Part shown: positions 1 through 64,000 of the stretch, piece by piece | How positions within the stretch are numbered: the first letter of the stretch is position 1 | Layout: the number at the start of each line of letters is the position of its first letter | Made by a program: the position numbers and the translations under genes | The notes under the pieces: model-generated | Told to the model about the DNA's origin: nothing | Databases searched by the model: none | Seen by the model: only the letters and a program-made list of their open reading frames with translations | Assembly: GCA_017437045.1 (NCBI GenBank) | Contig: JAFSBY010000015.1 | Span: forward strand, 23,768 to 87,767 | DNA from: Alistipes sp. | GTDB lineage: Bacteria > Bacteroidota > Bacteroidia > Bacteroidales > Rikenellaceae | Reading direction: 5' to 3' | DNA length: 64,000 nt

Positions 1-1281
1 AGCTGGGCTGATGCAAACTGCTGGGGTGTAGCTGAGGGTACGACCGTGACGCTTGGTGAGCCGATCGCGCTGATTCAGCCGGGTGGCAACATCTTCGTGC
101 AGGCCGGTACGTATGACATCTACTTCATCCCTGCAAGCTCGACGGCTTATGTCGTAACGGCCGGTGCAAACGACCCGACGCAGGGTACGACGCCGACGAC
201 TGCCTACTCGTTGGTGGGTACGATGAACGGTTGGAATGTAGCCGATACGACCTACGATATGATCGTTTCGGGCTCGATCTACACGATCCAGAATGTAAAG
301 TTCGATGTCGAGGGTGCATTCAAGGTGGTTGAGGAGCATAGTTGGGATAATGCCGATTATGGCTTGGCCGATGGTGTTACGATGGAGCTTGGCAAGGCCG
401 TGCAGTTGGCCGCTGAGTCGCAGACTAATATTCCGGTCGCTGCCGGTATCTACGATATGAGCTTCGATGCCGAAGCCAAAACGATCACCGTAACGAAGGT
501 GGGTGATGTGGACACGAGCAATACGGTCTATACGTTAGCCGGTACGCACAACGGATGGAACGGCTCGGATGCAGCTTATCAGTTTGTTGCCGAAGGTGAC
601 GAGCTGGCTCTGAAGGGTGTAGTCTTCTCGACTGCCGGAGAGTTCAAGGTGGTTGCCAACGGTGCAAGCTGGTATGGCGGTACGTTGAGCAATGGCGTAG
701 TTGCCCTCTCTACTTCGGGTAACAACGTAGCCATCGAGGCCGGTACGTATGATATGTATCTGAACGTGAAGACGATGGAGTTGCGCGTGTCGGCAGCACA
801 GACGGTCGAGCCCGAGCAGCCTGCTACGCCTGCTGTGCTGGAGTGGGGCAATGATCTCTTTGAGACGCTGACCAATCAGTATGGTAGCGGTGTAAATGTC
901 GAGGAGGATATCGACTTTGGTAACGGTCTGACCTTTACGGCCGGTGGCGGTAAGGGTAAGTTTGGCTCGAACGATGGTGCCTATCGTTTCCAGCTGGGTG
1001 GTACGGGTAATGGCAGCAAGTGTGTGCTGAATCTGCCTGTTACGGGTCCCGGTACGCTGACGATCGACATTCAGTCCAGTGGTTCGGTAACGGATCCGCG
1101 TACGGTTGCTGTCGATGTGGATGGCTCGCGTGTAAACGGCGATGGTGCAAATGCTATTCAGGAGGAGCGCCAGGTCTATACGATCGAGTGCTCGGCAGCC
1201 AAGGCTGGTTCGATCGTGCAGATGTATAGCACCAAGAGTGGTATCAACATCTTCAACATTAAGTGGACGCCTGCACAGTAA
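1..1281 (+). CDS. SusE/SusF-like outer-membrane glycan-binding protein (5' partial)
   Basis: The reading frame is open from base 1, so the start and signal peptide lie outside the window. The visible part holds the tail of one module and two complete repeats of about 95 residues (from roughly base 202 and base 529). Each repeat opens with G-T-x-N-G-W, has a central F-K-V-V and ends in a G-x-Y-D-M strand, which is the layout of SusE/SusF starch-binding modules. From about base 835 a different beta-rich domain with many Gly residues follows, which is not part of classical SusE or SusF. The next gene, 86 bases on, is SusG-like. I infer a surface lipoprotein that holds starch or malto-oligosaccharides. 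Whether it is SusE or SusF cannot be decided. Confidence 0.8.
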   Translation, partial: SWADANCWGVAEGTTVTLGEPIALIQPGGNIFVQAGTYDIYFIPASSTAYVVTAGANDPTQGTTPTTAYSLVGTMNGWNVADTTYDMIVSGSIYTIQNVKFDVEGAFKVVEEHSWDNADYGLADGVTMELGKAVQLAAESQTNIPVAAGIYDMSFDAEAKTITVTKVGDVDTSNTVYTLAGTHNGWNGSDAAYQFVAEGDELALKGVVFSTAGEFKVVANGASWYGGTLSNGVVALSTSGNNVAIEAGTYDMYLNVKTMELRVSAAQTVEPEQPATPAVLEWGNDLFETLTNQYGSGVNVEEDIDFGNGLTFTAGGGKGKFGSNDGAYRFQLGGTGNGSKCVLNLPVTGPGTLTIDIQSSGSVTDPRTVAVDVDGSRVNGDGANAIQEERQVYTIECSAAKAGSIVQMYSTKSGINIFNIKWTPAQ

Positions 1282-1299
1282 ATGGATGATTTTTCGGAC

Positions 1300-1335
1300 G
1301 GGGAGGGCGCAACTGTTAGGGTTGCTCCCTGCCCC
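1300..1335 (+). promoter_or_regulatory. Intercistronic GC-rich hairpin
   Basis: A GGGGAGGGCGCAAC arm faces GTTGCTCCCTGCCCC across a short loop between the binding-protein gene and the SusG-like gene. No T-run follows, so a transcription stop is unlikely. It may be an mRNA processing or stabilising stem that lets upstream and downstream cistrons differ in abundance (inference). Confidence 0.5.
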
Positions 1336-1367
1336 CGACCGAACAACGAACAATAATACACGAAACA

Positions 1368-3689
1368 ATGAAAAAGGTTTTCAAATATCTGCGTCATTCG
1401 ATGCTTTTGGCAGCCGTAACGCTCTTTGCGTTCAGCTGCGCCGAGAGCGAGGTGGTCGATGGTCAGCTCGGCAAACCCTCTGATGCCCAATTCTCGGCTT
1501 CGACCCTCTCGTTCGACTTTGCCTACGAGGGTGGTTCGTCACCCATTACGATTACTTCGCCCGGTGCATGGAGTGCCGAGTCGGATGCCGATTGGTGCTA
1601 CGCTTCGCTGACCAGCGGTGCGAATGGTACCTCGCAGCTGCACATCATGGCTGCTCCCAACACGACGGGTAAGGCGCGTACGGCTACGATCACGCTGAAA
1701 GCTGCCGGTCAGAGCGATATCGTGCTGTCGGTGAGCCAGGCGGCTACGCCGGCCGATCCGAACCTGGTAGTGGCACAGCCCGACCAGTGGGATGGTAAGA
1801 CGACCGATGAGATGATCTATGAGATTTTGGTCTATGCCTTTGCTGACTCGAATGGCGACGGCATGGGTGACTTCCAGGGTATCATCTCGAAGCTCGACTA
1901 CATCGAGCAGCTGGGTGTGGGTGCGCTGTGGCTCTCGCCGATTCATCCCGCCGATTCGTACCACGGTTATGACGTTACGGACTACAACGCCGTAAATCCG
2001 AAGTTTGGTACGAAGGAGGATCTTCGTCAGTTGTTGGATGCCTGCCACCAGCGTGGTATCAAGGTCTATATCGACTATGTTGTAAACCACACCGGTAAGG
2101 GTCACCCCTGGTACACCTCGGCACTCGAGGCCTACAAGAAGGGTGAGAAGAACGAGTATTGGAACTACTACATGCTCTCGGAGAAGCCTTCGGCCGACGT
2201 GGCTGCCGGTTTGTTCCCGATGCTGACCCCGAAATATGGGTATACCGATCCTAACGAAGGTTGGGTGAATATCGACGGTTGGCCGGTACCCGAGGCTACG
2301 ACTCACCGCTATAAGTTTACGCTCGACTGGACGGCCAAGACCGTGAAGGTAGAGCCGACGGAGGAGCCGGTTTCGGCCGAGAATACGGACGAGTCGGTCG
2401 AGAAGTTTATCTACTTCGGTGATCCGGGTGTTCACTATCGTATGTACGATATGGGCAACAATCTCTTCGAGTTGGTTGTTGATTTCAAGTCGCCGTGGGG
2501 CTTCTTGGTGAAGACCAGCGCAACGAACTGGGATGGTACGAAGTATGGTTCGGCTTCGGGTGAGTATATTGCCGAGGGTGAGGCCCACGCAGTGGCTCTC
2601 GATGCCGGTGACATCCAGTTCGACTATATGCGTACGCTGAAGGTTTATGCACGTCTGTTTGGTGCGTGGATGCCCGATCTGAACTATGGCGAGATCGAGA
2701 CTGTACAGGAGTCGCCGATCTATCAGCACATTCTGGCGTCGATCAAGGGTTGGTTGGATCTGGGTATCGACGGTCTGCGTGTCGATGCGGCCAAGCATAT
2801 CTATCGAGACGATTTCGGTCCTGCCAATCTCGAGTTCTGGCGTAAGCTCTATGGCGATGCAAACGCCTACTACAAGACCAAGCCGCAGGCCGATGGTGAG
2901 ATGTATCTCGTAGCCGAGCTCTTCTCGGGTATGGGTGAGAATAAGGTCTATGCCGATGTGATTCCTTCGTTCTTCAACTTTGACTTCTGGTGGCAGTCGC
3001 GTGAGCCGCTCAAGCAGGGTCAGGGTAAGGGTATTGCCCAGAATCTGCTCAACCTGCAAAATCAGGCTTTGGCTGTGAACCCGAACTTTATCGATGCTGT
3101 GAAACTGACCAACCATGATGAGCCGCGTGCTATGTACGAGTTGGGTGACAACCGTCACTTGGCACGTGTCGTAGGTTCGATGCTGCTCACGCAATCGGGT
3201 CGTCCGGTGATTTACTACGGTGAGGAGCTGGGTTACTCGGGCACGAACGAGGCTTCGGATATCAACATCCGTCAGCCGATGAAGTGGACGAAGACCGAGT
3301 ATGCGAAGTATTCGGGGGCACTCGACGTATCGTTTGCCAATGTGAAGAGCGTAGAGTTCTTGCTTGAGGACGAGATGTCGGTACTGAATGCTTACCGTAA
3401 GTTTGGTCAGTTGCGTCGTATCTATCCTTCGCTGACCGAGAAGGGTAAGATGGTTCCCGCCTACAAGGAGGCCGGTGACCCGGCATCGTTGGCTGCTTGG
3501 TATCGTCAGCTGGGTAATGAGACGTTGCTCGTGCTGCACAACGTAGGTGGCAAGGAGATTTCGTTCAAGCTCTACGAGCAGATCGAGAAGTGTGTAGCTG
3601 TGATGGGTGAGGTGACCCTCGTGGGCGATCAGCTCACGATGCCGGCCTACTCGTCGGTGATCTTCAAGGTGACGAAAGATCAGTTGTAA
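1368..3689 (+). CDS. susG: SusG-like GH13 alpha-amylase lipoprotein with BACON domain and CBM58-type insert
   Basis: A 773-residue surface amylase predicted to cut starch for import. It has a signal peptide with a lipobox ending at Cys24 (AFSC), a BACON domain at about 40-125, and a GH13 barrel from about 140. Region I is DYVVNH (236-241), the nucleophile is Asp473 in GLRVDAAKH, the acid/base is Glu517 in LVAELFSG, and Asp584 sits in TNHDEPR. The spacing of the three catalytic residues is very close to that of Bacteroides SusG. Between about 275 and 430 the barrel is interrupted by a beta-rich segment matching the place and style of the CBM58 starch-binding insert of SusG. The N-terminal BACON domain is an addition to the B. 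thetaiotaomicron layout. It follows the SusE/F-like gene and precedes the GH53 gene. Confidence 0.9.
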   Translation: MKKVFKYLRHSMLLAAVTLFAFSCAESEVVDGQLGKPSDAQFSASTLSFDFAYEGGSSPITITSPGAWSAESDADWCYASLTSGANGTSQLHIMAAPNTTGKARTATITLKAAGQSDIVLSVSQAATPADPNLVVAQPDQWDGKTTDEMIYEILVYAFADSNGDGMGDFQGIISKLDYIEQLGVGALWLSPIHPADSYHGYDVTDYNAVNPKFGTKEDLRQLLDACHQRGIKVYIDYVVNHTGKGHPWYTSALEAYKKGEKNEYWNYYMLSEKPSADVAAGLFPMLTPKYGYTDPNEGWVNIDGWPVPEATTHRYKFTLDWTAKTVKVEPTEEPVSAENTDESVEKFIYFGDPGVHYRMYDMGNNLFELVVDFKSPWGFLVKTSATNWDGTKYGSASGEYIAEGEAHAVALDAGDIQFDYMRTLKVYARLFGAWMPDLNYGEIETVQESPIYQHILASIKGWLDLGIDGLRVDAAKHIYRDDFGPANLEFWRKLYGDANAYYKTKPQADGEMYLVAELFSGMGENKVYADVIPSFFNFDFWWQSREPLKQGQGKGIAQNLLNLQNQALAVNPNFIDAVKLTNHDEPRAMYELGDNRHLARVVGSMLLTQSGRPVIYYGEELGYSGTNEASDINIRQPMKWTKTEYAKYSGALDVSFANVKSVEFLLEDEMSVLNAYRKFGQLRRIYPSLTEKGKMVPAYKEAGDPASLAAWYRQLGNETLLVLHNVGGKEISFKLYEQIEKCVAVMGEVTLVGDQLTMPAYSSVIFKVTKDQL

Positions 3690-3711
3690 ATTCTAAAACG
3701 AAGCATATTAC

Positions 3712-5010
3712 ATGCTACTGAAACGTTGGTTTTGGTTGCTGCTGACCACCGTGGCGCTCTGCGCCTGCGGTGGCGGCGGTGACGACAGTTCAACCGGAGG
3801 CGGGGAAGGCGAACAGACGCCCTCCCCGTCGCCCGATGATAAGCCCGATGATCCGCAGCCCGAAAATCCCGATGCCCCCGAGTTTTTCTCGACGGGCTTC
3901 ATGAAGGGATCGACCATGTCGTTTGCGCAGTATGTGCGCGATTTGGGTCTTGTCTATCGGGAGAATGGGGTGGAGACCGACCCCTATGAGTCGATGAAGC
4001 GGCACGGTGCGAATATCGTGCGCCTGCAACTCAACTACGAGGGTGCGTGGAGCTATCAGGGTCAGAATATCAATTGGGCTGCCTGGAATCGGGTGGTGGC
4101 GGATGCCAAACGGGCCAAAGCCAATGGACTCGATGTGATGCTCACGCTCAAGCCCGATGTCGATAACTATGCCGTGTCGCCCACGCAACACAACCTGCTG
4201 CCGGCCGCATGGAAATCGCTCTCGGAGGATCAGATCGGCCAAAAACTCTACGATTGGGTCTATAAGACGTTGTGCGACCTGGCCAAGGAGGAGATCTATC
4301 CGCGCGTGGTGGCTGTGGGTAACGAGGTCAATGTGAACCTGCTGGGTGCTACGACCACGTCGGACGCTTCCCGTACGGGACGCCTGCTGGTGCAGGGCTT
4401 TGCCGCCGTTCGGGCCTATGCCAAGGAGCATAACCCGCATGTGCAGTCGATGCTCCATCTGGCCGATCCGGCCAAAGTGGGCAGCTACCTGCGTCGCATT
4501 GTGGATGCCGGAGCGAAGGATTTCGACCTGCTGGGCGTTTCGTGGTATCCGGGTACGAATATCGGCCATACGATGGGCGGTTTTCAGAATATCCCGACCC
4601 TGTGTGGTACGATCAAGAACAATTTCGGCTATGAGGTGGTGATCGTCGAGACGGCCGCCTCGTTTACGACCGGTTCGATCAATGGTGTTTGGCAGGGCGA
4701 TAACTGCAACAATGCCTACAATTACCCCGACTGGAATGACGATGCTGCGGTCAATGCGGCAAACTACACGCCGGCCAACCAGCGCGCCTGGCTCCGAACG
4801 TTGGCCGAAGAGGTCAAGACGAATGGAGGCGTGGGTGTCATCACCTGGGGTACGGAGTCGCTGCCCGATCGCATGAGCAATCCGATTGGCTACTACACCT
4901 ATCCGGCTTCGTGGGCCAATGGCTCGACGTGGGAGAATAACTCCTATTGGGATTTTACGAATCAAAACAACCTGCACGAGGGCATTGATTGGATGCTCGA
5001 TGTGCAGTAA
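3712..5010 (+). CDS. GH53 endo-beta-1,4-galactanase lipoprotein
   Basis: A 432-residue protein with a lipobox (ALCAC, lipidated Cys19) and then a Gly/Asp/Pro-rich linker to about residue 55. The catalytic domain matches GH53 arabinogalactan endo-1,4-beta-galactosidases. Acid/base Glu205 is in VGNEVN, nucleophile Glu313 is in IVETA, and the family C-terminal pattern E-S-L-P-D ... Y-P-A-S-W-A-N-G-S-T-W-E-N is present at about 383-410. It should cleave beta-1,4-galactan side chains of pectin at the cell surface. It is oddly placed inside a row of alpha-glucan enzymes, 22 bases after the SusG-like gene and 14-23 bases before the next GH13 gene. Confidence 0.88.
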   Translation: MLLKRWFWLLLTTVALCACGGGGDDSSTGGGEGEQTPSPSPDDKPDDPQPENPDAPEFFSTGFMKGSTMSFAQYVRDLGLVYRENGVETDPYESMKRHGANIVRLQLNYEGAWSYQGQNINWAAWNRVVADAKRAKANGLDVMLTLKPDVDNYAVSPTQHNLLPAAWKSLSEDQIGQKLYDWVYKTLCDLAKEEIYPRVVAVGNEVNVNLLGATTTSDASRTGRLLVQGFAAVRAYAKEHNPHVQSMLHLADPAKVGSYLRRIVDAGAKDFDLLGVSWYPGTNIGHTMGGFQNIPTLCGTIKNNFGYEVVIVETAASFTTGSINGVWQGDNCNNAYNYPDWNDDAAVNAANYTPANQRAWLRTLAEEVKTNGGVGVITWGTESLPDRMSNPIGYYTYPASWANGSTWENNSYWDFTNQNNLHEGIDWMLDVQ

Positions 5011-5033
5011 ACAGATCAAAAGAGATGATAACG

Positions 5034-7136
5034 ATGAAACGATGGACCGTATCGCTGCTGCTGGTGACGACCCTGCTCGGTTGTCGCTCGATGCGCTTTA
5101 CGGAGGTCGCCCCGGAGGGAGATCGTGCACCGATTTTGCCGATTCGCCTGACGGAGGGGACCGTAGAAACTTATCTGACCGACTATCTGCCCGTATGGGA
5201 GGGTGCTGACTCTCTGACGGTGGCGCTCGGTGCTGTAGCTTTGCAGCCGAAGGCGGAGGATTGGACGGTCTTCGATTTGACGGCCGGCTCGACGCAGTTG
5301 GCTGTCGTGGATGCTTGGCAGCAGGGTCGTAAGCTCTCGCTCGTAGCTTTGGGTGCGCAGCGTGATAGCGAGGCGATGCTCTTTAGCCAAGAGGCAGCGG
5401 GTGCAACGGTCAGCTTCACCTGCTCGAAGGAGCCGAAAGAGGTGGTGGCCTTGTGGCAGAATTGCCGGCTCCCGGCCGAGGATGTGGTCGTGGAGGGCGA
5501 TCGCATCACGGTGACGATCCCGAAGGATGCCGAGTCGCTCGATCGTTCGTTCTTGCGCCTCTATGCCCGCTCCGAGCAGGGGTTGTTCAACGACGTGTTG
5601 TTGCCGTTGGATAAGGGTGAGGTGGTCACTTCGGCCGATCAGCTGACGCGTCGCGACCAGCAGGCTCAGGTGCTCTATTCGCTCATGATCGACCGCTTCT
5701 ACGATGCCGATCCGACGAATAATAAGCCGCTCAACTCACCCGAGGTGCTGCCTCAGGCCGATTATCAGGGTGGCGATCTGAAGGGTATCACGCAGAAGAT
5801 CAACGATGGCTTCTTTGCCGATCTGGGCATCTCGACCATCTGGATCTCGCCCATTACGCAGAACCCGCACGATGCGTGGGGGCTGAATCTGAATCCCCGC
5901 ACGAAGTTCTCGGGCTACCACGGCTATTGGCCGATCTATACCACCGAGGTGGATCACCGTTTCGGTACGTCGGAGGAGCTCAAAGAGTTGCTCTCGACGG
6001 CCCACGAAAACAACATGAACGTCATCTTGGACTATGTGGCCAACCACCTGCACATCAATTCGCCGGTACTGCAAGAGCATCCCGATTGGATCATTCCGCT
6101 CCTGCTACCCGATGGCCGGAAGAATTTAGGTCTGTGGGATGAGCATCGTCTGACGACCTGGTTCGATGAGCATATCCCGTCGCTCGACCTGGAGCGTGAC
6201 GAGGTGGCCCAGCCGATGACCGACTCGGCCACCTTCTGGATGACCGAGTATGATTTTGACGGCTTCCGCCACGATGCCTGCAAGCATATTCCGCTGGGCT
6301 ATTGGCGTACGCTGACCAAGAAGTTGCGCGAGCGCGTGACGGATCGTGAGTTGTGGCAGATCGGTGAGACGTATGGCGATCCGGCGTTGATCGGCTCGTA
6401 TGTGCGCAGCGGTATGATCAATGCCCAGTTCGATTTCAATGTCTATCATACGGCTCTCGATGTGCTGACCCGCGACCATTCGGTCGAGAAGTTGGCTGCT
6501 GTTGTGGCCGAGTCGGAGCGTGTGTATGGTTCGCACCACACGATGGGTAACATCACCGGCAACCACGACAAGGGTCGTCTGATCTCGTTGGCGGGTGGTA
6601 CGCTCGACCCCGACGAGGATCATAAGGCAGCCGGTTGGTTGCGCAAGATCGAGGTGGGCGATCCGGTGGGTTATAAGAAGTTGGCGTTGGTCAATGCGCT
6701 CAATATGACCATTCCGGGTGTGCCGTGTATCTATCAGGGCGACGAGTATGGCGAGCCGGGCGGTAACGATCCCGACAACCGCCGTATGATGCGCTTCGAG
6801 GGGTACAACGAGGCCGAGCAGGCACAGTTTGCCCTGACGCGCGAGTTGGTGCACCTGCGTCGTACGAATATGCCGCTCCTCTATGGCGATATGCAGACGT
6901 TGGCCGTGACCCCCTCGTTGTGGCTCTTTGTGCGTGTCTATATGGGTGAGTGGACCCTCGTGGCACTCAATACGGGCTATAAGGAGGTGACCATCAAGAC
7001 CGACCTGCCCGCTACGCTCGATGCTTCGCAACCCTGGGTAGCCCACTTCGGCAACGACTTCCAACTCGAGGAGGGTCGTGTGACGCTGACCGTGGCTCCC
7101 ACTTCGTTTGAAATTATTACGAAAAACAACCAATAA
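5034..7136 (+). CDS. GH13 family alpha-glucan hydrolase, lipoprotein
   Basis: I chose ATG 5034 (MKRW) because it places a signal peptide with lipobox LLGC (Cys17) directly at the start; ATG 5025 is an in-frame alternative. The 700-residue product has a beta-rich N-terminal extension of about 200 residues with no recognised catalytic motif. A GH13 barrel follows: DYVANH (333-338), nucleophile Asp414 in GFRHDACKH, acid/base Glu445 in QIGET, and Asp512 in TGNHDKGR. A conserved QGDEYG loop lies near 568-573. Predicted envelope enzyme acting on starch fragments. The exact GH13 subfamily cannot be set by eye. Confidence 0.85.
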   Translation: MKRWTVSLLLVTTLLGCRSMRFTEVAPEGDRAPILPIRLTEGTVETYLTDYLPVWEGADSLTVALGAVALQPKAEDWTVFDLTAGSTQLAVVDAWQQGRKLSLVALGAQRDSEAMLFSQEAAGATVSFTCSKEPKEVVALWQNCRLPAEDVVVEGDRITVTIPKDAESLDRSFLRLYARSEQGLFNDVLLPLDKGEVVTSADQLTRRDQQAQVLYSLMIDRFYDADPTNNKPLNSPEVLPQADYQGGDLKGITQKINDGFFADLGISTIWISPITQNPHDAWGLNLNPRTKFSGYHGYWPIYTTEVDHRFGTSEELKELLSTAHENNMNVILDYVANHLHINSPVLQEHPDWIIPLLLPDGRKNLGLWDEHRLTTWFDEHIPSLDLERDEVAQPMTDSATFWMTEYDFDGFRHDACKHIPLGYWRTLTKKLRERVTDRELWQIGETYGDPALIGSYVRSGMINAQFDFNVYHTALDVLTRDHSVEKLAAVVAESERVYGSHHTMGNITGNHDKGRLISLAGGTLDPDEDHKAAGWLRKIEVGDPVGYKKLALVNALNMTIPGVPCIYQGDEYGEPGGNDPDNRRMMRFEGYNEAEQAQFALTRELVHLRRTNMPLLYGDMQTLAVTPSLWLFVRVYMGEWTLVALNTGYKEVTIKTDLPATLDASQPWVAHFGNDFQLEEGRVTLTVAPTSFEIITKNNQ

Positions 7137-7139
7137 ACG

Positions 7140-8486
7140 ATGAAACGAATTCTCTTTTTGGCAGTTATTGCCTGTGTAGGTCTCTACTTTTGGTGGAGCA
7201 ACTGCGGTTCGACTCCCGCTACCGAGTCGGCACACCGCGACTGGGTCTATGGCTCGGTTGTCTATGAAATGAATGTCCGTCAGCAGACCCCCGAGGGTAC
7301 CTTTGCTGCGGCCGAGGAGCGTCTGCCCTTCCTCAAGGAGCTGGGTGTTGATATTATTTGGCTCATGCCGATCCACCCCATTGGCGAGAAGGGCCGCAAG
7401 GGTACGCTCGGTTCGTACTATGCCATCCGCGACTATCGCGCCATCAATCCCGAGTTCGGTACGATGGAGGATTTCGAGAAGTTCTTGGCCAAGGCCCATG
7501 AGCTGGGCTTCCGAGTGATTCTGGACTATGTGGCCAACCACACCTCGCCCGATGCTGCTTGGGTCGATGAGAAACCGGCCAATTGGTATGTCCGCGACTC
7601 GCTGGGTGTACCCGTCGTGCAGTATGATTGGTGGGATATTGCCAAGCTGAACTACGAGACCCCCGAGGTGCATGCCGAGATGAAGGAGGTGCTGAAATTC
7701 TGGGTAGCAAAGGGTGTCGATGGCTTCCGTTGCGATGTGGCTGGTGAGATTCCCGATGACTATTGGAAGGCTGCATGGGCCGAGCTGCGTGCAATCAACC
7801 CCGACCTCTACTTCCTGGCCGAGGGTGAGGGTCCGAACTTCCATGCCGACGGTTTCGATGCCTGCTATGCCTGGAAACTCAAGGACGTGATCAACGATGT
7901 AGCCCAGGGTAAGCGTACGACGGCAGCCTTCAAGGAGTGGATCAAGGAGTTCACGGAGCAGTATCCGCGCGAGGCAATCCAGCTCACCTTCACCTCGAAC
8001 CACGACGAGAACTCGTGGTCGGGTACCGAGTTTGAGCGTCTGGGCGATGCTGTCAAGACGATGGCCGTGCTGACCTACCTCCTGCCGCAGGGCCAGCCGC
8101 TGATCTATACGGGTCAGGAGGTGGGCTATGACCACCGCTTCGAGTTCTTCGAGAAGGACCCGATTCCGGCTTGGGAGCCGAACGAATATACGGAGCTCTA
8201 TCGCACGCTCAACGCCCTGCGTCACAACAATCCGGCACTCTGGGCCGGTGAGAAGGGTGGTGAGGCTGTCTATGTAGCCGGTGTACCCGAGGAGGTGCTG
8301 GCCTTCACGCGCGAGGTCGAGGGCAACAAGGTGCTTGCGCTGTTCAACCTCTCGACCGAGGAGCAGACGATCAACCTGCCGACGGAGTTGCAGGGTGCCT
8401 ATGTCGATATGTATGGCGTTGAGAACGAGCTGGGTGAGGCCTTCACGCTGCCGGCTTGGGGCTATCGTGTCGAGATCCGCAAATAA
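7140..8486 (+). CDS. GH13 alpha-amylase family hydrolase
   Basis: A compact 448-residue GH13 enzyme starting 3 bases after the previous stop. The N-terminus has one hydrophobic segment (5-19) ending near Cys22, so it is either a lipoprotein with an unusual W-S-N-C box or a membrane-anchored protein. Barrel motifs: VVYEMNVRQ at about 40-48, DYVANHT (129-135), nucleophile Asp199 in GFRCDVAG, acid/base Glu228 in FLAEGEG and Asp289 in TSNHDEN. There is no accessory binding domain and only a short C-terminal beta domain, which fits action on oligosaccharides rather than polymer. Confidence 0.87.
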   Translation: MKRILFLAVIACVGLYFWWSNCGSTPATESAHRDWVYGSVVYEMNVRQQTPEGTFAAAEERLPFLKELGVDIIWLMPIHPIGEKGRKGTLGSYYAIRDYRAINPEFGTMEDFEKFLAKAHELGFRVILDYVANHTSPDAAWVDEKPANWYVRDSLGVPVVQYDWWDIAKLNYETPEVHAEMKEVLKFWVAKGVDGFRCDVAGEIPDDYWKAAWAELRAINPDLYFLAEGEGPNFHADGFDACYAWKLKDVINDVAQGKRTTAAFKEWIKEFTEQYPREAIQLTFTSNHDENSWSGTEFERLGDAVKTMAVLTYLLPQGQPLIYTGQEVGYDHRFEFFEKDPIPAWEPNEYTELYRTLNALRHNNPALWAGEKGGEAVYVAGVPEEVLAFTREVEGNKVLALFNLSTEEQTINLPTELQGAYVDMYGVENELGEAFTLPAWGYRVEIRK

Positions 8487-8499
8487 AACCGTAACCAAA

Positions 8500-8533
8500 G
8501 GTCGCAGGGGCGTGTAAAGGCGCCACCTGCGGC
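8500..8533 (+). promoter_or_regulatory. Intercistronic GC-rich hairpin
   Basis: GGTCGCAGGGGCG pairs with CGCCACCTGCGGCC across a short A-rich loop between the compact GH13 gene and the SusA-like gene. No U-tract follows. It resembles the hairpin at 1300-1335 and may be a processing or stabilising element rather than a terminator. Confidence 0.45.
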
Positions 8534-8557
8534 CTACGTTGATTACCAAGATACGTT

Positions 8558-10453
8558 ATGAAACTGATTCACTATCTAACACCGATCCTTGCTATGGCTG
8601 CTGTATCGTGTCAGACAACATCTCCGGCCACCTCATCGGCTACCGAGGTTGAAGTGGCTACCGAGGGCCGTTTGCACCATGTGGAGCCACTCTCGTGGTG
8701 GGTGGGAATGAATACCCCCCTGCAACTGCTCTTGCATGGCGATTCGCTCTCGATGTACGAGGTGCGTATCGAGGGTGAGGGGGCTCGCATCACCGGAACG
8801 CACCGCGCGGACAGCCCCAACTACCTCTTCGCCGATGTGGAGATCGACCCCACGGCCGAGCCGGGTACGCGCTACCTGGTCTTCTCGCGCGAGGGCGATG
8901 AATTTAAGGTGCCCTATGAGCTGGCAGCGCGCCGCGAGGGCTCGCGTGAGCGTCAGAGCTTCACGACTGCCGATGTGATCTACCTGCTCATGCCCGACCG
9001 CTTTGCCAACGGCTCGCCCGAGACCGATTCGACCCCTTCGACCCTCGAGAAGGCCGACCGCGACTTCCTGCATGGCCGTCATGGTGGTGACCTGCAGGGT
9101 ATGATCGACCACCTGGACCACATTGCCGACCTCGGTATGACGGCCATCTGGTCCACGCCGTTGCTGCTCGACAATGAGCCGATCTTCTCCTACCACGGGT
9201 ATGCGTGTGGCGACTACTACCACCTCGATCCGCGCATGGGCTCCAATGAGCTCTACCGCGAGTATGTGGCCGAGGCACACAAGCGCGATCTGAAGATCAT
9301 CATGGACATCGTGACGAACCACTGCGGTATCAGCCATTGGTGGATGAAGGATCTGCCCTTTACCGATTGGGTCCACCAATTCGACGAGTTTACGCGCACG
9401 AACAACCTCTTCTCGACCAACATGGATCCGAATGCTTCGCAGTACGATCTGATGATGCAGGAGAGTGCCTGGTTCGACACCTCGATGCCCGACATGAACC
9501 TCGATAACCCCTACCTGTTGCACTATTTCAAGCAGTGGGCTGTGTGGTGGATCGAGTATGCCGATCTGGATGGTCTGCGTGTCGATACCTATCCCTACAA
9601 CGAGAAGGGCCCGATGAGCCAGTGGTGCCAGTCGGTGTTGGCCGAGTACCCGAACCTCAATATCGTGGGCGAGTGCTGGACGGCCGATGTTCCGCAGTTG
9701 GCCTATTGGCAGGGTGGCCATCCGAACCACGACGGCTTTGATTCGCATCTGCCCTCGATCATGGATTTCCCGCTGCGTGATGCTATTGCAATGGCATTGC
9801 CGACCGACTCGTTGCAGTGGGGCGAGGGTATGATCCGCGTCTATAATGCCCTGTCGGACGACTTTGTCTATCACGACCTCTCGAAGATGATGATCTTCGT
9901 GGGCAACCACGACATCGACCGCATTGCCGATGTGCTGCGTGGCAATACGGCCCGTGTGAAGTTGGCAATGACGCTCTTGGCCACGATGCGCGGTATTCCG
10001 CAATTCTACGCCGGCGATGAGTGGATGATCCGCTCGAAGGATCTCAAGCAGGGCCACGGTGGTCTGCGTGTCGATTCGCCGGGTGGCTGGCCGGGTGACG
10101 AGGTGAACTACTTCGACCCCGAGCAGCTCAAGGGTGATGCCGCCGAGGTCTATCACCACGTCAAGCAACTGTTCAATTGGCGTAAGACGAAGGAGGTGAT
10201 CCATTCGGGTCGCACGCTCCATTTTGGCTCGCGCGACAACACTTATGCCTATTTCCGCTACAACGACACCGACGCGGTCTTTGTCTATATCAATAATTCG
10301 CGAGGTCGCAAGACGATCCCCTGGGCCAACTATGCCGAGATCACCTCTTCGTTGAAGGAGGGTCGCAACGTGCTCACGGGCGAGGTCTTTGATCCGACCC
10401 GGCCGATTGTGGTAGGTGCGCGAGAGGCGTTGGTTGTTGAGTTCCGCCGATAG
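8558..10453 (+). CDS. susA: SusA-like neopullulanase / cyclomaltodextrinase (GH13)
   Basis: A 631-residue protein with a signal peptide ending at a lipobox-like VSC (Cys18). The N-terminal beta domain (about 35-125) matches the Cyc-maltodext_N type, followed by a GH13 barrel. Key motifs are MPDRFANG (145-152), nucleophile Asp343 in GLRVDTY, acid/base Glu372 in VGECWTAD and Asp452 in VGNHDID. Length and domain order match SusA, which in Bacteroides finishes malto-oligosaccharide or cyclodextrin breakdown in the periplasm. The lipobox suggests membrane tethering here. It is the last gene of the Sus-like cluster, followed by a long terminator-like hairpin. Confidence 0.88.
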   Translation: MKLIHYLTPILAMAAVSCQTTSPATSSATEVEVATEGRLHHVEPLSWWVGMNTPLQLLLHGDSLSMYEVRIEGEGARITGTHRADSPNYLFADVEIDPTAEPGTRYLVFSREGDEFKVPYELAARREGSRERQSFTTADVIYLLMPDRFANGSPETDSTPSTLEKADRDFLHGRHGGDLQGMIDHLDHIADLGMTAIWSTPLLLDNEPIFSYHGYACGDYYHLDPRMGSNELYREYVAEAHKRDLKIIMDIVTNHCGISHWWMKDLPFTDWVHQFDEFTRTNNLFSTNMDPNASQYDLMMQESAWFDTSMPDMNLDNPYLLHYFKQWAVWWIEYADLDGLRVDTYPYNEKGPMSQWCQSVLAEYPNLNIVGECWTADVPQLAYWQGGHPNHDGFDSHLPSIMDFPLRDAIAMALPTDSLQWGEGMIRVYNALSDDFVYHDLSKMMIFVGNHDIDRIADVLRGNTARVKLAMTLLATMRGIPQFYAGDEWMIRSKDLKQGHGGLRVDSPGGWPGDEVNYFDPEQLKGDAAEVYHHVKQLFNWRKTKEVIHSGRTLHFGSRDNTYAYFRYNDTDAVFVYINNSRGRKTIPWANYAEITSSLKEGRNVLTGEVFDPTRPIVVGAREALVVEFRR

Positions 10454-10582
10454 AAAAAAAACGTATAGCAAGCGAAATTTCTGCGTTACGCTTGGTCGGC
10501 AATTGCTCACATACGTATCAGTATGCTCCGCATTGCCTCCCTGCGCAAGCCTTGAAATTTACACTTGCTATACGTTTTTTTT
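10454..10582. repeat. Large nested hairpin element, copy A
   Basis: The ends are an inverted repeat, AAAAAAACGTATAGCAAG against CTTGCTATACGTTTTTTT. Inside it are nested pairs AAATTTC/GAAATTT, GCTTG/CAAGC, GGCAAT/ATTGCC and an apical CATAC/GTATG. A-run and T-run ends would let it terminate transcription from both sides. A second copy with a related core but different arms lies at 31384-31507. Confidence 0.75.
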
Positions 10583-10660
10583 GTGGCTTTGAGGGAAGGC
10601 GTTCACCTGTCTGCCTTTTTTTCTTAAAAAACCGGCAGAATGGTTTAATCGTACTTATTA

Positions 10661-10691
10661 TTTGTCAGTTTCTTTTTTTTCACTACCTTTG
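10661..10691 (+). promoter_or_regulatory. Bacteroidetes-type promoter of the TIR gene
   Basis: TTTG at 10661-10664 and TACCTTTG at 10684-10691 are separated by 19 bases, which matches the known Bacteroidetes -33/-7 consensus exactly. The TIR gene starts 26 bases downstream. Confidence 0.75.
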
Positions 10692-10717
10692 TTAAGTTAA
10701 ACAACCTACTACTCCCC

Positions 10718-12169
10718 ATGAAATACGATGTATTTATTTCTTGCAAAAGTGAAGATTATAAGTTTGCTCGGCAAATTTATAACTTTCTAACAGGCCCGGA
10801 ATTAAACTATAAAGTATTTCTTGCCGATGCGGAACTGCGTAAAAAAGGAAAGACCTTTTATGGTAAAGTGATCGATGCTGCGCTGGAAGCATCCGATCAT
10901 CTTATTTTGTTTGCATCTAAGGTAGAGTATGTTACTACCGAGTACGTGGAGAATGAGTGGCGTCTATTTTTGGAAGAGCAACGTTCCGGCAATAAAAAAG
11001 GTAATATTGTCACAATCTTGAAAGGCGTTGATACCAAATCTCTGCCGATTAGTTTAAGACACATTCAGTCGATTCCGTTTGACGAATATAAGTCGGTTAT
11101 AGATTTTCTGCCTAAATTTGAAGAGGGAGACGAGGCTTTGGGGCATCGGGAGTCCGATGATGAATCTGCCGAGCTTACTCCTCCCACACCTCCCACTCCT
11201 TCAACCCCAAGCCTGAAAAAATGGTTGTGGATGGTGGCTGCGTTGCTGTTGATTGTGGGTGGTATTTTTGGCGGACGTGCTATTAAAAGCCGTGTGGATG
11301 AGTTGCAGTTTGTTCGAGATAGTCTAAAACAGGCCCAACTCTATCAAGACAGCCTCGAATATGTGCAAGCCGAACGTGCTGCCTTTGTCAAGGATAGCAC
11401 CGACAAAGCCAATGCCGCTGCTCGAAAGGCAGAAGCGAATCGTTTGGCCAAAGAGAAAGCAGAAAAGGAAGAAGCAGAACAAGAACGATTAGCGGCTGAA
11501 AAGGCTGAACGCGAGCGTCTTGCAGCCGAACAAGCCGCCCAAGAGAAGGCCGAAAAGGAGCGTCGTGAGCGCGAAGCGCGTGAGGAAGCCGAAAAGGCGG
11601 AACGCGAACGGTTGGCTCGCGAAGCTGCGAATAAAACCTACAAAGTCGGCGACTACTACAATGTCAATGGCAAAGAGGGCGTGGTCTTCTATGTGGATGA
11701 AACAGGCAAGCATGGGAAAATTGTTAGCATGACGCAATCGAGTGAAATATTGCAATGGTCATCTAATAAGAACGAACAAAAACAGCTGATCGGAGCCTCC
11801 AGTAAGACGAATGGCGCAGCCAATATGCAAGCCGTCCAGCAACGCCCGAATTGGCGCACAGACTATCCTGCCTTTGCCTGGTGTGCTCGGCTGGGTTCGG
11901 GGTGGTATCTGCCCGCTATCGAGGAGCTAAAGTTGTTTACACTGAACGACAGCGTACACGACGCTGTAAATCGTACTTTAGCGGCCAAAGGGGGTACGAA
12001 ATTACCCAACAAGGGAGATCTCGGTAAATACTATTGGTCTTCGACGGAGTATGATTATCAATACTCTGATGGTGCGTTCTGCGCGTGGCTTGTCGATATG
12101 CGCAGTGGCAACACCGGCTACTACGATAGGAGCTTCGACAACTATGTGCGCGCCGTGTCCGCTTTTTAA
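10718..12169 (+). CDS. TIR-domain transmembrane protein with coiled coil and C-type-lectin-like (DUF1566-like) C-terminus
   Basis: A 483-residue protein. Residues 1-135 form a TIR domain: DVFISCKSED opens strand A, and EYVENEW at 75-81 places Glu80 where TIR NAD-cleaving enzymes carry the catalytic Glu. A Pro/Thr linker leads to one membrane helix (about 169-186), then a long Glu/Lys/Ala coiled coil (about 190-305). Residues 307-483 look like the DUF1566/FGE type of C-type-lectin fold, with WYLPAIEEL, YWSSTE and a terminal VRAVSAF. Ligand-binding folds of this kind are common targets of diversity-generating retroelements. The stretch between YWSSTE and the end is rich in Tyr, Asn, Asp and Ser. 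The gene is AT-richer than its neighbours, suggesting transfer. Its role is not known; a defence or sensing receptor is an inference. Confidence 0.8.
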   Translation: MKYDVFISCKSEDYKFARQIYNFLTGPELNYKVFLADAELRKKGKTFYGKVIDAALEASDHLILFASKVEYVTTEYVENEWRLFLEEQRSGNKKGNIVTILKGVDTKSLPISLRHIQSIPFDEYKSVIDFLPKFEEGDEALGHRESDDESAELTPPTPPTPSTPSLKKWLWMVAALLLIVGGIFGGRAIKSRVDELQFVRDSLKQAQLYQDSLEYVQAERAAFVKDSTDKANAAARKAEANRLAKEKAEKEEAEQERLAAEKAERERLAAEQAAQEKAEKERREREAREEAEKAERERLAREAANKTYKVGDYYNVNGKEGVVFYVDETGKHGKIVSMTQSSEILQWSSNKNEQKQLIGASSKTNGAANMQAVQQRPNWRTDYPAFAWCARLGSGWYLPAIEELKLFTLNDSVHDAVNRTLAAKGGTKLPNKGDLGKYYWSSTEYDYQYSDGAFCAWLVDMRSGNTGYYDRSFDNYVRAVSAF

Positions 12170-12227
12170 TCTTTAGGCTTTTAGCTTTTTGCGCAACGTT
12201 ATTTAGGCCGGTAACAACTCCCAATAC

Positions 12228-12262
12228 AAAAAGGGCCTCCGAATGCTCGGAAGCCCTTTTTT
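12228..12262 (-). terminator. Terminator of rplU-rpmA
   Basis: A GGGCTTCCGA stem (read on the - strand) closes on TCGGAGGCCC through a four-base loop, with A-rich and T-rich flanks on both sides. It lies between the convergent TIR gene and rpmA and can serve both. Confidence 0.8.
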
Positions 12263-12280
12263 CTTGGATCGTGCGTGCGC

Positions 12281-12541
12281 TTACTCAGCCAGCGGAGTAA
12301 CGCTCACGTAGGACTTGTTCTCACCCTTCTTGCAGAACGTTACCGTTCCGTCAACCAGGGCAAACAACGTGTGGTCCTTACCCATACCTACGTTCTCACC
12401 TGCGTTGTGAACCGTACCACGCTGGCGAACGATGATGTTGCCGGCCTTAGCGAACTGACCACCGAACAACTTGATACCGAGTCGCTTGCTCTCCGACTCA
12501 CGGCCGTTCTTCGAACTACCTACACCTTTCTTGTGTGCCAT
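12281..12541 (-). CDS. rpmA: 50S ribosomal protein L27
   Basis: An 86-residue protein beginning [16 protein letters not shown] and continuing with [11 protein letters not shown] and a [20 protein letters not shown] block. These are the highly conserved parts of bL27, a large-subunit protein near the peptidyl transferase centre. The N-terminus starts directly at the mature MAHKKG form, without the cleaved leader seen in Firmicutes. It lies 24 bases after rplU, the usual bacterial gene pair. Confidence 0.97.
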
Positions 12542-12565
12542 TCTTCTTCAGTTTTTTAAGGTTAA

Positions 12566-12877
12566 TTACGCAACAATCTCCTCAACGAGAATCTGGGTCA
12601 GGTACTGGCGGTGGCCATTACACTTCTGGTAACCCGTTCTACGCTTCTTCTTGAAGACCAGGACCTTGTCGTCCTTCAGGTGCTTCAGGATCTTGCACTT
12701 TACCGAGGCGCCTTCTACAACAGGTGCACCTACTTTTACCTGACCGTCGTTCTCTGCGAGCAGGACCTTGTCGAAACTTACGGACGAATCTACCTCGCCC
12801 TGGAGACGGTGAACATAAAGTTTCCGACCTTTCTCAGCCTTGAATTGCTGACCTGCAATCTCTACAATAACGTACAT
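12566..12877 (-). CDS. rplU: 50S ribosomal protein L21
   Basis: 103 residues, starting [17 protein letters not shown] and ending near [15 protein letters not shown]. The [15 protein letters not shown] segment is the conserved bL21 signature that binds 23S rRNA. The start at ATG 12877 fits family length. The same frame stays open upstream for over 1 kb, but that part opposes the 13-14 kb genes and carries no L21 sequence. It forms an operon with rpmA. Confidence 0.97.
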
Positions 12878-12917
12878 TGAATAATTGTTTGTTGTGCGCA
12901 ATGCGCATTTTGGACTG

Positions 12918-12949
12918 CAAATATAGACCATATTTTGCGGATAAACAAA
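12918..12949 (-). promoter_or_regulatory. Promoter of rplU-rpmA
   Basis: Read on the - strand: TTTG (12946-12949), 20 bases, then TATATTTG (12918-12925), which fits the Bacteroidetes consensus. The boxes lie about 40-70 bases before the rplU start. Confidence 0.65.
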
Positions 12950-13027
12950 TAAACCATAAACTTTTTTCTGCTGAAGGGGTTTGGCACGGTTTTGGGCTGA
13001 CCTCCACCCCGACACAATGAGCTTCCG

Positions 13028-13390
13028 ATGGCGTGCATCCTGATCTACTCCGAAGAGGGCCTTTGGGCAACCCTGATCGAGACGATTCTCTCCGAGCAGG
13101 GGATTGAACTCGCTGTAGCGCGAAATCCGGAGCAGTTGCGCCGTATGACCGTCTCGCGCAGCTACGAGGTCGTGATCATCGTGGGCGTGGGGCTTTTGCG
13201 TCGGGGTGAGGGGTGGTTGCTGCGGCTGCGTCCCTACCGCCTGCGTCCGCCGGAAATCTATTTGGTGGCTTGGCAGCATGGGGAGCAGACCGTGCTGGGG
13301 ATGCTCGAGTGTGGCGTAGATCAATACATGACCCTGCCGCTCCATCCCGGGCGGTTGCGGGCCAAGGTGATGCAGGCATTGGCAGAATGA
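13028..13390 (+). CDS. CheY-like pseudo-receiver domain protein
   Basis: A 120-residue stand-alone protein with the alternating strand/helix pattern of a response-regulator receiver: [10 protein letters not shown] (strand 1), [10 protein letters not shown] (strand 3) and [11 protein letters not shown] (strand 4), then [13 protein letters not shown] where receivers have the conserved K-P loop. The Asp that normally ends strand 3 is absent (VVIIVGVG) and the K-P Lys is replaced by Leu, so phosphorylation is unlikely. It has no DNA-binding domain. Its stop overlaps the ATG of the next gene (ATGA), indicating translational coupling. I infer a protein-protein switch or adaptor for the next two membrane proteins. 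Confidence 0.6.
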
Positions 13391-14337
13391 TTCAGATACC
13401 TTATATATGTTATAGTATAGTGGTTGGCCTGTTGCTGCTCCGGCTGCTCGGCAAAATCGCCTATACGGCCTGCTTGCGCCGACAGCAGCGTGGTCTGGAT
13501 GAGGTGGCGCGGCGGGTGGTGGCTCGGTGGATGGCCCGGCCGTGGATCGCGGAGGAGGAGCGGTTGCTGTTGCCATTTTCGCGATCTTCGGTCGATCGGA
13601 TGCGCCTTGCCGAGACCCTTTCGCGGTTGATTTCGGCCACCTATGGGGCTGATCGTACCACCTTGCAGATGATCGTTCGGGCCTATGGCTTGGAGCGGTA
13701 TCTGCTCCGGCGTGCCCGACGATCGCGGGGCTTGCGTCGTGCCTGCTGCTTGCGTTTGTTGGCGGATCTGCCCCTCGGAGAGCGAGCCATGGCGGAGGTG
13801 GCGCGCTATCGGATGGATCGGCAGCGGGAGGTGCGCTTTGCCGCGTTGCTCGTGCAATTGGCCGCACAACCCGAGCAGATGTTGCGCCTGGTGGCCGAAT
13901 ACGACGAGCCGATGCGGGGTGCGGAGATAGCCGAGATACTCCATTTGTTGCGTCGGGGAGCGTTGCCAATCGCCTATCAGCCGCTTTTAGCGGCCTCCAA
14001 TGAGAATTTGAACCGCATCGGGTTCGCGTTAGTCGTACAGTTTGGCATCGAACAGGCCGAGCCGGAGTTGTTGCGCCTGGTGGCCCGCACGGGGCGAGTG
14101 GGCGTGCGAGCCCTCTATGTGTTGGCGGCCCTGCATCGCCCGATGCAGCGACGGGTAGTGATCCTGCGCATTCGCCGCCTGTCGCCCGCCGAACGACGCT
14201 CGCTGCTGCGCTATATGGTCAGCCAGGAGTACACGGCCGAGCAGTTGCGATCGCTCTTTGGCGCGGTCGAAAGTCCCTATTCGGAACGCTTGGTCGCCTC
14301 CTATAAACGTTCGTTGGTATGTCTGAAATCCTCTTGA
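13387..14337 (+). CDS. Membrane-anchored HEAT-like helical repeat protein
   Basis: I chose ATG 13387, which overlaps the previous stop, giving 316 residues. An N-terminal membrane helix spans about residues 5-22. The rest is an Arg/Leu-rich, all-helical protein with repeated units of the kind R-x-A-L-L-V-Q-L-A and R-x-G-F-A-L-V-V-Q-F, as in HEAT-type scaffolds. No catalytic motif is visible. Such repeats usually bind partners, and the partners here would be the flanking pseudo-receiver and the glycosyltransferase-like protein, whose genes overlap this one on both sides. Function unknown. Confidence 0.6.
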
Positions 14338-15173
14338 TCGGTCTGATCGTTTTCGTGTTGTTGTCGGTGGGCTATCTGTGGATGGCGGCGCACGATCATC
14401 TTCGACGTCGATGGCTGCGGTTGCAGCACGGTGTGTTGTATGATGCCATCGAGCAGATCGGCATCTCGGCCTTGGTCGTCGATCGCTGCACATTGCAACG
14501 GCTTGATGCGCTGCTGGCGGTGGAGTATCCCCGCTATGAGGTGATCTTGACGCTCCGTCGAGCGCGTGATCCGATCCTCTTCGAGGAATTGCTCGATCGC
14601 TTTCGGCTGATTCGGGTCGAGTATACACCGAGTGGTGAGTTGCCCGTAGCGGGCGTAGTGGGGCTCTATCGTTCGCGTAAACGTCGCTTTCGGCGGTTGG
14701 TGCTGCTGGATGTAGAGCCTCGTCTCGCACGCAACGAACGGTTGAACGCGGCGGCCGATGTGGCTACCTATGAATATCTGTTGCCGATTCCATCGGGTGC
14801 GACGCTGCGAGTGGGAGCTGTGGAGGGGTTGGCCTGTGCGGTGGATCGCTTGCAAGGGGTCTCGTTCGATCGGCTTCGCTCGTGGATTGGGCTTCCGGCA
14901 CGACTTGAGGTGCGCGCATCGGTGGTGGCGGCCGGTGGCTTTCGACGGTTGCCACGGCTGTGGTCGGGGAGGTGGCTCCCCGGGCCGATTTTTAGCTCGC
15001 CGGCCGCTCGGTGGCGATGGATACGTCTGCTGGGACGGATATGCGGAATAGGGGTGCTGGCGGCTCTCTGGCTGGCCGATTCGAGGACTTGGTGGTCGGT
15101 GGCGGCTGTCGGAGTGACCTTTTTGTGGGTCGAAGTTGTGCAAATTCGCCTTCGGCAGTTGGCTCGATTCTAA
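14319..15173 (+). CDS. Membrane protein resembling a degenerate GT2 glycosyltransferase
   Basis: A 284-residue protein overlapping the previous gene by 19 bases. It has an N-terminal membrane helix (about 3-22) and two closing helices near residues 235-276, the arrangement of processive membrane GT2 enzymes. The ALLAVEYPRYEVIL segment resembles the early strand of the GT-A fold. The usual D-D-G-S nucleotide site is missing and only a doubtful LLDVEPR could stand for D-x-D. It may be an inactive relative or a very diverged transferase. I infer a complex with the two upstream products. Confidence 0.5.
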   Translation: MSEILLIGLIVFVLLSVGYLWMAAHDHLRRRWLRLQHGVLYDAIEQIGISALVVDRCTLQRLDALLAVEYPRYEVILTLRRARDPILFEELLDRFRLIRVEYTPSGELPVAGVVGLYRSRKRRFRRLVLLDVEPRLARNERLNAAADVATYEYLLPIPSGATLRVGAVEGLACAVDRLQGVSFDRLRSWIGLPARLEVRASVVAAGGFRRLPRLWSGRWLPGPIFSSPAARWRWIRLLGRICGIGVLAALWLADSRTWWSVAAVGVTFLWVEVVQIRLRQLARF

Positions 15174-15276
15174 AATGATTGGCCGATATGGGGTGTTTTG
15201 TGGGGGAAATCGGACTAAATGGAAAAGATTTGTGAAAATATTTGTGCGAAAAACGTTGTTATTCTAAAATTTTTCT

Positions 15277-15284
15277 TAACTTTA
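15277..15284 (+). promoter_or_regulatory. Probable -7 box of the CysQ-like gene
   Basis: TAACTTTA differs from TAnnTTTG at the last base only. A TTG lies near 15256-15258, and the gene start at 15324 is 40 bases downstream. Confidence 0.4.
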
Positions 15285-15323
15285 CTACACGAACAGATGA
15301 GATACCAAAATTGCGCTGTTATC

Positions 15324-16169
15324 ATGAGCAATCGAGAGATTTTGGAAATGTTGCTTCCGGCTATGGTGAATGCGGCGGTGCGTGCAGGTGCAGCCATTAT
15401 GCAGATCCATGGTCATAAGGATGACTACGATATTAGCCTCAAAAGCGATAAAACCCCCATTACGATGGCCGATCGACAGGCCCACCGCGTCATTCGTGAG
15501 GCGTTGGGCTCGACGCGTATCCCGATCTTGAGCGAGGAGGGACGCGAGATGGGCTATGAGGAGCGTCGCAATTGGGAACTTTACTGGCTGGTTGATCCGC
15601 TGGATGGTACGGCTGAATTTATCGAAGGATATAACGAATTTACGGTCAATATCGCCTTGATGGAGAATAACCAATGTGTCGGTGCGGTGATCTATGTGCC
15701 CTATTTTGAGAAGATCTACCTGGCCGGTAGCGGGTATGGTGCTTCGCTCAAGGAGGGGGTGGTGGCTACGGCCGATGCGGCTTGGAGTCTGGAGCAGATC
15801 CTGCAGGGATGCAAATCGCTGCCACTGGTCGAGCAGGCTCCGCACGACCACCTGCGTGTGGCTGTTTCGCGTCTGCATTACACGCCGGAGACCGAGGCGC
15901 ATATCGACGCTTTGCGTCAGAAGTACCCCGATCTGGAGATTGTCGAGCAGGGTAGTTCGTATAAGTTTTGCATGTTGGCTGAAGGAACGATCGACTACTA
16001 CGTGCGTACGTCGCGCACCTATGAGTGGGATACGGCGGCCGGAGAGTTGATTCTCAGCGAAGCGGGTGGTTCGACCTGTGTGATGGCTGATGGCAGCCGA
16101 TTGCGCTACAACGAGGAGGATCTGAGCAATCCTTGGTTTATCGGTCGGTCGCGCTTTAGCCCGATTTAG
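15324..16169 (+). CDS. cysQ: CysQ-like 3'(2'),5'-bisphosphate nucleotidase / inositol monophosphatase family
   Basis: ATG 15324 gives 281 residues of usual family length; the frame is open further upstream, but that part overlaps the promoter. Metal-binding motifs of the lithium-sensitive phosphatase family are present: SEEG at about 70-73, DPLDGTAEF (91-99) and YEWDTAAGELIL near the C-terminus. DPLDG-x-x-EF and WDTAAGE are typical of CysQ, which hydrolyses adenosine 3',5'-bisphosphate from sulfate assimilation. Other inositol-phosphatase-type substrates cannot be excluded. Confidence 0.8.
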   Translation: MSNREILEMLLPAMVNAAVRAGAAIMQIHGHKDDYDISLKSDKTPITMADRQAHRVIREALGSTRIPILSEEGREMGYEERRNWELYWLVDPLDGTAEFIEGYNEFTVNIALMENNQCVGAVIYVPYFEKIYLAGSGYGASLKEGVVATADAAWSLEQILQGCKSLPLVEQAPHDHLRVAVSRLHYTPETEAHIDALRQKYPDLEIVEQGSSYKFCMLAEGTIDYYVRTSRTYEWDTAAGELILSEAGGSTCVMADGSRLRYNEEDLSNPWFIGRSRFSPI

Positions 16170-16285
16170 GAGTGAAATTTTTAGTGGGAATTGAATAAAT
16201 AAAAAGTTCACAACCGAACGTATCTGACAAGATGATTGCGGTGTTGCGCTCACCGATCCTTCCTTCACGCTTGTCGTATCCGTTC

Positions 16286-16320
16286 AAAAAAAGGGGGTGT
16301 CTGTGTTGCAGACATCCCCG
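16286..16320 (-). terminator. Bidirectional terminator
   Basis: GGGGGTGTCTG and CAGACATCCCC pair across TGTTG, with an A-run on the left that becomes a U-tract on the - strand. It follows the small membrane-protein gene on the - strand and may also stop read-through from cysQ. Confidence 0.75.
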
Positions 16321-16340
16321 AGCGGCTTTTTTTGGGGGGG

Positions 16341-16601
16341 CTACTTCTGCTCGATGTCGCAGGCTCCGCAGTTGCCCGAGCAGCCCTGCAAAGGGGATGC
16401 TCCCTCGGAGCAGGAGGCCGTACCATCCATCTCGCGGGTCTCTTGCACGGCGCATTTGATGCCCATGCGTTGCATATCTTTGTTGGTCGAGATTTCGGAG
16501 TCGATGTGGTGTCCTTTGAAGATGAGGGTCAGGGAGAGTCCTGCCACGAAAAAGCCAATCGCAGCCACCGAAATCAGGATTATGAGCAACCAATCTGCCA
16601 T
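16341..16601 (-). CDS. Small Cys-rich single-span membrane protein
   Basis: 86 residues. A membrane helix spans about 5-28, followed by a soluble tail holding five Cys residues and ending in CSGNCGACD. The N-K-D-M-Q-R-M-G-I-K-C segment appears conserved-looking, but I cannot name the family. The layout (one helix, then a Cys cluster) recalls NqrM/DUF539, a maturation factor of the Na+-NQR complex. A related role for the Rnf complex encoded 10 kb downstream is a guess. The gene has its own -7 box (TAAATTTG on the - strand) and terminator. Confidence 0.6.
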   Translation of the reverse strand: MADWLLIILISVAAIGFFVAGLSLTLIFKGHHIDSEISTNKDMQRMGIKCAVQETREMDGTASCSEGASPLQGCSGNCGACDIEQK

Positions 16602-16641
16602 CTTTTCTCTTTTTTGAGGTATAAATTTGTGCTTTCGCCTG

Positions 16642-16657
16642 CAAATTTATATATTTG
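16642..16657. promoter_or_regulatory. Back-to-back divergent -7 boxes
   Basis: CAAATTTA at 16642-16649 reads TAAATTTG on the - strand, toward the small membrane-protein gene. TATATTTG at 16650-16657 faces trkA. The two boxes touch, so the two transcripts may compete for polymerase. Confidence 0.55.
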
Positions 16658-16713
16658 TCAGTTAAAATGCAAAAAAGGTGCCTTGAGATCAAGGTGCGTA
16701 AGCCTCTGATTGT

Positions 16714-18051
16714 ATGAAAATCGTCATTGCAGGTGCCGGAGAGATGGGTAGCCATCTGGCACGCATGTTAAGTGGTAACGGCCACGATATTACGGTCATT
16801 GATAACGAGCTGAAGCTGCTCGAGGAGGTGACCAACCTGGCCGATGTGATCACCGTGGAGGGTGATTCGACGACCGTAGCGGTGTTACGTCGCGCGGCGG
16901 TGCGTCGTTGTGACCTCTTCATTGCGGTCAACCACGAGGAGAATGCCAATATCGTAGCTGCCATGTTGGCGAAAAAGTTGGGTGCCAAGAAGTCGATCGC
17001 CCGCATCGATAATAACGAATACCTCGAGCCGAACAACAAAGAGATGTTCATCGACATGGGTATCGACTACCTCTTCTATCCCGAGAAGATCGCTGCCCGT
17101 GAGGTGATCAACCTGCTGGGCCACACCTCGACGACCGAATTTGTCGATTTCTCGAGCGGTAAACTTGCCTTGGCGGTCTTCCGCCTGGAGCCTACCTCGC
17201 CGCTGATTGGTCATCCGCCGACCGGCTTCGATGAGGGTGAGACCCTGTCGTATCGTACGGTTGCTATTGCACGTGATGGCGCAACGATCATCCCCGATAG
17301 TGAGTCGCGCTTCGAGGAGGGCGATGTGGCCTACGTCATTGCTCGTCAGGATGTGGTCGGCGAGGTGATGGAGTTCTCGGGCAGTTCGAATATCGAGGTC
17401 AAGAATCTGATGATCTTGGGCGGCTCGCGCATCGGTGTGCGCATTGCCATGGAGTTGCAGGAGGAGGTCAATATCAAGCTGATCGACTACAATGCCGAGA
17501 AGGCCTACCGCTTGGCGGAGTTGCTGGATAAGACGCTGATCATCAACGAGGATGGTCGTAATACGGAGGCGATGCTCGAGGAGGGTATCTCGAATATGGA
17601 TGCCTTTGTGGCCGTCACGGGTCGCAGCGAGACCAATATTCTGGCTGCGATGTTGGCCAAGCGCATGGGGGTTAAAAAGGTGATCGCCGAGGTCGAAAAT
17701 ATGAACTATATCAACCTGGCCGAGTCGATGGGTATCGACACGATCATCAATAAGAAGTTGGTGACCGCCTCGAATATCTTCCGCTTTACGATGTCTACCG
17801 ATGTGCAGGCTATTAAGTGCCTGACGGGCAGCGATGCCGAGGTGCTGGAGTTTATCGTCAAGCCCAATTCGCCCGCTACGAAGTCGCGCATCCGCGATCT
17901 GGGGCTGCCCTCGGATGTGATTATTGGCGGTGTGGTGCGCGGTGATAAGGTCTTTATTGCCGAGGGGAACACGGAGATCAATCCCTACGATCGTGTGGTG
18001 GTCTTTGCCATGCCGGCCTCGGTCGGAAAGGTGGGTTACTACTTTAATTAA
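16714..18051 (+). CDS. trkA: Trk potassium uptake regulatory protein TrkA
   Basis: 445 residues with two RCK (KTN/NAD-binding plus TrkA-C) units. The first Rossmann motif is IAGAGEMGSHLA at residue 5 onward with an acidic strand end VIDNE; the second is LGGSRIGVRIAME near 230. NAD(H)-linked conformational changes of TrkA gate the TrkH/G potassium channel. No trkH lies beside it in this window, so the channel subunit must be elsewhere. It heads a row of same-strand housekeeping genes. Confidence 0.92.
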   Translation: MKIVIAGAGEMGSHLARMLSGNGHDITVIDNELKLLEEVTNLADVITVEGDSTTVAVLRRAAVRRCDLFIAVNHEENANIVAAMLAKKLGAKKSIARIDNNEYLEPNNKEMFIDMGIDYLFYPEKIAAREVINLLGHTSTTEFVDFSSGKLALAVFRLEPTSPLIGHPPTGFDEGETLSYRTVAIARDGATIIPDSESRFEEGDVAYVIARQDVVGEVMEFSGSSNIEVKNLMILGGSRIGVRIAMELQEEVNIKLIDYNAEKAYRLAELLDKTLIINEDGRNTEAMLEEGISNMDAFVAVTGRSETNILAAMLAKRMGVKKVIAEVENMNYINLAESMGIDTIINKKLVTASNIFRFTMSTDVQAIKCLTGSDAEVLEFIVKPNSPATKSRIRDLGLPSDVIIGGVVRGDKVFIAEGNTEINPYDRVVVFAMPASVGKVGYYFN

Positions 18052-18076
18052 CGGAAGCAAACAAACGAAGAAACCG

Positions 18077-19549
18077 ATGTCTTTAACCAGTAAGCTGTTT
18101 CGTCTCTATTTAGACTATCGTCTGCGACGCATAGACCATTTTCGTCGCCACCCGCATGCCGTGCAGCAGGAGCAATTCCGGGCACGTCTGGCGGCCGGTC
18201 GTAAGACCGCCTTCGGACGCGATCACGGCCTGCAAGGGGTGCGCACGTTGGAACAATTCCAGCAGGCGGTGCCGACGACCGACTATGAGGGTTTCAAGGG
18301 CTATGTGGAGCGCATGTTGACCGGAGAACGATCGGTGACGGCTCCGGGGGTCGTCTCGTTCTATGCCCGCTCGTCGGGTACGACCTCCGACCGCAGTAAA
18401 TATATCCCCATCACGCGCCACTCGATCCTGTGGAACCATACGTTGGGTATGCGCGATGTGGTGGCGATGTATCTGGATGCCTATCCTGCCTCGAAATTGC
18501 TTCAGGGCAAGACCCTTACGTTGGGCGGCTCGTGCATGATGGAGGGGAAGAATCTGGTGGGCGATCTGTCGGGTGTGCTGCTGCACGAAACGGCTCGTTG
18601 GGGCACTTCGTTGCGAGCACCGAAGATCGAGACGGCGCTGTTGGCCGATTTCGAGCAGAAGATTGCTCGCATCGCGGCCGAGTGTACGTCGCAGCGCATT
18701 GCCGCCTTTGCCGGTGTGCCCTCGTGGAATTTGGAACTCATGCACGGCATCTTGCAATATACGGGCAAGAAGAATCTGCTGGAGGTGTGGCCCGATCTGG
18801 AGCTCTTCCTGCATGGCGGTGTGGAGTTTGCCCCCTACCGGCGTGCCTTTGAGGAGCTGATCCCCTCGGAGCAGATGCACTATTGGGAGAATTACAACGC
18901 CTCGGAGGGTTTCTTTGCTGCGCAGGATGATGCCTCGCGCGACGATATGTTGCTCATGCTCGACTACGGCACCTTCTATGAGTTCCGTGATGGGGATCGG
19001 ATCGTGCCGCTCGAAGGCGTTGAGGTGGGCAAGACCTACGCGATCATCATCACCTCGGACAACGGTCTGTGGCGTTACGAGATTGGCGATACGGTGACCT
19101 TCACCTCGACCGATCCCTATCGCATCCGCTTTGCCGGCCGTACGCGCCAATTCATCAATGTCTTTGGTGAGGAGCTGATCGTCGATAATGCCGACCGTGC
19201 GTTGGTCGAGGCGTGCCAAAAGACGGGTGCCGTGGTGCACGACTATTCGGTGGCCCCGATCTATATGTCGGTCGATCGGCAGGGTGCCCACGAGTGGATC
19301 ATCGAGTTTGAGCAGCAGCCTGCCTCGATCGAGGCCTTCTCCGAGGAGCTGGATCGGGCACTGCGTGCGGTGAACTCGGATTACGATGCCAAGCGTCGTT
19401 CGACCATCGAGCGACAGCACCTGACCCTTGTCGAGCGGGGATTCTTCTTGCAGTGGATGCGGAGCCGCGGTAAGAATAAGGTGCCGCGTTTGGTGCAGGA
19501 CCGTCGTGTGGCCGATGATATGCACAAGGAGTTGAGTAAGCAAAAATAA
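18077..19549 (+). CDS. GH3 auxin-responsive promoter family protein (acyl-acid-amido synthetase-like)
   Basis: ATG 18077 gives 490 residues, the normal length of bacterial GH3-family proteins. The ATP/AMP-binding P-loop-like stretch is YARSSGTTSDRSKYIP at about 100, followed by the family motif HYWENYNASEGFFA near 275 and later WRYEIGDTV. Plant relatives join amino acids to auxin or jasmonate by way of an acyl-adenylate. The bacterial substrate is unknown. It lies 25 bases after trkA. Confidence 0.85.
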   Translation: MSLTSKLFRLYLDYRLRRIDHFRRHPHAVQQEQFRARLAAGRKTAFGRDHGLQGVRTLEQFQQAVPTTDYEGFKGYVERMLTGERSVTAPGVVSFYARSSGTTSDRSKYIPITRHSILWNHTLGMRDVVAMYLDAYPASKLLQGKTLTLGGSCMMEGKNLVGDLSGVLLHETARWGTSLRAPKIETALLADFEQKIARIAAECTSQRIAAFAGVPSWNLELMHGILQYTGKKNLLEVWPDLELFLHGGVEFAPYRRAFEELIPSEQMHYWENYNASEGFFAAQDDASRDDMLLMLDYGTFYEFRDGDRIVPLEGVEVGKTYAIIITSDNGLWRYEIGDTVTFTSTDPYRIRFAGRTRQFINVFGEELIVDNADRALVEACQKTGAVVHDYSVAPIYMSVDRQGAHEWIIEFEQQPASIEAFSEELDRALRAVNSDYDAKRRSTIERQHLTLVERGFFLQWMRSRGKNKVPRLVQDRRVADDMHKELSKQK

Positions 19550-19561
19550 CAGATAAACAAT

Positions 19562-20185
19562 ATGTATATAGCAATTGCCGGAAATATCGGTAGCGGCAAG
19601 ACGACCTTGACCGAGATGCTGACCGAACGCTATGGCGCGAAGGCCTATCTGGAGAATATCGACAACCCCTATTTGGGCGATTTCTACGAGGATATGCACC
19701 GCTGGTCGTTCAACCTGCAGATTCGCTTCCTGGCCAGCCGTATCGACCAGACGATGGCCATGTTGGCCGACAAGAGCCAGCACATGATCATCCAGGATCG
19801 CACGATCTATGAGGATGCCCATATCTTTGCGGGCAACCTGCTCGAGATGGGGCTGATGTCGGAGCGTGACAGCGAGACCTACATGCAGATCTTCAAGCTG
19901 GTGACCAACCTGGTGCAGAAGCCCGATCTGCTGATCTATCTCAAGGCCAGTGTGCCGACTTTAGTGCGCCAGATTCACAAGCGCGGCCGCGACTATGAGA
20001 TGAATATCGACGAGGCCTACCTCGAGCGATTGAATCGCAAGTATAACCATTGGATCGAGGAGCTGTATGAGGGCCCGATCCTGGTGGTGGATAAGGATAA
20101 CGAGGATTTTGTCGCCGACGCCTCGGTCTTTGAGCGCATTTGTGCCGAGATCGACAAGCGCGACGTGCAGAAACGCCTCTTCTAA
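19562..20185 (+). CDS. Deoxynucleoside kinase
   Basis: 207 residues beginning MYIAIAGNIGSGKTT, the P-loop of the deoxyadenosine/deoxyguanosine kinase family. The substrate-site strand LENIDNP follows, then QDRTIYEDAHIF (the D-R-S/T motif of the family) and a lid region KRGRDYE. It phosphorylates salvaged deoxynucleosides with ATP. The precise nucleoside cannot be read from sequence. It starts 12 bases after the GH3-family gene and is probably co-transcribed with it. Confidence 0.9.
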   Translation: MYIAIAGNIGSGKTTLTEMLTERYGAKAYLENIDNPYLGDFYEDMHRWSFNLQIRFLASRIDQTMAMLADKSQHMIIQDRTIYEDAHIFAGNLLEMGLMSERDSETYMQIFKLVTNLVQKPDLLIYLKASVPTLVRQIHKRGRDYEMNIDEAYLERLNRKYNHWIEELYEGPILVVDKDNEDFVADASVFERICAEIDKRDVQKRLF

Positions 20186-20206
20186 CGCCTACGTAACCGA
20201 CACACG

Positions 20207-21568
20207 ATGCAGTTACCCGAACGTTTTGTGGAGCGAATTGCGCAGGAGCTGGGTCCGGAGGAGGCCGCAGCCCTCTGCCGTGCACTCGATGGCCCGCAAC
20301 CGGTCTCGGTGCGTCTGCATCCGATGCGGCGTGCATCGTGGGAGGCGATGGAGCCGATTCCGTGGAGTGAGGCGGGTCGCTATTTGGCCGAACGTCCCTC
20401 CTTTACGCTCGATCCAGCCTTTCATGGCGGAGCCTACTATGTGCAGGAGGCCTCGTCGCAGTTTGTCGAACGACTGTTGCCCGCCAAGATCGAAGGGGCG
20501 CGACTGCTCGATCTGTGTGCCGCTCCGGGTGGCAAGACGACGCTCTATGCCTCGAGGGTGGGGGCCGAGGGGTTGGTCGTAGCCAATGAGGTCGATCGCA
20601 AACGGGTGTTGGCGTTGGTCGATAATGTCCGCAAATGGGGGCTGGGGAATGTCGCCGTGACGTGTGCCGATGCTGCGCGTTTTGCCGCCATCGAGGGGTG
20701 GTTTGACGTCGTAGCGGTCGATGCGCCCTGCTCGGGTGAGGGCATGTTCCGCAAGGACGATGGTGCGCGCGAGGAGTGGAGCGAACAGAATGTACATCTG
20801 TGCGCCGGACGGCAAGATGCCATTTTGCAGGCTGCTTGGCAGGCCCTGCGTCCGGGTGGTGTGCTGATTTATAGCACCTGCACCTTCAATCGGGAGGAGG
20901 ACGAAGGGAGCCTCGAACGGTTGATCGAGTGGGTGGAGGAGCCCTTCGAAGAGGTCGAGGAGGTGGCCGTAGATCCGTCGTGGGGCATTGTCTGTGGTCG
21001 TGTGGGGGCCTTTCAGACCTTCCGCTTCTTTCCGCATCGTGCCCGGGGTGAAGGCTTCTTCGCAGCGGTGGCGCGGAAGGCAGAGACGGCTCAACGCGGT
21101 CGTTTGCCCAAGGTCAAACGCAAGGTAGTCACACCGGTCGATAAGGCCTCGTGTGCGGAGCTGGCGCGGTGGGTGATCGAGCCGGAGCGATTGGCCTTTG
21201 TCGAGGCCGGAGAGTGCTGTTATGGCTGGCCCAAGGGGCAGGTCGATGCGCTGAAGGGGATTTCGGAGTGGGTGCCGACGCTCTATTCGGGTGTTGGAAT
21301 GGGCCAACTCTTCAAGGGGCGGTTGAAGCCCGACCAGGCCTTGGCGCACTATGTGGGGCTGAATCGTGCCTCGGTGGCCGTGGCTGCGCTCGACAGAGAG
21401 GAGGCGCTTGCCTACCTGCGTCGAGGCGAGCTGACGGCGGAGCATTTTACCGAAGGTATCAACCTGGTCTGCTATGACGGGTTGGCGTTGGGCTTTGCCA
21501 AGCGCATTGGCAATCGGGTGAATAATATGTATCCCAATGCCTTGCGCATTTTGAAACAAGATATCTAA
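20207..21568 (+). CDS. rsmF: rRNA cytosine-C5 methyltransferase (RsmF/NOL1-NOP2-Sun family)
   Basis: 453 residues. The SAM-binding motif is LLDLCAAPGGKTT, and the two catalytic Cys lie in DAPCSGEGMFRKD and IYSTCTFNREED, both diagnostic of m5C RNA methyltransferases. The C-terminal 150 residues form a PUA-like RNA-binding module, with GLNRASVAVAALDREEALAYLRRGEL as in RsmF. The expected target is C1407 of 16S rRNA, although target choice is known to shift within the family. Confidence 0.88.
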   Translation: MQLPERFVERIAQELGPEEAAALCRALDGPQPVSVRLHPMRRASWEAMEPIPWSEAGRYLAERPSFTLDPAFHGGAYYVQEASSQFVERLLPAKIEGARLLDLCAAPGGKTTLYASRVGAEGLVVANEVDRKRVLALVDNVRKWGLGNVAVTCADAARFAAIEGWFDVVAVDAPCSGEGMFRKDDGAREEWSEQNVHLCAGRQDAILQAAWQALRPGGVLIYSTCTFNREEDEGSLERLIEWVEEPFEEVEEVAVDPSWGIVCGRVGAFQTFRFFPHRARGEGFFAAVARKAETAQRGRLPKVKRKVVTPVDKASCAELARWVIEPERLAFVEAGECCYGWPKGQVDALKGISEWVPTLYSGVGMGQLFKGRLKPDQALAHYVGLNRASVAVAALDREEALAYLRRGELTAEHFTEGINLVCYDGLALGFAKRIGNRVNNMYPNALRILKQDI

Positions 21569-21583
21569 TTTTTTGAAGACAAT

Positions 21584-22102
21584 ATGGCCGAAAAACTCTT
21601 TTACTCGATGGGCGAGGTTGCCGAGATGTTCGATGTAAAACCTTCGCTGTTACGTTATTGGGAGGAGCAGTTCCCTGCCTTGAAGCCGATGCGCAACAAG
21701 AAGGGCAATCGCCACTATTCGCCGCGCGACATCGAACTGCTCAAGACGCTCTACCACCTGATCAAGGAGCGTGGTATGACGCTCGATGGCGCGAAGAAGG
21801 CCCTGCGCGAGGAGCGTAAGACGGGAACCGTAGCGCGCAACGCCGAGCTGATGGAGCGGCTGCAACGCATTCGGGCGATGCTCGAGGAGGTGCGCGAGGA
21901 TCTGAAGGCGGATGCCGACGCGCTGATCGACCGTGAGCAGGAGATCTCCGATACGCCTGCCCCCGATAAGCAGGGACGTGCCGTGTTGCACCTCGAGCAG
22001 ACACCACCGGTGGAGGAGAAACCGCGGGTTAAGCGTGCGCGCAAGAAGAAGAACGACGACGAGAAGGAGCTGTTTGCCTTCTATGAGCAGTCGCTCTTTT
22101 AG
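21584..22102 (+). CDS. MerR family transcriptional regulator
   Basis: 172 residues. The winged-helix DNA-binding domain is YSMGEVAEMFDVKPSLLRYWEEQF at about 7-30, then NRHYSPRDIELLKTLYHLIKERGMTL. A helical linker and a charged, Lys/Arg-rich tail follow, with no obvious ligand-binding Cys cluster. This is the short MerR-like type common in Bacteroidetes next to rRNA methyltransferase or nif3 genes. Target genes are unknown. It starts 15 bases after rsmF. Confidence 0.85.
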   Translation: MAEKLFYSMGEVAEMFDVKPSLLRYWEEQFPALKPMRNKKGNRHYSPRDIELLKTLYHLIKERGMTLDGAKKALREERKTGTVARNAELMERLQRIRAMLEEVREDLKADADALIDREQEISDTPAPDKQGRAVLHLEQTPPVEEKPRVKRARKKKNDDEKELFAFYEQSLF

Positions 22103-22139
22103 GGCGTGGAATGTGTGGTAAAAAAGCAACAACCGAACG

Positions 22140-22925
22140 ATGAAAATTCGAGAGATAGCTGCCGCCATTGAGGCCTTTGCGCCCCTTGCCTGGCAGGAGA
22201 GTTACGATAATGCCGGCCTGATTGTGGGTCGCATGGAGGATGAGGTGCATCGGGCCTTGTTGGCTGTCGATGTGACCGACGAGGTGCTGGATGAGGCCGA
22301 ACGCGAGGGGTGTGATCTGGTTATCACACACCATCCTATCATCTTCCACCCGCTCAAACGCTTCAATTCGGCAACCCCCGTGGAGCGATGTGTCGAGCGG
22401 GCTATTCGACGTGGCATCGCCCTTTATGCCTGCCATACGAATCTGGATAGTGCCCCCGAAGGGATGAGTTGGCGACTGGCTGCCGAGCTGGGCATCGAGC
22501 AGCGCGAACTGTTAGAGCCTTCGGAGAAGGGCGAGGGTGTTGGCTTTGGCGTGGTGGGCAATCTGCCCGAGCCGATGGCGACGATCGACTTCCTGCGTCA
22601 GGTCAAGGAACGGTTACATCTGGGGGTGGTGCGCCATAGTGCACCGGCTACCGAGCAGGTGCGGCGCGTGGCCTTGTGCACCGGTGCCGGGGCTTCGCTC
22701 ATCGGTCAGGCACGTCGTGCCGGAGCCGATCTGTACCTGACGGCCGACCTGAAATACAACGACTTTATGACCCCCGACGGGGCCTTGACGGTGGCCGATA
22801 TCGGCCATTTTGAGAGTGAATATTGCGCAATTGATATTTTATTTGATATTTTATCAAAAAAAATTAGTACCTTTGCACTCTTGAAGAGTGCGGAGGCGCG
22901 AACGCCGATTCACTATTTGTGCTAA
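22140..22925 (+). CDS. Nif3-like dinuclear metal centre protein
   Basis: 261 residues of the NIF3/YbgI family. Metal-ligand motifs are ITHHPIIFH (His pair), ACHTNLD, and the C-terminal DIGHFESE. The family is often annotated as GTP cyclohydrolase I type 2, but its real reaction is unsettled. The last 25 codons are AT-rich and contain the promoter of the next gene. It is part of the trkA-to-zinc-ribbon row. Confidence 0.88.
   Translation: MKIREIAAAIEAFAPLAWQESYDNAGLIVGRMEDEVHRALLAVDVTDEVLDEAEREGCDLVITHHPIIFHPLKRFNSATPVERCVERAIRRGIALYACHTNLDSAPEGMSWRLAAELGIEQRELLEPSEKGEGVGFGVVGNLPEPMATIDFLRQVKERLHLGVVRHSAPATEQVRRVALCTGAGASLIGQARRAGADLYLTADLKYNDFMTPDGALTVADIGHFESEYCAIDILFDILSKKISTFALLKSAEARTPIHYLC
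22842..22875 (+). promoter_or_regulatory. Promoter inside the 3' end of the nif3-like gene
   Basis: TTTG at 22842-22845 and TACCTTTG at 22868-22875 sit in AT-rich DNA that still codes for the Nif3-like C-terminus. The boxes precede the zinc-ribbon gene by about 70 bases and would give it independent expression. Confidence 0.55.
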
Positions 22926-22946
22926 GATAAACTAAAACAACGATAT

Positions 22947-23705
22947 ATGGCTACACAAAAGAAGACTGCCGAGGTGGATTACTCGATGCAGGAGAAGATC
23001 CTGGCGCTCTATGAGTTGCAGAAGATTGACAGCAAAATCGACGCCATCAACAAGGTGAAGGGTGAACTGCCGCTCGAGGTGGAGGACCTGGAGGACGAGA
23101 TGGCCGGTTTGACGACCCGCATCGAAAACATCAACGCCGAGATTGAGGAGATCAAAGCCTTGACCAACCAGCGTAAGCGCGAGGTGGATCAGGCGCGTAT
23201 CATGATTGGCAACTACAAGGAGCAGCAGAACAACGTGCGCAACAACCGCGAGTTTGATGCCATCTCGAAAGAGATTGAGTATCAGGGGCTTGAGATTGAG
23301 TTGGCCGAGAAGCGTCTGCGCGAATATACGAATGCTATGAAGGCCAAGAAGGCGACGCTGGAGGCTGCCGAGGAGGCTGCTGCCGAGCGCGCTGCCGACC
23401 TGAAGGTCAAGAAGGATGAGCTGGAGAGCATCGAGGAGGAGACGGCTCCGCAGGTGGCTGAGTATATGCAGCAGGCCGAGGAGGCGAAGCAGAAGATCGA
23501 CGAGCGTCTGATTACGGCCTACAACCGCATTCGCAAGAATGTGCGTAACGGTATGGCTGTTGTGACTGTGCAGCGCGATGCTTGTGGCGGTTGCTTCAAC
23601 CATATTCCTCCCCAGCGTCAGGCTGATATTCGTCAGGGTAAGAAGATTATCATCTGCGAGTATTGCGGTCGTATTCTGGTGGCTGATCCCGAGGTGGAAG
23701 AGTAG
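22947..23705 (+). CDS. Coiled-coil protein with C4 zinc ribbon
   Basis: 252 residues. About 180 residues of continuous Glu/Lys coiled coil are followed by a zinc ribbon with C-x2-C (ACGGCFNHI) and C-x2-C (ICEYCGRIL). This is the C4-type zinc ribbon family typified by Chlamydia CT398/CdsZ, a helical hairpin thought to bind nucleic acid or secretion partners. The function in Bacteroidetes is unknown. It ends the cluster with a strong terminator. Confidence 0.85.
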   Translation: MATQKKTAEVDYSMQEKILALYELQKIDSKIDAINKVKGELPLEVEDLEDEMAGLTTRIENINAEIEEIKALTNQRKREVDQARIMIGNYKEQQNNVRNNREFDAISKEIEYQGLEIELAEKRLREYTNAMKAKKATLEAAEEAAAERAADLKVKKDELESIEEETAPQVAEYMQQAEEAKQKIDERLITAYNRIRKNVRNGMAVVTVQRDACGGCFNHIPPQRQADIRQGKKIIICEYCGRILVADPEVEE

Positions 23706-23726
23706 GCCGTTTGGCTGGTGTGAACG

Positions 23727-23769
23727 AAAAAGAGAGGGGCTCCGAAAAGGAGTATCCCTCTTTTTTTTG
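23727..23769 (+). terminator. Rho-independent terminator
   Basis: AAAGAGAGGGGCTCC pairs with GGAGTATCCCTCTTTT across a GAAAA loop and is followed by a T-run. It lies 22 bases after the zinc-ribbon gene stop. Confidence 0.85.
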
Positions 23770-23930
23770 TGGCAGGATAGGGCGTGTGGGGTGTTGCGCT
23801 TTTTTCGATGAAGGTTGCGGGTGGAGCTCTTTTGCTGGGATCGGAGCGGCGAAAAAGGGCTCAAGTGGCTCTTTTTTTGAAAAATGATGCCAATCGGGTG
23901 ATGTTGTTAGATTATTAACACCGAAAATAT

Positions 23931-23961
23931 TTCCGATTATTATAAATAATCGTTATCTTTG
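23931..23961 (+). promoter_or_regulatory. Promoter of nadE
   Basis: TTTC at 23931-23934, 19 bases, then TATCTTTG at 23954-23961. The -7 box is a full TAnnTTTG match and lies 34 bases before the ATG. The rest of 23770-23930 holds nothing recognised. Confidence 0.7.
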
Positions 23962-23995
23962 CGAAGTTACAAACCGACCTAACTTAAACAGGACA

Positions 23996-25573
23996 ATGAA
24001 AATTGCACTGGCTCAATTGAACTATACGATTGGTGATATTGATGGCAACTATGTGAAAATCGTGGGGGCTATCGAACGCGCCAAGGCCGAAAAGGCCGAT
24101 CTGATTCTCTTCGCCGAACAAGCCGTCAGTGGCACTCCCGCATTCGACTTATTACGTAAAACCACCTTCCTCGAACTCTGTGAAGAGGCGATCGAGCAGA
24201 TCGCATCGCACTGCAAGGGCATCATGGCTATTGTCGGTGCTCCCGTCTTGACGGAGGTGGGTACAGTGAGTGCAGCCGTGGTGATCGAGGATGGCGAGGT
24301 GGTACAAACCATTGCCAAGCGTCACATTACGGCCCGCCGCGAGATGGGCTTCTTGAATAGCTCGACCGGTTATGACTACGTCTATGTCAAGGGTCATAAA
24401 TGCGTCGTGGTGGTGGGTGATGACCTGCGCCGCGAGTCGGAGTTTGACCGCGATGCCGAGCTGATCCTTTCGATCAATGCCCGCAAATATAGCAAGGGGG
24501 TGATGATGTATCGCTACGAGACGATGCGCAACATCGCCTTCGTGGAAGGTAAGCCCATCGTGCTGATCAACCAGGTGGGTGGCTCGACGGAGATCGTTTA
24601 CGACGGTTCGTCGGGCGTGATGAGCAGCCAGGGCGAGACGCTGATGCTGCTGAAGAGCTTCGAGGAGGATTTTCAGATCTACGATACGCAGGCCGAGTAT
24701 GAGCCTATTCAGGTGCAGAAGGAGCGTAACCGTACGGAGATGGTCTATAAGGCGGCTTGCTGCGGCTTGCGCGATTTCTATCATAAGAATGGCTACCAGA
24801 AGGCTTGTGTGGGTCTGTCGGGCGGTATCGACTCGGCAGTAGTGGCCTGCATGGCGGTGGAGGCTTTGGGTAAGGAGCATGTGCATGCGCTGCTGATGCC
24901 CTCGCCCTTCTCGCCCGATATGTCGGTCGAGGATGCCAAGGCGTTGGCCGAGAATTTAGGCATTAGCTACAATGTGATTCCGATTTCGGATGTCTATAAC
25001 AGCGTGCTCGATACGCTCAAGCCGGTCATCGGCGGTACGGAGTTCGACTTTACGGAGGAGAATATCCAGTCGCGTATCCGCACGGTGCTGCTGATGGCCC
25101 TGCAAAACAAGACGGGCTACATGTTGCTCAACTCGTCGAATAAGAGTGAGAATGCGCTGGGTCTGTGTACGCTCTATGGCGACACGGCCGGAGCCTTCAG
25201 CCCGACAGGCGATATCTATAAGAGCGAAATGTTCGATGTGGCACGCTATATCAATCGCATACATGATGAGGTGATTCCGGAGAGCATCCTGAATAAAGAG
25301 CCCTCGTCGGAGTTGCATATCGGACAGAAGGATAGCGATATTCTGCCTCCGTATGAGGTGGTCGATGCCATCCTCTATCGCATGATCGAGGAGAGCCAGC
25401 ACCGCGAGGAGATCATCAACGCGGGCTTCGACTCGGAGGTGGTCGAGAAGATCCACGGCATGATCATGCGCAACGAGAAGAAACGCTACCAGTTCCCGCC
25501 CGTGTTGCGCCTTTCGGCTTGTGCCTTCGGCCATGAGCGACTGATGCCGCTGACGAATAAATACGGCGATTAA
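23996..25573 (+). CDS. nadE: NAD+ synthetase with degenerate glutaminase domain
   Basis: 525 residues. The N-terminal nitrilase-like half (1-235) keeps Glu41 (FAEQ) and Lys108, but the catalytic Cys expected after the VxI strand (usual I-C-E-D) is replaced by Gly141 in VVVVGDDLR. The C-terminal half is an intact NAD synthetase with PP-loop SGGIDS (275-280), NSSNKSE and GDTAGAFSPTGDIYK. It should amidate nicotinate adenine dinucleotide using ATP. With the Cys gone, it probably takes free ammonia rather than glutamine. Shorter than common glutamine-dependent forms of about 640 residues. Confidence 0.88.
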   Translation: MKIALAQLNYTIGDIDGNYVKIVGAIERAKAEKADLILFAEQAVSGTPAFDLLRKTTFLELCEEAIEQIASHCKGIMAIVGAPVLTEVGTVSAAVVIEDGEVVQTIAKRHITARREMGFLNSSTGYDYVYVKGHKCVVVVGDDLRRESEFDRDAELILSINARKYSKGVMMYRYETMRNIAFVEGKPIVLINQVGGSTEIVYDGSSGVMSSQGETLMLLKSFEEDFQIYDTQAEYEPIQVQKERNRTEMVYKAACCGLRDFYHKNGYQKACVGLSGGIDSAVVACMAVEALGKEHVHALLMPSPFSPDMSVEDAKALAENLGISYNVIPISDVYNSVLDTLKPVIGGTEFDFTEENIQSRIRTVLLMALQNKTGYMLLNSSNKSENALGLCTLYGDTAGAFSPTGDIYKSEMFDVARYINRIHDEVIPESILNKEPSSELHIGQKDSDILPPYEVVDAILYRMIEESQHREEIINAGFDSEVVEKIHGMIMRNEKKRYQFPPVLRLSACAFGHERLMPLTNKYGD

Positions 25574-25643
25574 GCAGGGCAATCGAGAGGTCGAAAGGTT
25601 CAGTTTACGGGGTTTGTAACACGTTTTTCCGGGAGGAGCTTTG

Positions 25644-26060
25644 ATGGCGCAGGAGATTCAACATAGCGGACGGGTGGTGCGTGTTGAGCCGGGCATGGTC
25701 GAGGTGGCCATCATCTCACGCAGTGCTTGTGGCTCGTGTGCCGCGAAGAGCGCGTGCGGATTGGCCGAGGCGACCGAAAAACGGGTGCAGATCTATACGG
25801 CTGCGGCGGCCGATTATGCCGTCGATCAGGAGGTGCTGGTTGGGGTTAAGCAGCGCGTCGGTGCGCGGGCTGTTCTGCTGGCCTATGTCGGGGCTCTTGT
25901 CGTGCTGCTGGCAACGTTGATCGGAGCTACGGCGTGTGGCGTGAACGAGGGCATAGCGGTCGCAGTGACGCTGGCCGCTGTGGTGGTTTATTATGGTGTA
26001 TTGCGCCTGATGCGTAAGAAGATAGACAACACAATTCAATTTACAATAACTCAAATCTAA
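25644..26060 (+). CDS. rseC: RseC/MucC-like positive regulator protein
   Basis: 138 residues. ATG 25644 follows an SD-like GGGAGGAGC. The N-terminal part has the Cys pattern C-x2-C-x4-C (ACGSCAAKSACG), then two membrane helices (about 70-115). This is the SoxR-reducing/RseC family; in Bacteroidetes it is routinely the first gene of the rnf operon. Its stop abuts the rnfB ATG with no gap. A role in building or tuning the Rnf complex is inferred from the context. Confidence 0.85.
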   Translation: MAQEIQHSGRVVRVEPGMVEVAIISRSACGSCAAKSACGLAEATEKRVQIYTAAAADYAVDQEVLVGVKQRVGARAVLLAYVGALVVLLATLIGATACGVNEGIAVAVTLAAVVVYYGVLRLMRKKIDNTIQFTITQI

Positions 26061-27134
26061 ATGGAAGTATTACTTTACACGATCTTGACGCTGTGTGCGT
26101 TGGGAGTGCTCGCGGCGGTGATTCTTTACTTTGTGGCTCAGACCTTCAAAGTGGAGGAGGACCCGCGTATCGACGACGTGGAGAAGATGCTTCCGGGAGC
26201 TAATTGCGGCGGTTGCGGTTTCGCAGGTTGCCGTGGTCTCGCGGATGCATTGGTGAAGAACGACGACATCTCGTCGCTGTTCTGTCCTGTTGGCGGTGGC
26301 GAAACGATGAAGGCTGTGGCTACCTACCTGGGTAAGACCGCGGCAGAGAAGGAGCCGCAAACGGCTACGGTACGTTGCGGTGGAACGTGCGAGAAGCGTC
26401 CGCGAACGAATCAGTTCGATGGCGCGAAATCGTGCGCAGTGGCAGCCTCGCTCTATGTGGGTGAGACGGGCTGCGCATTTGGCTGTCTGGGTTACGGCGA
26501 CTGCGTGAAGGTATGTAATTTCGATGCCATCAAGATCAACCCGAAGACGGGTCTGCCGGAGATCGATGCCGACAAGTGTACGGCTTGCGGCGCCTGTGTG
26601 AAGGCTTGTCCGAAGTTGGTGATCGAGCTGCGCAAGAAGTGGCCGAAGAATCGTGCAGTCTATGTGTCGTGTGTCTCGAAGGAGAAGGGCGCACATGTGA
26701 TCCGTGCCTGCAAGGCGGGTTGCGTCGCTTGTGGTAAGTGCGAGAAGGTCTGCCCCTTTGGTGCTATCACGATCGAGAACCATCTGGCCTACATCGATCC
26801 GCAGAAGTGTAAGTTGTGCCGCAAGTGCGTCAATGAGTGTCCGACGGGTGCCATCACGTTGGTCGGCATGGATCCGCTTCCGAAGGCTCCGAAGCCGGCA
26901 CCGAAGGCCGCTCCGGCTGCCGCTGCAGCTGCTCCGGCAGCTGCTCCGAAGTCGGTGGAGGGTCCCGCAACGATCGCGTTGAAGGCTTCGGGTACCAACC
27001 CGCTGATCCTGCTCAATCCGAAGAAGGCGGTGATGGATTCGGCGGCTGCTACGTCGGTTGCCGGCAATGTTGTCGAGCTGAAGGAGTCGGGTAAGAATCC
27101 GCTCTGTCTGGTACGTGGCAAGAAGGCCGAGTAA
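26061..27134 (+). CDS. rnfB: Electron transport complex subunit RnfB
   Basis: 357 residues. A membrane helix (about 5-25) anchors a 4Fe-4S domain with Cys49, Cys52, Cys57 and Cys75 (GANCGGCGFAGC). Ferredoxin-type C-x2-C-x2-C-x3-CP motifs follow: CTACGACVKACP, CVACGKCEKVCP and CKLCRKCVNECP. RnfB takes electrons from reduced ferredoxin into the ion-pumping Rnf complex. An Ala/Pro/Lys linker near 272-300 leads to a tail with two similar segments (A-S-G-T-N-P-L-I-L-L and E-S-G-K-N-P-L-C-L-V). Confidence 0.95.
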   Translation: MEVLLYTILTLCALGVLAAVILYFVAQTFKVEEDPRIDDVEKMLPGANCGGCGFAGCRGLADALVKNDDISSLFCPVGGGETMKAVATYLGKTAAEKEPQTATVRCGGTCEKRPRTNQFDGAKSCAVAASLYVGETGCAFGCLGYGDCVKVCNFDAIKINPKTGLPEIDADKCTACGACVKACPKLVIELRKKWPKNRAVYVSCVSKEKGAHVIRACKAGCVACGKCEKVCPFGAITIENHLAYIDPQKCKLCRKCVNECPTGAITLVGMDPLPKAPKPAPKAAPAAAAAAPAAAPKSVEGPATIALKASGTNPLILLNPKKAVMDSAAATSVAGNVVELKESGKNPLCLVRGKKAE

Positions 27135-27168
27135 ATTAACCCATCGTCAAACGAGAAACAGATTAGAT

Positions 27169-28518
27169 ATGAAGACATTTCCAATTGGCGGAGTGCATCC
27201 GTCGGAAAATAAATTGAGTCGCGCCAAGGCAATCGAGGTGTTGCCGTTGCCCGAGGTGGTACAGATCCCGCTCGGACAGCATATCGGTGCGCCTGCTACG
27301 GCGATCGTGGCAAAGGGCGATAAGGTCCTCACGGGTCAGAAGATCGCCGAGGCTACGGGTTTCATGTCGGCCAACATCCACAGCCCGATCTCGGGTACGG
27401 TGCAGGCAGTCGATATGCAGCTCAATGGCCAGGGCCTGCGCCAGATGATGATTACGATCAAGCGCGAGGGCGACGAGTGGGTAGAGACGATCGACCGCTC
27501 GACGGAGATCAAGCGTGATTGCAACCTGGAGCCCGCAGCGATTATCGCCGCCATCAAGGAGGCCGGTATCGTGGGTATGGGTGGTGCTACGTTCCCGACC
27601 CATGTGAAGCTCTCGATTCCTCCCGGAAAGAAGGCCGAGTGCCTGATCATCAACGGTGTAGAGTGTGAGCCTTATCTGACTTCGGACCATCGTACGATGC
27701 TGGAGCTGGGCGAGGAGATGCTCGTCGGTGTCGAGATCCTGATGAAGGCTATCGGTGTCGAGAAGGCCTACGTAGGTATCGAGAACAACAAGCCCGATGC
27801 CATTGCCCACTTGGCGCAGTTGGCCACGAAGTTTAAGGGTATTGAGATCGTTCCCCTGAAGGTGAGGTATCCGCAGGGCGGTGAGAAGCAGCTGATTGCT
27901 GCCATCACGGGTCGCCAGGTACCTCCTCCGCCGGCGCTGCCGATCGACGTGGGTGCTGTGGTCTGCAACGCCTCGACGACCTACGCTGTCTACCGCGCCG
28001 TGCAGAAGCAGATGCCGCTCATCGAGCGCGTCGTGACGCTCACCGGTAAGGAGGTGAAGAATCCGAAGAACCTGCTGACGCGCATGGGTACGCCGATCTC
28101 GGCCTTGATCGAGGCTGCAGGCGGTCTGCCGGAGCATGCCGGTAAGGTGATCAACGGTGGCCCGATGATGGGTCGTGCGATGGTGAACCTCGACTCGCCC
28201 GTCACGAAGGGTTGCTCGGGTATCACGATCATGAGTGGTAAGGATGCTGAGCGCAAGACGCCGGGTCAGTGTATGAAGTGCGCCAAGTGCGTTTCGGCCT
28301 GCCCGATGGGTCTGGAGCCCTATCTGCTGGCCAAGTTGGCTCAAAAGAAGCAGTGGGATGAGATGGAGGCACAGATGATCACCTCGTGTATCGAGTGTGG
28401 TTGCTGCCAATCGACCTGCCCCTCGTATCTGCCGTTGTTAGACTGGGTACGCCTGGGTAAGCAGACGGTGATGGGCCTGATCCGCGCCCGCATGGCTGCA
28501 CAAGCACCGAAAAAGTAA
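27169..28518 (+). CDS. rnfC: Electron transport complex subunit RnfC
   Basis: ATG 27169 gives 449 residues starting MKTFPIGGVHPSENK, the usual RnfC start. Features are a lipoyl-like fold (GDKVLTGQKIAEATG), the Gly-rich NADH/FMN site GMGGATFPTHVKL, INGVECEPYLTSDH, and two 4Fe-4S motifs CMKCAKCVSACP and CIECGCCQSTCP. RnfC is the peripheral subunit that passes electrons to NAD+. Confidence 0.95.
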   Translation: MKTFPIGGVHPSENKLSRAKAIEVLPLPEVVQIPLGQHIGAPATAIVAKGDKVLTGQKIAEATGFMSANIHSPISGTVQAVDMQLNGQGLRQMMITIKREGDEWVETIDRSTEIKRDCNLEPAAIIAAIKEAGIVGMGGATFPTHVKLSIPPGKKAECLIINGVECEPYLTSDHRTMLELGEEMLVGVEILMKAIGVEKAYVGIENNKPDAIAHLAQLATKFKGIEIVPLKVRYPQGGEKQLIAAITGRQVPPPPALPIDVGAVVCNASTTYAVYRAVQKQMPLIERVVTLTGKEVKNPKNLLTRMGTPISALIEAAGGLPEHAGKVINGGPMMGRAMVNLDSPVTKGCSGITIMSGKDAERKTPGQCMKCAKCVSACPMGLEPYLLAKLAQKKQWDEMEAQMITSCIECGCCQSTCPSYLPLLDWVRLGKQTVMGLIRARMAAQAPKK

Positions 28519-28539
28519 ACGAAAAACAGAAAGATAATT

Positions 28540-29511
28540 ATGGCAAACAAACTTATTGTCTCGCCGTCACCCCACGTGCAGTCGGCTCAATCGACCGCCT
28601 CGATCATGCGTGATGTAGTCATCGCGCTCATCCCGGCGCTGATTGTCTCGACGATCGTGTTTGGTGTGAACGTACTTATGGTAACAGCCATTTCGGTCGC
28701 TTCGTGTGTGCTGTTCGAGTATCTGATTCAGAAATTGATGGTCAAAGGCCCCTCGACGATCGGCAACTGGTCGGCTGTCGTGACGGGTGTCCTGTTGGCC
28801 TTCAACCTCCCCTCGACTATTCCCTGGTGGATCATCGTCATCGGTGCTTTTGTAGCTATCGGTGTGGCGAAGATGACCTTCGGTGGTCTGGGTAAGAACC
28901 CCTTCAACCCCGCTCTGGTGGGTCGTGTATTCCTCTTGATCGCCTATCCGGTGCAGATGACTAAGTTCCCCGCGGTTGAGAATCCCGCATTGGATGCACT
29001 CTCGGGTGCTACGCCGCTGGCAGCCGTGAAGGCTTCGACGGTGGGTGCCGGTGCACTGCCGATGCAGGACCTGCTGCTGGGTAATATGCCCGGTTCGCTC
29101 GGTGAGGTGGCCGCTGTGGCACTGCTGATCGGCTTTGTTTACCTGTTGGTGCGCAAGGTGATCACGTGGCATATCCCCGTAACGGTACTGGGCACGATGG
29201 CGTTGTTCGCCTTTGTGGTAGCTGCTACGAGTGAGGGTGCAGATGTGACGTATATGTGGCAATTCCCGCTCTTCCATGTATTGGCCGGTGGTGCACTGCT
29301 CGGCTCGATCTTCATGGCTACGGATTATGCGACCTCGCCTATGACGGTCAAGGGTCAGGTGATCTTTGCCGTGGGTATCGGTGCAATCACGATGTGCATT
29401 CGTCTGTGGGGTGCCTATCCCGAGGGTATGTCGTTCGCGATTCTGATCATGAACGCCGTCGTACCTCTTATTAATAAGTATATCAAACCGAAGCGCTTTG
29501 GCGTGAAATAG
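28540..29511 (+). CDS. rnfD: Electron transport complex subunit RnfD
   Basis: 323 residues with about nine membrane helices. DALSGATPLAAVK near 152-164 is the flavin attachment motif, with Thr158 as the expected covalent FMN site. GGLGKNPFNPALVGRVF and the closing KPKRFGVK are typical. It is part of the membrane core that couples electron flow to Na+ or H+ movement, 21 bases after rnfC. Confidence 0.94.
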   Translation: MANKLIVSPSPHVQSAQSTASIMRDVVIALIPALIVSTIVFGVNVLMVTAISVASCVLFEYLIQKLMVKGPSTIGNWSAVVTGVLLAFNLPSTIPWWIIVIGAFVAIGVAKMTFGGLGKNPFNPALVGRVFLLIAYPVQMTKFPAVENPALDALSGATPLAAVKASTVGAGALPMQDLLLGNMPGSLGEVAAVALLIGFVYLLVRKVITWHIPVTVLGTMALFAFVVAATSEGADVTYMWQFPLFHVLAGGALLGSIFMATDYATSPMTVKGQVIFAVGIGAITMCIRLWGAYPEGMSFAILIMNAVVPLINKYIKPKRFGVK

Positions 29512-29527
29512 TAAGGAGGGCAAAGAG

Positions 29528-30220
29528 ATGAAAAGTACACTTTTTAATATGGTAGCCGTGCTCTTTACGATCACGCTGCTGGCATCGGCCGGAGTGGGTT
29601 ATGTGAACCAGATTACCGTCGAGCCGATTGCCCAGGCGAAGGAGGCTGCTACGAAGCAGGCTTTGGAGCAGGTGCTTCCGGCCTTTGAGGCCACCGCTAC
29701 GGAGGATTTGACGATCGACGAGCTGCCGATCAAGGTCTATACCGCAACCAAGGGCGGTGAGGTAGTCGGCTATGCAGTCGAGACCATGACCAAGCAGGGC
29801 TTCAGCGGTGTTGTGAAGCTGATGGTCGGTTTCCTGGCCGATGGTACGGTCAATAATGTAAACGTGTTGCAGCAGGCCGAGACGCCGGGTCTGGGTACGA
29901 AGATGTGCGACGAGGGTAACCCGCTGCTCAAGGCCGTGAAGGACCAGAAATTGGAGACCAAGAAGCTCGTAGATGGCAAGCTGGCCGTTACGAAGGATGG
30001 TGGCGATGTCGATGCACTGACGGCCGCTACGATCTCGTCGCGTGCCTATGTCGATGCCGTGAACCGTGCATGGATGGCTTTCAAGAGCGTCTCGACGGGC
30101 TCGCAGCCTACGGATGTGGCTTCGGGTGCTACGGCTGTAGCGGCCGAGACAACCGAGACGGCAACAAACGAAGTTGAAACAGCAGAGCCTGTGGCTCAGG
30201 AAGGAGGTCAAAATGAATAA
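29528..30220 (+). CDS. rnfG: Electron transport complex subunit RnfG
   Basis: 230 residues. An N-terminal membrane helix is followed by an FMN-binding periplasmic domain, with GFSGVVKLMVGF and ETPGLGTKM. DALTAATISSRA (162-173) sits where the covalent FMN motif is expected; the acceptor would be Ser/Thr in the T-I-S-S part rather than the more common T-x-T. A 40-residue Thr/Ala/Glu-rich tail follows. The stop overlaps the rnfE start by 8 bases. Confidence 0.93.
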   Translation: MKSTLFNMVAVLFTITLLASAGVGYVNQITVEPIAQAKEAATKQALEQVLPAFEATATEDLTIDELPIKVYTATKGGEVVGYAVETMTKQGFSGVVKLMVGFLADGTVNNVNVLQQAETPGLGTKMCDEGNPLLKAVKDQKLETKKLVDGKLAVTKDGGDVDALTAATISSRAYVDAVNRAWMAFKSVSTGSQPTDVASGATAVAAETTETATNEVETAEPVAQEGGQNE

Positions 30221-30797
30221 GTTGCAAGTTGTCCTGAATGGCATTCTGAAGAGTAACCCGGTATTCGTATTGGTGCTGGGTATGTGCCCCACACTGGGTA
30301 CGACGACGTCGGCCGAGAACGGTATGGGTATGGGTCTGGCTACGACGGCTGTGCTCATCATGTCGAATATCGTAATCTCGCTGATCAAGAATCTGATTCC
30401 CGACAAGGTGCGTATTCCGGCCTTTATTGTGGTGATTGCCTCGTTCGTGACGATCATTCAGATGTTGATGGAGGCCTTCGTGCCGGCTTTGTATGCCTCG
30501 TTGGGCGTATTCATCCCGCTGATTGTGGTGAACTGTATCATCCTGGGTCGTGCCGAGGCCTTTGCTTCGAAGAATGGTGCGTTTGTTTCGGCACTTGACG
30601 GTGTGGGTATCGGCTTGGGCTTTACGCTTGCACTGACGATCATCGGTGCCGTGCGCGAGATTCTGGGTAGTGGTGCTATCTTTGGCTACGATCTCGGATC
30701 GGCCGATTATATGCCGCTTGTCTTTGTGCTGGCTCCGGGAGGTTTCCTCACGCTGGGCTATCTGATGGTATTGTTTAACAAAATAACCAAGAAATAG
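30213..30797 (+). CDS. rnfE: Electron transport complex subunit RnfE
   Basis: ATG 30213, five bases after a strong AGGAGGT (30202-30208) inside the end of rnfG. The 194-residue product has six membrane helices and the family motifs [15 protein letters not shown] and [12 protein letters not shown]. RnfE and RnfA are paralogous inverted-topology subunits forming the ion path. Confidence 0.94.
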
Positions 30798-30799
30798 TT

Positions 30800-31378
30800 A
30801 TGGAGATTACCTATTTTGCAATCATCATTGGAGCCATCTTCGTCAATAACGTTGTATTGGCCCAGTTCCTCGGCATCTGCCCCTTCTTGGGCGTTTCGTC
30901 GAAGGTGGAGACTTCGCTGGGTATGGGTGCTGCCGTAACCTTTGTGATGGCATTGACGGCACTCGTATGTTGGCCGTTGCAGACCTATGTGCTGAATGCC
31001 TTTGAGATTCAGTACATGCAGACCATCGTCTTTATCTTGGTCATTGCTGCGTTGGTGCAGATGGTGGAGATCATCCTTAAGAAGGTCTCGCCGGCACTCT
31101 ATCAGGCTCTGGGTGTGTTCCTGCCGCTGATTACGACCAACTGCGCCGTGTTGGGCGTTGCTATTACGATGATCCAGAAGGAGTTTACGTTGCTGCAGAG
31201 TGTAGCATTTGCCGTATCGACGGCTGTTGGCTTTGCGTTGGCATTGGTACTCTTTGCCGGTATTCGTGAGCGTCTCGATTTTGAGGATGTACCCAAAGCA
31301 TTCAAGGGAGTACCCATTGCGCTGATTACGGCCAGCATTTTGGCGATGGCGTTTATGGGATTCTCGGGTCTCGTGTAA
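30800..31378 (+). CDS. rnfA: Electron transport complex subunit RnfA
   Basis: 192 residues, six helices, with [18 protein letters not shown] and [16 protein letters not shown], the paralogue pattern of RnfE. It starts two bases after the rnfE stop and closes the rnfBCDGEA order typical of Bacteroidetes. Downstream lies hairpin element copy B. Confidence 0.95.
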
Positions 31379-31383
31379 TTCTT

Positions 31384-31507
31384 GCGAGAAATTCTCGCAG
31401 GCTCTTTCTGCGTTATGCTTGCAGGTCAAATCCTCACATACGCATAGTATGCTCCGGTTTTCCCTGCTGCGCAAGCCTTGAAATAGCTACGCGATAATTC
31501 CTCGTAG
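31384..31507. repeat. Large nested hairpin element, copy B
   Basis: The core shares TTTCTGCGTTA, GCTTG, CTCACATACG, AGTATGCTCCG and TGCGCAAGCCTTGAAAT with copy A at 10454-10582. Outer arms (CGAGAAATTCTCGC against GCGATAATTCCTCG) and the middle stem (GCAGG/CCTGC instead of GGCAAT/ATTGCC) differ, but pairing is kept. It lies 6 bases after the rnfA stop. No strong T-run is present. Confidence 0.7.
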
Positions 31508-31637
31508 AGGTGGGGCGTGTTGTGTACATCCTCCGTTCTCCATTCGAGGGTTGAAAGCTGCTCGGTCTGTTGGCCGGGCAGTTTTTTTTGTAGAGTGTGG
31601 AGCGGTGGGGGTGAAAAAAAGAAAAAAATCGACTTTT

Positions 31638-31670
31638 TTTGCCCCTTCATGTTGCGTTTTGCTACCTTTG
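31638..31670 (+). promoter_or_regulatory. Promoter of the ECF sigma operon
   Basis: TTTG at 31638-31641 and TACCTTTG at 31663-31670 with 21 bases between, just before the sigma-factor start at 31695. The remaining 31508-31637 holds nothing recognised. Confidence 0.6.
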
Positions 31671-31694
31671 TGCGTCTATGGTTATGTAAGTGCT

Positions 31695-32186
31695 ATGACA
31701 ACACCCCTACTCGATAGAGATCTCACACAACTGCGCAATCGGATGTATCGTTTTGCGTGTAGCATCTTGGGCAATTCGGCCGAAGCAGAGGATGCTACGC
31801 ACGATACGCTCGAAAAGCTCTGGCGACGACGCGACGAACTGGCTCTATGTCGGAATGTCGAGGCGTTTGCCTTGACAGCCCTGCGTAACGCGTGTATTGA
31901 TCGTATTCGGCGAAGGCACGAGGGTAGTTGTGAACTGCGTGAGAGCCTGTCGATGGCGAAGGATGAGGTGGAGCAGTGGTCGAGCAAAGAGTTGGTAAGA
32001 GTTGCCTTAGCGCGGCTGCCACTCCGCCAGCGAGAGGTGTTGCACCTCAAAGAGATCGAGGGGTATGCCACTTACGAAATCGCCGAACTGATCGGTGTAG
32101 CAGAAAACCAAGTACGAACCATCCTTTCACGAGCTCGTCACGCGTTGCGAGAGGCGGTGGAAGCATTGATGCAAGAGAGAAGATGA
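31695..32186 (+). CDS. ECF-type RNA polymerase sigma factor
   Basis: I chose ATG 31695 because the frame upstream crosses the promoter. 163 residues. Sigma region 2 covers MYRFACSILGNSAEAEDATHD and the following helix, and region 4 covers LPLRQREVLHLKEIEGYATYEIAELIG and the recognition helix VAENQVRTILSRAR. It should direct transcription of its own operon and a small regulon. The stop overlaps the next start (ATGA), as in many sigma/anti-sigma pairs. Confidence 0.9.
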   Translation: MTTPLLDRDLTQLRNRMYRFACSILGNSAEAEDATHDTLEKLWRRRDELALCRNVEAFALTALRNACIDRIRRRHEGSCELRESLSMAKDEVEQWSSKELVRVALARLPLRQREVLHLKEIEGYATYEIAELIGVAENQVRTILSRARHALREAVEALMQERR

Positions 32187-32632
32187 AACTGATGAGCGAC
32201 AAAGAAGCACGTATGCGGGCCTTGCTGGCTCGTTACGACGAATGCCTCACGACAGAGGAGGAAGAGCTGGAGTTGCAACAACTCTTGGCAGCAGCGGAGC
32301 CCTTGCCGGCCGATTTGCAGGCTGCAGCCGTCACCTTCGACGGGTTGGCAGCGTTGGCCGAGGAGCAGTTGCCCGAGCGGTTGATCGGAGCTCCTGATCG
32401 GAAACTCCATCAACGTCGATGGGCTTGGGCCGTTGCTGCAGCCGTAGTTGCCGTGGGGTGTTTCGTAGCACTGCAATTGGGGCGCGTGCCCTGTGGTTAT
32501 GTCAATGGAGAGCCGATTTATGATCTGGACGAGGCGTTGGCATATACGGATTGTCTGGCCGAACTGGAGAAGTTGGATCAGTCGATCGACCTCTTTCAGC
32601 GCATGATGGGACAAGGCGCGGAGGAGCATTAA
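32183..32632 (+). CDS. Probable anti-sigma factor, single-span membrane protein
   Basis: 149 residues: an acidic, helical N-terminal region (about 1-75), one membrane helix near 79-99 and a short periplasmic tail with two Cys. It has no FecR or zinc-binding anti-sigma motif. Its position overlapping the ECF sigma gene and its topology support an anti-sigma role. ATG 32192 is a possible alternative start. Confidence 0.65.
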   Translation: MKLMSDKEARMRALLARYDECLTTEEEELELQQLLAAAEPLPADLQAAAVTFDGLAALAEEQLPERLIGAPDRKLHQRRWAWAVAAAVVAVGCFVALQLGRVPCGYVNGEPIYDLDEALAYTDCLAELEKLDQSIDLFQRMMGQGAEEH

Positions 32633-32668
32633 ACAAGAAGTAGAATCATTAGAACAAGAGACGAAGCG

Positions 32669-33481
32669 ATGAAAAAATGGAGTATCATGGTGCTGGTTTT
32701 GCTGGTGGCAAATCTGGCGATCGCACAAGAGCAGACCGAAACGGTCGGCATGGAACAGACGGATGAGGTGTTACAGCGTGGTGAAAAACAGGGCGAATTG
32801 GTGTTGGCCGTGGGTGGGCAGCGGATCACCCTCGGGTCGGTAGCGCGTTCTCGCACGTCGGTCTCCTCCATGGTAGAGGTCTCCCGAAACCATGTGGCCT
32901 TTGGTTTGAGTGCCGTAGAGTTTGGTTTCAGCCTTCTTTCGTGGGTTGATTACGCCGGATTCAGCCCCTCGGAGCATGGTTTCATGGATCAGAAGGTGGG
33001 CAAATCCATCCATATCGGTTGGCGCGTCTTCGATTTGGATATTGCGCTCAATCGTACGCGGAGCCTTTCGTTGGTGACCGGTCTCTCGGTGGGCTGGGAC
33101 AATTACCGCTTCGATCCGGCCTGGACGCTGGCCAAAGTGGAGAATCAGATCGTCCCCATAGCCCTTGAGGAGAAGAAAAAGTCGAAACTGACAACCTGCC
33201 AGCTGGGTCTCCCGATTGGCCTGAAGTATCGCCCGATGCGCAAAGTCGAATTGACGCTGTTTGCCTATGGTGAACTGCTCACCGATGTCTATACGAAGGT
33301 CTCCAGCCCCAAAGAAAAGGCCGATCTGCATGGGGTGAATGACTTCCGGGTGGGCGTCCAGGCAACGGCTACCTATGGTAATATCGGTCTCTATTTCAAG
33401 CACTCCCTTACGCCGATGTTCAAATCGGGTGTCGGGCCGCGTTGCTACCCGATATCGGTGGGTCTGGCGTGGGGATTCTAA
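32669..33481 (+). CDS. Predicted outer-membrane beta-barrel protein
   Basis: 270 residues with a signal peptide ending near AIAQ (about residue 20). Amphipathic strands alternate through the mature part, and the C-terminal residue is Phe in VGLAWGF, the classic barrel-assembly signal. It resembles PorT/OmpA-like barrels encoded in Bacteroidetes ECF sigma operons. Its ligand is unknown. As the third gene of the operon it may be the envelope component under sigma control. Confidence 0.7.
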   Translation: MKKWSIMVLVLLVANLAIAQEQTETVGMEQTDEVLQRGEKQGELVLAVGGQRITLGSVARSRTSVSSMVEVSRNHVAFGLSAVEFGFSLLSWVDYAGFSPSEHGFMDQKVGKSIHIGWRVFDLDIALNRTRSLSLVTGLSVGWDNYRFDPAWTLAKVENQIVPIALEEKKKSKLTTCQLGLPIGLKYRPMRKVELTLFAYGELLTDVYTKVSSPKEKADLHGVNDFRVGVQATATYGNIGLYFKHSLTPMFKSGVGPRCYPISVGLAWGF

Positions 33482-33493
33482 ATCGGATGAGCT

Positions 33494-34126
33494 ATGAGAA
33501 GACTTTTTTTAACCTTGTTGTTGGCGTTAGCATGGTGGGCCGCACAGGCACAAACGACCACCTCGGCAGCGCAAAGCAGTTCGTCCGGTGTGACGGCCGA
33601 GCAACAAGCTGCACTCGAGGCCCTCGAACGTGGGGAGATGGTGAGCATCGAGCGTGATCAAGCGGATCAGCCCGAATCGAAACCCGAATCAAAGCCTGCG
33701 AAGCGCGAACTCTATACCTTCGATCGCCTCTACGAGAAGTATTCCGCTCAGGAGGGGGTTACCTCGATCCTGTTTGGTAAGCGGATGATGCAGATGATGG
33801 CCGATCGTGTGCGGGATGAGGATCGTGAATTGGCCAAACTGCTCGAAGAGCTGCGATCCATTCGCGTTTTGACCAATGCGCGTCCCTCTGCACAGTTTGA
33901 GGCCGATGCCCGCTCGATCTTGAAGAAATTAAGCGGGTGGGAGTTGATCTCGCAGATCGAAGAGCATGGGCAGCAGATCGAAAGCTACCTGTTCGATGGC
34001 GGTCGCTGGCATCCGTCGACCTTCCTTCTCTTCTCGTTCGGTGATAAGGAGCAGGTGGTTCTCTACATCCAGGGATATTTCAGTGTGAAGGATATCTCGC
34101 GTCTGTCGGAGATCAGACCCAACTAA
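33494..34126 (+). CDS. DUF4252 domain secreted protein
   Basis: 210 residues. A signal peptide (to about QAQ, residue 20) is followed by a low-complexity Ser/Gln/Glu segment and then a DUF4252-like domain from about residue 72 (YTFDRLYEKYSAQEGVTSI to the VVLYIQGYFSVKDISRL end). DUF4252 proteins are often found in ECF sigma operons of Bacteroidetes; their function is not known. It lies 12 bases after the barrel-protein gene and ends the operon. Confidence 0.75.
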   Translation: MRRLFLTLLLALAWWAAQAQTTTSAAQSSSSGVTAEQQAALEALERGEMVSIERDQADQPESKPESKPAKRELYTFDRLYEKYSAQEGVTSILFGKRMMQMMADRVRDEDRELAKLLEELRSIRVLTNARPSAQFEADARSILKKLSGWELISQIEEHGQQIESYLFDGGRWHPSTFLLFSFGDKEQVVLYIQGYFSVKDISRLSEIRPN

Positions 34127-34154
34127 TTTGTTCGGAAAATAATAGAGATTGAAT

Positions 34155-34185
34155 TTTGATTTTGCCGTGTAAAACGCTATCTTTG
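34155..34185 (+). promoter_or_regulatory. Promoter of hpt
   Basis: TTTG at 34155-34158, 19 bases, TATCTTTG at 34178-34185. This matches the Bacteroidetes consensus exactly, 32 bases before the hpt ATG. Confidence 0.75.
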
Positions 34186-34217
34186 TTCTTTCAATCAACC
34201 GCAAGGATCGTTTTTCT

Positions 34218-34760
34218 ATGCAAAAGATTATCCAACTCAACGATCGCCGTTTCAAGGTGATGATTCCGGCCGAGGAGATCGACCGTGCCGTGTCGGCTGT
34301 AGCCGAGCGTATCAATAAGGACTATGCCGAGGCCGATACGCCGATTTTCTTGGGCGTGCTGAATGGCTCGTTTATGTTCTTGAGCGATATGATCAAGAAG
34401 ATCGAGTTCAACAACGAGATCTCGTTCGTCAAGATCGCCTCCTACGAGGGTACGACCTCGACGGGCCAGGTGCAGTCGCTCATCGGTCTGAACGGCTCGG
34501 TGGAGGGTCGCCACGTGATCATCGTCGAGGATATTGTCGATACGGGTAAGAGCATCGAGCACATGTTCGAGTTGTTGCAGGCTTACAATCCGGCCTCGAT
34601 CGAGGTGTGCACGCTCTTCTTCAAACCGCGCTCGTATAGCCGTCAGATACCGATTAAGTATGTCGCCATGGAGATCGGCAACGAGTTTATCGTGGGCTAC
34701 GGTCTCGACTACGACCAGCTGGGGCGCAACCTGAAGGATATCTACGTTGTTACCGAATAA
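34218..34760 (+). CDS. hpt: Hypoxanthine phosphoribosyltransferase
   Basis: 180 residues, normal for the family. The PRPP-binding motif is VIIVEDIVDTGKS (about 96-108), preceded by FLGVLNGSFMF and the flexible-loop SYEGTTSTGQVQ. It converts hypoxanthine (and often guanine) plus PRPP into the nucleotide in purine salvage. It has its own promoter, and the FtsB-like gene follows 17 bases downstream. Confidence 0.95.
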   Translation: MQKIIQLNDRRFKVMIPAEEIDRAVSAVAERINKDYAEADTPIFLGVLNGSFMFLSDMIKKIEFNNEISFVKIASYEGTTSTGQVQSLIGLNGSVEGRHVIIVEDIVDTGKSIEHMFELLQAYNPASIEVCTLFFKPRSYSRQIPIKYVAMEIGNEFIVGYGLDYDQLGRNLKDIYVVTE

Positions 34761-34777
34761 GCACCCCTGGTAAGCGG

Positions 34778-35050
34778 ATGCAGATCAACCTCGGACGCCG
34801 ATTTTGGATTACGACAACGGTGATCGTGGTCCTCTTTACGCTCGTCTTCATCGGGCAGAATCTGCTGCATGCCCTGCGCATTCGGAGCGAGGTGAAGGAA
34901 CTGGAGCGCGAGAAGGCCTCTTTCCAGGAGCGGATTGCCGCTGACAGTGCCTTTGTCGAGCAGTTGCGTTATGACGACTACCTCGAGGAGTATGCCCGCG
35001 AGGAGTTACACATGCAGGGGGCCGACGAACGGGTCTTTGTGATCAAGTAA
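34778..35050 (+). CDS. FtsB/DivIC-like septum formation initiator
   Basis: 90 residues: a membrane helix (about 10-30), a short coiled coil (VKELEREKASFQERI), and an acidic C-terminal part with YLEEYAREELHM, the usual FtsB/DivIC pattern. These proteins link FtsL and FtsQ in the divisome. Assignment rests on length, topology and the E-x-Y-A-R-E motif. Confidence 0.8.
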   Translation: MQINLGRRFWITTTVIVVLFTLVFIGQNLLHALRIRSEVKELEREKASFQERIAADSAFVEQLRYDDYLEEYAREELHMQGADERVFVIK

Positions 35051-35160
35051 GGGGCTGTTGGATGGTGCTTGAGGGAGGATGTACGAGGCTGTTGGACGGG
35101 GCCTTGTGAATCGAGTAGGGGGACGATAGGGTAATACTATGGAGCTCTATGCTATAAAAT

Positions 35161-35198
35161 GTGCTGACGGATCGGTGGATCGGTCAGCACTTTTTTTT
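35161..35198 (+). terminator. Rho-independent terminator after the FtsB-like gene
   Basis: GTGCTGAC pairs with GTCAGCAC around GGATC repeats, and eight T residues follow. It sits about 110 bases past the FtsB-like stop. The rest of 35051-35344 is AT-rich and has no gene that I can support. Confidence 0.8.
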
Positions 35199-35344
35199 GA
35201 TTAATATATCACAGGTGTACAACAATTTCATGATAATTTCCACATGATTTCCAAAGCACCCAGTATTCTGTTAAATTTTTAACTTGCTGTAGTTCAGTAC
35301 ATTGGTGCGAATTTACTGAAATTTCTGTAAAGTCCCAAATTCAT

Positions 35345-35405
35345 ATAGTGGTTTACCAACCAATCAGTTAGGGATTTTTATTGTACACCATGAGTATATT
35401 AACTT
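35345..35405 (+). repeat. 61-bp direct repeat, left copy
   Basis: From ATAGTG to TTAACTT it matches the right copy (36141-36201) at 58 of 61 positions. It contains AACCAATCAGTTAGGG and TTGTACAC. A short inverted piece of it (AGGTGTACAA) appears at about 35213-35222. Confidence 0.9.
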
Positions 35406-35477
35406 ATAATTACCTATTTACAACATTTTTGAGTCCAAATAAAACACCATGCTCTCTATTGATTCGCAGATAATGAG

Positions 35478-35485
35478 TAACTTTG
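35478..35485 (+). promoter_or_regulatory. -7 box of the GNAT gene
   Basis: TAACTTTG, 56 bases before the start codon, inside the repeat-bounded unit. A TTG 16 bases upstream is only a weak -33 candidate. The cassette therefore seems to carry its own promoter. Confidence 0.45.
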
Positions 35486-35541
35486 CTCAATAATAGACCC
35501 TATTAGGGCATATATCGCCCAAAGACCAAAAATAAATTGAA

Positions 35542-36135
35542 ATGGATAACAATATCTCCATACGCAGAGCAACAGTAGATGATGCCGAGATTATTGCCAA
35601 AGGGGTAGCCATGGCAATCGGCGACAAGAGTGCTTTAGAGAGCTACTGTGGCAAAGATTACCACTCCGTGCTCACAACCATTGCCCAGCAGCAGGATACA
35701 CAATATAGCTACAAATTTGCACTTATTGCACAGATTGGCAGCGCCACTGCTGGAGCTATAGTGGGCTACGATGGAGCTCAGCTACATAAGCTACGCAAGG
35801 CGACCTTTGCAGTTATACAAAAAAACACTGGACACCTACCAAATATTGCCGATGAGACCGAGAGCGGTGAGTTCTATCTTGACTCGGTCGCTGTATTTGC
35901 TGAGTTTAGGGGCAGAGGTGTAGGCGCAGCACTGATAAGAGCACTTTGTAACAGAGCCGCCACTGAGGGACATAGTCGCGTGGGGCTGATTGTAGACAAC
36001 ATCAACCCTCAAGCCGAGAGACTCTACACCTCCTTAGGCTTTAAGCGCGTTGGTAGTCGCCAATTCTTGGGGCATCAAATGTGGCACCTGCAGCAAGAGC
36101 TTTACCTGAGCAGCACTACCCCACTTAGTGAATAG
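35542..36135 (+). CDS. GNAT family N-acetyltransferase
   Basis: 197 residues. The acetyl-CoA site is VFAEFRGRGVGAALIRALCNRA (R-G-x-G-V-G-x-A type) at about 117-138, followed by LIVDNINPQAERLYTSLGFKRVG, the C-terminal GNAT signature. The substrate is unknown. Codon choice differs from the neighbours: AT-rich third positions and few TCG serines. The gene is bounded on both sides by a 61-bp direct repeat and has its own -7 box, which points to recent acquisition. Confidence 0.88.
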   Translation: MDNNISIRRATVDDAEIIAKGVAMAIGDKSALESYCGKDYHSVLTTIAQQQDTQYSYKFALIAQIGSATAGAIVGYDGAQLHKLRKATFAVIQKNTGHLPNIADETESGEFYLDSVAVFAEFRGRGVGAALIRALCNRAATEGHSRVGLIVDNINPQAERLYTSLGFKRVGSRQFLGHQMWHLQQELYLSSTTPLSE

Positions 36136-36140
36136 TATTG

Positions 36141-36201
36141 ATAGTGATTTACAAACCAATCAGTTAGGGATTTTTATTGTACACTATGAGTATATTAACT
36201 T
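36141..36201 (+). repeat. 61-bp direct repeat, right copy
   Basis: It differs from the left copy at three positions and is in the same orientation, 796 bases downstream. It ends 30 bases before the thiL stop on the opposite strand. Confidence 0.9.
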
Positions 36202-36231
36202 TTTTTTGTGTCGTTGGGTGAGGTGGCGCGA

Positions 36232-37164
36232 TTAGAAGTGCGAAAAGCCCTCGTAGTCGCAGCTTACCTCCTGATGGTGGTCAAACCAGCGTAGCCCCTG
36301 CTCGGTGATGTGGCCAATAACGGCCAAGTTGCGCCCAAATTGCGCCTCGAACTCCTCGCACAAGATGCCGGCCTGACGCGGATCGGCCGTCAGCAATAAT
36401 TTGTAGTCCTCGCCGCCACACCAACAGTCCCCCAACGTGGTATTGGCCGCACGCGGGATATTGTTCACCTGTACCTCGGCTCCGACCTGCGAGGCGTTGA
36501 GGATGTGACGGAGATCCGATTTTAGTCCGTCCGAGAGATCCATCATGGCGTGTACCTCTTCGCGCGCTCCAAGCCAAGCGCCCACCTCCACCTCGGGCAT
36601 CGGTCGGCGGTGTTGTTCGATCTCGGGGGATTGCACCTTGCCCTCCCAAAGTTGGCGCAGTCCGGCGGCCGAGCCTCCCAGCCGATCGCTGACCAGGATA
36701 ATATCGCCCACCTGTGCGGCACTGCGGCGTTTGATGTGGCGCAGCGGGCCGCGACCGATGGCCGTCACGGAGATCTGAATGCCCCCCTCGGAGCGGGTCG
36801 TGTCACCGCCAATGAGGGCTACACCATAGTGTTGTGCCAACTCGGCAAATCCTACCATGAAATCCAGCACCCAATGCTCTTCCACCTCGCGCGGCAGGGA
36901 GAGGGTGAGCAGCACGGCTACAGGTCGCACACCCATGGCTGCCACATCGCTCAGATTGACAGCCAGAGCCTTGTGTCCCAAGTCGATGGCCGAGGTGGTG
37001 GCGGTCAGAAAGTGTACCCCCTCGCTCAAGGCATCGGTGGTGAAGACCAACGCCTCGTCGCCCAATGGCAGTACGGCGCAATCGTCTCCGATCCCCTCGA
37101 ATCCGTTGTCGGGGAGGTGGGAGGTGTAGCGGTTGATGGCGGCAATGAGTTCAAATTCGTTCAT
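36232..37164 (-). CDS. thiL: Thiamine-monophosphate kinase
   Basis: 310 residues of the PurM/ThiL superfamily. GIGDDCAVLP near 24-33, TTDALSEGVHF (Mg and ATP ligands), LIGGDTTRSEGG and MDLSDGLKSDL are the ThiL hallmarks. It phosphorylates thiamine monophosphate to the active diphosphate. No other thi genes are adjacent. It is divergent from aroQ across a 60-base promoter region. Confidence 0.93.
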   Translation of the reverse strand: MNEFELIAAINRYTSHLPDNGFEGIGDDCAVLPLGDEALVFTTDALSEGVHFLTATTSAIDLGHKALAVNLSDVAAMGVRPVAVLLTLSLPREVEEHWVLDFMVGFAELAQHYGVALIGGDTTRSEGGIQISVTAIGRGPLRHIKRRSAAQVGDIILVSDRLGGSAAGLRQLWEGKVQSPEIEQHRRPMPEVEVGAWLGAREEVHAMMDLSDGLKSDLRHILNASQVGAEVQVNNIPRAANTTLGDCWCGGEDYKLLLTADPRQAGILCEEFEAQFGRNLAVIGHITEQGLRWFDHHQEVSCDYEGFSHF

Positions 37165-37184
37165 TTGGCAGAGAATTATGGCGA

Positions 37185-37209
37185 CAAAAATAAAAAATTT
37201 CTATCTTTG
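37185..37209. promoter_or_regulatory. Divergent -7 boxes of thiL and aroQ
   Basis: CAAAAATA at 37185-37192 reads TATTTTTG toward thiL, and TATCTTTG at 37202-37209 faces aroQ, 16 bases before its ATG. No clear -33 match is seen for aroQ. Confidence 0.5.
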
Positions 37210-37224
37210 TAAAAATTTTATGCC

Positions 37225-37650
37225 ATGAAAATTTTGATTCTCAATGGCCCGAACCTCAATTTGCAGGGGCGGCGCGATACGGATATCTATGGGACGATGA
37301 CCTTCGAGGCCTTCTTCGAGCAGTTGCAGCACGATTTTGCGGAGGTGGAGTTGAGCTACTTCCAATCCAATTGGGAGGGCGAACTCATCGACCGCATCCA
37401 TGCTGCCGACCACGATTTTGACGGCGTGGTACTCAATGCCGGCGGCTATACCCATACGTCGGTTGCCCTGCGCGATGCCGTGGCAGCCGTCTCGGTGCCG
37501 GTCGTGGAGGTGCATATCTCGTCGATTCTGGCCCGTGAGGAGTTCCGCCACACCTCGCTGTTGGCGGCCGTGGCGTGTGGATCGATCATGGGTTTTGGAC
37601 TGGATTCCTACCGCTTGGGCATTGAGGCCCTGCTGATCAAACGGGCGTAG
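37225..37650 (+). CDS. aroQ: 3-dehydroquinate dehydratase, type II
   Basis: 141 residues, typical for the small dodecameric enzyme. ILILNGPNLNLQGRRDTDIYG holds the flexible catalytic loop with Arg and the Tyr base; VVLNAGGYTHTSVALRDA and VEVHISSILAREEFRHTS bind substrate. It performs the third step of the shikimate pathway. The stop codon touches the start of the next gene. Confidence 0.95.
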   Translation: MKILILNGPNLNLQGRRDTDIYGTMTFEAFFEQLQHDFAEVELSYFQSNWEGELIDRIHAADHDFDGVVLNAGGYTHTSVALRDAVAAVSVPVVEVHISSILAREEFRHTSLLAAVACGSIMGFGLDSYRLGIEALLIKRA

Positions 37651-39099
37651 ATGAAAAACGGAGCACTCAAAGAGCGTGTGGCACGTGGTGCGGAGTGGAC
37701 GCTGGGCGAGAAGATCGCTACGGCGCTCCTCCAATTTGTCGTGCGCGTCTTGATTCTCCGGCTGCTCATGCCCGACGATCTGGCCGTGCTGGCCCTGCTG
37801 ATGGCCTTTGCTTCGTTTGCTCTGGTGATCGTCGATAGTGGTTTCTCGCAGATGTTGGTGCGCAAGGAAGACCCTACACCGGCCGATTATCGCTCCGTCT
37901 TTTGGTTCAATATCGGGGTTTCGTTGCTGCTGTATGGCGGTTTGACGGCACTATCACCCCTCTTGGCTGCCTATTATGAGATGCCGATGCTCGGTGAGGT
38001 GGCGGCCGTATTCTTTCTGATGATCCCCCTCAATGCCCTCTGTGTCGTGCAGCAGACCCTGCTGACGCGGCAGTTTCGCTTTGCCCGGCTCTCGCAGATT
38101 GTCTTTTTGGCACAATTGGGTAGTGGTATCGGGGCTGTGGCCTTGGCCTACATGGGGCTGGGCGTATGGGCGTTGGTGGCCCAACAGGTGCTCCTGATGG
38201 GGTTTCGTGCGCTGCTGCTCTGGGTGTGGGGTGAGCGCATCCCACGGGGCAAGGGGTCGGTGCAGGCGTTGCGCAGCATGGCTCCGTACAGCTTGAGCCT
38301 CTTGGCCTCCGATTTAGTGACGGCCCTCTACAACAAGGTGCCGCAGCTCTTCCTCGGAAAACTCTATCCCGATGCCATGCTCGGCTACTACGACCAGGCC
38401 ATCAAACTCAAAGAGTTGCCCGTGCAGTCGGCCGTGCAGTCGATGCAACAGGTGACCTTCCCCGCCTTGGCGCGCATCGCCGATCAGCAGGAAAAGTTTG
38501 CCGAGAGCTTTCGGCAGGTGCTGATGGTGACGGCCTATCTGCTCTTTCCGGTCATGCTCGGCATGTCGGTCGTAGCCGAAGATCTCTTTGCCGTGTTGCT
38601 CGGTGAACAGTGGATGTCTACGGTGCCGTTGTTTGAGGTGATCTGCCTGGCCGGCTTGTTCACGCCGTTGGCGATGATGGCCTATAACGTCCTCAAGGTG
38701 AAGGCTTCGGGCGGATTGATCATGCGTCTGGAGGTGGCCAAGAAGGGGGTGATGACCCTGCTGTTGGCCCTATCTATTCCCCACTCGGTCGAGGCGGTGA
38801 TTTGGGCTTTGGTCGGCTCGGCGGCCTTCGATTGTGTGGTCAATTTGGCGGCTGCGCTGCCGTTGGCGCGGCTCGGGTGGGGTCGCCTGCTGCGTACGCT
38901 GATGCCCATCGTCGGAGCCTCGGTGCTGATGTACGAGGCGGTGCAGTGGGTCGTGCAGCTGTGGGCCGAGCCGTCGTGGGTGCGTCTGCTGGTGCAGATG
39001 GCCACGGGTGTGGTGGTCTATCTCGGTCTTTCGTGGCTTGGGCAGTTTGAGGCGTTGCGGGAGATTTTGCAGCTGATCAGAAAGCAACTGAAACGATAA
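37651..39099 (+). CDS. Wzx-type polysaccharide flippase (MOP superfamily)
   Basis: 482 residues with about 12-14 membrane helices. The N-terminal KERVARGAEWTLGEKIATALLQFVVRVLI and the DSGFSQMLVRKEDPTPADYRSVFWFNI stretch are typical of WzxC-like lipopolysaccharide/exopolysaccharide exporters. It would flip a lipid-linked glycan across the inner membrane. No glycan locus surrounds it; it begins directly after the aroQ stop, suggesting coupling by position only. Confidence 0.85.
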   Translation: MKNGALKERVARGAEWTLGEKIATALLQFVVRVLILRLLMPDDLAVLALLMAFASFALVIVDSGFSQMLVRKEDPTPADYRSVFWFNIGVSLLLYGGLTALSPLLAAYYEMPMLGEVAAVFFLMIPLNALCVVQQTLLTRQFRFARLSQIVFLAQLGSGIGAVALAYMGLGVWALVAQQVLLMGFRALLLWVWGERIPRGKGSVQALRSMAPYSLSLLASDLVTALYNKVPQLFLGKLYPDAMLGYYDQAIKLKELPVQSAVQSMQQVTFPALARIADQQEKFAESFRQVLMVTAYLLFPVMLGMSVVAEDLFAVLLGEQWMSTVPLFEVICLAGLFTPLAMMAYNVLKVKASGGLIMRLEVAKKGVMTLLLALSIPHSVEAVIWALVGSAAFDCVVNLAAALPLARLGWGRLLRTLMPIVGASVLMYEAVQWVVQLWAEPSWVRLLVQMATGVVVYLGLSWLGQFEALREILQLIRKQLKR

Positions 39100-39117
39100 T
39101 ACGCTCCTGCAAACGAA

Positions 39118-39160
39118 AAAAAAAGGAGCGTGTCCAACAGTTTTTGGACACGCTCTTTTA
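39118..39160. terminator. Bidirectional terminator between convergent genes
   Basis: GAGCGTGTCCAA pairs with TTGGACACGCTC, with an A-run on the left and TTTTATT on the right. It serves the flippase gene (+) and the acyltransferase gene (-). Confidence 0.9.
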
Positions 39161-39176
39161 TTGGGCGTCGGTTGCT

Positions 39177-40088
39177 TTATTTTACCGACAAGCAAGCCAA
39201 GGCAATCGAATAGAGCTTGCTCTGGCTGCTGTCACCACGCGAGGTGAGCACGCAAGGTTTGTTCGTACCCACAACCATTGCAGCGAGCTCGCCATGGCAG
39301 AGGTGCGACGAAGCCTTGAAGAAGACGTTACCCGACTCCAGGTTGGGGAAGAGCAAGCAGTCCGGATCACCGGCAAACGGAGCACCCTTCACCTTCTTGT
39401 GCTCGGCAACCTCCTGGAAGAGGGCTACGTCGAGCGAGAGCGGACCATCGACCATCACGTTGCCCAGCTGACCACGATCGGCCATCTTGGCGAGCAGTGC
39501 ACCCTCGGCCGACGAGGGAATCTTCGGGGCTACCAACTCCGACGGAGCGATGCAGGCGATCTTCGGCGTCTTGACACCCAGCACGTTGGCCGTAGCTGCC
39601 AAGTAACCGATCATCTTCATCTTCTGTGCCAGGTCGGGCTGCGGAATCACGGCGATATCCGAAACGATCAGCAGCTTCGGATAAACCGGCATCTCGATCA
39701 CCGAAACGTGGCTCAATACGCCCTTCGGGGGGAACAGACCGGCCTCCTTGTTCAGGATACCGCGCATGTACTTATCGGTCGAAACCAGACCCTTCATCAG
39801 CACGTCGGCCTCTCCCGTTGCAACAGCCTGTACGGCCTTTGCTACGCACTTTACATCGCTCTTCTCGTCCACGATCGTGAATACCGAAGCGTCGATGCCG
39901 TGCTCGGCGCATACCTGCTCGATGACAGCCTTCTCACCATAGATGATCGGCTCTACGAGACCCTCCTGATAGGCAGCGTAGACAGCCTCCAGCGTGTGCG
40001 AATCCTGACCATAGGCCACAGCCATCTTCTTGCGACCCTTTGCTCTTGCCTCGACAACGATGTCGGCAAGTTTCTTAATCTCTCCCAT
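39177..40088 (-). CDS. Phosphate acyltransferase (phosphate butyryltransferase-type)
   Basis: 303 residues of the phosphate acetyl/butyryltransferase family (PTA_PTB). VLMKGLVSTDKYMRGILN, LSHVSVIEMP, LGNVMVDGPLSLDVAL and AGDPDCLLFPNLESGNVFFK are characteristic, and the length and N-terminus match Ptb rather than Pta. It moves an acyl group between CoA and phosphate. It lies directly downstream of acetate kinase, so acetyl-CoA could be its real substrate, giving acetyl phosphate for ATP formation. Confidence 0.85.
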   Translation of the reverse strand: MGEIKKLADIVVEARAKGRKKMAVAYGQDSHTLEAVYAAYQEGLVEPIIYGEKAVIEQVCAEHGIDASVFTIVDEKSDVKCVAKAVQAVATGEADVLMKGLVSTDKYMRGILNKEAGLFPPKGVLSHVSVIEMPVYPKLLIVSDIAVIPQPDLAQKMKMIGYLAATANVLGVKTPKIACIAPSELVAPKIPSSAEGALLAKMADRGQLGNVMVDGPLSLDVALFQEVAEHKKVKGAPFAGDPDCLLFPNLESGNVFFKASSHLCHGELAAMVVGTNKPCVLTSRGDSSQSKLYSIALACLSVK

Positions 40089-40112
40089 TGTAGTATTCTG
40101 TTTTATAAGTGA

Positions 40113-41315
40113 TTATTTTACCAGGTTATAGGTGTCGGTAGCGATCATCAGCTCCTCGTCGGTAGCGATGATGGCCACTTTGACCTTCGAATCGTCGGCC
40201 GAAAGAATCGTATCCACGCCGCGTACGCCCTTGTTCTTGGCGGGGTCGAACTGTACGCCCATGAACTCCAGACCCGAGCATACGGCCTCGCGCATCTCCT
40301 CCGAGTTCTCGCCTACGCCACCCGTGAAGACGATCAGATCCAGACCGCCCATCTCGGCAGCATACTCGCCTACGAACTTCTTGATGCGGTTGTAGTACAT
40401 GTCACGCGCCAGGATAGCACGCTCGTTGCCGGCATGGTAGGCGGCGTCGATGTCGCGCATATCGCTCGAAATGCCCGTCAGACCCTGTACACCCGACTTC
40501 TTGTTCATCATGGCGTTCAGCTCGGCATAGGACATGCCCTCCTTCTCGCCGATGTAGGTGGCTGCGCTGGCATCTACCGAGCCGCAACGCGTACCCATCA
40601 CCAGACCATCGAGCGGCGAGAAGCCCATCGACGTGTCGAACGACTTACCATTCAGGACAGCCGTAACCGAACCACCGTTACCGATGTGGCACGTCACGAT
40701 CTTCGACTGCTCGAAATCCAGACCGGCCAGCTTGGCACCCGTGCGGGCTACATATTTGTGGCTCGTGCCGTGGAAGCCGTACTTACGTACGCGATACTTC
40801 TCGTAGTACTCATAGGGCAGTGCATACATGTAGTTCGTGGCGGGAATCGTCTGGTGGAACGAGGTGTCGAATACGGTCACCTGCGGTACACCGGGCAGCA
40901 CGTGGTCGATGGCCTCGATACCCTGCAACGAGGCGGGGTTGTGGAGCGGAGCGATGGCGCAGAGCGACTCGATCTTGGCCTTCACCTCGTCATCTACCAA
41001 GCAGCTTGCGGGGAAGAACTCACCACCGTGGGCTACGCGGTGACCTACGGCCTTCACCTCGTCGAGCGAAGCGATCACACCGTGCTCGGGGCTCGTCAGA
41101 GCCTCCATCACCAGGCTGATACCTACCGTGTGGTTTGGAATGGGCTGGTGCAGCTCAAACTTCTCTTTGCCGACGGGCTTGTGGGTCAGATCACCCTCTG
41201 CAAGGCCGATACGCTCGACCAAACCTTTGGCCAGCAACTTACTCGAAGCAGCCTCCATGTCGATTACCTGATACTTGATCGACGAGCTGCCACAGTTCAA
41301 AACTAAAATTACCAT
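40113..41315 (-). CDS. ackA: Acetate kinase
   Basis: ATG 41315 gives 400 residues beginning MVILVLNCGSSSIKYQ, the first signature; the upstream frame has no family sequence. YGFHGTSHKYV, GNGGSVTAVLNGKSFDTSMGFSPLDGLVMGTRCGSVD and FTGGVGENS complete the ASKHA-fold kinase. It makes ATP and acetate from acetyl phosphate, the last step of acetate fermentation. It is 24 bases upstream of the acyltransferase gene. Confidence 0.95.
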   Translation of the reverse strand: MVILVLNCGSSSIKYQVIDMEAASSKLLAKGLVERIGLAEGDLTHKPVGKEKFELHQPIPNHTVGISLVMEALTSPEHGVIASLDEVKAVGHRVAHGGEFFPASCLVDDEVKAKIESLCAIAPLHNPASLQGIEAIDHVLPGVPQVTVFDTSFHQTIPATNYMYALPYEYYEKYRVRKYGFHGTSHKYVARTGAKLAGLDFEQSKIVTCHIGNGGSVTAVLNGKSFDTSMGFSPLDGLVMGTRCGSVDASAATYIGEKEGMSYAELNAMMNKKSGVQGLTGISSDMRDIDAAYHAGNERAILARDMYYNRIKKFVGEYAAEMGGLDLIVFTGGVGENSEEMREAVCSGLEFMGVQFDPAKNKGVRGVDTILSADDSKVKVAIIATDEELMIATDTYNLVK

Positions 41316-41640
41316 AGCTGTTTGCGTTGTTTTTATGTTATGTTTTTTTGAGTTGTCTGAAATATCCCTTAAAGGTAGGCAAAATTTTGCAGGCAGGCAA
41401 ATTTTCAGGCAAAATTTATAGAAATGTGGCATTTGACAGGCAAAATTCAGCCTTGTCGGTGCGCATAATGGGGATGATGAAGATACTGCGCATAAAGAGC
41501 ATGTGGGAGCATCAGTCCTTTGGACGATACTCCCACAAACTCGTATAAATCCTGGTGGATTTTGAATGCTAAATTTTGGATTTTAGATTCTGAATTCTGA
41601 ATTTTGAATTTTGAATTTTGAATTATCTCTTTGAAAATCA
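41316..41640. repeat. AT-rich spacer with AATTTTG heptad repeats
   Basis: No gene seen. TACCTTTA on the - strand (41370-41377) is a possible -7 box for ackA. From about 41560 the sequence is built of variants of TTTGAAT, perfectly repeated near 41597-41623. A 15-bp inverted repeat (arms 41624-41638 and 41644-41658) overlaps the last codons of the regulator gene and could be its terminator stem. Confidence 0.55.
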
Positions 41641-42309
41641 TCAATTTTCAAAGAGATACCCGACTCCTTTGATGGTGCGGATATGCTCCTCGCCGATCTT
41701 CTGACGCAGCTTGCGGATGTGTACGTCGATCGTGCGGTCGCCTACGACCACCTCTTGTCCCCAAATCTTCTCGTAGATCTCTTCACGGGTGATGAGTTCC
41801 CCGGGGCGTCCTGCCAGCAACTCCAGCAGGGCAAACTCCTTGCGGGGCAGGGTCAGCTCCTCGCCTCGGATGGTCACCGTATGGCGCGAGGCGTCGATGG
41901 TCAGTGCGGAGGTTTGTGGTTGTGCGGGCGTTTGCTTCTGTACGCGCTTGAGGATGGCCTGCACGCGGCTTGTGAGGAGCTTCATGCTGATCGGCTTGGT
42001 CAGGTAGCCATCTGCTCCGGCATCGAATCCTTCGATCTGTTGTTGCTCTTCGCCCAGGGCCGAGAGGAAGAAGATGACGGTCTCCTTCAGTTGCGGATCT
42101 TCGCGCAGGGCACGGCAGGTGGCTGCACCATCCATGACGGGCATCATGCGGTCGAGCAGAATCAGGTGTGGACGGCACTCCCGAGCGCGTTGCAGGGCCT
42201 CCTGACCGTCGTTGGCCGTGAAGACCTCGTAGCCTGCACCACGCAGGGTGTAGCTTACAAATTCCAGAATATCGGGCTCGTCATCGACCAGCAGAATGCG
42301 ATAGCTCAT
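41641..42309 (-). CDS. OmpR/PhoB-family response regulator
   Basis: 222 residues. The receiver domain has ILLVDDEPD (acid pocket), phospho-acceptor Asp in LILLDRMMPVMDG (about residue 53), the Ser of FLSAL and Lys in YLTKP. The winged-helix output domain from about 130 ends TIDVHIRKLRQKIGEEHIRTIKGVGYLFE. It should bind direct repeats in promoters upon phosphorylation. No histidine kinase is adjacent, so its partner is elsewhere. Confidence 0.92.
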   Translation of the reverse strand: MSYRILLVDDEPDILEFVSYTLRGAGYEVFTANDGQEALQRARECRPHLILLDRMMPVMDGAATCRALREDPQLKETVIFFLSALGEEQQQIEGFDAGADGYLTKPISMKLLTSRVQAILKRVQKQTPAQPQTSALTIDASRHTVTIRGEELTLPRKEFALLELLAGRPGELITREEIYEKIWGQEVVVGDRTIDVHIRKLRQKIGEEHIRTIKGVGYLFEN

Positions 42310-42388
42310 AGCGTTGAATGGTTCGTTTTACGGGGCGAAGATACGCTGTTTTTTTGGTTCGAGGGCGACTTTGGGGGTTAATAAATAG

Positions 42389-44479
42389 TTAAGGAAGCGG
42401 TTTGATGCCCTCCCAGCGCACCTCCCAGGTGCCATCTTTCGGGAAACCGGGGTTCTCGACCGTGCAACCATCCCAACCGGCACACATCAGGGCTACGGTC
42501 ATCAGCAGACCTCCGTTGCCGGGCAGGTAGCAACGCAGACGTGCGTCTTGGTAGTTGTGGCCGTTGGGCAGATAGGTGTTCGTACGTTTCTGCATCAGAA
42601 TAGCGTCGAGGGCCTTTTCGGGCTCACCCAGACGCACGGCACACATCGCCGTGGTGGGGTAGTCCCAGCCCCAGGTCTTGTTCCAATTCCAATTTTCGCA
42701 GACCCAGTTGAGGGTGTTGTGCATCGTCTCGGCCTCGAAGAGGGGCGAGTCGGGCAGAATGCCATAAGCACCCAGCACGGCCATGTGGTCGGAGGTGAAA
42801 CGGATATCCTCGTAGGTCTGGGGAGCGGTCTCGGCGGCCAGATAAAGGCCATCCTTGGCGGCTAACGGCGAGAGCTTTGCGATGACCTCGTCCCATGCTT
42901 TGTTGCGCTCCTGTCCCAAGCGTTCGCGCCATTGCTGGGCTAACTCCAGACCGAAACGCCAGTAGGCCAACTCAAAGGGCGGATTGATCGTCTCGGCAGC
43001 CCGCAGGGTCTCCTGGGCGGGGATGATGCCGCGCAGTTCGTAGCGGTCAGCCTCGGCATTGTAGTCGGCAAAATCGGCCATGAAGGTGGCCGTCTGGTCG
43101 ATCAGGTTGCCATATTGTTGCAGTAACTCCTCACGCGGGTTGGCGCGGTAGCAAAGCTCGGCCAAGTAGATCAGGTGGGGCTGTTGCCAGATCAGGAACG
43201 AGCCGGTTTTGGAGGGGGCCTCCATCGCCGAAGGGTCGGTCATCTTCATCCAGCGAAGCCCCTGGTAGCCCTGTCTTTGGGCGATTTGGCGGGCTATGGG
43301 GGCGGCTGTCTGATACCAAGCTAAACTGCGTTCGAGCAGCTCTTCGTGGCCGTACAGGGCAAATTGAGCCTGGTGCCAGAGGATCATCTCGAGGTGGAAC
43401 TTTCCGAACCACGAGTTGTAGGTCAGACCCGTCTCCTGCGGCGGGGTGTCACCGGCACATTGGGCGGCTAAGAGGTATTGCGAAAGCAGCACGCGACGCT
43501 CCAACTCGGCAGCACGCGGGTCGGTGCAGCGGCCAAAATCGACGATGCCGCCTTCGTACCAGAAACGGTGCCAGAAGCTGCGGCTGGCAGTGGCTACGTC
43601 AGCAAAGGTGGTGGTGGCGAGCGGCTCGGCCTCCTGATCGGGGCTGTAGAGTGCCAGGATCGACCATTGGTCGGTCGTGGGGGTGAGTCGGAGGCTGTTC
43701 GGCCCCTCTGAAGTGAGGCTGGCCTCACCCTCCCACTTCAGGTGCAGGTAGTAGGTCGTCTCGTCGAGCGTGCGGCGCAGCGTGGCCGAGGTGGCCGAAG
43801 AGGCGATCAGTTCGGTGTGGTGCTTCTCGTCGGAGAGCCAATCGCATCCGTCGTCGGAGTGGGCTCCCGTGGGGTAGGGGAAACGAATCACGAGCGGGTG
43901 GTGAGCTGCATCCTCGATGCGGGCAGCCAGGCAGTCGAGCGTAGGCGAGGCGCAGGTCTCGACCCGAACGGGCGCAGCGTCAATCGTGAATGAGGAGTAG
44001 ATAACGCCCTCTTGCAGTGCGAGTTGCTGGTCGATGGATGCGATTTGCTCAGGCGTGACTTCGGCAAAGCCGATCGTGCCTAAATGGAGGCGGTGCGGGT
44101 TGGCGCGATACCAATCGGCAGCCCCCTTACCTCGACCCTCCTTGGGTTGGGTGGCGTAGGGCTCGGTGCGGCCGCGGCCGAAGTCGTAGTCGCGCAACGT
44201 CTCCTCGTGGCGATACTGCTCCGGGTTGGCGAAGGAGTGCCAGCCCCAATCGCTCTGGGTGCCGAGGGGTACGCCGTGGCTGTAGAGTTCGGGGAAGGTT
44301 TGCAGACCGGTCACATCGACCGTGGTGGCAAAGCCGCCGTTGCCGACCGTCAGCGAGGCCAACGTATCGAGGGCCGTCAGGTGCGGATTGTTGCGCTCCA
44401 AGAGGGCTGTGCGGTCGATTTTCGAGGGCGCAGAGCAGCCGATGAGCGGCAGCAGCGCGAAGAGTAGTAGTCGTTTCAT
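42389..44479 (-). CDS. Six-hairpin glycosidase-like lipoprotein
   Basis: ATG 44479 gives 696 residues with a lipobox at LIGC (Cys15). The N-terminal 270 residues are beta-rich, and the remainder is helical with Trp/His-rich motifs such as YNSWFGKFHLEMILWHQAQFALYG, QGLRWMKMTDPS-type text and FLIWQQPHLIYLAEL, then WNWNKTWGWDYP. This is the (alpha/alpha)6-barrel style of GH65/GH95-related enzymes. I cannot assign a substrate. It stands alone with a TAAATTTG -7 box on the - strand (44506-44513). Confidence 0.65.
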   Translation of the reverse strand: MKRLLLFALLPLIGCSAPSKIDRTALLERNNPHLTALDTLASLTVGNGGFATTVDVTGLQTFPELYSHGVPLGTQSDWGWHSFANPEQYRHEETLRDYDFGRGRTEPYATQPKEGRGKGAADWYRANPHRLHLGTIGFAEVTPEQIASIDQQLALQEGVIYSSFTIDAAPVRVETCASPTLDCLAARIEDAAHHPLVIRFPYPTGAHSDDGCDWLSDEKHHTELIASSATSATLRRTLDETTYYLHLKWEGEASLTSEGPNSLRLTPTTDQWSILALYSPDQEAEPLATTTFADVATASRSFWHRFWYEGGIVDFGRCTDPRAAELERRVLLSQYLLAAQCAGDTPPQETGLTYNSWFGKFHLEMILWHQAQFALYGHEELLERSLAWYQTAAPIARQIAQRQGYQGLRWMKMTDPSAMEAPSKTGSFLIWQQPHLIYLAELCYRANPREELLQQYGNLIDQTATFMADFADYNAEADRYELRGIIPAQETLRAAETINPPFELAYWRFGLELAQQWRERLGQERNKAWDEVIAKLSPLAAKDGLYLAAETAPQTYEDIRFTSDHMAVLGAYGILPDSPLFEAETMHNTLNWVCENWNWNKTWGWDYPTTAMCAVRLGEPEKALDAILMQKRTNTYLPNGHNYQDARLRCYLPGNGGLLMTVALMCAGWDGCTVENPGFPKDGTWEVRWEGIKPLP

Positions 44480-44643
44480 GATTGGTTTGGGGTTGTTTTG
44501 CTCTACAAATTTAAGGCAAGAAAGAGGATTTTCCAAGCCTTTGCCGTGGAGAATCTTCCGCCGGGGTGCAAAAAGGGTCAAAAAAAGGGCCTTGACGGGC
44601 GAAAAAAAGTGGCAAATCGTTTCGCCGTCCAGGGAAAAATCGC

Positions 44644-44651
44644 TACATTTG
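44644..44651 (+). promoter_or_regulatory. -7 box of the DUF349 gene
   Basis: TACATTTG fits TAnnTTTG and lies 46 bases before the DUF349 protein start. Confidence 0.5.
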
Positions 44652-44697
44652 CAAGAATTATGTGCTCTCATGTGAGGCGCAGTAAAAAATGTAAGCG

Positions 44698-46635
44698 ATG
44701 GCTACTGAAAATCCAACCCTTTCTGCTCTTGAGGAGCAAGTCAGCCCGGTGGTGGCTGAAGATGCGCAAACTACGCCCGAGGTGGTCGAAACGGCTGCCC
44801 AAACTGAAACTTCGGAGGAGGCTCCGGAGGTCGATTTCGCCGACGAGGAGGCTGCATTGGCAGCCCAGGATGCCGGCTTGGAGCTTGATGAAGAGACGGC
44901 TGAGGAGGCTGCTGCGGTAGGTGCTGCCGAGGAGCTTTTTGCCGGTCTGACGAAGACCGAAATGCTCGATCGGTTCGCCGCGATGCTCGAGGAGCGTCCC
45001 GTGCAGACGTTGCGTCGGGCGGTCGAGGAGCTCAAGGTGGCATTCTATCGGATTCGCCGTGCCGAGGTCGAGGCAGCGCGTCGTAGCTTCGTGGAGCATG
45101 GGGGTGCAGAGGAGCAGTTTGTAGCCCCGACCGATGAGGCCGAGAGCCGTCTGAAGGAACTCTTCCGCCTCTATCGTCAGCGTCGGGATGCCTTCATTGC
45201 CAATCTGGATCAGGAGAAGGAGCAGAACCTGAAGCTCAAACTCGCCATCATCGAGGAGCTCAAGGAGCTGATCGGCTCGGACGAGACGCTGAATCACACC
45301 TTCGCCAAGTTCCGCGAGTTGCAGCAGCGTTGGAAGGAGACGGGGTTGGTGCCCCAGGCCCATGTGAAGGATTTGTGGGAGACCTACAACCTGCATGTGG
45401 AGAATTTCTATGCCTTTATCAAGATCAATAAGGAGCTGCGCGACCTGGATCTGAAGAAGAACTACGAACTGAAGGTGAGCCTGTGTGAGCAGGCCGAGGC
45501 GTTGGTGCTGGAGCCTTCGGTGGTCGAGGCGTTCCACAAATTGCAGAAACTGCACGACGAGTGGCGTGAGACGGGTCCCGTGGCCGGAGAGTTCAAGGAG
45601 AGCCTCTGGGAGCGTTTCAAGGCCGCTTCGAGCCGTATCAATAAGGCCCATCAGGACCATTTCGAGACGTTGAAGGCCGAGCAGGTGAAGAATCTCGAGC
45701 TCAAGACGGAGCTTTGTGTGGCTGCCGAGGAGCTCTCGACGCAGCCGCTGACCACGCGCAAGGAGTGGAACAAGGCCAGCGAGCGTCTGCTGGAGATTCA
45801 GAAGACCTGGAAGACGATCGGCTTTGCCCCGAAGAAGGATAACAACCGCATCTACGAGCGTTTCCGCGAGGCGTGCAACCGTTTCTTTGAGCTCAAGCGT
45901 GGTTTCTATGCCGATGTGAAGAGCGAGATGGAGCAGAACCTGCAACTCAAGCAGGAGCTGTGCGCACAGGCCGAGGCGCTGTCGCAGAGCGAGGATTGGA
46001 AGAAAACGACCGACGAGCTGATCGCGTTGCAGGCTCGTTGGAAGGAGGTGGGTGCCGTATCGCGTCGCCACTCGGATCAGATCTGGAAGCGATTCCGTGC
46101 CGCCTGCGATGCCTTCTTTGAGCGCAAGGCTGCCCACTTTGCTTCGGTCGATGATGCCCATACGCAGAACCTGACGCAGAAGCTGGCCCTGCTTGAGGAG
46201 ATGGAGGCTGCCGATGTGAAGGCGGGAGGCTATGAGGTGATCCGCAACTTCCAGCGTCGCTGGGGTGAGATCGGCTTCGTGCCCATCAAGCAGAAGGATG
46301 CCATCCAGAAACGCTATAAGGCGGCCGTAGATCGCCTCTTTGAGGCGCTGCGTGGCTCGGAACGCGACCGTTCGATGGGTCGCTTCCGCGAGAAGCTCTC
46401 GGCGATGAAGGGCGGTGGTGAGCGTCGCATGCAGAACGAGCGCGAACGCCTCTACAACAAGGTGCGTCAGCTCGAGCAGGAGATCGCCCTGCTGGAGAAC
46501 AACATCGGTTTCTTCTCCAAATCGAAGAATGCCGAGGCGTTGATTGCCGACGTGAAGAGCAAGATCGAGCGTGCCCGCGAGGAGATGCAGTCTACGATCG
46601 AGAAGGTGAAGCTGATCGATCAGGCTGCCGAGTAG
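44698..46635 (+). CDS. DUF349 domain protein
   Basis: 645 residues. An acidic, low-complexity N-terminal 80 residues is followed by helical DUF349 repeats, each carrying R/E-W-K/R-E-T/V-G: RWKETGLVP, EWRETGPVAG, TWKTIGFAPK, RWKEVGAVS and RWGEIGFVP. The C-terminal 100 residues form a coiled coil (LYNKVRQLEQEIALLENNIGFFSKSKNAEALI). The family is widespread in Bacteroidetes and of unknown function; the repeats suggest a filamentous or scaffold role. Confidence 0.88.
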   Translation: MATENPTLSALEEQVSPVVAEDAQTTPEVVETAAQTETSEEAPEVDFADEEAALAAQDAGLELDEETAEEAAAVGAAEELFAGLTKTEMLDRFAAMLEERPVQTLRRAVEELKVAFYRIRRAEVEAARRSFVEHGGAEEQFVAPTDEAESRLKELFRLYRQRRDAFIANLDQEKEQNLKLKLAIIEELKELIGSDETLNHTFAKFRELQQRWKETGLVPQAHVKDLWETYNLHVENFYAFIKINKELRDLDLKKNYELKVSLCEQAEALVLEPSVVEAFHKLQKLHDEWRETGPVAGEFKESLWERFKAASSRINKAHQDHFETLKAEQVKNLELKTELCVAAEELSTQPLTTRKEWNKASERLLEIQKTWKTIGFAPKKDNNRIYERFREACNRFFELKRGFYADVKSEMEQNLQLKQELCAQAEALSQSEDWKKTTDELIALQARWKEVGAVSRRHSDQIWKRFRAACDAFFERKAAHFASVDDAHTQNLTQKLALLEEMEAADVKAGGYEVIRNFQRRWGEIGFVPIKQKDAIQKRYKAAVDRLFEALRGSERDRSMGRFREKLSAMKGGGERRMQNERERLYNKVRQLEQEIALLENNIGFFSKSKNAEALIADVKSKIERAREEMQSTIEKVKLIDQAAE

Positions 46636-46724
46636 TTAGAAGAAGTGTGCGTGTCGCAGTCGATTGCGTGAGTTGCGAAGCGCAACAAGCATATTGAAAG
46701 ATCGTTTTTTAGTTAGGAGAGATT

Positions 46725-48356
46725 ATGAAACTTACGAAACCCAAGTACATCTTTGTGACGGGCGGTGTAGCCTCGTCGCTCGGTAAAGGTATCATCTCAT
46801 CGTCGCTGGCCCGTCTGTTGCAGGCTCGCGGCTATGTTACGACGATTCAGAAATTTGACCCCTATATCAATGTCGATCCCGGAACGCTCAACCCCTACGA
46901 GCATGGCGAGTGCTATGTGACGGAGGATGGTACGAAGGCCGACCTCGACTTGGGCCACTATGAGCGCTTTACGTCGATTGCCACCTCGAAAAATAACACC
47001 GTCACGACGGGTAAGATCTACCAGGCGGTGATCGAGAAGGAGCGTCGCGGTGAGTTCCTCGGTAAGACCGTGCAGGTCATTCCCCACATCACGGACGAGA
47101 TCAAGCGTCGCATTCAGCTCAATGGGCAGACCAAGAAGTTCGACATCATCATCACCGAGATCGGTGGTACGGTGGGCGACATCGAGTCGTTGCCCTTCAT
47201 TGAGTCGGTACGTCAGCTGCGCAACTCGCTCGGCTATCAGAATACGGCCCTCGTGCACCTGGCTTGGGTGCCCTATTTGGCTGCTTCGGGTGAGCTGAAG
47301 ACGAAGCCTACGCAGCACTCGGTGAAGGCCCTGCTGGAGAATGGTTTGCAGCCCGATGTGCTGGTGTTGCGTGCCGAGCACTCGCTCGATAAGGCCATCA
47401 AGCGCAAGATCGCCCTGTTCTGCAATGTGATGCCCGAGGCGGTGGTTGAGTCGGTCGATATGCCGACCATCTACGAGGTGCCCCTGCGTCTGTATGAGCA
47501 GGGTATGGACGAGGTGATCCTGCAACGTCTGGGTCTGAACCCCGAGGAGACGGAGTCCGATCTGTCGGCTTGGCGCAACTTTGTGGATCGCGTGAAGAAC
47601 CCCGTCAAGGAGGTTGATATCGCCCTGGTGGGTAAGTATGTCGAGCTGCCCGATGCCTACAAGTCGATCATCGAGTCGTTCGTGCATGCCGGTGCCGAGA
47701 ACCACTGCAAGGTCCACCTGCACCTGATCCAGTCGGAGAAGGTAACCCGCGAGACAGCTCCCGAACTGCTGAAGGGTATGGCCGGTATCCTGGTGGCCCC
47801 GGGCAACGGAAACCGTGGCGTGGAGGGCAAGATCGAGGCTGTGCGCTACGCCCGTGAGCAGGGTGTGCCCTTCCTGGGTATCTGCCTCGGTATGCAGTGC
47901 GCCGTGATTGAGTTTGCCCGCAATGTGCTGGGGCTGACCGATGCGGCAACCTATGAGATGAACAACCAGACGAAGAATCCGGTGATCGACACCATGTCGG
48001 AGCAGAAGGGGGCTACGGTCAAGGGTAGCACGACCCGCTTGGGTGGCTATGTCTGCACGTTGCAACCCGATTCGAAGGCGGCTGCGGCTTATGGCATCAC
48101 CTCGGTCATCGAGCGTCACTTCCACCACAACGAGTTCAACCTCGACTACCGCGAGCAGTTTGAGGCTGCCGGCATGAAGGCCGTGGGTGTGAACCCCGAG
48201 ACGGGCTTGGTAGAGGTCGTCGAGGTGGCAGGACACCCCTGGTTTGTCGCCACGATGTACCACCCGGAGTACAAGAGTACGGTGCTGCAACCCTCGCCGC
48301 TGTTTACGGCCTTCGTGAAGGCGTCGATCGAGCACGATGAGGCATCGAAGAAATAA
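46725..48356 (+). CDS. pyrG: CTP synthase
   Basis: 543 residues. The N-terminal synthetase domain begins KYIFVTGGVASSLGKGIISSSLARLL, with EIGGTVGDIESLPF for the product loop. The C-terminal glutaminase has FLGICLGMQCAVIEFARNV with the catalytic Cys, and HPEYKS near the end for the His-Glu pair. It aminates UTP to CTP with glutamine and ATP. It is separated from the DUF349 gene by 89 bases and is followed by yidC. Confidence 0.97.
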   Translation: MKLTKPKYIFVTGGVASSLGKGIISSSLARLLQARGYVTTIQKFDPYINVDPGTLNPYEHGECYVTEDGTKADLDLGHYERFTSIATSKNNTVTTGKIYQAVIEKERRGEFLGKTVQVIPHITDEIKRRIQLNGQTKKFDIIITEIGGTVGDIESLPFIESVRQLRNSLGYQNTALVHLAWVPYLAASGELKTKPTQHSVKALLENGLQPDVLVLRAEHSLDKAIKRKIALFCNVMPEAVVESVDMPTIYEVPLRLYEQGMDEVILQRLGLNPEETESDLSAWRNFVDRVKNPVKEVDIALVGKYVELPDAYKSIIESFVHAGAENHCKVHLHLIQSEKVTRETAPELLKGMAGILVAPGNGNRGVEGKIEAVRYAREQGVPFLGICLGMQCAVIEFARNVLGLTDAATYEMNNQTKNPVIDTMSEQKGATVKGSTTRLGGYVCTLQPDSKAAAAYGITSVIERHFHHNEFNLDYREQFEAAGMKAVGVNPETGLVEVVEVAGHPWFVATMYHPEYKSTVLQPSPLFTAFVKASIEHDEASKK

Positions 48357-48415
48357 TAAACGATTGATTATTAACCGATTAAATCCAACATAAGGAGAAG
48401 AAAGCATAATTTGTG

Positions 48416-50356
48416 ATGAATAAAAAGACACTTTTGGGCTTGGTCGTCATGGCGGCCGTATTCATAGCCTTTGCCTATTACAACGGAACGGAACAACAAC
48501 GCTATCAGGAGGATCTGGCTCGCTACGAGGCCTATCAGGATTCGGTGGCTCGTGCCAACCAGCCGCAGGTGGATCCTGCAGTGCAGGGGGTGGATGCCCA
48601 GGCTCCGGAGGCGGTGGCTGATGCGCTGGCGGCAGCCGATCAGCTGCATGCACAGCAGGTCGAGATGTTTGGTGACTCGCTCATGGCGGCTGCCGAGGCT
48701 GATGCCGAGCAGCTGACCATCGACAACGAGGTGATGCAGGTGCGTTTCTCGACGCGTGGTGGTCAGATCGTGGGCGTGACGCTCAAGGAGTACACCAAGT
48801 GGGCCGAGCAGGAGCGTACGGAGCTCATTGAGCTGTTCGACCCTTCGGTCGAGCGATTCGACCTCTCGTTCTTCGTGCGTCGTGGCATGCACAACATTCC
48901 GATCCACACGGCCGACTATACGTTCGTGGCCGAGGATGTCGTGACGGAGGGTGATGCCCAAGTAGTGACGATGCGTTTGGATGTAGCCGAGGGGGCTGCA
49001 ATCCGCTATCAATACCTTATATATAATACGACCACGCCCGAGCGCGACTACCTGGTCGATATGCGCGTGCGCTTCGACGGCATGGAGCAGCTCTTGAGCA
49101 ACCAGACCTCGATGGGGTTGGATTGGACGAGCATGACCTATCAGAACGAGCGCGGTTTCTCGAACGAGAATATGAATACGACCCTCTCGTATCGCTTCCC
49201 GGGTGAGGATTCGATCGAGGAGCTGGGTATCGGCGAGGGTCAGAAGTCGGAGGACGTATCGACGCAGTTGAGCTGGGTGGCCTTCAAGCAGCAGTTCTTC
49301 TCGTCGGTGCTGATCGCTCCGGAGCACCTCTCGGGTGCCAAGCTCGGCTATGAGACGGCTATCGAGGGGTCGGGCTATGTGAAGAAGTTCACGATGCAGG
49401 CCAAGGTCGATTACTCGGACAAGACGAAGGGCTACGACTTTGCCTTCTACTTCGGTCCGAACAAGTATTCGATCCTCTCGGAGGTGAAAGTGGGCGACGA
49501 GGAGCTCTACCTGGAGCGTCTGATTCCGCTCGGTTGGGGTATCTTCGGTTGGATCAACCGTTGGATCGTGATCCCCGTCTTTGACTTCCTGCGTGGCTAT
49601 ATCGGCTCGTTTGGTATCATCATCCTGATCCTGGCCGTGCTGATCCGTCTGCTGATCATGCCGCTGACCTACAAGAGCTATGTCTCGATGGCCAAGATGC
49701 GCCTGATCAAGCCCGAGGTGGATGCCCTGGCTGCCAAATTCCCGAAGAAGGAGGATGCCATGAAGCGTCAGCAGGCGACTATGGAGCTCTACAAGAAGGC
49801 CGGTGTGAACCCGATGGGCGGTTGCATCCCGATGCTGATCCAGATGCCGATCCTGATCGCGATGTTCCGCTTCTTCCCCGCCTCGATCGAGCTGCGCGGC
49901 GAGTCGTTCCTCTGGTCGGGCGACCTCTCATCGTATGACAGTGTGCTGGAGCTGCCCTTCTCGATCCCCTTCTATGGCGACCACGTCTCGTTGTTTGCCC
50001 TGCTGATGGCCCTTTCGACCTTCTTCTATTCGTGGATCAACTACAAGCAGACGGCTTCGAGCCAGCCGCAGATGGCCGGTATGAAGTTCATGATGCTCTA
50101 CATGATGCCCGTCATGCTGCTCTTGTGGTTCAACAGCTACGCCAGCGGTTTGTGCTACTACTACCTGCTCTCGAACCTCTTGATCCTGGGTCAGACCTTC
50201 TTGGTGCGTCGCATGGTCGATGACGATAAGATTCGTCTGGCGATGGAGAACAATGCCGCCAAGAAGCAGAACGGCGGTAAGAAGTCGCGCTTCCAGCAAC
50301 GCTACGAGGAGCTGATGCGCATGCAGGAGATGCAGCAGAAGTCCAAGAAGAAGTAG
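48416..50356 (+). CDS. yidC: Membrane protein insertase YidC
   Basis: ATG 48416 (a GTG three bases earlier is less likely) gives 646 residues. There is one N-terminal helix, a linker, a large periplasmic beta domain (about 95-370), then the insertase core with LAVLIRLLIMPLTYKSYVSMAKMRLIKPEV, PMGGCIPMLIQMPILIAMFRFFP and the last helices near 540-590. The C-terminal tail is Lys-rich and may contact ribosomes. It inserts inner-membrane proteins with or without SecYEG. Confidence 0.96.
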   Translation: MNKKTLLGLVVMAAVFIAFAYYNGTEQQRYQEDLARYEAYQDSVARANQPQVDPAVQGVDAQAPEAVADALAAADQLHAQQVEMFGDSLMAAAEADAEQLTIDNEVMQVRFSTRGGQIVGVTLKEYTKWAEQERTELIELFDPSVERFDLSFFVRRGMHNIPIHTADYTFVAEDVVTEGDAQVVTMRLDVAEGAAIRYQYLIYNTTTPERDYLVDMRVRFDGMEQLLSNQTSMGLDWTSMTYQNERGFSNENMNTTLSYRFPGEDSIEELGIGEGQKSEDVSTQLSWVAFKQQFFSSVLIAPEHLSGAKLGYETAIEGSGYVKKFTMQAKVDYSDKTKGYDFAFYFGPNKYSILSEVKVGDEELYLERLIPLGWGIFGWINRWIVIPVFDFLRGYIGSFGIIILILAVLIRLLIMPLTYKSYVSMAKMRLIKPEVDALAAKFPKKEDAMKRQQATMELYKKAGVNPMGGCIPMLIQMPILIAMFRFFPASIELRGESFLWSGDLSSYDSVLELPFSIPFYGDHVSLFALLMALSTFFYSWINYKQTASSQPQMAGMKFMMLYMMPVMLLLWFNSYASGLCYYYLLSNLLILGQTFLVRRMVDDDKIRLAMENNAAKKQNGGKKSRFQQRYEELMRMQEMQQKSKKK

Positions 50357-50358
50357 CG

Positions 50359-50952
50359 ATGCAACACCCCTTCCAGGCCAAGATAGATAACCAGGCCACC
50401 GCCGAATTGCCGGCCATCGAGTTCCGAGGGCCGATCTGCGTCGTCGATCGTGAGGAGCAGATCGAGTCGGCGTGCCGTGATCTGGCGACGCAGGCGGTGA
50501 TCGGTTTCGATACCGAGACCCGCCCGTCGTTTCGGGCCGGAGTGAGCTTCAAGGTCTCGCTGTTGCAGTTAGCCACGCGCGAGCGGTGCTATCTGTTTCG
50601 ACTGAACCGCATCCCGTTGGCCAAGCCGATCCTCAAGCTGCTCGAGAACCCTGCTATCTGCAAGATCGGAGCCGATGTGGCGGGTGATCTGCGTGCCTTG
50701 CGGCAGTTGCGTCACTTCCGCGACGGGGGCTTTGTGGACCTGCAACAGATCGCCCCACGCTGGGGTATCGAGGAGAAGAGCCTGCGCAAACTCGCTGCGC
50801 TGACCCTCGGGAAACGGGTCTCGAAGGCACAACGCCTGAGCAACTGGGAGGGTGCCACGCTGACCAACAAACAACAGCTCTATGCCGCTACGGACGCCTG
50901 GGCCTGCATCTGCATCTACGAGGCGTTGATGGCGCAGAAGCCTATCGAATAA
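50359..50952 (+). CDS. RNase D-like 3'-5' exonuclease
   Basis: 197 residues, a single DEDD exonuclease domain. Exo I is VIGFDTETRPSF (Asp, Glu), exo II is ICKIGADVAGDLRALRQ and exo III is YAATDAWACICIYEAL. There is no HRDC domain, so it is shorter than RNase D. DNA or RNA trimming is likely; substrate unknown. It starts two bases after yidC. Confidence 0.87.
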   Translation: MQHPFQAKIDNQATAELPAIEFRGPICVVDREEQIESACRDLATQAVIGFDTETRPSFRAGVSFKVSLLQLATRERCYLFRLNRIPLAKPILKLLENPAICKIGADVAGDLRALRQLRHFRDGGFVDLQQIAPRWGIEEKSLRKLAALTLGKRVSKAQRLSNWEGATLTNKQQLYAATDAWACICIYEALMAQKPIE

Positions 50953-50972
50953 CGATCGTGCACACGAAAAAT

Positions 50973-52178
50973 ATGACCACTACCGCACAAATCATCCTGC
51001 GCCGCGGCAAAGAGGAGTCGCTGCTGCGCCGCCATCCCTGGATCTTCTCGGGAGCCATCGAACAGATCAAGACACCGGCTGCTACGCCCCTGCATGAGGG
51101 GGCGTTGGTCGAGGTCTATACCCGCAGTGGCGAGTTTATCGCCCAGGGACACTACCAGATCGGTTCGATTGCCGTGCGTGTCCTCTCGTTCGAGCAGGAG
51201 CCGATCGACCAGGCGTGGTGGAATCACCGCATCGAGGTGGCCTACCACGTCCGCACGACCCTCGGCCTGACCCACTCGACGGAGACCACCTGCTATCGCC
51301 TGATCCATGGCGAGGGGGACTCGTTGCCGGGGTTGGTGGTCGATATTTATGGCTCGACGGCCGTCGTGCAGTGCCACTCGGTGGGCATGTATTTGGCGCG
51401 CTATCAGATTGCCGAGGCGTTGCGCACGGTCTATGGCGACGGCCTCACGGCGATCTACGACAAATCCTCGCAGACGCTCCCCTACAAGGCCAACACGGGT
51501 GCTGTGGATGGCTATCTGTGGGGCTCGACCGAGTCCCCCTCGCAGGTCGTACGCGAAAATGGCTTGCAGTTTGCCGTCAATTGGGAGGCGGGACAGAAGA
51601 CCGGTTTCTTCCTCGATCAGCGCGAGAACCGTGAGCTGGTAAAACGCTATGCCAAGGGGCGCACCGTGCTCAACACCTTCTGCTATACGGGCGGCTTCTC
51701 GGTCTATGCGGCCGAGGGCGGTGCTGTGGAGGTCTGCTCGGTCGATTCGTCGGAGCGTGCCGTGCAGTTGGCTGCCGAGAATATGGAGCTGAACTTTGGC
51801 GATCGCGTGCCTCACACGGCTGTGGCGGCCGATGCGGTGGAGTATATCCGCGATATCGGCTCACGCTACGACCTGATCATCCTCGATCCGCCCGCCTTTG
51901 CCAAGCATCACAAGGTCTTGGGCAATGCCATGCAGGGCTATAAACGCATCAATGCCCGTGCCTTGGCGCAGATCAAGCCCGGAGGTATTCTCTTTACCTT
52001 CTCCTGTTCGCAGGCCGTCTCGAAGGAGCTGTTCCGCACGACGGTCTTCTCGGCCGCAGCCATTGCGGGTCGCAAGGTGCGCATCCTGCACCAGCTGACC
52101 CAGCCGGCCGACCACCCGATCAACATCTACCACCCCGAGGGCGAATACCTCAAGGGGCTGGTCCTCTACGTGGAGTAG
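50973..52178 (+). CDS. rlmI: Class I SAM-dependent rRNA methyltransferase, RlmI-like
   Basis: ATG 50973 gives 401 residues; GTG 50958 is an alternative. An N-terminal PUA domain (LRRHPWIFSGAIE, then GEFIAQGHYQIGS) precedes a Rossmann methyltransferase with KTGFFLDQRENR, VLNTFCYTGGFSVYAAEGGA (SAM site), LDPPAF and FSCSQAV (catalytic Cys region). RlmI makes m5C1962 in 23S rRNA. The motif set fits that family well. Confidence 0.9.
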   Translation: MTTTAQIILRRGKEESLLRRHPWIFSGAIEQIKTPAATPLHEGALVEVYTRSGEFIAQGHYQIGSIAVRVLSFEQEPIDQAWWNHRIEVAYHVRTTLGLTHSTETTCYRLIHGEGDSLPGLVVDIYGSTAVVQCHSVGMYLARYQIAEALRTVYGDGLTAIYDKSSQTLPYKANTGAVDGYLWGSTESPSQVVRENGLQFAVNWEAGQKTGFFLDQRENRELVKRYAKGRTVLNTFCYTGGFSVYAAEGGAVEVCSVDSSERAVQLAAENMELNFGDRVPHTAVAADAVEYIRDIGSRYDLIILDPPAFAKHHKVLGNAMQGYKRINARALAQIKPGGILFTFSCSQAVSKELFRTTVFSAAAIAGRKVRILHQLTQPADHPINIYHPEGEYLKGLVLYVE

Positions 52179-52197
52179 GGGCGATTACACAATTACA

Positions 52198-52240
52198 AAA
52201 TTACACGATTACAGGGGTGGGTGCTGTAATCGTGTAATTT
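52198..52240. terminator. 17-bp perfect inverted repeat between convergent genes
   Basis: AAATTACACGATTACAG (52198-52214) and its exact reverse complement (52224-52240) are separated by 9 bases. It lies between the rlmI stop and the recQ stop and can act for both. Its sequence resembles the TTACATTACAGGGG palindromes near 57.7 and 60.2 kb. Confidence 0.65.
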
Positions 52241-52242
52241 GT

Positions 52243-54159
52243 TTATGCTTTGGGGGTGAGTTCCACGCAGTAGGCCTTGTCGCGGATCAACCCCTCGCGT
52301 CGGAGGATATCGACGACAAAGAGGCTGTGTTCGGGTGGTCGTGGGATCCGGTGCACCAACTCGTGCAGATCCATAGGCCCCGAGGCCAGCAGGCGGAGAA
52401 TCTCGGCACGGATGTAGGGGTCGCCACCCTCGATCTTGCGGTTGCGTTCGGCTAAGCAGTTGTCGCACACGCCACACGGCTCAGGCTGCGTAGCCCCGAA
52501 ATAGGTGGCCAAAGCCTGGCTGCGGCAGCCTTCGTAGTGGGCGTAGCTTAAGAGGGCACGCAGTCGCTTCTCGGCCATCTCCTTGCGCTCCTTGTGGGTC
52601 TCGGGAGCGATGCGCAGGGCTCGCTTCGGCAGACGATCCTGATAGAGGTGGATCATCGGCTCTTGCGTGGGTGGTATATACTTGATAATGTGTAGTTTCC
52701 ACAGCCTGCTCAAGAGCTCTTTGACGTGCTCCTCCGTGCACTCCAACAGGTGGCTGAGCTCCTCGATGTCGATCGGCCGCAGGAAGTGAAAGATACCCGT
52801 ATAGCAGCGTAGCAACATGACGATCAACTCCTCCAGCTCGGCGTCGATGGCGGGTGCCGAGTAGAGCTCCTCGCGCGGCACGGTGAAGACCACCTGCGGG
52901 TGGCGTTCGGTGGCATCCTCGTAGGCGAGGTAGCCGTTCAGCTGGAGGATCTTGATGATCTGGATCACCGTCTCCTCGAAGAGGTGTTCTTGGGCGCAAA
53001 AGCCGTAGATGTTGAAGGGGTGCGAGGTGCCGCCACCCTCACCTATGGGGATGCGCAGCCAGGAGCAGAGGTGGTCGTAGAGCTGCTTGATCTTCCGGCG
53101 GGGTGGGAAGCTGTTCTCGATGCGCTTCTCCATGCGGTACTCGTCCGTCTCGTTGATCAGCAGCAGGGCGTAGGCGCGTTTGCCGTCGCGTCCGGCACGT
53201 CCGGCCTCTTGGTAGTAGGCTTCGAGCGTGTCGCACGGATCGTAGTGGATGACAAAGCGCACGTCGGGCTTGTCGATGCCCATGCCAAAGGCATTCGTGG
53301 CCACGATGACCCGTGTCGTGCCCTCCAGCCAGGCTTGTTGGGTGGTAGCACGTGCCTCGGGGGTCATGCCGGCGTGGTAGTAGGCAGCCGAGACGCCGCG
53401 TTGGGTCAGCTTCAAGGAGACCTCCTCGGCGTGGTTGCGTTTGCGGACGTAGATGATGCCCGACCCGGGGACATGTTCGAGGACGCGCAGGGTCTGCGAG
53501 AAGTTGTCGGTGTTGTGGCGAACGCTGTAGGAGAGGTTCGGACGGGCAAAGCTGGCCTGCAGCAGGTGGGGCTTGGTGAAGTGCAGCCGCTCCATGATAT
53601 CCCGCTGTACGGGCGGTGTAGCCGAGGCCGTGAGTGCCAGGATGGGCACCCCCTCGGGGAGGTATTCGCGCAGCTCGGCAATCCGCAGGTAGGAGGGGCG
53701 GAAGTCGTATCCCCATTGCGAGATGCAGTGTGCCTCATCGACGGCCAGCAGCGTGACGGGCATGCGTTGCAGACGTGTGCGGAAGATTTCGGTCTCGAGA
53801 CGTTCGGGCGAGACGTAGAGAAAGCGTGTGTCGCCATAGATGCAGTTGTCGAGTTCGCGGTCGATATCCTGGGCACTCATGCCGCAATGGATCGCCACGG
53901 CACGGATGTGGAGCGAACGCAACCGATCGACCTGATCCTTCATCAAGGCGATGAGCGGGGTGACCACGACGCACAACCCCTCGCAGGCGAGGGTCGGCAC
54001 CTGGTAGGTGAGCGACTTACCGCCTCCGGTCGGCATCAGGGCCAGCGTATCCTCGCCCTCCATGATCGAGAGGATCACCTCGCGTTGGATCGACCGAAAA
54101 TCCTCGTAGCCCCAATAGTGCTTCAGCACCCGATAGATCGCCTCCTCGTGTGTGGTCAT
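52243..54159 (-). CDS. recQ: ATP-dependent DNA helicase RecQ
   Basis: 638 residues. Walker A is PTGGGKSLTYQ, Walker B is DEAHCISQWGYDFRPSY, and AGRAGRDGK is motif VI. The RecQ-Ct zinc site includes CGVCDNC near 590, followed by a winged-helix part. No HRDC domain is present. It unwinds DNA 3'-5' during recombination repair. The start overlaps the end of the upstream GT2 gene by four bases. Confidence 0.94.
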   Translation of the reverse strand: MTTHEEAIYRVLKHYWGYEDFRSIQREVILSIMEGEDTLALMPTGGGKSLTYQVPTLACEGLCVVVTPLIALMKDQVDRLRSLHIRAVAIHCGMSAQDIDRELDNCIYGDTRFLYVSPERLETEIFRTRLQRMPVTLLAVDEAHCISQWGYDFRPSYLRIAELREYLPEGVPILALTASATPPVQRDIMERLHFTKPHLLQASFARPNLSYSVRHNTDNFSQTLRVLEHVPGSGIIYVRKRNHAEEVSLKLTQRGVSAAYYHAGMTPEARATTQQAWLEGTTRVIVATNAFGMGIDKPDVRFVIHYDPCDTLEAYYQEAGRAGRDGKRAYALLLINETDEYRMEKRIENSFPPRRKIKQLYDHLCSWLRIPIGEGGGTSHPFNIYGFCAQEHLFEETVIQIIKILQLNGYLAYEDATERHPQVVFTVPREELYSAPAIDAELEELIVMLLRCYTGIFHFLRPIDIEELSHLLECTEEHVKELLSRLWKLHIIKYIPPTQEPMIHLYQDRLPKRALRIAPETHKERKEMAEKRLRALLSYAHYEGCRSQALATYFGATQPEPCGVCDNCLAERNRKIEGGDPYIRAEILRLLASGPMDLHELVHRIPRPPEHSLFVVDILRREGLIRDKAYCVELTPKA

Positions 54160-54875
54160 AGGCGGGGGCGAATCTTGCGAAAGCGCAGGCGCAGGACGCC
54201 CAGCAGGGCCTCACCAAAGATGCCTCCCGACATCTTCGAGGCTCCGACGCGCCGTTCGGTGAAGGTGATGGGCAGCTCGCGGAGCCGGAGTCCCAACCGC
54301 CAAGCGGTATATTTCATCTCGATTTGGAAGCCGTAGCCCTTCATGCGCACCCGATCCAGGTCGATGCGCTCCAAGGCGTGGCGGCTGTAGCAGACAAAGC
54401 CGGCTGTCGTGTCGTGCACGGGCATCCAGGTCACCATCCGCACGTAGAGCGACCCTCCGTAGGAGATCATCAGCCGCGAGAGGGGCCATCCGACCACCTT
54501 GCCTCCCTTGACATAGCGCGAGCCAATCGCCACATCGGCACCCGCGCTGACCGCCTCAAAGAGCCGTTCGAGGTCTTCGGGGTCGTGCGAGAAGTCGCAA
54601 TCCATCTCGGCCACGCAGTCGTAGCCCTCGCGTAGGGCGAGGCGGAATCCGGCGATGTAGGCCGTGCCCAACCCCTGCTTGCCGGCACGTTCGATCAGGC
54701 GCAACCGCTCGGGGTAGAGCCCTTGCAGACGACGCACCTCGCCGGCTGTGCCGTCGGGTGAACCGTCGTCGATGATGAGCAGGTCGAATCCGCCCCGAAG
54801 GCCCATCACCCGATGGATCATGGCTTCGATGTTCTCCCGTTCGTTGTAGGTAGGTATGATGACCAATTTGCGCAT
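54156..54875 (-). CDS. Polyprenol monophosphomannose synthase-type GT2
   Basis: 239 residues, a single GT-A domain. VIIPTYNERENIEAMI opens the fold, LLIIDDGSPDGTA binds nucleotide, and CDFSHDPEDLE carries the metal-binding Asp pair. FTERRVGASKMSG is the dolichol-phosphate mannosyltransferase signature. It transfers a sugar, probably mannose, from GDP onto a polyprenyl phosphate. It lacks the membrane C-terminus of some relatives. A TAACTTTG -7 box on the - strand lies at 54906-54913. Confidence 0.9.
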   Translation of the reverse strand: MRKLVIIPTYNERENIEAMIHRVMGLRGGFDLLIIDDGSPDGTAGEVRRLQGLYPERLRLIERAGKQGLGTAYIAGFRLALREGYDCVAEMDCDFSHDPEDLERLFEAVSAGADVAIGSRYVKGGKVVGWPLSRLMISYGGSLYVRMVTWMPVHDTTAGFVCYSRHALERIDLDRVRMKGYGFQIEMKYTAWRLGLRLRELPITFTERRVGASKMSGGIFGEALLGVLRLRFRKIRPRL

Positions 54876-54905
54876 GGCGAGCGTGCTTAAACGTTGATTA
54901 CCCTA

Positions 54906-54963
54906 CAAAGTTACTCTTTTTCGGGGAAAGTAGCTCGTTTTTTCGCAAAAAAGCGTACCTTTG
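54906..54963. promoter_or_regulatory. Divergent -7 boxes for the GT2-recQ pair and the AsmA gene
   Basis: CAAAGTTA (54906-54913) reads TAACTTTG toward the GT2 gene. TACCTTTG (54956-54963) faces the AsmA gene, 23 bases before its ATG. Confidence 0.6.
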
Positions 54964-54986
54964 TTCAAAATAAACGACCATTCCGT

Positions 54987-57692
54987 ATGAAACGTTTCCT
55001 GAAAATAACGCTTTGGACGCTGGGCATCCTGTTGCTGGTGGCCTGGATCGCGCCGATGGCCCTGCGGGGCAAGATCAGCCAAATCGTCAAGGAGGAGGCC
55101 AACGCCCTGCTCAAGGCCCGCTTCGACTTCGAGTACCTCGATATCAGCCTGTTGCGCCACTTCCCGAACGCCTCGCTCGAGTTGCGGGGGATGACGTTGG
55201 TGGGGGTGGAACGCTTCGAGGGCGACACGATTGTCTCGGCCGACCGCATCTCGGTGGTTGTCAATCCCTTCTCGCTGCTCGGCGACGAGGGCATCGTGGT
55301 CAAGAAGGTGATCCTGGCTCGCCCGACCGTCCATGGGCATAAGCTCTCCGACGGTGCGGTGAATTGGGATGTGATGAAGCCTTCGGAAGAGCCTGAAGCA
55401 GAGCCTGTTGTGGTGGAAGAGCCGGCGGGCGAGGCGAGTGCCTCGTCGTTTAGATTGGCCATCCGCGACTTCCGCATTCGTGAGGCCGAGCTGCGCTACG
55501 AGGACGATTCGACCCACTTGGCAGCCTCCGTCTCGCCGCTCAATCTGCGCCTCAGGGGCGACCTGTCGGCGGCACAGAGCACGCTCGATCTGCAGCTCGA
55601 GATGGAGCGTCTGAATGTGCAGTCGGGTGTGGTGAAGTTGCTGCACGAGGCCGAGTTGGCGTTGGATGCTGCCGTGGCGGCCGATTTGGAGAAGAGCCAC
55701 TTCACCCTCTCGGAGAACAGCCTGCGGCTCAATGCCATCACGCTGACGCTCGACGGTTGGGTACAGCTCCTCCCCGATGGGGCGATCGATATGGACCTGA
55801 AGGCCGGCACGCGCGAGGTGCAGTTCAAGGATGTGCTCTCGATGATCCCCGCCTTCTATACCAAGGAGTTCAAGAACCTGACGGCCGGTGGTGAGCTGGA
55901 GCTCTCGTGCTGGATCAAGGGTCGCATGCAGGGGGCACAACTCCCCGCCTTCGAGCTGAAGGGCTCGGTGCGCGACGGACGTTTCCAATATGCCTCGCTG
56001 CCGAAGGCGGTGACCGACATCCAGGTGGCAGCCCGGGTGGCCAATCCGGGTGCCGAGATGGATCGTACGGAGGTCGATCTGTCGCAATTCTCGCTCAAGA
56101 TGGCCGGCAATGCCGTCTCGGCCAATTTCTACGCCACGAATCTGATGAGCGACCCCTATCTGAAGGGTGCGATCCGCGGTGCGATGAATTTGGGGACGAT
56201 CAAGGAGGTCTATCCGTTGGAGGATATGACCCTGCAGGGCACCATCACGGCCGATCTGAAGGCCGCAGGTCGCCTCTCGGATGTCGAACAACAACGCTAC
56301 GACGCCCTCCAGGCCTCCGGTACGATGGTCGTCGAGCAGATGAAGCTCTCGATGGCCTCGCTGCCCCCCGTTGCGCTGGAGCGTGTGGCGGCTACGATTA
56401 CGCCACAGGCGATGACCTTAGGTGAGCTGTCGTTGCAGGTGGGTCGGAGCGATGTGGCAGCCAACGGTCAGTTGGTGAACTATTTGGGCTACCTGATGCG
56501 CGATGCGCAGCTCTCGGGACGCCTCTATGTGAAGTCTAATCTGCTGGATCTGAATGAATTGATGTCGGCTATGGCCTCGGAGGAGCCTACGGATGACGAC
56601 GCACAGCCCACCGCTACGCCGCAGACGGCTGCTACAACCAACCCGGCTGATGCTGCGATGGCGGTGGCTATTCCTGCCAACCTCGACCTCTCGCTCTCGA
56701 CCGATCTGAAGCAGATCCTCTTCCAGAAGATGACCATCGAGGGGGTGCAGGGTGAGGTTACGTTGCGCGATAGTGCCCTCTCGCTCAACAAGTTGAATAT
56801 GGGGCTGTTTGGTGGTCGTGCTACGGCTTCGGGTCGCTATGCTGCCCCCGCCGAGGCTGATCCCACCTTCCGCGTCAATTTGGGCCTCAAGGATGCCTCG
56901 TTCGAGCAGACCTTCGAGCAGTTGGAGTTGGTGCAGAAGATGGTCCCGATCTTTGCCAAGACGGGCGGTGTCTATGCCATGTCACTCGATCTGACCACTG
57001 CGCTCGACCAGACGCTGACCCCGATTGCCACCTCGGTGAATGCCTCGGGTGAGCTCTCGTCGGCCAATATCCGCCTGCAGAACATCGGGGTGCTGGATGC
57101 CCTGGGCAAGGCGGTCGGCACGACCAAGCTGACCAAGTGGGAGGCCAACAACGTGTTGGTGAAGTTCGCCATTCGCGATGGCCGCTTGGAGACCAAGCCC
57201 TTTGATGTGAAGATCGACGACACGAAGATCACCTTCTCCGGCTCGACGGGTCTGGACGAGACGATCGACTACACGGCCGAGGTCAGCCTGCCCGAGAAGG
57301 CCACGAAGGGGAAGTTGAGCAAGGTCGATGTGCAGATCGGCGGCACCTTTGCGAAGCCCGAGATTCGCGTGGACATGAAGGCGGCAGCCGAGGAGGCGGC
57401 CAAGAATATCGTCAATGAGCAGGTGCAGAGACTGACCGGCAGCGAGACCCTCTCGGAGGAGGTGGCCAAGCAGGCCGATACGTTGCGAGCCCGTGCGGCA
57501 CGTGCCGGTGCGAAGTTGGTCGAGGAGGCCGAGAAGCAGGCGGCCAAATTGGCCGAGGAGGGGGCTAAAAAGGGCGGTGTAGCGAAGATTGCGGCCGAGG
57601 CCGCCGGCAAGAAGTTAGTCTCGGAGGCACAAAAGCAGGCCGACAAACTCCAGGCCGAAGCCGAGGAGCAGATCAGCCGCCTCACGGAGTAG
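54987..57692 (+). CDS. AsmA family protein
   Basis: ATG 54987 gives 901 residues. A membrane helix (about 7-25) is followed by the AsmA N-domain: SQIVKEEANALLKARFDFEYLDISLLRHFPNASLELRGMTLVG is the conserved start (cited by position 30-72). The middle is long beta-rich sequence, as in TamB/AsmA bridge proteins, and the AsmA-type C-terminal domain follows. The last 120 residues are Ala/Lys/Glu helices. Such proteins carry lipids or keep outer-membrane homeostasis. It has its own promoter. Confidence 0.85.
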   Translation: MKRFLKITLWTLGILLLVAWIAPMALRGKISQIVKEEANALLKARFDFEYLDISLLRHFPNASLELRGMTLVGVERFEGDTIVSADRISVVVNPFSLLGDEGIVVKKVILARPTVHGHKLSDGAVNWDVMKPSEEPEAEPVVVEEPAGEASASSFRLAIRDFRIREAELRYEDDSTHLAASVSPLNLRLRGDLSAAQSTLDLQLEMERLNVQSGVVKLLHEAELALDAAVAADLEKSHFTLSENSLRLNAITLTLDGWVQLLPDGAIDMDLKAGTREVQFKDVLSMIPAFYTKEFKNLTAGGELELSCWIKGRMQGAQLPAFELKGSVRDGRFQYASLPKAVTDIQVAARVANPGAEMDRTEVDLSQFSLKMAGNAVSANFYATNLMSDPYLKGAIRGAMNLGTIKEVYPLEDMTLQGTITADLKAAGRLSDVEQQRYDALQASGTMVVEQMKLSMASLPPVALERVAATITPQAMTLGELSLQVGRSDVAANGQLVNYLGYLMRDAQLSGRLYVKSNLLDLNELMSAMASEEPTDDDAQPTATPQTAATTNPADAAMAVAIPANLDLSLSTDLKQILFQKMTIEGVQGEVTLRDSALSLNKLNMGLFGGRATASGRYAAPAEADPTFRVNLGLKDASFEQTFEQLELVQKMVPIFAKTGGVYAMSLDLTTALDQTLTPIATSVNASGELSSANIRLQNIGVLDALGKAVGTTKLTKWEANNVLVKFAIRDGRLETKPFDVKIDDTKITFSGSTGLDETIDYTAEVSLPEKATKGKLSKVDVQIGGTFAKPEIRVDMKAAAEEAAKNIVNEQVQRLTGSETLSEEVAKQADTLRARAARAGAKLVEEAEKQAAKLAEEGAKKGGVAKIAAEAAGKKLVSEAQKQADKLQAEAEEQISRLTE

Positions 57693-57965
57693 GCAGAACC
57701 TAAATTCAAAATGTAGAATTCAAAATTATTTTCTGGAATTACAAATTACATTACATTACAGGGGGTGCCCCCTGTAATGTAATGTAATTTGTAATTGGGA
57801 GGCAGAGCCTCCACTTACTAATACCTACAATCCCTCCTAACCCCCCCCCTTTGAAAAGGGGGGACTTGCATTTGGTTGATTCTGACGACCGTAGGTGCTG
57901 GGAGTTCTAACGACCGTAAAAGAAAATTCATTCTAAATTTTGAATTCTACATTCTAAATTTTGAA
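57693..57965. repeat. Left boundary repeats of the 57.7-60.3 kb island
   Basis: No gene. A 29-bp perfect palindrome (arms 57737-57765 and 57768-57796) built of AATTACAAATTACATTACATTACAGGGGG is followed by a GGAGGC/GCCTCC pair, then CCTACAATCCCTCC, a CCCCTTTGAAAAGGGG palindrome at about 57844-57862 and AATTTTGAATT units to 57966. The same blocks occur in inverted orientation at 59.79-60.30 kb. Confidence 0.85.
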
Positions 57966-58325
57966 TTAGGCCTGCTCTGCTTCGGCGACATACAACATCG
58001 AACCTTCCTCGTCCAGGAAGACCTCGCCGCGTTTGATGGCGCGATGAACCATCACGCGGGCATTGGTGAGGGTGATGCCCTGCTCGACGAGTTTGTTGGT
58101 CACCACCAGCCGATCGGCCGTGCCGCTATAATGCTCGCGGAGCAGCGAGGCTACCGAGCAACTCCCGCTCGTCGGGGGCATGGGTAGCTCGGCAGGGGTC
58201 GGAAGCCCCAAATCGCTGGTCGTATTCTCCACCTGAAAGGCAAATCGCTCGAAGGGCTCGTTGCGGCAGAACTGCGGCTCGACCACCGAACGCTCACCCA
58301 CGCGGTGGACGTAGAGCACCGTGCA
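57966..58325 (-). pseudogene. 3' remnant of an unidentified gene
   Basis: About 117 C-terminal residues are readable, ending VFLDEEGSMLYVAEAEQA. The frame runs into the SDR fragment at about 58325 instead of into its own beginning. VLYVHRVGERSVVEP, then RNEPFERFAFQ, could be the closing strands of a RecA-like ATPase, but this is only a resemblance. The DNA is GC-rich like the surrounding chromosome, so this is probably the resident gene that was broken. Confidence 0.55.
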
Positions 58326-58504
58326 CTCTCGGTATCGGTTATATCCATTTCGTATATTGACGTACTATTTGCACGTTCATTATACATTTGTTCAAGAAGA
58401 TTTTTCCGCCGTCCAGTAACAGCCACATGATTATTCTCTACAGCATAAAGTTTCCATAGCTCTTTGCCAATGCCTGATGTCGCTCCGATTATTATGATGT
58501 TCAT
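58325..58504 (-). pseudogene. Truncated short-chain dehydrogenase (5' fragment)
   Basis: The fragment starts MNIIIIGATSGIGKELWK, the SDR NAD(P) site T-G-x3-G-I-G (GATSGIGKEL), followed by VAVTGRRKNLLEQM and MDITDTES. After about 60 residues the SDR sequence stops and the GC-rich remnant begins in another frame. The AT-rich codons contrast with the remnant downstream. Not functional as an SDR. Confidence 0.7.
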
Positions 58505-58534
58505 AAATTAACAGGTTGTATTACTTATAATTAC

Positions 58535-59341
58535 TCATCGCTTTTTTATTGTAAATTTCAACTTTTGAAGTCCTTTTTTATGAACATTTGCAAGGATGAG
58601 TGCGTAACGGACTTCTTCGCCGGACTGCATGGCTTGGGTAATATGGGTAAATTCATCTTCTGGAATGACGCTTTTGAACATCGGGCCATGTGAATTGTTG
58701 CGTACCAAACGAATGTCATCAGTAAACGGTGAAAAAACATACGAATAAGTCGCCTGATATGACACCGTCTGAAATTTAACCCAATTCGGGTTTTCTTTGT
58801 CAAGGACATCTTCTAACCAAATACGGGCGTTGTCGTATGACGGCAGCGATGAACCATCGCCGTAATATATATTACCATCCTTATCAACAGCGAACTCTTT
58901 GCTGATTGCGTACTTCTCGAAAGGACACAAATCATTATATTCTATATCTGCTTCTAATTTAATCTCTTTGTCAACCGGAATTTCCGGGTCTACGACAAGT
59001 CTGTCCTGCAAAATCCGGATAAGTGAATAAGTACGGTCGGAAGCATCCGCAGGAGGATTTGCAAGGATAGTCCGCTCTACTGAAAGATAATATTCGTGTC
59101 CTTTTTCGTATGTAAATCCTTTAATGGCATTAAAGTCAAACGGTTCCCATACTCCGGGATTGTCTTCCGACATAACAAGCATACACTCTACGGGCTGTTC
59201 GTAGCCGAAAACATATCTGATGCCTGTTTCGGAAGAAACGGACATCCTGATTTCCCTGACTGCATCTTTGGGCTCATCATCACTACAACTCACTGCAAGG
59301 AATGCGGTGATTAGAAGGAACGGAATAATAAGTTTATTCAT
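58535..59341 (-). CDS. DUF4377-type lipoprotein
   Basis: ATG 59341 gives 268 residues starting MNKLIIPFLLITAFLAVSC, a lipobox at Cys19. A DUF4377-like segment follows with YEKGHEYYLSVERTILANPP and DRTYSLIRIL near 80-112. The rest is not recognised. The gene is AT-rich compared with the chromosome and lies between the broken SDR and the right-hand repeats, consistent with imported DNA. Confidence 0.75.
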   Translation of the reverse strand: MNKLIIPFLLITAFLAVSCSDDEPKDAVREIRMSVSSETGIRYVFGYEQPVECMLVMSEDNPGVWEPFDFNAIKGFTYEKGHEYYLSVERTILANPPADASDRTYSLIRILQDRLVVDPEIPVDKEIKLEADIEYNDLCPFEKYAISKEFAVDKDGNIYYGDGSSLPSYDNARIWLEDVLDKENPNWVKFQTVSYQATYSYVFSPFTDDIRLVRNNSHGPMFKSVIPEDEFTHITQAMQSGEEVRYALILANVHKKGLQKLKFTIKKR

Positions 59342-60305
59342 ATTCGTAATAATCCCCATAGGCTCTATTGGGTTATTAAATCTATAATGAAAAAACGTGA
59401 GCCAACTATGCCACGCCCAAGTGAAGGTCGTAGGAAAAAACTTTGATGCAGATGTAACAATAACAGCCCACGCTATATGCGTGAGAACCACTATGCTATC
59501 TCTTGCATCAGTATGATAATTTCCAACGTTTTCACCTGCGAGATAAACATAACGTTTCTTCTTTTATGTCTTGGAAAAGGTTACCCTAACCCAACTGCAA
59601 AATTACAAAAAATCATCAAGATACGGATAAGAAAATTGGAATAAGAACACTCTAAGTGCCAAAATTTTCATCAGTTTGTACCTCATTTGGTTTTCTGTCT
59701 CGTTAAAATATTGCTTTTCAGCAATAATCAATAATCCCTTGACAAGTGCTTTGTAGTTTTAGCCATATTCCGAAAAGATAGTCCAAACATTTAGAATTTA
59801 GAATTCAAAATTTAGAATGAATGATAAGAATAATAAGAATAATGGGATTATAGTCTAATGACTTATAGGCATTCCCATTCTTATTATTCTTATAACTCCC
59901 TCTATATCAGCAGTTATTAGAACGCCCAACACCAGCGGCCGTTAGAATCACCCCTCAAGTCCCCCCTTTTCAAAGGGGGGATTTAGGAGGGATTGTAGGT
60001 ATTAAGTGGAGGCTTCGCCCCCAAATTACAAATTACATTACATTACAGGGGGTGTAATCTGTAATGGGTGTAATTTTGTAATGGAGGGTTGTCAGCATCT
60101 CCCAACACAGACGGTTATTAGAATTCCCCCTCAAGTCCCCCCTTTTCAAAGGGAGGATTTAGGAGGGATTGTAGGTATTAGTAAGCGGAGGCGCAGCCTC
60201 CCGATTACAAATTACATTACATTACAGGGGTGCACCCCTGTAATGTAATGTAATTTGTAATTCCAGAAAATAATTTTGAATTCTAAATTCTACATTCTAC
60301 ATTTC
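59342..60305. repeat. Gene-free stretch with right boundary repeats of the island
   Basis: 59342-59780 is AT-rich with no gene that I can support. From about 59790 there are AATTTAGAATTCAAAATT units. Two copies of the composite block (CAAGTCCCCCCTTTTCAAAGGG, GGAGGGATTGTAGGTATTA, GGAGGC, then the TTACATTACAGGGG palindrome) start near 59956 and 60127. The palindrome of the second copy has 27-bp perfect arms (60204-60230, 60235-60261); in the first copy the right arm has decayed. Both are inverted relative to the left-hand copy. Confidence 0.85.
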
Positions 60306-61559
60306 CTAACCTACAACCACCGTGATCAGCTCCTCGCGCGCGAGGTATTGGGCGGCCAGTCGCTGCACCTCGGCAGGGGTGATGGCCCGAATGCGGGCTA
60401 CGTTGTCGGTGATGACGCGGTTCGTGCGCCCGCAGAGAATATTCTCGATCGTCACGTCGGCAATGCCAAAGGGACCATCCAAGATACGCATCATTTCGCC
60501 CGTGAGGATGTTGCGCACCAACTGCAGCTCCTCCTCGGGCATCGGCTCACGACGCAGCCGCTCGATCTCCTCGTAGATGGCCGCCAAAGCCTCCTCGGTC
60601 ACCTCCGAGCCCACCTGCGTGGCGATGGCCAGATAGCCCGTACGCTCGAAATTGACCATGGCCGAGATCACCCCATAGGTGTACCCATGCTCCTCGCGCA
60701 GGTTCTGCATCAGGCGCGACCCGAAGTAACCGCCCAAGGCGGCCGCTACGACCTGCATACCCAGGAAATCGGGGTGCTCGCGCCCGAACAACAACCGCCC
60801 AATGCGGATGGCCGACTGCACCGCCCCCGGATGCTCGATGCGCACCTCCGGCTGCTGCACGGGGGTCGGAAAGTGGGGCGCAGGGTGGTCGCCCGAGGCA
60901 GGCAACTGCTCGAGCAGGGCGGTGATGGCGCGCAGCTCCTCGTCGCCAATGCGTCCGCTGCAGACGGCAAAACCGTTGTCGGCCGTGTAGTGGCGGCGGT
61001 AGAACTCCACCAACGTCTCACGCGAGAGCGTGTCGTAGAGGGACTCGTCGAAGCAGTGCCCATAGGGATGCTCCTCGCCAAACATGGCGCGTGCAAAGGC
61101 CTCCCGAGCCCGCACATCGACCTTCGTGCGGTCGATCGAGAGCCGCTGCTTGCGCTTGGCGCAGTAGGTCTTGACCTCCTCCTCGGGGAAGGTGGGGCGC
61201 AGCAGAATCTCGGCCGCCACGTCGAGTGTCGGTTGGACGAACTTCGAGAGCATGGCGAAGCTGATGTAGCTGTAGTCGCGGTCGATATTGACGTCGAAAT
61301 AGGAGCCGTGATAGTCTAACCGCTCCGAAATCTCGCGAGCACTCATCTGCTCCGACCCTTCGGCGAGCAGGTTGGCCGTAGCCGAGGCCGAGAAGGGTAC
61401 CCGCTGGGTCGAAGAGCCGGCACGAAAGACCACCGAGAGGCGCAGAATCTCGAAATCGTCCGAGTGGAGCAGGTAGAGCTCCATGCCGTTGCGCAGGGTG
61501 AGCTTGCGGGCATCGGCAATCTCGATCGTAGGGGTGATGGTTTGCAGGGGCTCTTTCAT
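60306..61559 (-). CDS. M16 peptidase family protein, probably non-catalytic partner
   Basis: 417 residues with the two-lobed M16 layout. In place of the zinc motif H-x2-E-H it has FSASATANLLAEGSEQMS, so no catalysis is expected. The second lobe has the usual PEEELQLVRNILTGEMMR helix. In M16B pairs one subunit carries zinc and the other (with the R/Y substrate-binding pair) does not. It overlaps the end of the catalytic partner by four bases, which implies coupled translation. Confidence 0.85.
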   Translation of the reverse strand: MKEPLQTITPTIEIADARKLTLRNGMELYLLHSDDFEILRLSVVFRAGSSTQRVPFSASATANLLAEGSEQMSAREISERLDYHGSYFDVNIDRDYSYISFAMLSKFVQPTLDVAAEILLRPTFPEEEVKTYCAKRKQRLSIDRTKVDVRAREAFARAMFGEEHPYGHCFDESLYDTLSRETLVEFYRRHYTADNGFAVCSGRIGDEELRAITALLEQLPASGDHPAPHFPTPVQQPEVRIEHPGAVQSAIRIGRLLFGREHPDFLGMQVVAAALGGYFGSRLMQNLREEHGYTYGVISAMVNFERTGYLAIATQVGSEVTEEALAAIYEEIERLRREPMPEEELQLVRNILTGEMMRILDGPFGIADVTIENILCGRTNRVITDNVARIRAITPAEVQRLAAQYLAREELITVVVG

Positions 61560-62794
61560 CGTTTGGCGCGGTATATGAGGGTGGAACTATTTTCTGTACG
61601 GAAGATGCGGTGGGCGAACTCGGCAATGCGCTCGCGGTCGATCGAGCGATAGATGGCCACCTCGCGGTTGATCAGCTCCAGGTCGCCCAGGAACTCGTAG
61701 TAGCCCAGATTCATCGCCTTGTTCATGACATTGATCTCCCCAAAGAGGGTGTTGGCCTCAAACTTGTTTTTGACCTTCTCCAACTCGTAGTCCGAGGCTG
61801 GCTCTGCGGTCAGGGCGGCCATTTCGCGGTGGAAGGCCTCGATAGCCTCCTCCTCGCTCACCTCGGGCAGCAACTGACCGGTCAGGATGAAGAGCCCCGG
61901 ATCGACATCGCCCGAGATGTAGGCATTGACCGAGGCAAAGAGCCGCTGCTCCTTGACCAAATGCTGATACAGGCGCGACGAATCGCCGCCCGAGAGCAGG
62001 TCGGAGACCAGGTCGCCCGTGCAGAAATCCTCCGAGAGACGGTCGCCCATGTGGTAGGCTATCGAGACGGTCGTGGCGGGCACATCGCGCTCGACAAGCA
62101 GCGTGCGCGGCTCGCGCTGCACGGGTTCTGCGGGGATCGCCATCGGCACTGTGCGGGTGTCGGGAATCGACCCAAACCACTGCTCTGCCAAATCGAGCAT
62201 CTGCTCCTCGTCCAGGTCGGCCGAGAGCGAAAGGATGGCATTCGAGGGGCGATAGTGGGTGTGGTAGAAGTGCTCCACCTCGTCGAGCGTAGCCGCCTCG
62301 ATGTGGTCGGGTGTGAGCCCGATCGTGGACCACCGATAGGGGTGGGTCGTGTAGGCCAATGCGCGCAGCAGCATCGTCTGATCGCCATAGGGCTGGTTCA
62401 GGTAACGCTGGCGGAACTCCTCGATGACGACCCGCTTCTCGGTGGCGAGCTTCTCGGGGGTGATCTCCAACCCCTGCATGCGGTCGCTTTCGAGCCAGAG
62501 AGCCGTCTCGATGTTGCCCACGGGGAGCGTGAGGTAGAAGTTCGTATAGTCGTTGTTCGTGAAGGCGTTGTCCTCGCCCGAGGCCATCTGTACGGGCAGG
62601 TCATAGACCGGAACCTCGTGTGTGCCGCGGAACATCAGGTGCTCGAACAGATGGGCAAAGCCCGTGCGTGAGGGCTCCTCGTTGCGTGCCCCGACCTTGT
62701 AGAGCAGATTGACGGCCGAGAGCTTCGAGACCCGATCACGATTGACCACGACGGTCAATCCGTTGCGTAAGGTGCGTTTCTTGTAAGTAATCAT
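61556..62794 (-). CDS. M16 family zinc metallopeptidase
   Basis: ATG 62794 gives 412 residues. The zinc and catalytic motif is HLFEHLMFRG (H-x2-E-H) near residue 52, with the downstream Glu in ATEKRVVIEEFRQRYLNQPYGD. It resembles mitochondrial processing peptidase beta-like M16B enzymes of Bacteroidetes. No signal peptide is visible, so it is likely cytoplasmic. A TACCTTTG -7 box on the - strand (62805-62812) lies immediately upstream. Confidence 0.92.
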   Translation of the reverse strand: MITYKKRTLRNGLTVVVNRDRVSKLSAVNLLYKVGARNEEPSRTGFAHLFEHLMFRGTHEVPVYDLPVQMASGEDNAFTNNDYTNFYLTLPVGNIETALWLESDRMQGLEITPEKLATEKRVVIEEFRQRYLNQPYGDQTMLLRALAYTTHPYRWSTIGLTPDHIEAATLDEVEHFYHTHYRPSNAILSLSADLDEEQMLDLAEQWFGSIPDTRTVPMAIPAEPVQREPRTLLVERDVPATTVSIAYHMGDRLSEDFCTGDLVSDLLSGGDSSRLYQHLVKEQRLFASVNAYISGDVDPGLFILTGQLLPEVSEEEAIEAFHREMAALTAEPASDYELEKVKNKFEANTLFGEINVMNKAMNLGYYEFLGDLELINREVAIYRSIDRERIAEFAHRIFRTENSSTLIYRAKR

Positions 62795-62804
62795 AATTCG
62801 GTTG

Positions 62805-62981
62805 CAAAGGTAGCTTTTTCTGGGCCGAAAACCACACACTGCGGGCGGAAAAAGTTGGCCCGATTGATTTGTGAATCGAATAACAGCAAAAACCGATATA
62901 AATAGACAAAAATAATACCCCGCAACGACGAAAAAAACGGCTGTCGGGGGTTGCTTTTTCGCAAGAGTTTACTTAACTTTG
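62805..62981. promoter_or_regulatory. Divergent promoter region of the M16 pair and nifJ
   Basis: CAAAGGTA at 62805-62812 is TACCTTTG toward the M16 genes. TTGC (62951-62954), 19 bases, and TAACTTTG (62974-62981) face nifJ, whose ATG is 70 bases further on. Confidence 0.6.
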
Positions 62982-63002
62982 TAACGCTTATTGTGCAAAT
63001 AG

Positions 63003-64000
<998 letters not shown>

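What the first reader, a model, noticed from the sequence alone, without database searches (positions are those of the whole stretch)
10718..12169. TIR receptor fused to a lectin-like domain that may be a retroelement-diversified target
Seen: an N-terminal TIR domain with a candidate catalytic Glu80, one membrane helix, a 115-residue coiled coil and a DUF1566/C-type-lectin-like end. The last 45 residues are rich in Tyr, Asp, Asn and Ser and close with VRAVSAF and a GC-rich 3' end. Known: DUF1566/FGE-type lectin folds ending in this way are frequent variable-protein folds of diversity-generating retroelements in Bacteroidetes, and TIR domains often cleave NAD in defence. Inference: a surface-sensing receptor with a hypervariable ligand site and a toxic intracellular domain. 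No reverse transcriptase or template repeat is seen in the window, so diversification would have to be in trans.
Basis: partly seen in the sequence, partly recalled or inferred. Interest (0 to 1): 0.75.

Follow-up and report, generated by a model that had tools for sequence, protein, structure and literature searches.

The report
Membrane TIR receptor with retroelement-written tip
A bacterial membrane receptor with a TIR signalling or toxin domain ends in a binding tip that carries the letter-by-letter signature of a hypermutating retroelement, and a matching mutation template was found not in its own genome assembly but on phage-type DNA of other species of its genus.

Summary
Confirmed and extended. 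ORF 10718-12169 is TIR (Glu80), one membrane helix, a coiled-coil-like stretch and an Lcl_C/DUF1566 lectin-like end. Within that end, 12080-12160 (27 codons) is a variable region (VR) of a diversity-generating retroelement (DGR). Six kinase genes of the own genome carry the same tip. Among these seven copies, VR sites that are not template adenines are 96% identical, upstream third codon positions 72%, template-adenine sites 45%. I wrote down the expected template before finding it beside a DGR reverse transcriptase (RT) and Avd on phage-type contigs of the genus; G146's copy is identical at 78 of 81 bases with the same 31 adenines. The window VR differs from it at 16 of 31 adenines and 3 of 50 other sites. 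VR-pattern matches occur in 27 of 180 genus genomes, on kinases, TIRs, a trypsin-like and secreted proteins. No RT and no template was found in the own 92.8%-complete assembly. Best reading: a receptor repertoire diversified in trans by a mobile, phage-type DGR. Ongoing activity, the real donor, and any NADase function are untested.

The parts
10718..12169 (+). whole receptor gene, 483 aa
10730..11083 (+). TIR domain (residues 5-122)
   Evidence: Pfam TIR_2 E 2.4e-12
10955..10957 (+). Glu80 codon, candidate catalytic glutamate
   Evidence: invariant in 10 of 10 aligned TIRs; catalytic role recalled
11216..11284 (+). single membrane helix, about residues 167-189, preceded by KK (N-in topology inferred)
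   Evidence: hydropathy windows starting at residues 165-173 reach 1.6 or more
11285..11626 (+). charged coiled-coil-like stretch
   Evidence: read from the translation; no predictor run; similar stretch in most sister genes
11744..12157 (+). Lcl_C / DUF1566 lectin-like domain (residues 343-480)
   Evidence: Pfam E 1.1e-9
12080..12160 (+). variable region (VR), 27 codons, CAWLVDMRSGNTGYYDRSFDNYVRAVS
   Evidence: 16 of 31 template adenines changed, 3 of 50 other sites changed against the G146 template
12143..12166 (+). IMH-like GC-rich 3' end; carries TCCGCTTTT where the templates carry TCCGAATTT
12173..12180 (+). TTAGGCTT motif past the stop, also after other VRs and the G141 phage VR
   Evidence: this motif or one of three one-base variants in 41 of 54 VR copies; no chance control was run
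10684..10691 (+). TACCTTTG, resembles the Bacteroidota -7 box TAnnTTTG (motif recalled, not from a call)
   Evidence: sequence

Best explanation
It is a single-pass inner-membrane receptor: an N-terminal TIR domain in the cytoplasm, a membrane helix, a long coiled coil in the periplasm, and a C-type-lectin-like (Lcl_C) tip. Twenty-seven codons of the tip are the VR of a DGR. A template repeat (TR) with 31 adenines is copied by an error-prone RT that randomises bases at adenines, and the cDNA replaces the VR of several unlinked genes. The tip therefore varies at up to 17 codons on a fixed scaffold, while the TIR, or a Ser/Thr kinase in sister genes, supplies the output. Shown: domain architecture, change concentrated at template adenines, re-copying of the scaffold, and a matching TR with RT and Avd on phage-type contigs of the genus. 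Inferred: topology, ligand binding, TIR signalling or NADase output, and that the template acted in trans from a mobile phage-type DGR not present in this assembly.
For: (1) The window and six kinase genes of the own genome carry this tip; framework codons are nearly all identical to the third base and variable codons mostly keep C or T at the third base. (2) Over 21 pairs, VR sites other than template adenines are 1010/1050 identical, template-adenine sites 293/651, upstream Lcl_C third positions 1901/2658; the C26 kinase is 43-46% identical to the others at upstream third positions but 46-50 of 50 at VR non-adenine sites, so its VR was re-copied. (3) A template inferred from the VRs was noted, before the template turned up in G141, though after I had seen templates of another DGR class of the genus: G146 78/81 identical, G141 77/81, G151 36/36 up to the contig end, same adenine positions. 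(4) G141 template against the seven copies: adenine sites changed 104/217, others 29/350, Fisher p 4e-27. (5) 51 VRs in 23 genomes (own included; template genomes and G149 left out): adenine sites changed 741/1581, others 180/2550; in the 48 nt outside the search pattern, 49 copies, 426/980 against 116/1372, p 2e-89. Copies are related, so these p-values overstate. (6) TCCGCTTTT in 47 of 55 VRs and TCCGAATTT in none; the two complete templates have GAATTT. (7) Aligned to the G141 phage DNA, own-genome tips match from the VR start to about 26 bases past it, and C26 matches the TR itself best. (8) PHROGs names the phage RT and Avd.
Against: No RT and no template or phage found in the own assembly. 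Of 27 genomes with VR-pattern matches only three hold the all-adenine template; 17 of the other 24 have no RVT_1 match at all, and the one RT of G040 (98% complete, 11 VRs) is not similar to the phage RT. No genome was seen with both template and receptor VRs. The window copy has no perfect-stem hairpin within 110 nt downstream, an element needed for efficient homing in phage BPP-1 (PMC3240598). Two own TIR relatives (C24, C31) and one kinase (C38_11089) do not fit the template. Outliers: G133 21/50 and G206 10/50 non-adenine changes. No strain comparison was possible.
Confidence: 0.8

Rival explanations
1. A complete DGR with this template sits in the cell's own chromosome or plasmid and is merely missing from the assembly; the phage copy is a relative and not the donor.
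For: The assembly is 92.8% complete. In G151 the contig ends inside the template and in G146 a contig end lies a few bases before it, so two of three assemblies break there. Binning of metagenomes tends to lose mobile DNA (general knowledge).
Against: 24 of 27 genomes with VR matches lack the template, among them G040 at 98%; the G141 template adjoins baseplate genes, and G146 and G151 have nearly the same RT and neighbours.
Confidence: 0.4
2. The tips are captured pieces of phage tail genes: host genes recombined with already varied phage VRs and are not written in place.
For: Phage target-gene VRs have the same scaffold, 3' end and TTAGGCTT motif, and homology runs about 26 bases past the VR.
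Against: Homology starts at the VR boundary; the codons just upstream (WSST) differ in DNA. It would need about one capture per gene for about 50 genes.
Confidence: 0.15
3. Ordinary positive selection and gene conversion on a lectin loop, no retroelement.
For: The tips belong to a multi-copy family, and loops of binding domains often vary (general knowledge).
Against: Change concentrated at template adenines with conserved third bases, and a template inferred and then found.
Confidence: 0.02

Closest known systems
DGR targets of Thiohalocapsa PB-PSB1 (PMC10907252; abstract and passages seen)
   Same: Lectin-domain VRs on proteins of which one has CHAT and TIR domains; a kinase domain is named in a figure legend; [quoted passage not shown]
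   Different: There the TR and RT are in the same genome, and targets associate with NACHT or MoxR/vWA systems. Here the TR and RT were found only in other species, on phage-type contigs.
Cyanobacterial kinase-CLec variable proteins and dispersed paralogues (PMC7517822; passages seen)
   Same: Ser/Thr kinase N-terminus grafted on a diversified C-terminal lectin domain, paralogues dispersed in the genome.
   Different: Most are predicted cytosolic; here a membrane helix in the window gene and five of six kinase sisters, with TIR and kinase on the same C-half.
DGR-bearing Bacteroides phages (PMC6199706, start of abstract; Bacteroides phage F2, RT 49% identical)
   Same: A related RT or DGR carried by a phage.
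   Different: Their targets were not examined here; nothing on host receptors in what I saw.
BPP-1 DGR (PMC3240598; abstract and passages seen)
   Same: Adenine-specific VR/TR difference, GC-rich IMH that differs between VR and TR.
   Different: Downstream hairpin not evident at the window copy.

Membership tests
DGR variable protein | VR differs from a TR at template adenines and hardly elsewhere | tested here: met
   16/31 against 3/50 with the G146 TR; seven copies p 4e-27 with the G141 TR. The TR comes from other genomes of the genus
DGR variable protein | RT and TR in the same genome | tested here: inconclusive
   none found in the 92.8%-complete assembly; contig ends lie at the TR in G146 and G151
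DGR variable protein | GC-rich IMH at the VR 3' end, distinct from the TR form | tested here: met
   window and 46 other VRs of 55 read TCCGCTTTT, none TCCGAATTT as in the templates
DGR variable protein | hairpin/cruciform close downstream of VR | tested here: not met
   window copy: no perfect stem of 7 bp or more in 110 nt; 26 of 54 VR copies have one, random stretches 118 of 2000. Needed for efficient homing in BPP-1; not known to be universal
DGR variable protein | C-type lectin fold of the variable domain | tested here: inconclusive
   Lcl_C profile match; structure prediction switched off
DGR variable protein | ongoing diversification between cells or strains | not testable with these tools
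   one genome per species, no reads
TIR NADase / defence effector | TIR domain with the conserved glutamate | tested here: met
   TIR_2 E 2.4e-12; Glu80 invariant in 10 TIRs. The catalytic role of the column is recalled
TIR NADase / defence effector | NAD cleavage or immune activity | not testable with these tools
   no experiment; of two PADLOC matches the one over the TIR is weak, PDC-S66 E 0.0019
NACHT or MoxR/vWA conflict system with a DGR target | NTPase partner genes beside the target | tested here: inconclusive
   adjacent ORFs, read by eye from translations, look like glycoside hydrolases and ribosomal L27/L21 (names recalled); no profile search of neighbours was run

The most novel reading that the evidence does not exclude
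A bacterial genus keeps a dispersed repertoire of receptors (TIR, kinase, protease outputs) whose binding tips are rewritten in trans by DGRs that arrive on its phages: the same template that varies the phage tail-side gene also varies the host's sensors, so host sensing could track phage attachment chemistry without the host keeping its own retroelement.
Probability: 0.4. Interest if true: 0.92.

Novelty: new variant of a known kind. Interest (0 to 1): 0.77.

Why it matters
DGR-varied sensors with TIR or kinase outputs are described from multicellular bacteria, where the retroelement is resident (passages of PMC10907252, PMC7517822). Here a receptor set with membrane helices shares its template with phage-type genes of the same genus, and only 3 of 27 genomes with matches to the VR pattern hold the template. 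A published survey states that its method would not detect remote targets (PMC8144416, passage), so such repertoires may be overlooked. It makes a direct test possible: does a phage DGR rewrite host receptors?

Tried and rejected
Ordinary lectin hypervariability: rejected by the adenine and third-base tests. A template in the own genome: not found with the VR DNA, a VR pattern, or 5,600 bases of the G141 contig. The TIR siblings C24 and C31 and the kinase C38_11089 as further members of this VR set: they do not fit. A small Lcl_C gene, C43:54147, fits less well (18/31 adenines, 7/50 others, one codon gap) and is not counted among the seven. Mutual exclusion of template and receptor VRs as a signal: dropped, as no overlap is expected with p 0.65. 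An all-adenine pattern in IMG/VR: 0 matches; a degenerate one gave 6 contigs, of which two (L190, L191) have the CAW..YVRAVSEF form. A genome-contig scan for named relatives gave two distant loci. PDB sequence search: best E 0.18, nothing usable. Synteny: no amylase or TIR homologue in the first 1,700 bases of 17 relatives' rpmA loci, some of which may be short on that side. Structure prediction: switched off. The counts were 6 bases out of register and are not used; one search replaces them. The IMG/VR row was mis-indexed and is not used; one search gives that template (16/31 adenines, 8/50 others against the window). One search failed because loci were not yet loaded and was rerun.

Full report
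What is there. The ORF at 10718-12169 encodes 483 residues: TIR_2 (5-122), one hydrophobic helix near residue 171, a charged coiled-coil-like stretch, and Lcl_C (343-480). Glu80 is invariant in 10 aligned TIRs. The neighbours look like glycoside hydrolase genes on one side and ribosomal L27/L21 on the other (by eye, names recalled). No TIR or amylase homologue was found on that side of rpmA in loci of 17 relatives, so the gene is probably accessory.

A family with exchangeable heads. The own genome has 18 matches to the protein. Besides the window, six genes carry the same tip: C33:62155, C17:73834, C38:173566, C38:150380, C27:72263 and C26:75328. All six have a kinase-type N-terminus with the HLDxKP motif; five share the membrane helix and coiled coil, C26 lacks both. 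A TIR sibling, C24, shares the helix and coiled coil but not the VR core. In the tip, framework codons are nearly all the same to the third base and variable codons mostly keep C or T there.

The retroelement signature. Over the 21 pairs of the seven copies, upstream Lcl_C third positions are 1901/2658 identical, VR sites that are not template adenines 1010/1050, template-adenine sites 293/651. The C26 gene is the telling case: 43-46% at upstream third positions, 46-50 of 50 at VR non-adenine sites. Its VR must have been re-copied from the same template. That script used my inferred template to part the sites; the G146 and G141 templates have the same 31 adenines.

The template. I noted the expected template, after seeing templates of another DGR class of the genus but before seeing this one. 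A scan of 40 fetched RT loci of the genus for near-repeats that differ at adenines found it in G141: target gene, Avd, TR and RT in a row on an 8.75-kb contig with baseplate-hub genes. G146 has the same TR and RT; G151 has the TR start at a contig end. Identity to the inferred template is 78/81 (G146), 77/81 (G141) and 36/36 (G151). Against the G141 TR the seven own copies are changed at 104/217 adenines and 29/350 other sites; three other own Lcl_C genes do not fit, which serves as a control.

Spread. The VR pattern has 59 matches in 27 of 180 genus genomes, none when read backwards, and among 393 genomes drawn from the order only the own one matches. Of the 59 matches, 58 were in fetched DNA: 3 are templates, 4 are VRs of G141, G151 and G149, and 51 lie in 23 other genomes, the own one included. 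I call these 51 host-side, but short ones such as G043 may be phage genes. Forty-nine of the 51 have at most 6 non-adenine changes; G133 (21/50) and G206 (10/50) do not. Of 39 members with a start codon scanned against Pfam, 39 match Lcl_C, 14 Pkinase, 6 TIR_2, 8 PEGA, 1 trypsin; four of the 39 are from G141, G149 and G151, two of them the same protein.

Cis elements. TCCGCTTTT ends 47 of 55 VRs and TCCGAATTT none, while the G141 and G146 templates have GAATTT. A TTAGGCTT-like motif follows within about 60 nt in 41 of 54 copies, with no chance control. Perfect-stem hairpins lie downstream in 26 of 54, against 118 of 2000 random stretches; many look like terminators, random stretches are not a matched control, and the window copy has none.

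Where is the writer? No RVT_1 match in the own genome; 61 of 180 genus genomes have one. Of the 24 genomes with VR matches but no template, 17 have no RVT_1 match. Of the other seven, the RTs seen in G040, G029 and G003 are not similar to the phage RT; G041 and G149 have other DGR RTs with other repeats; those of G047 and G184 were not fetched. IMG/VR holds related phages, the nearest RT 82% identical, with the same kind of template and VR. This fits a mobile writer acting in trans, but a resident DGR lost in assembly fits too. No genome showed template and receptor VRs together.

Function. Inference only: the coiled coil would hold the tip away from the inner membrane; ligand binding at the variable surface would change the TIR or kinase state inside. 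By analogy with published DGR sensors (PMC10907252, PMC7517822, passages seen) this may be phage or neighbour sensing. Paper searches on DGR with TIR, kinase, host genes, Bacteroides, Bacteroidales, pili or remote targets listed, by title and start of abstract, no report of a phage DGR template matching host receptor genes; the library lacks most subscription papers.

Noticed in passing
window 10454-10583: A 130-bp element with inverted-repeat ends between the amylase and TIR genes; 31 matches in the own genome (self and opposite strand included), so a MITE- or REP-like family.
   Followed up: partly
L035 (own C24:38597-39949), L040 (own C31:30525-31748): Two more TIR-Lcl_C genes that do not fit the template; C24 shares the window's helix and coiled coil and only the last bases of the VR tail, as if frozen or served by another template.
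   Followed up: partly
L038 (own C26:75328): A kinase gene with the same VR tip but without the membrane helix and coiled coil, so its tip would lie elsewhere in the cell.
   Followed up: no
L069, L072, L076, L070, L071, L074 and others: Several other DGR classes in the genus with their own templates and target genes.
   Followed up: no
L079:1-110 (G151:C63): A second template form with the same 3' end but a different core (SWNLNWNNGNLNNNNK) before an RT close to that of G141.
   Followed up: no
L164 (G029): One 887-aa protein with two VRs of this type.
   Followed up: no
L182 (G047): A trypsin-like protease domain fused to the same VR tip.
   Followed up: no
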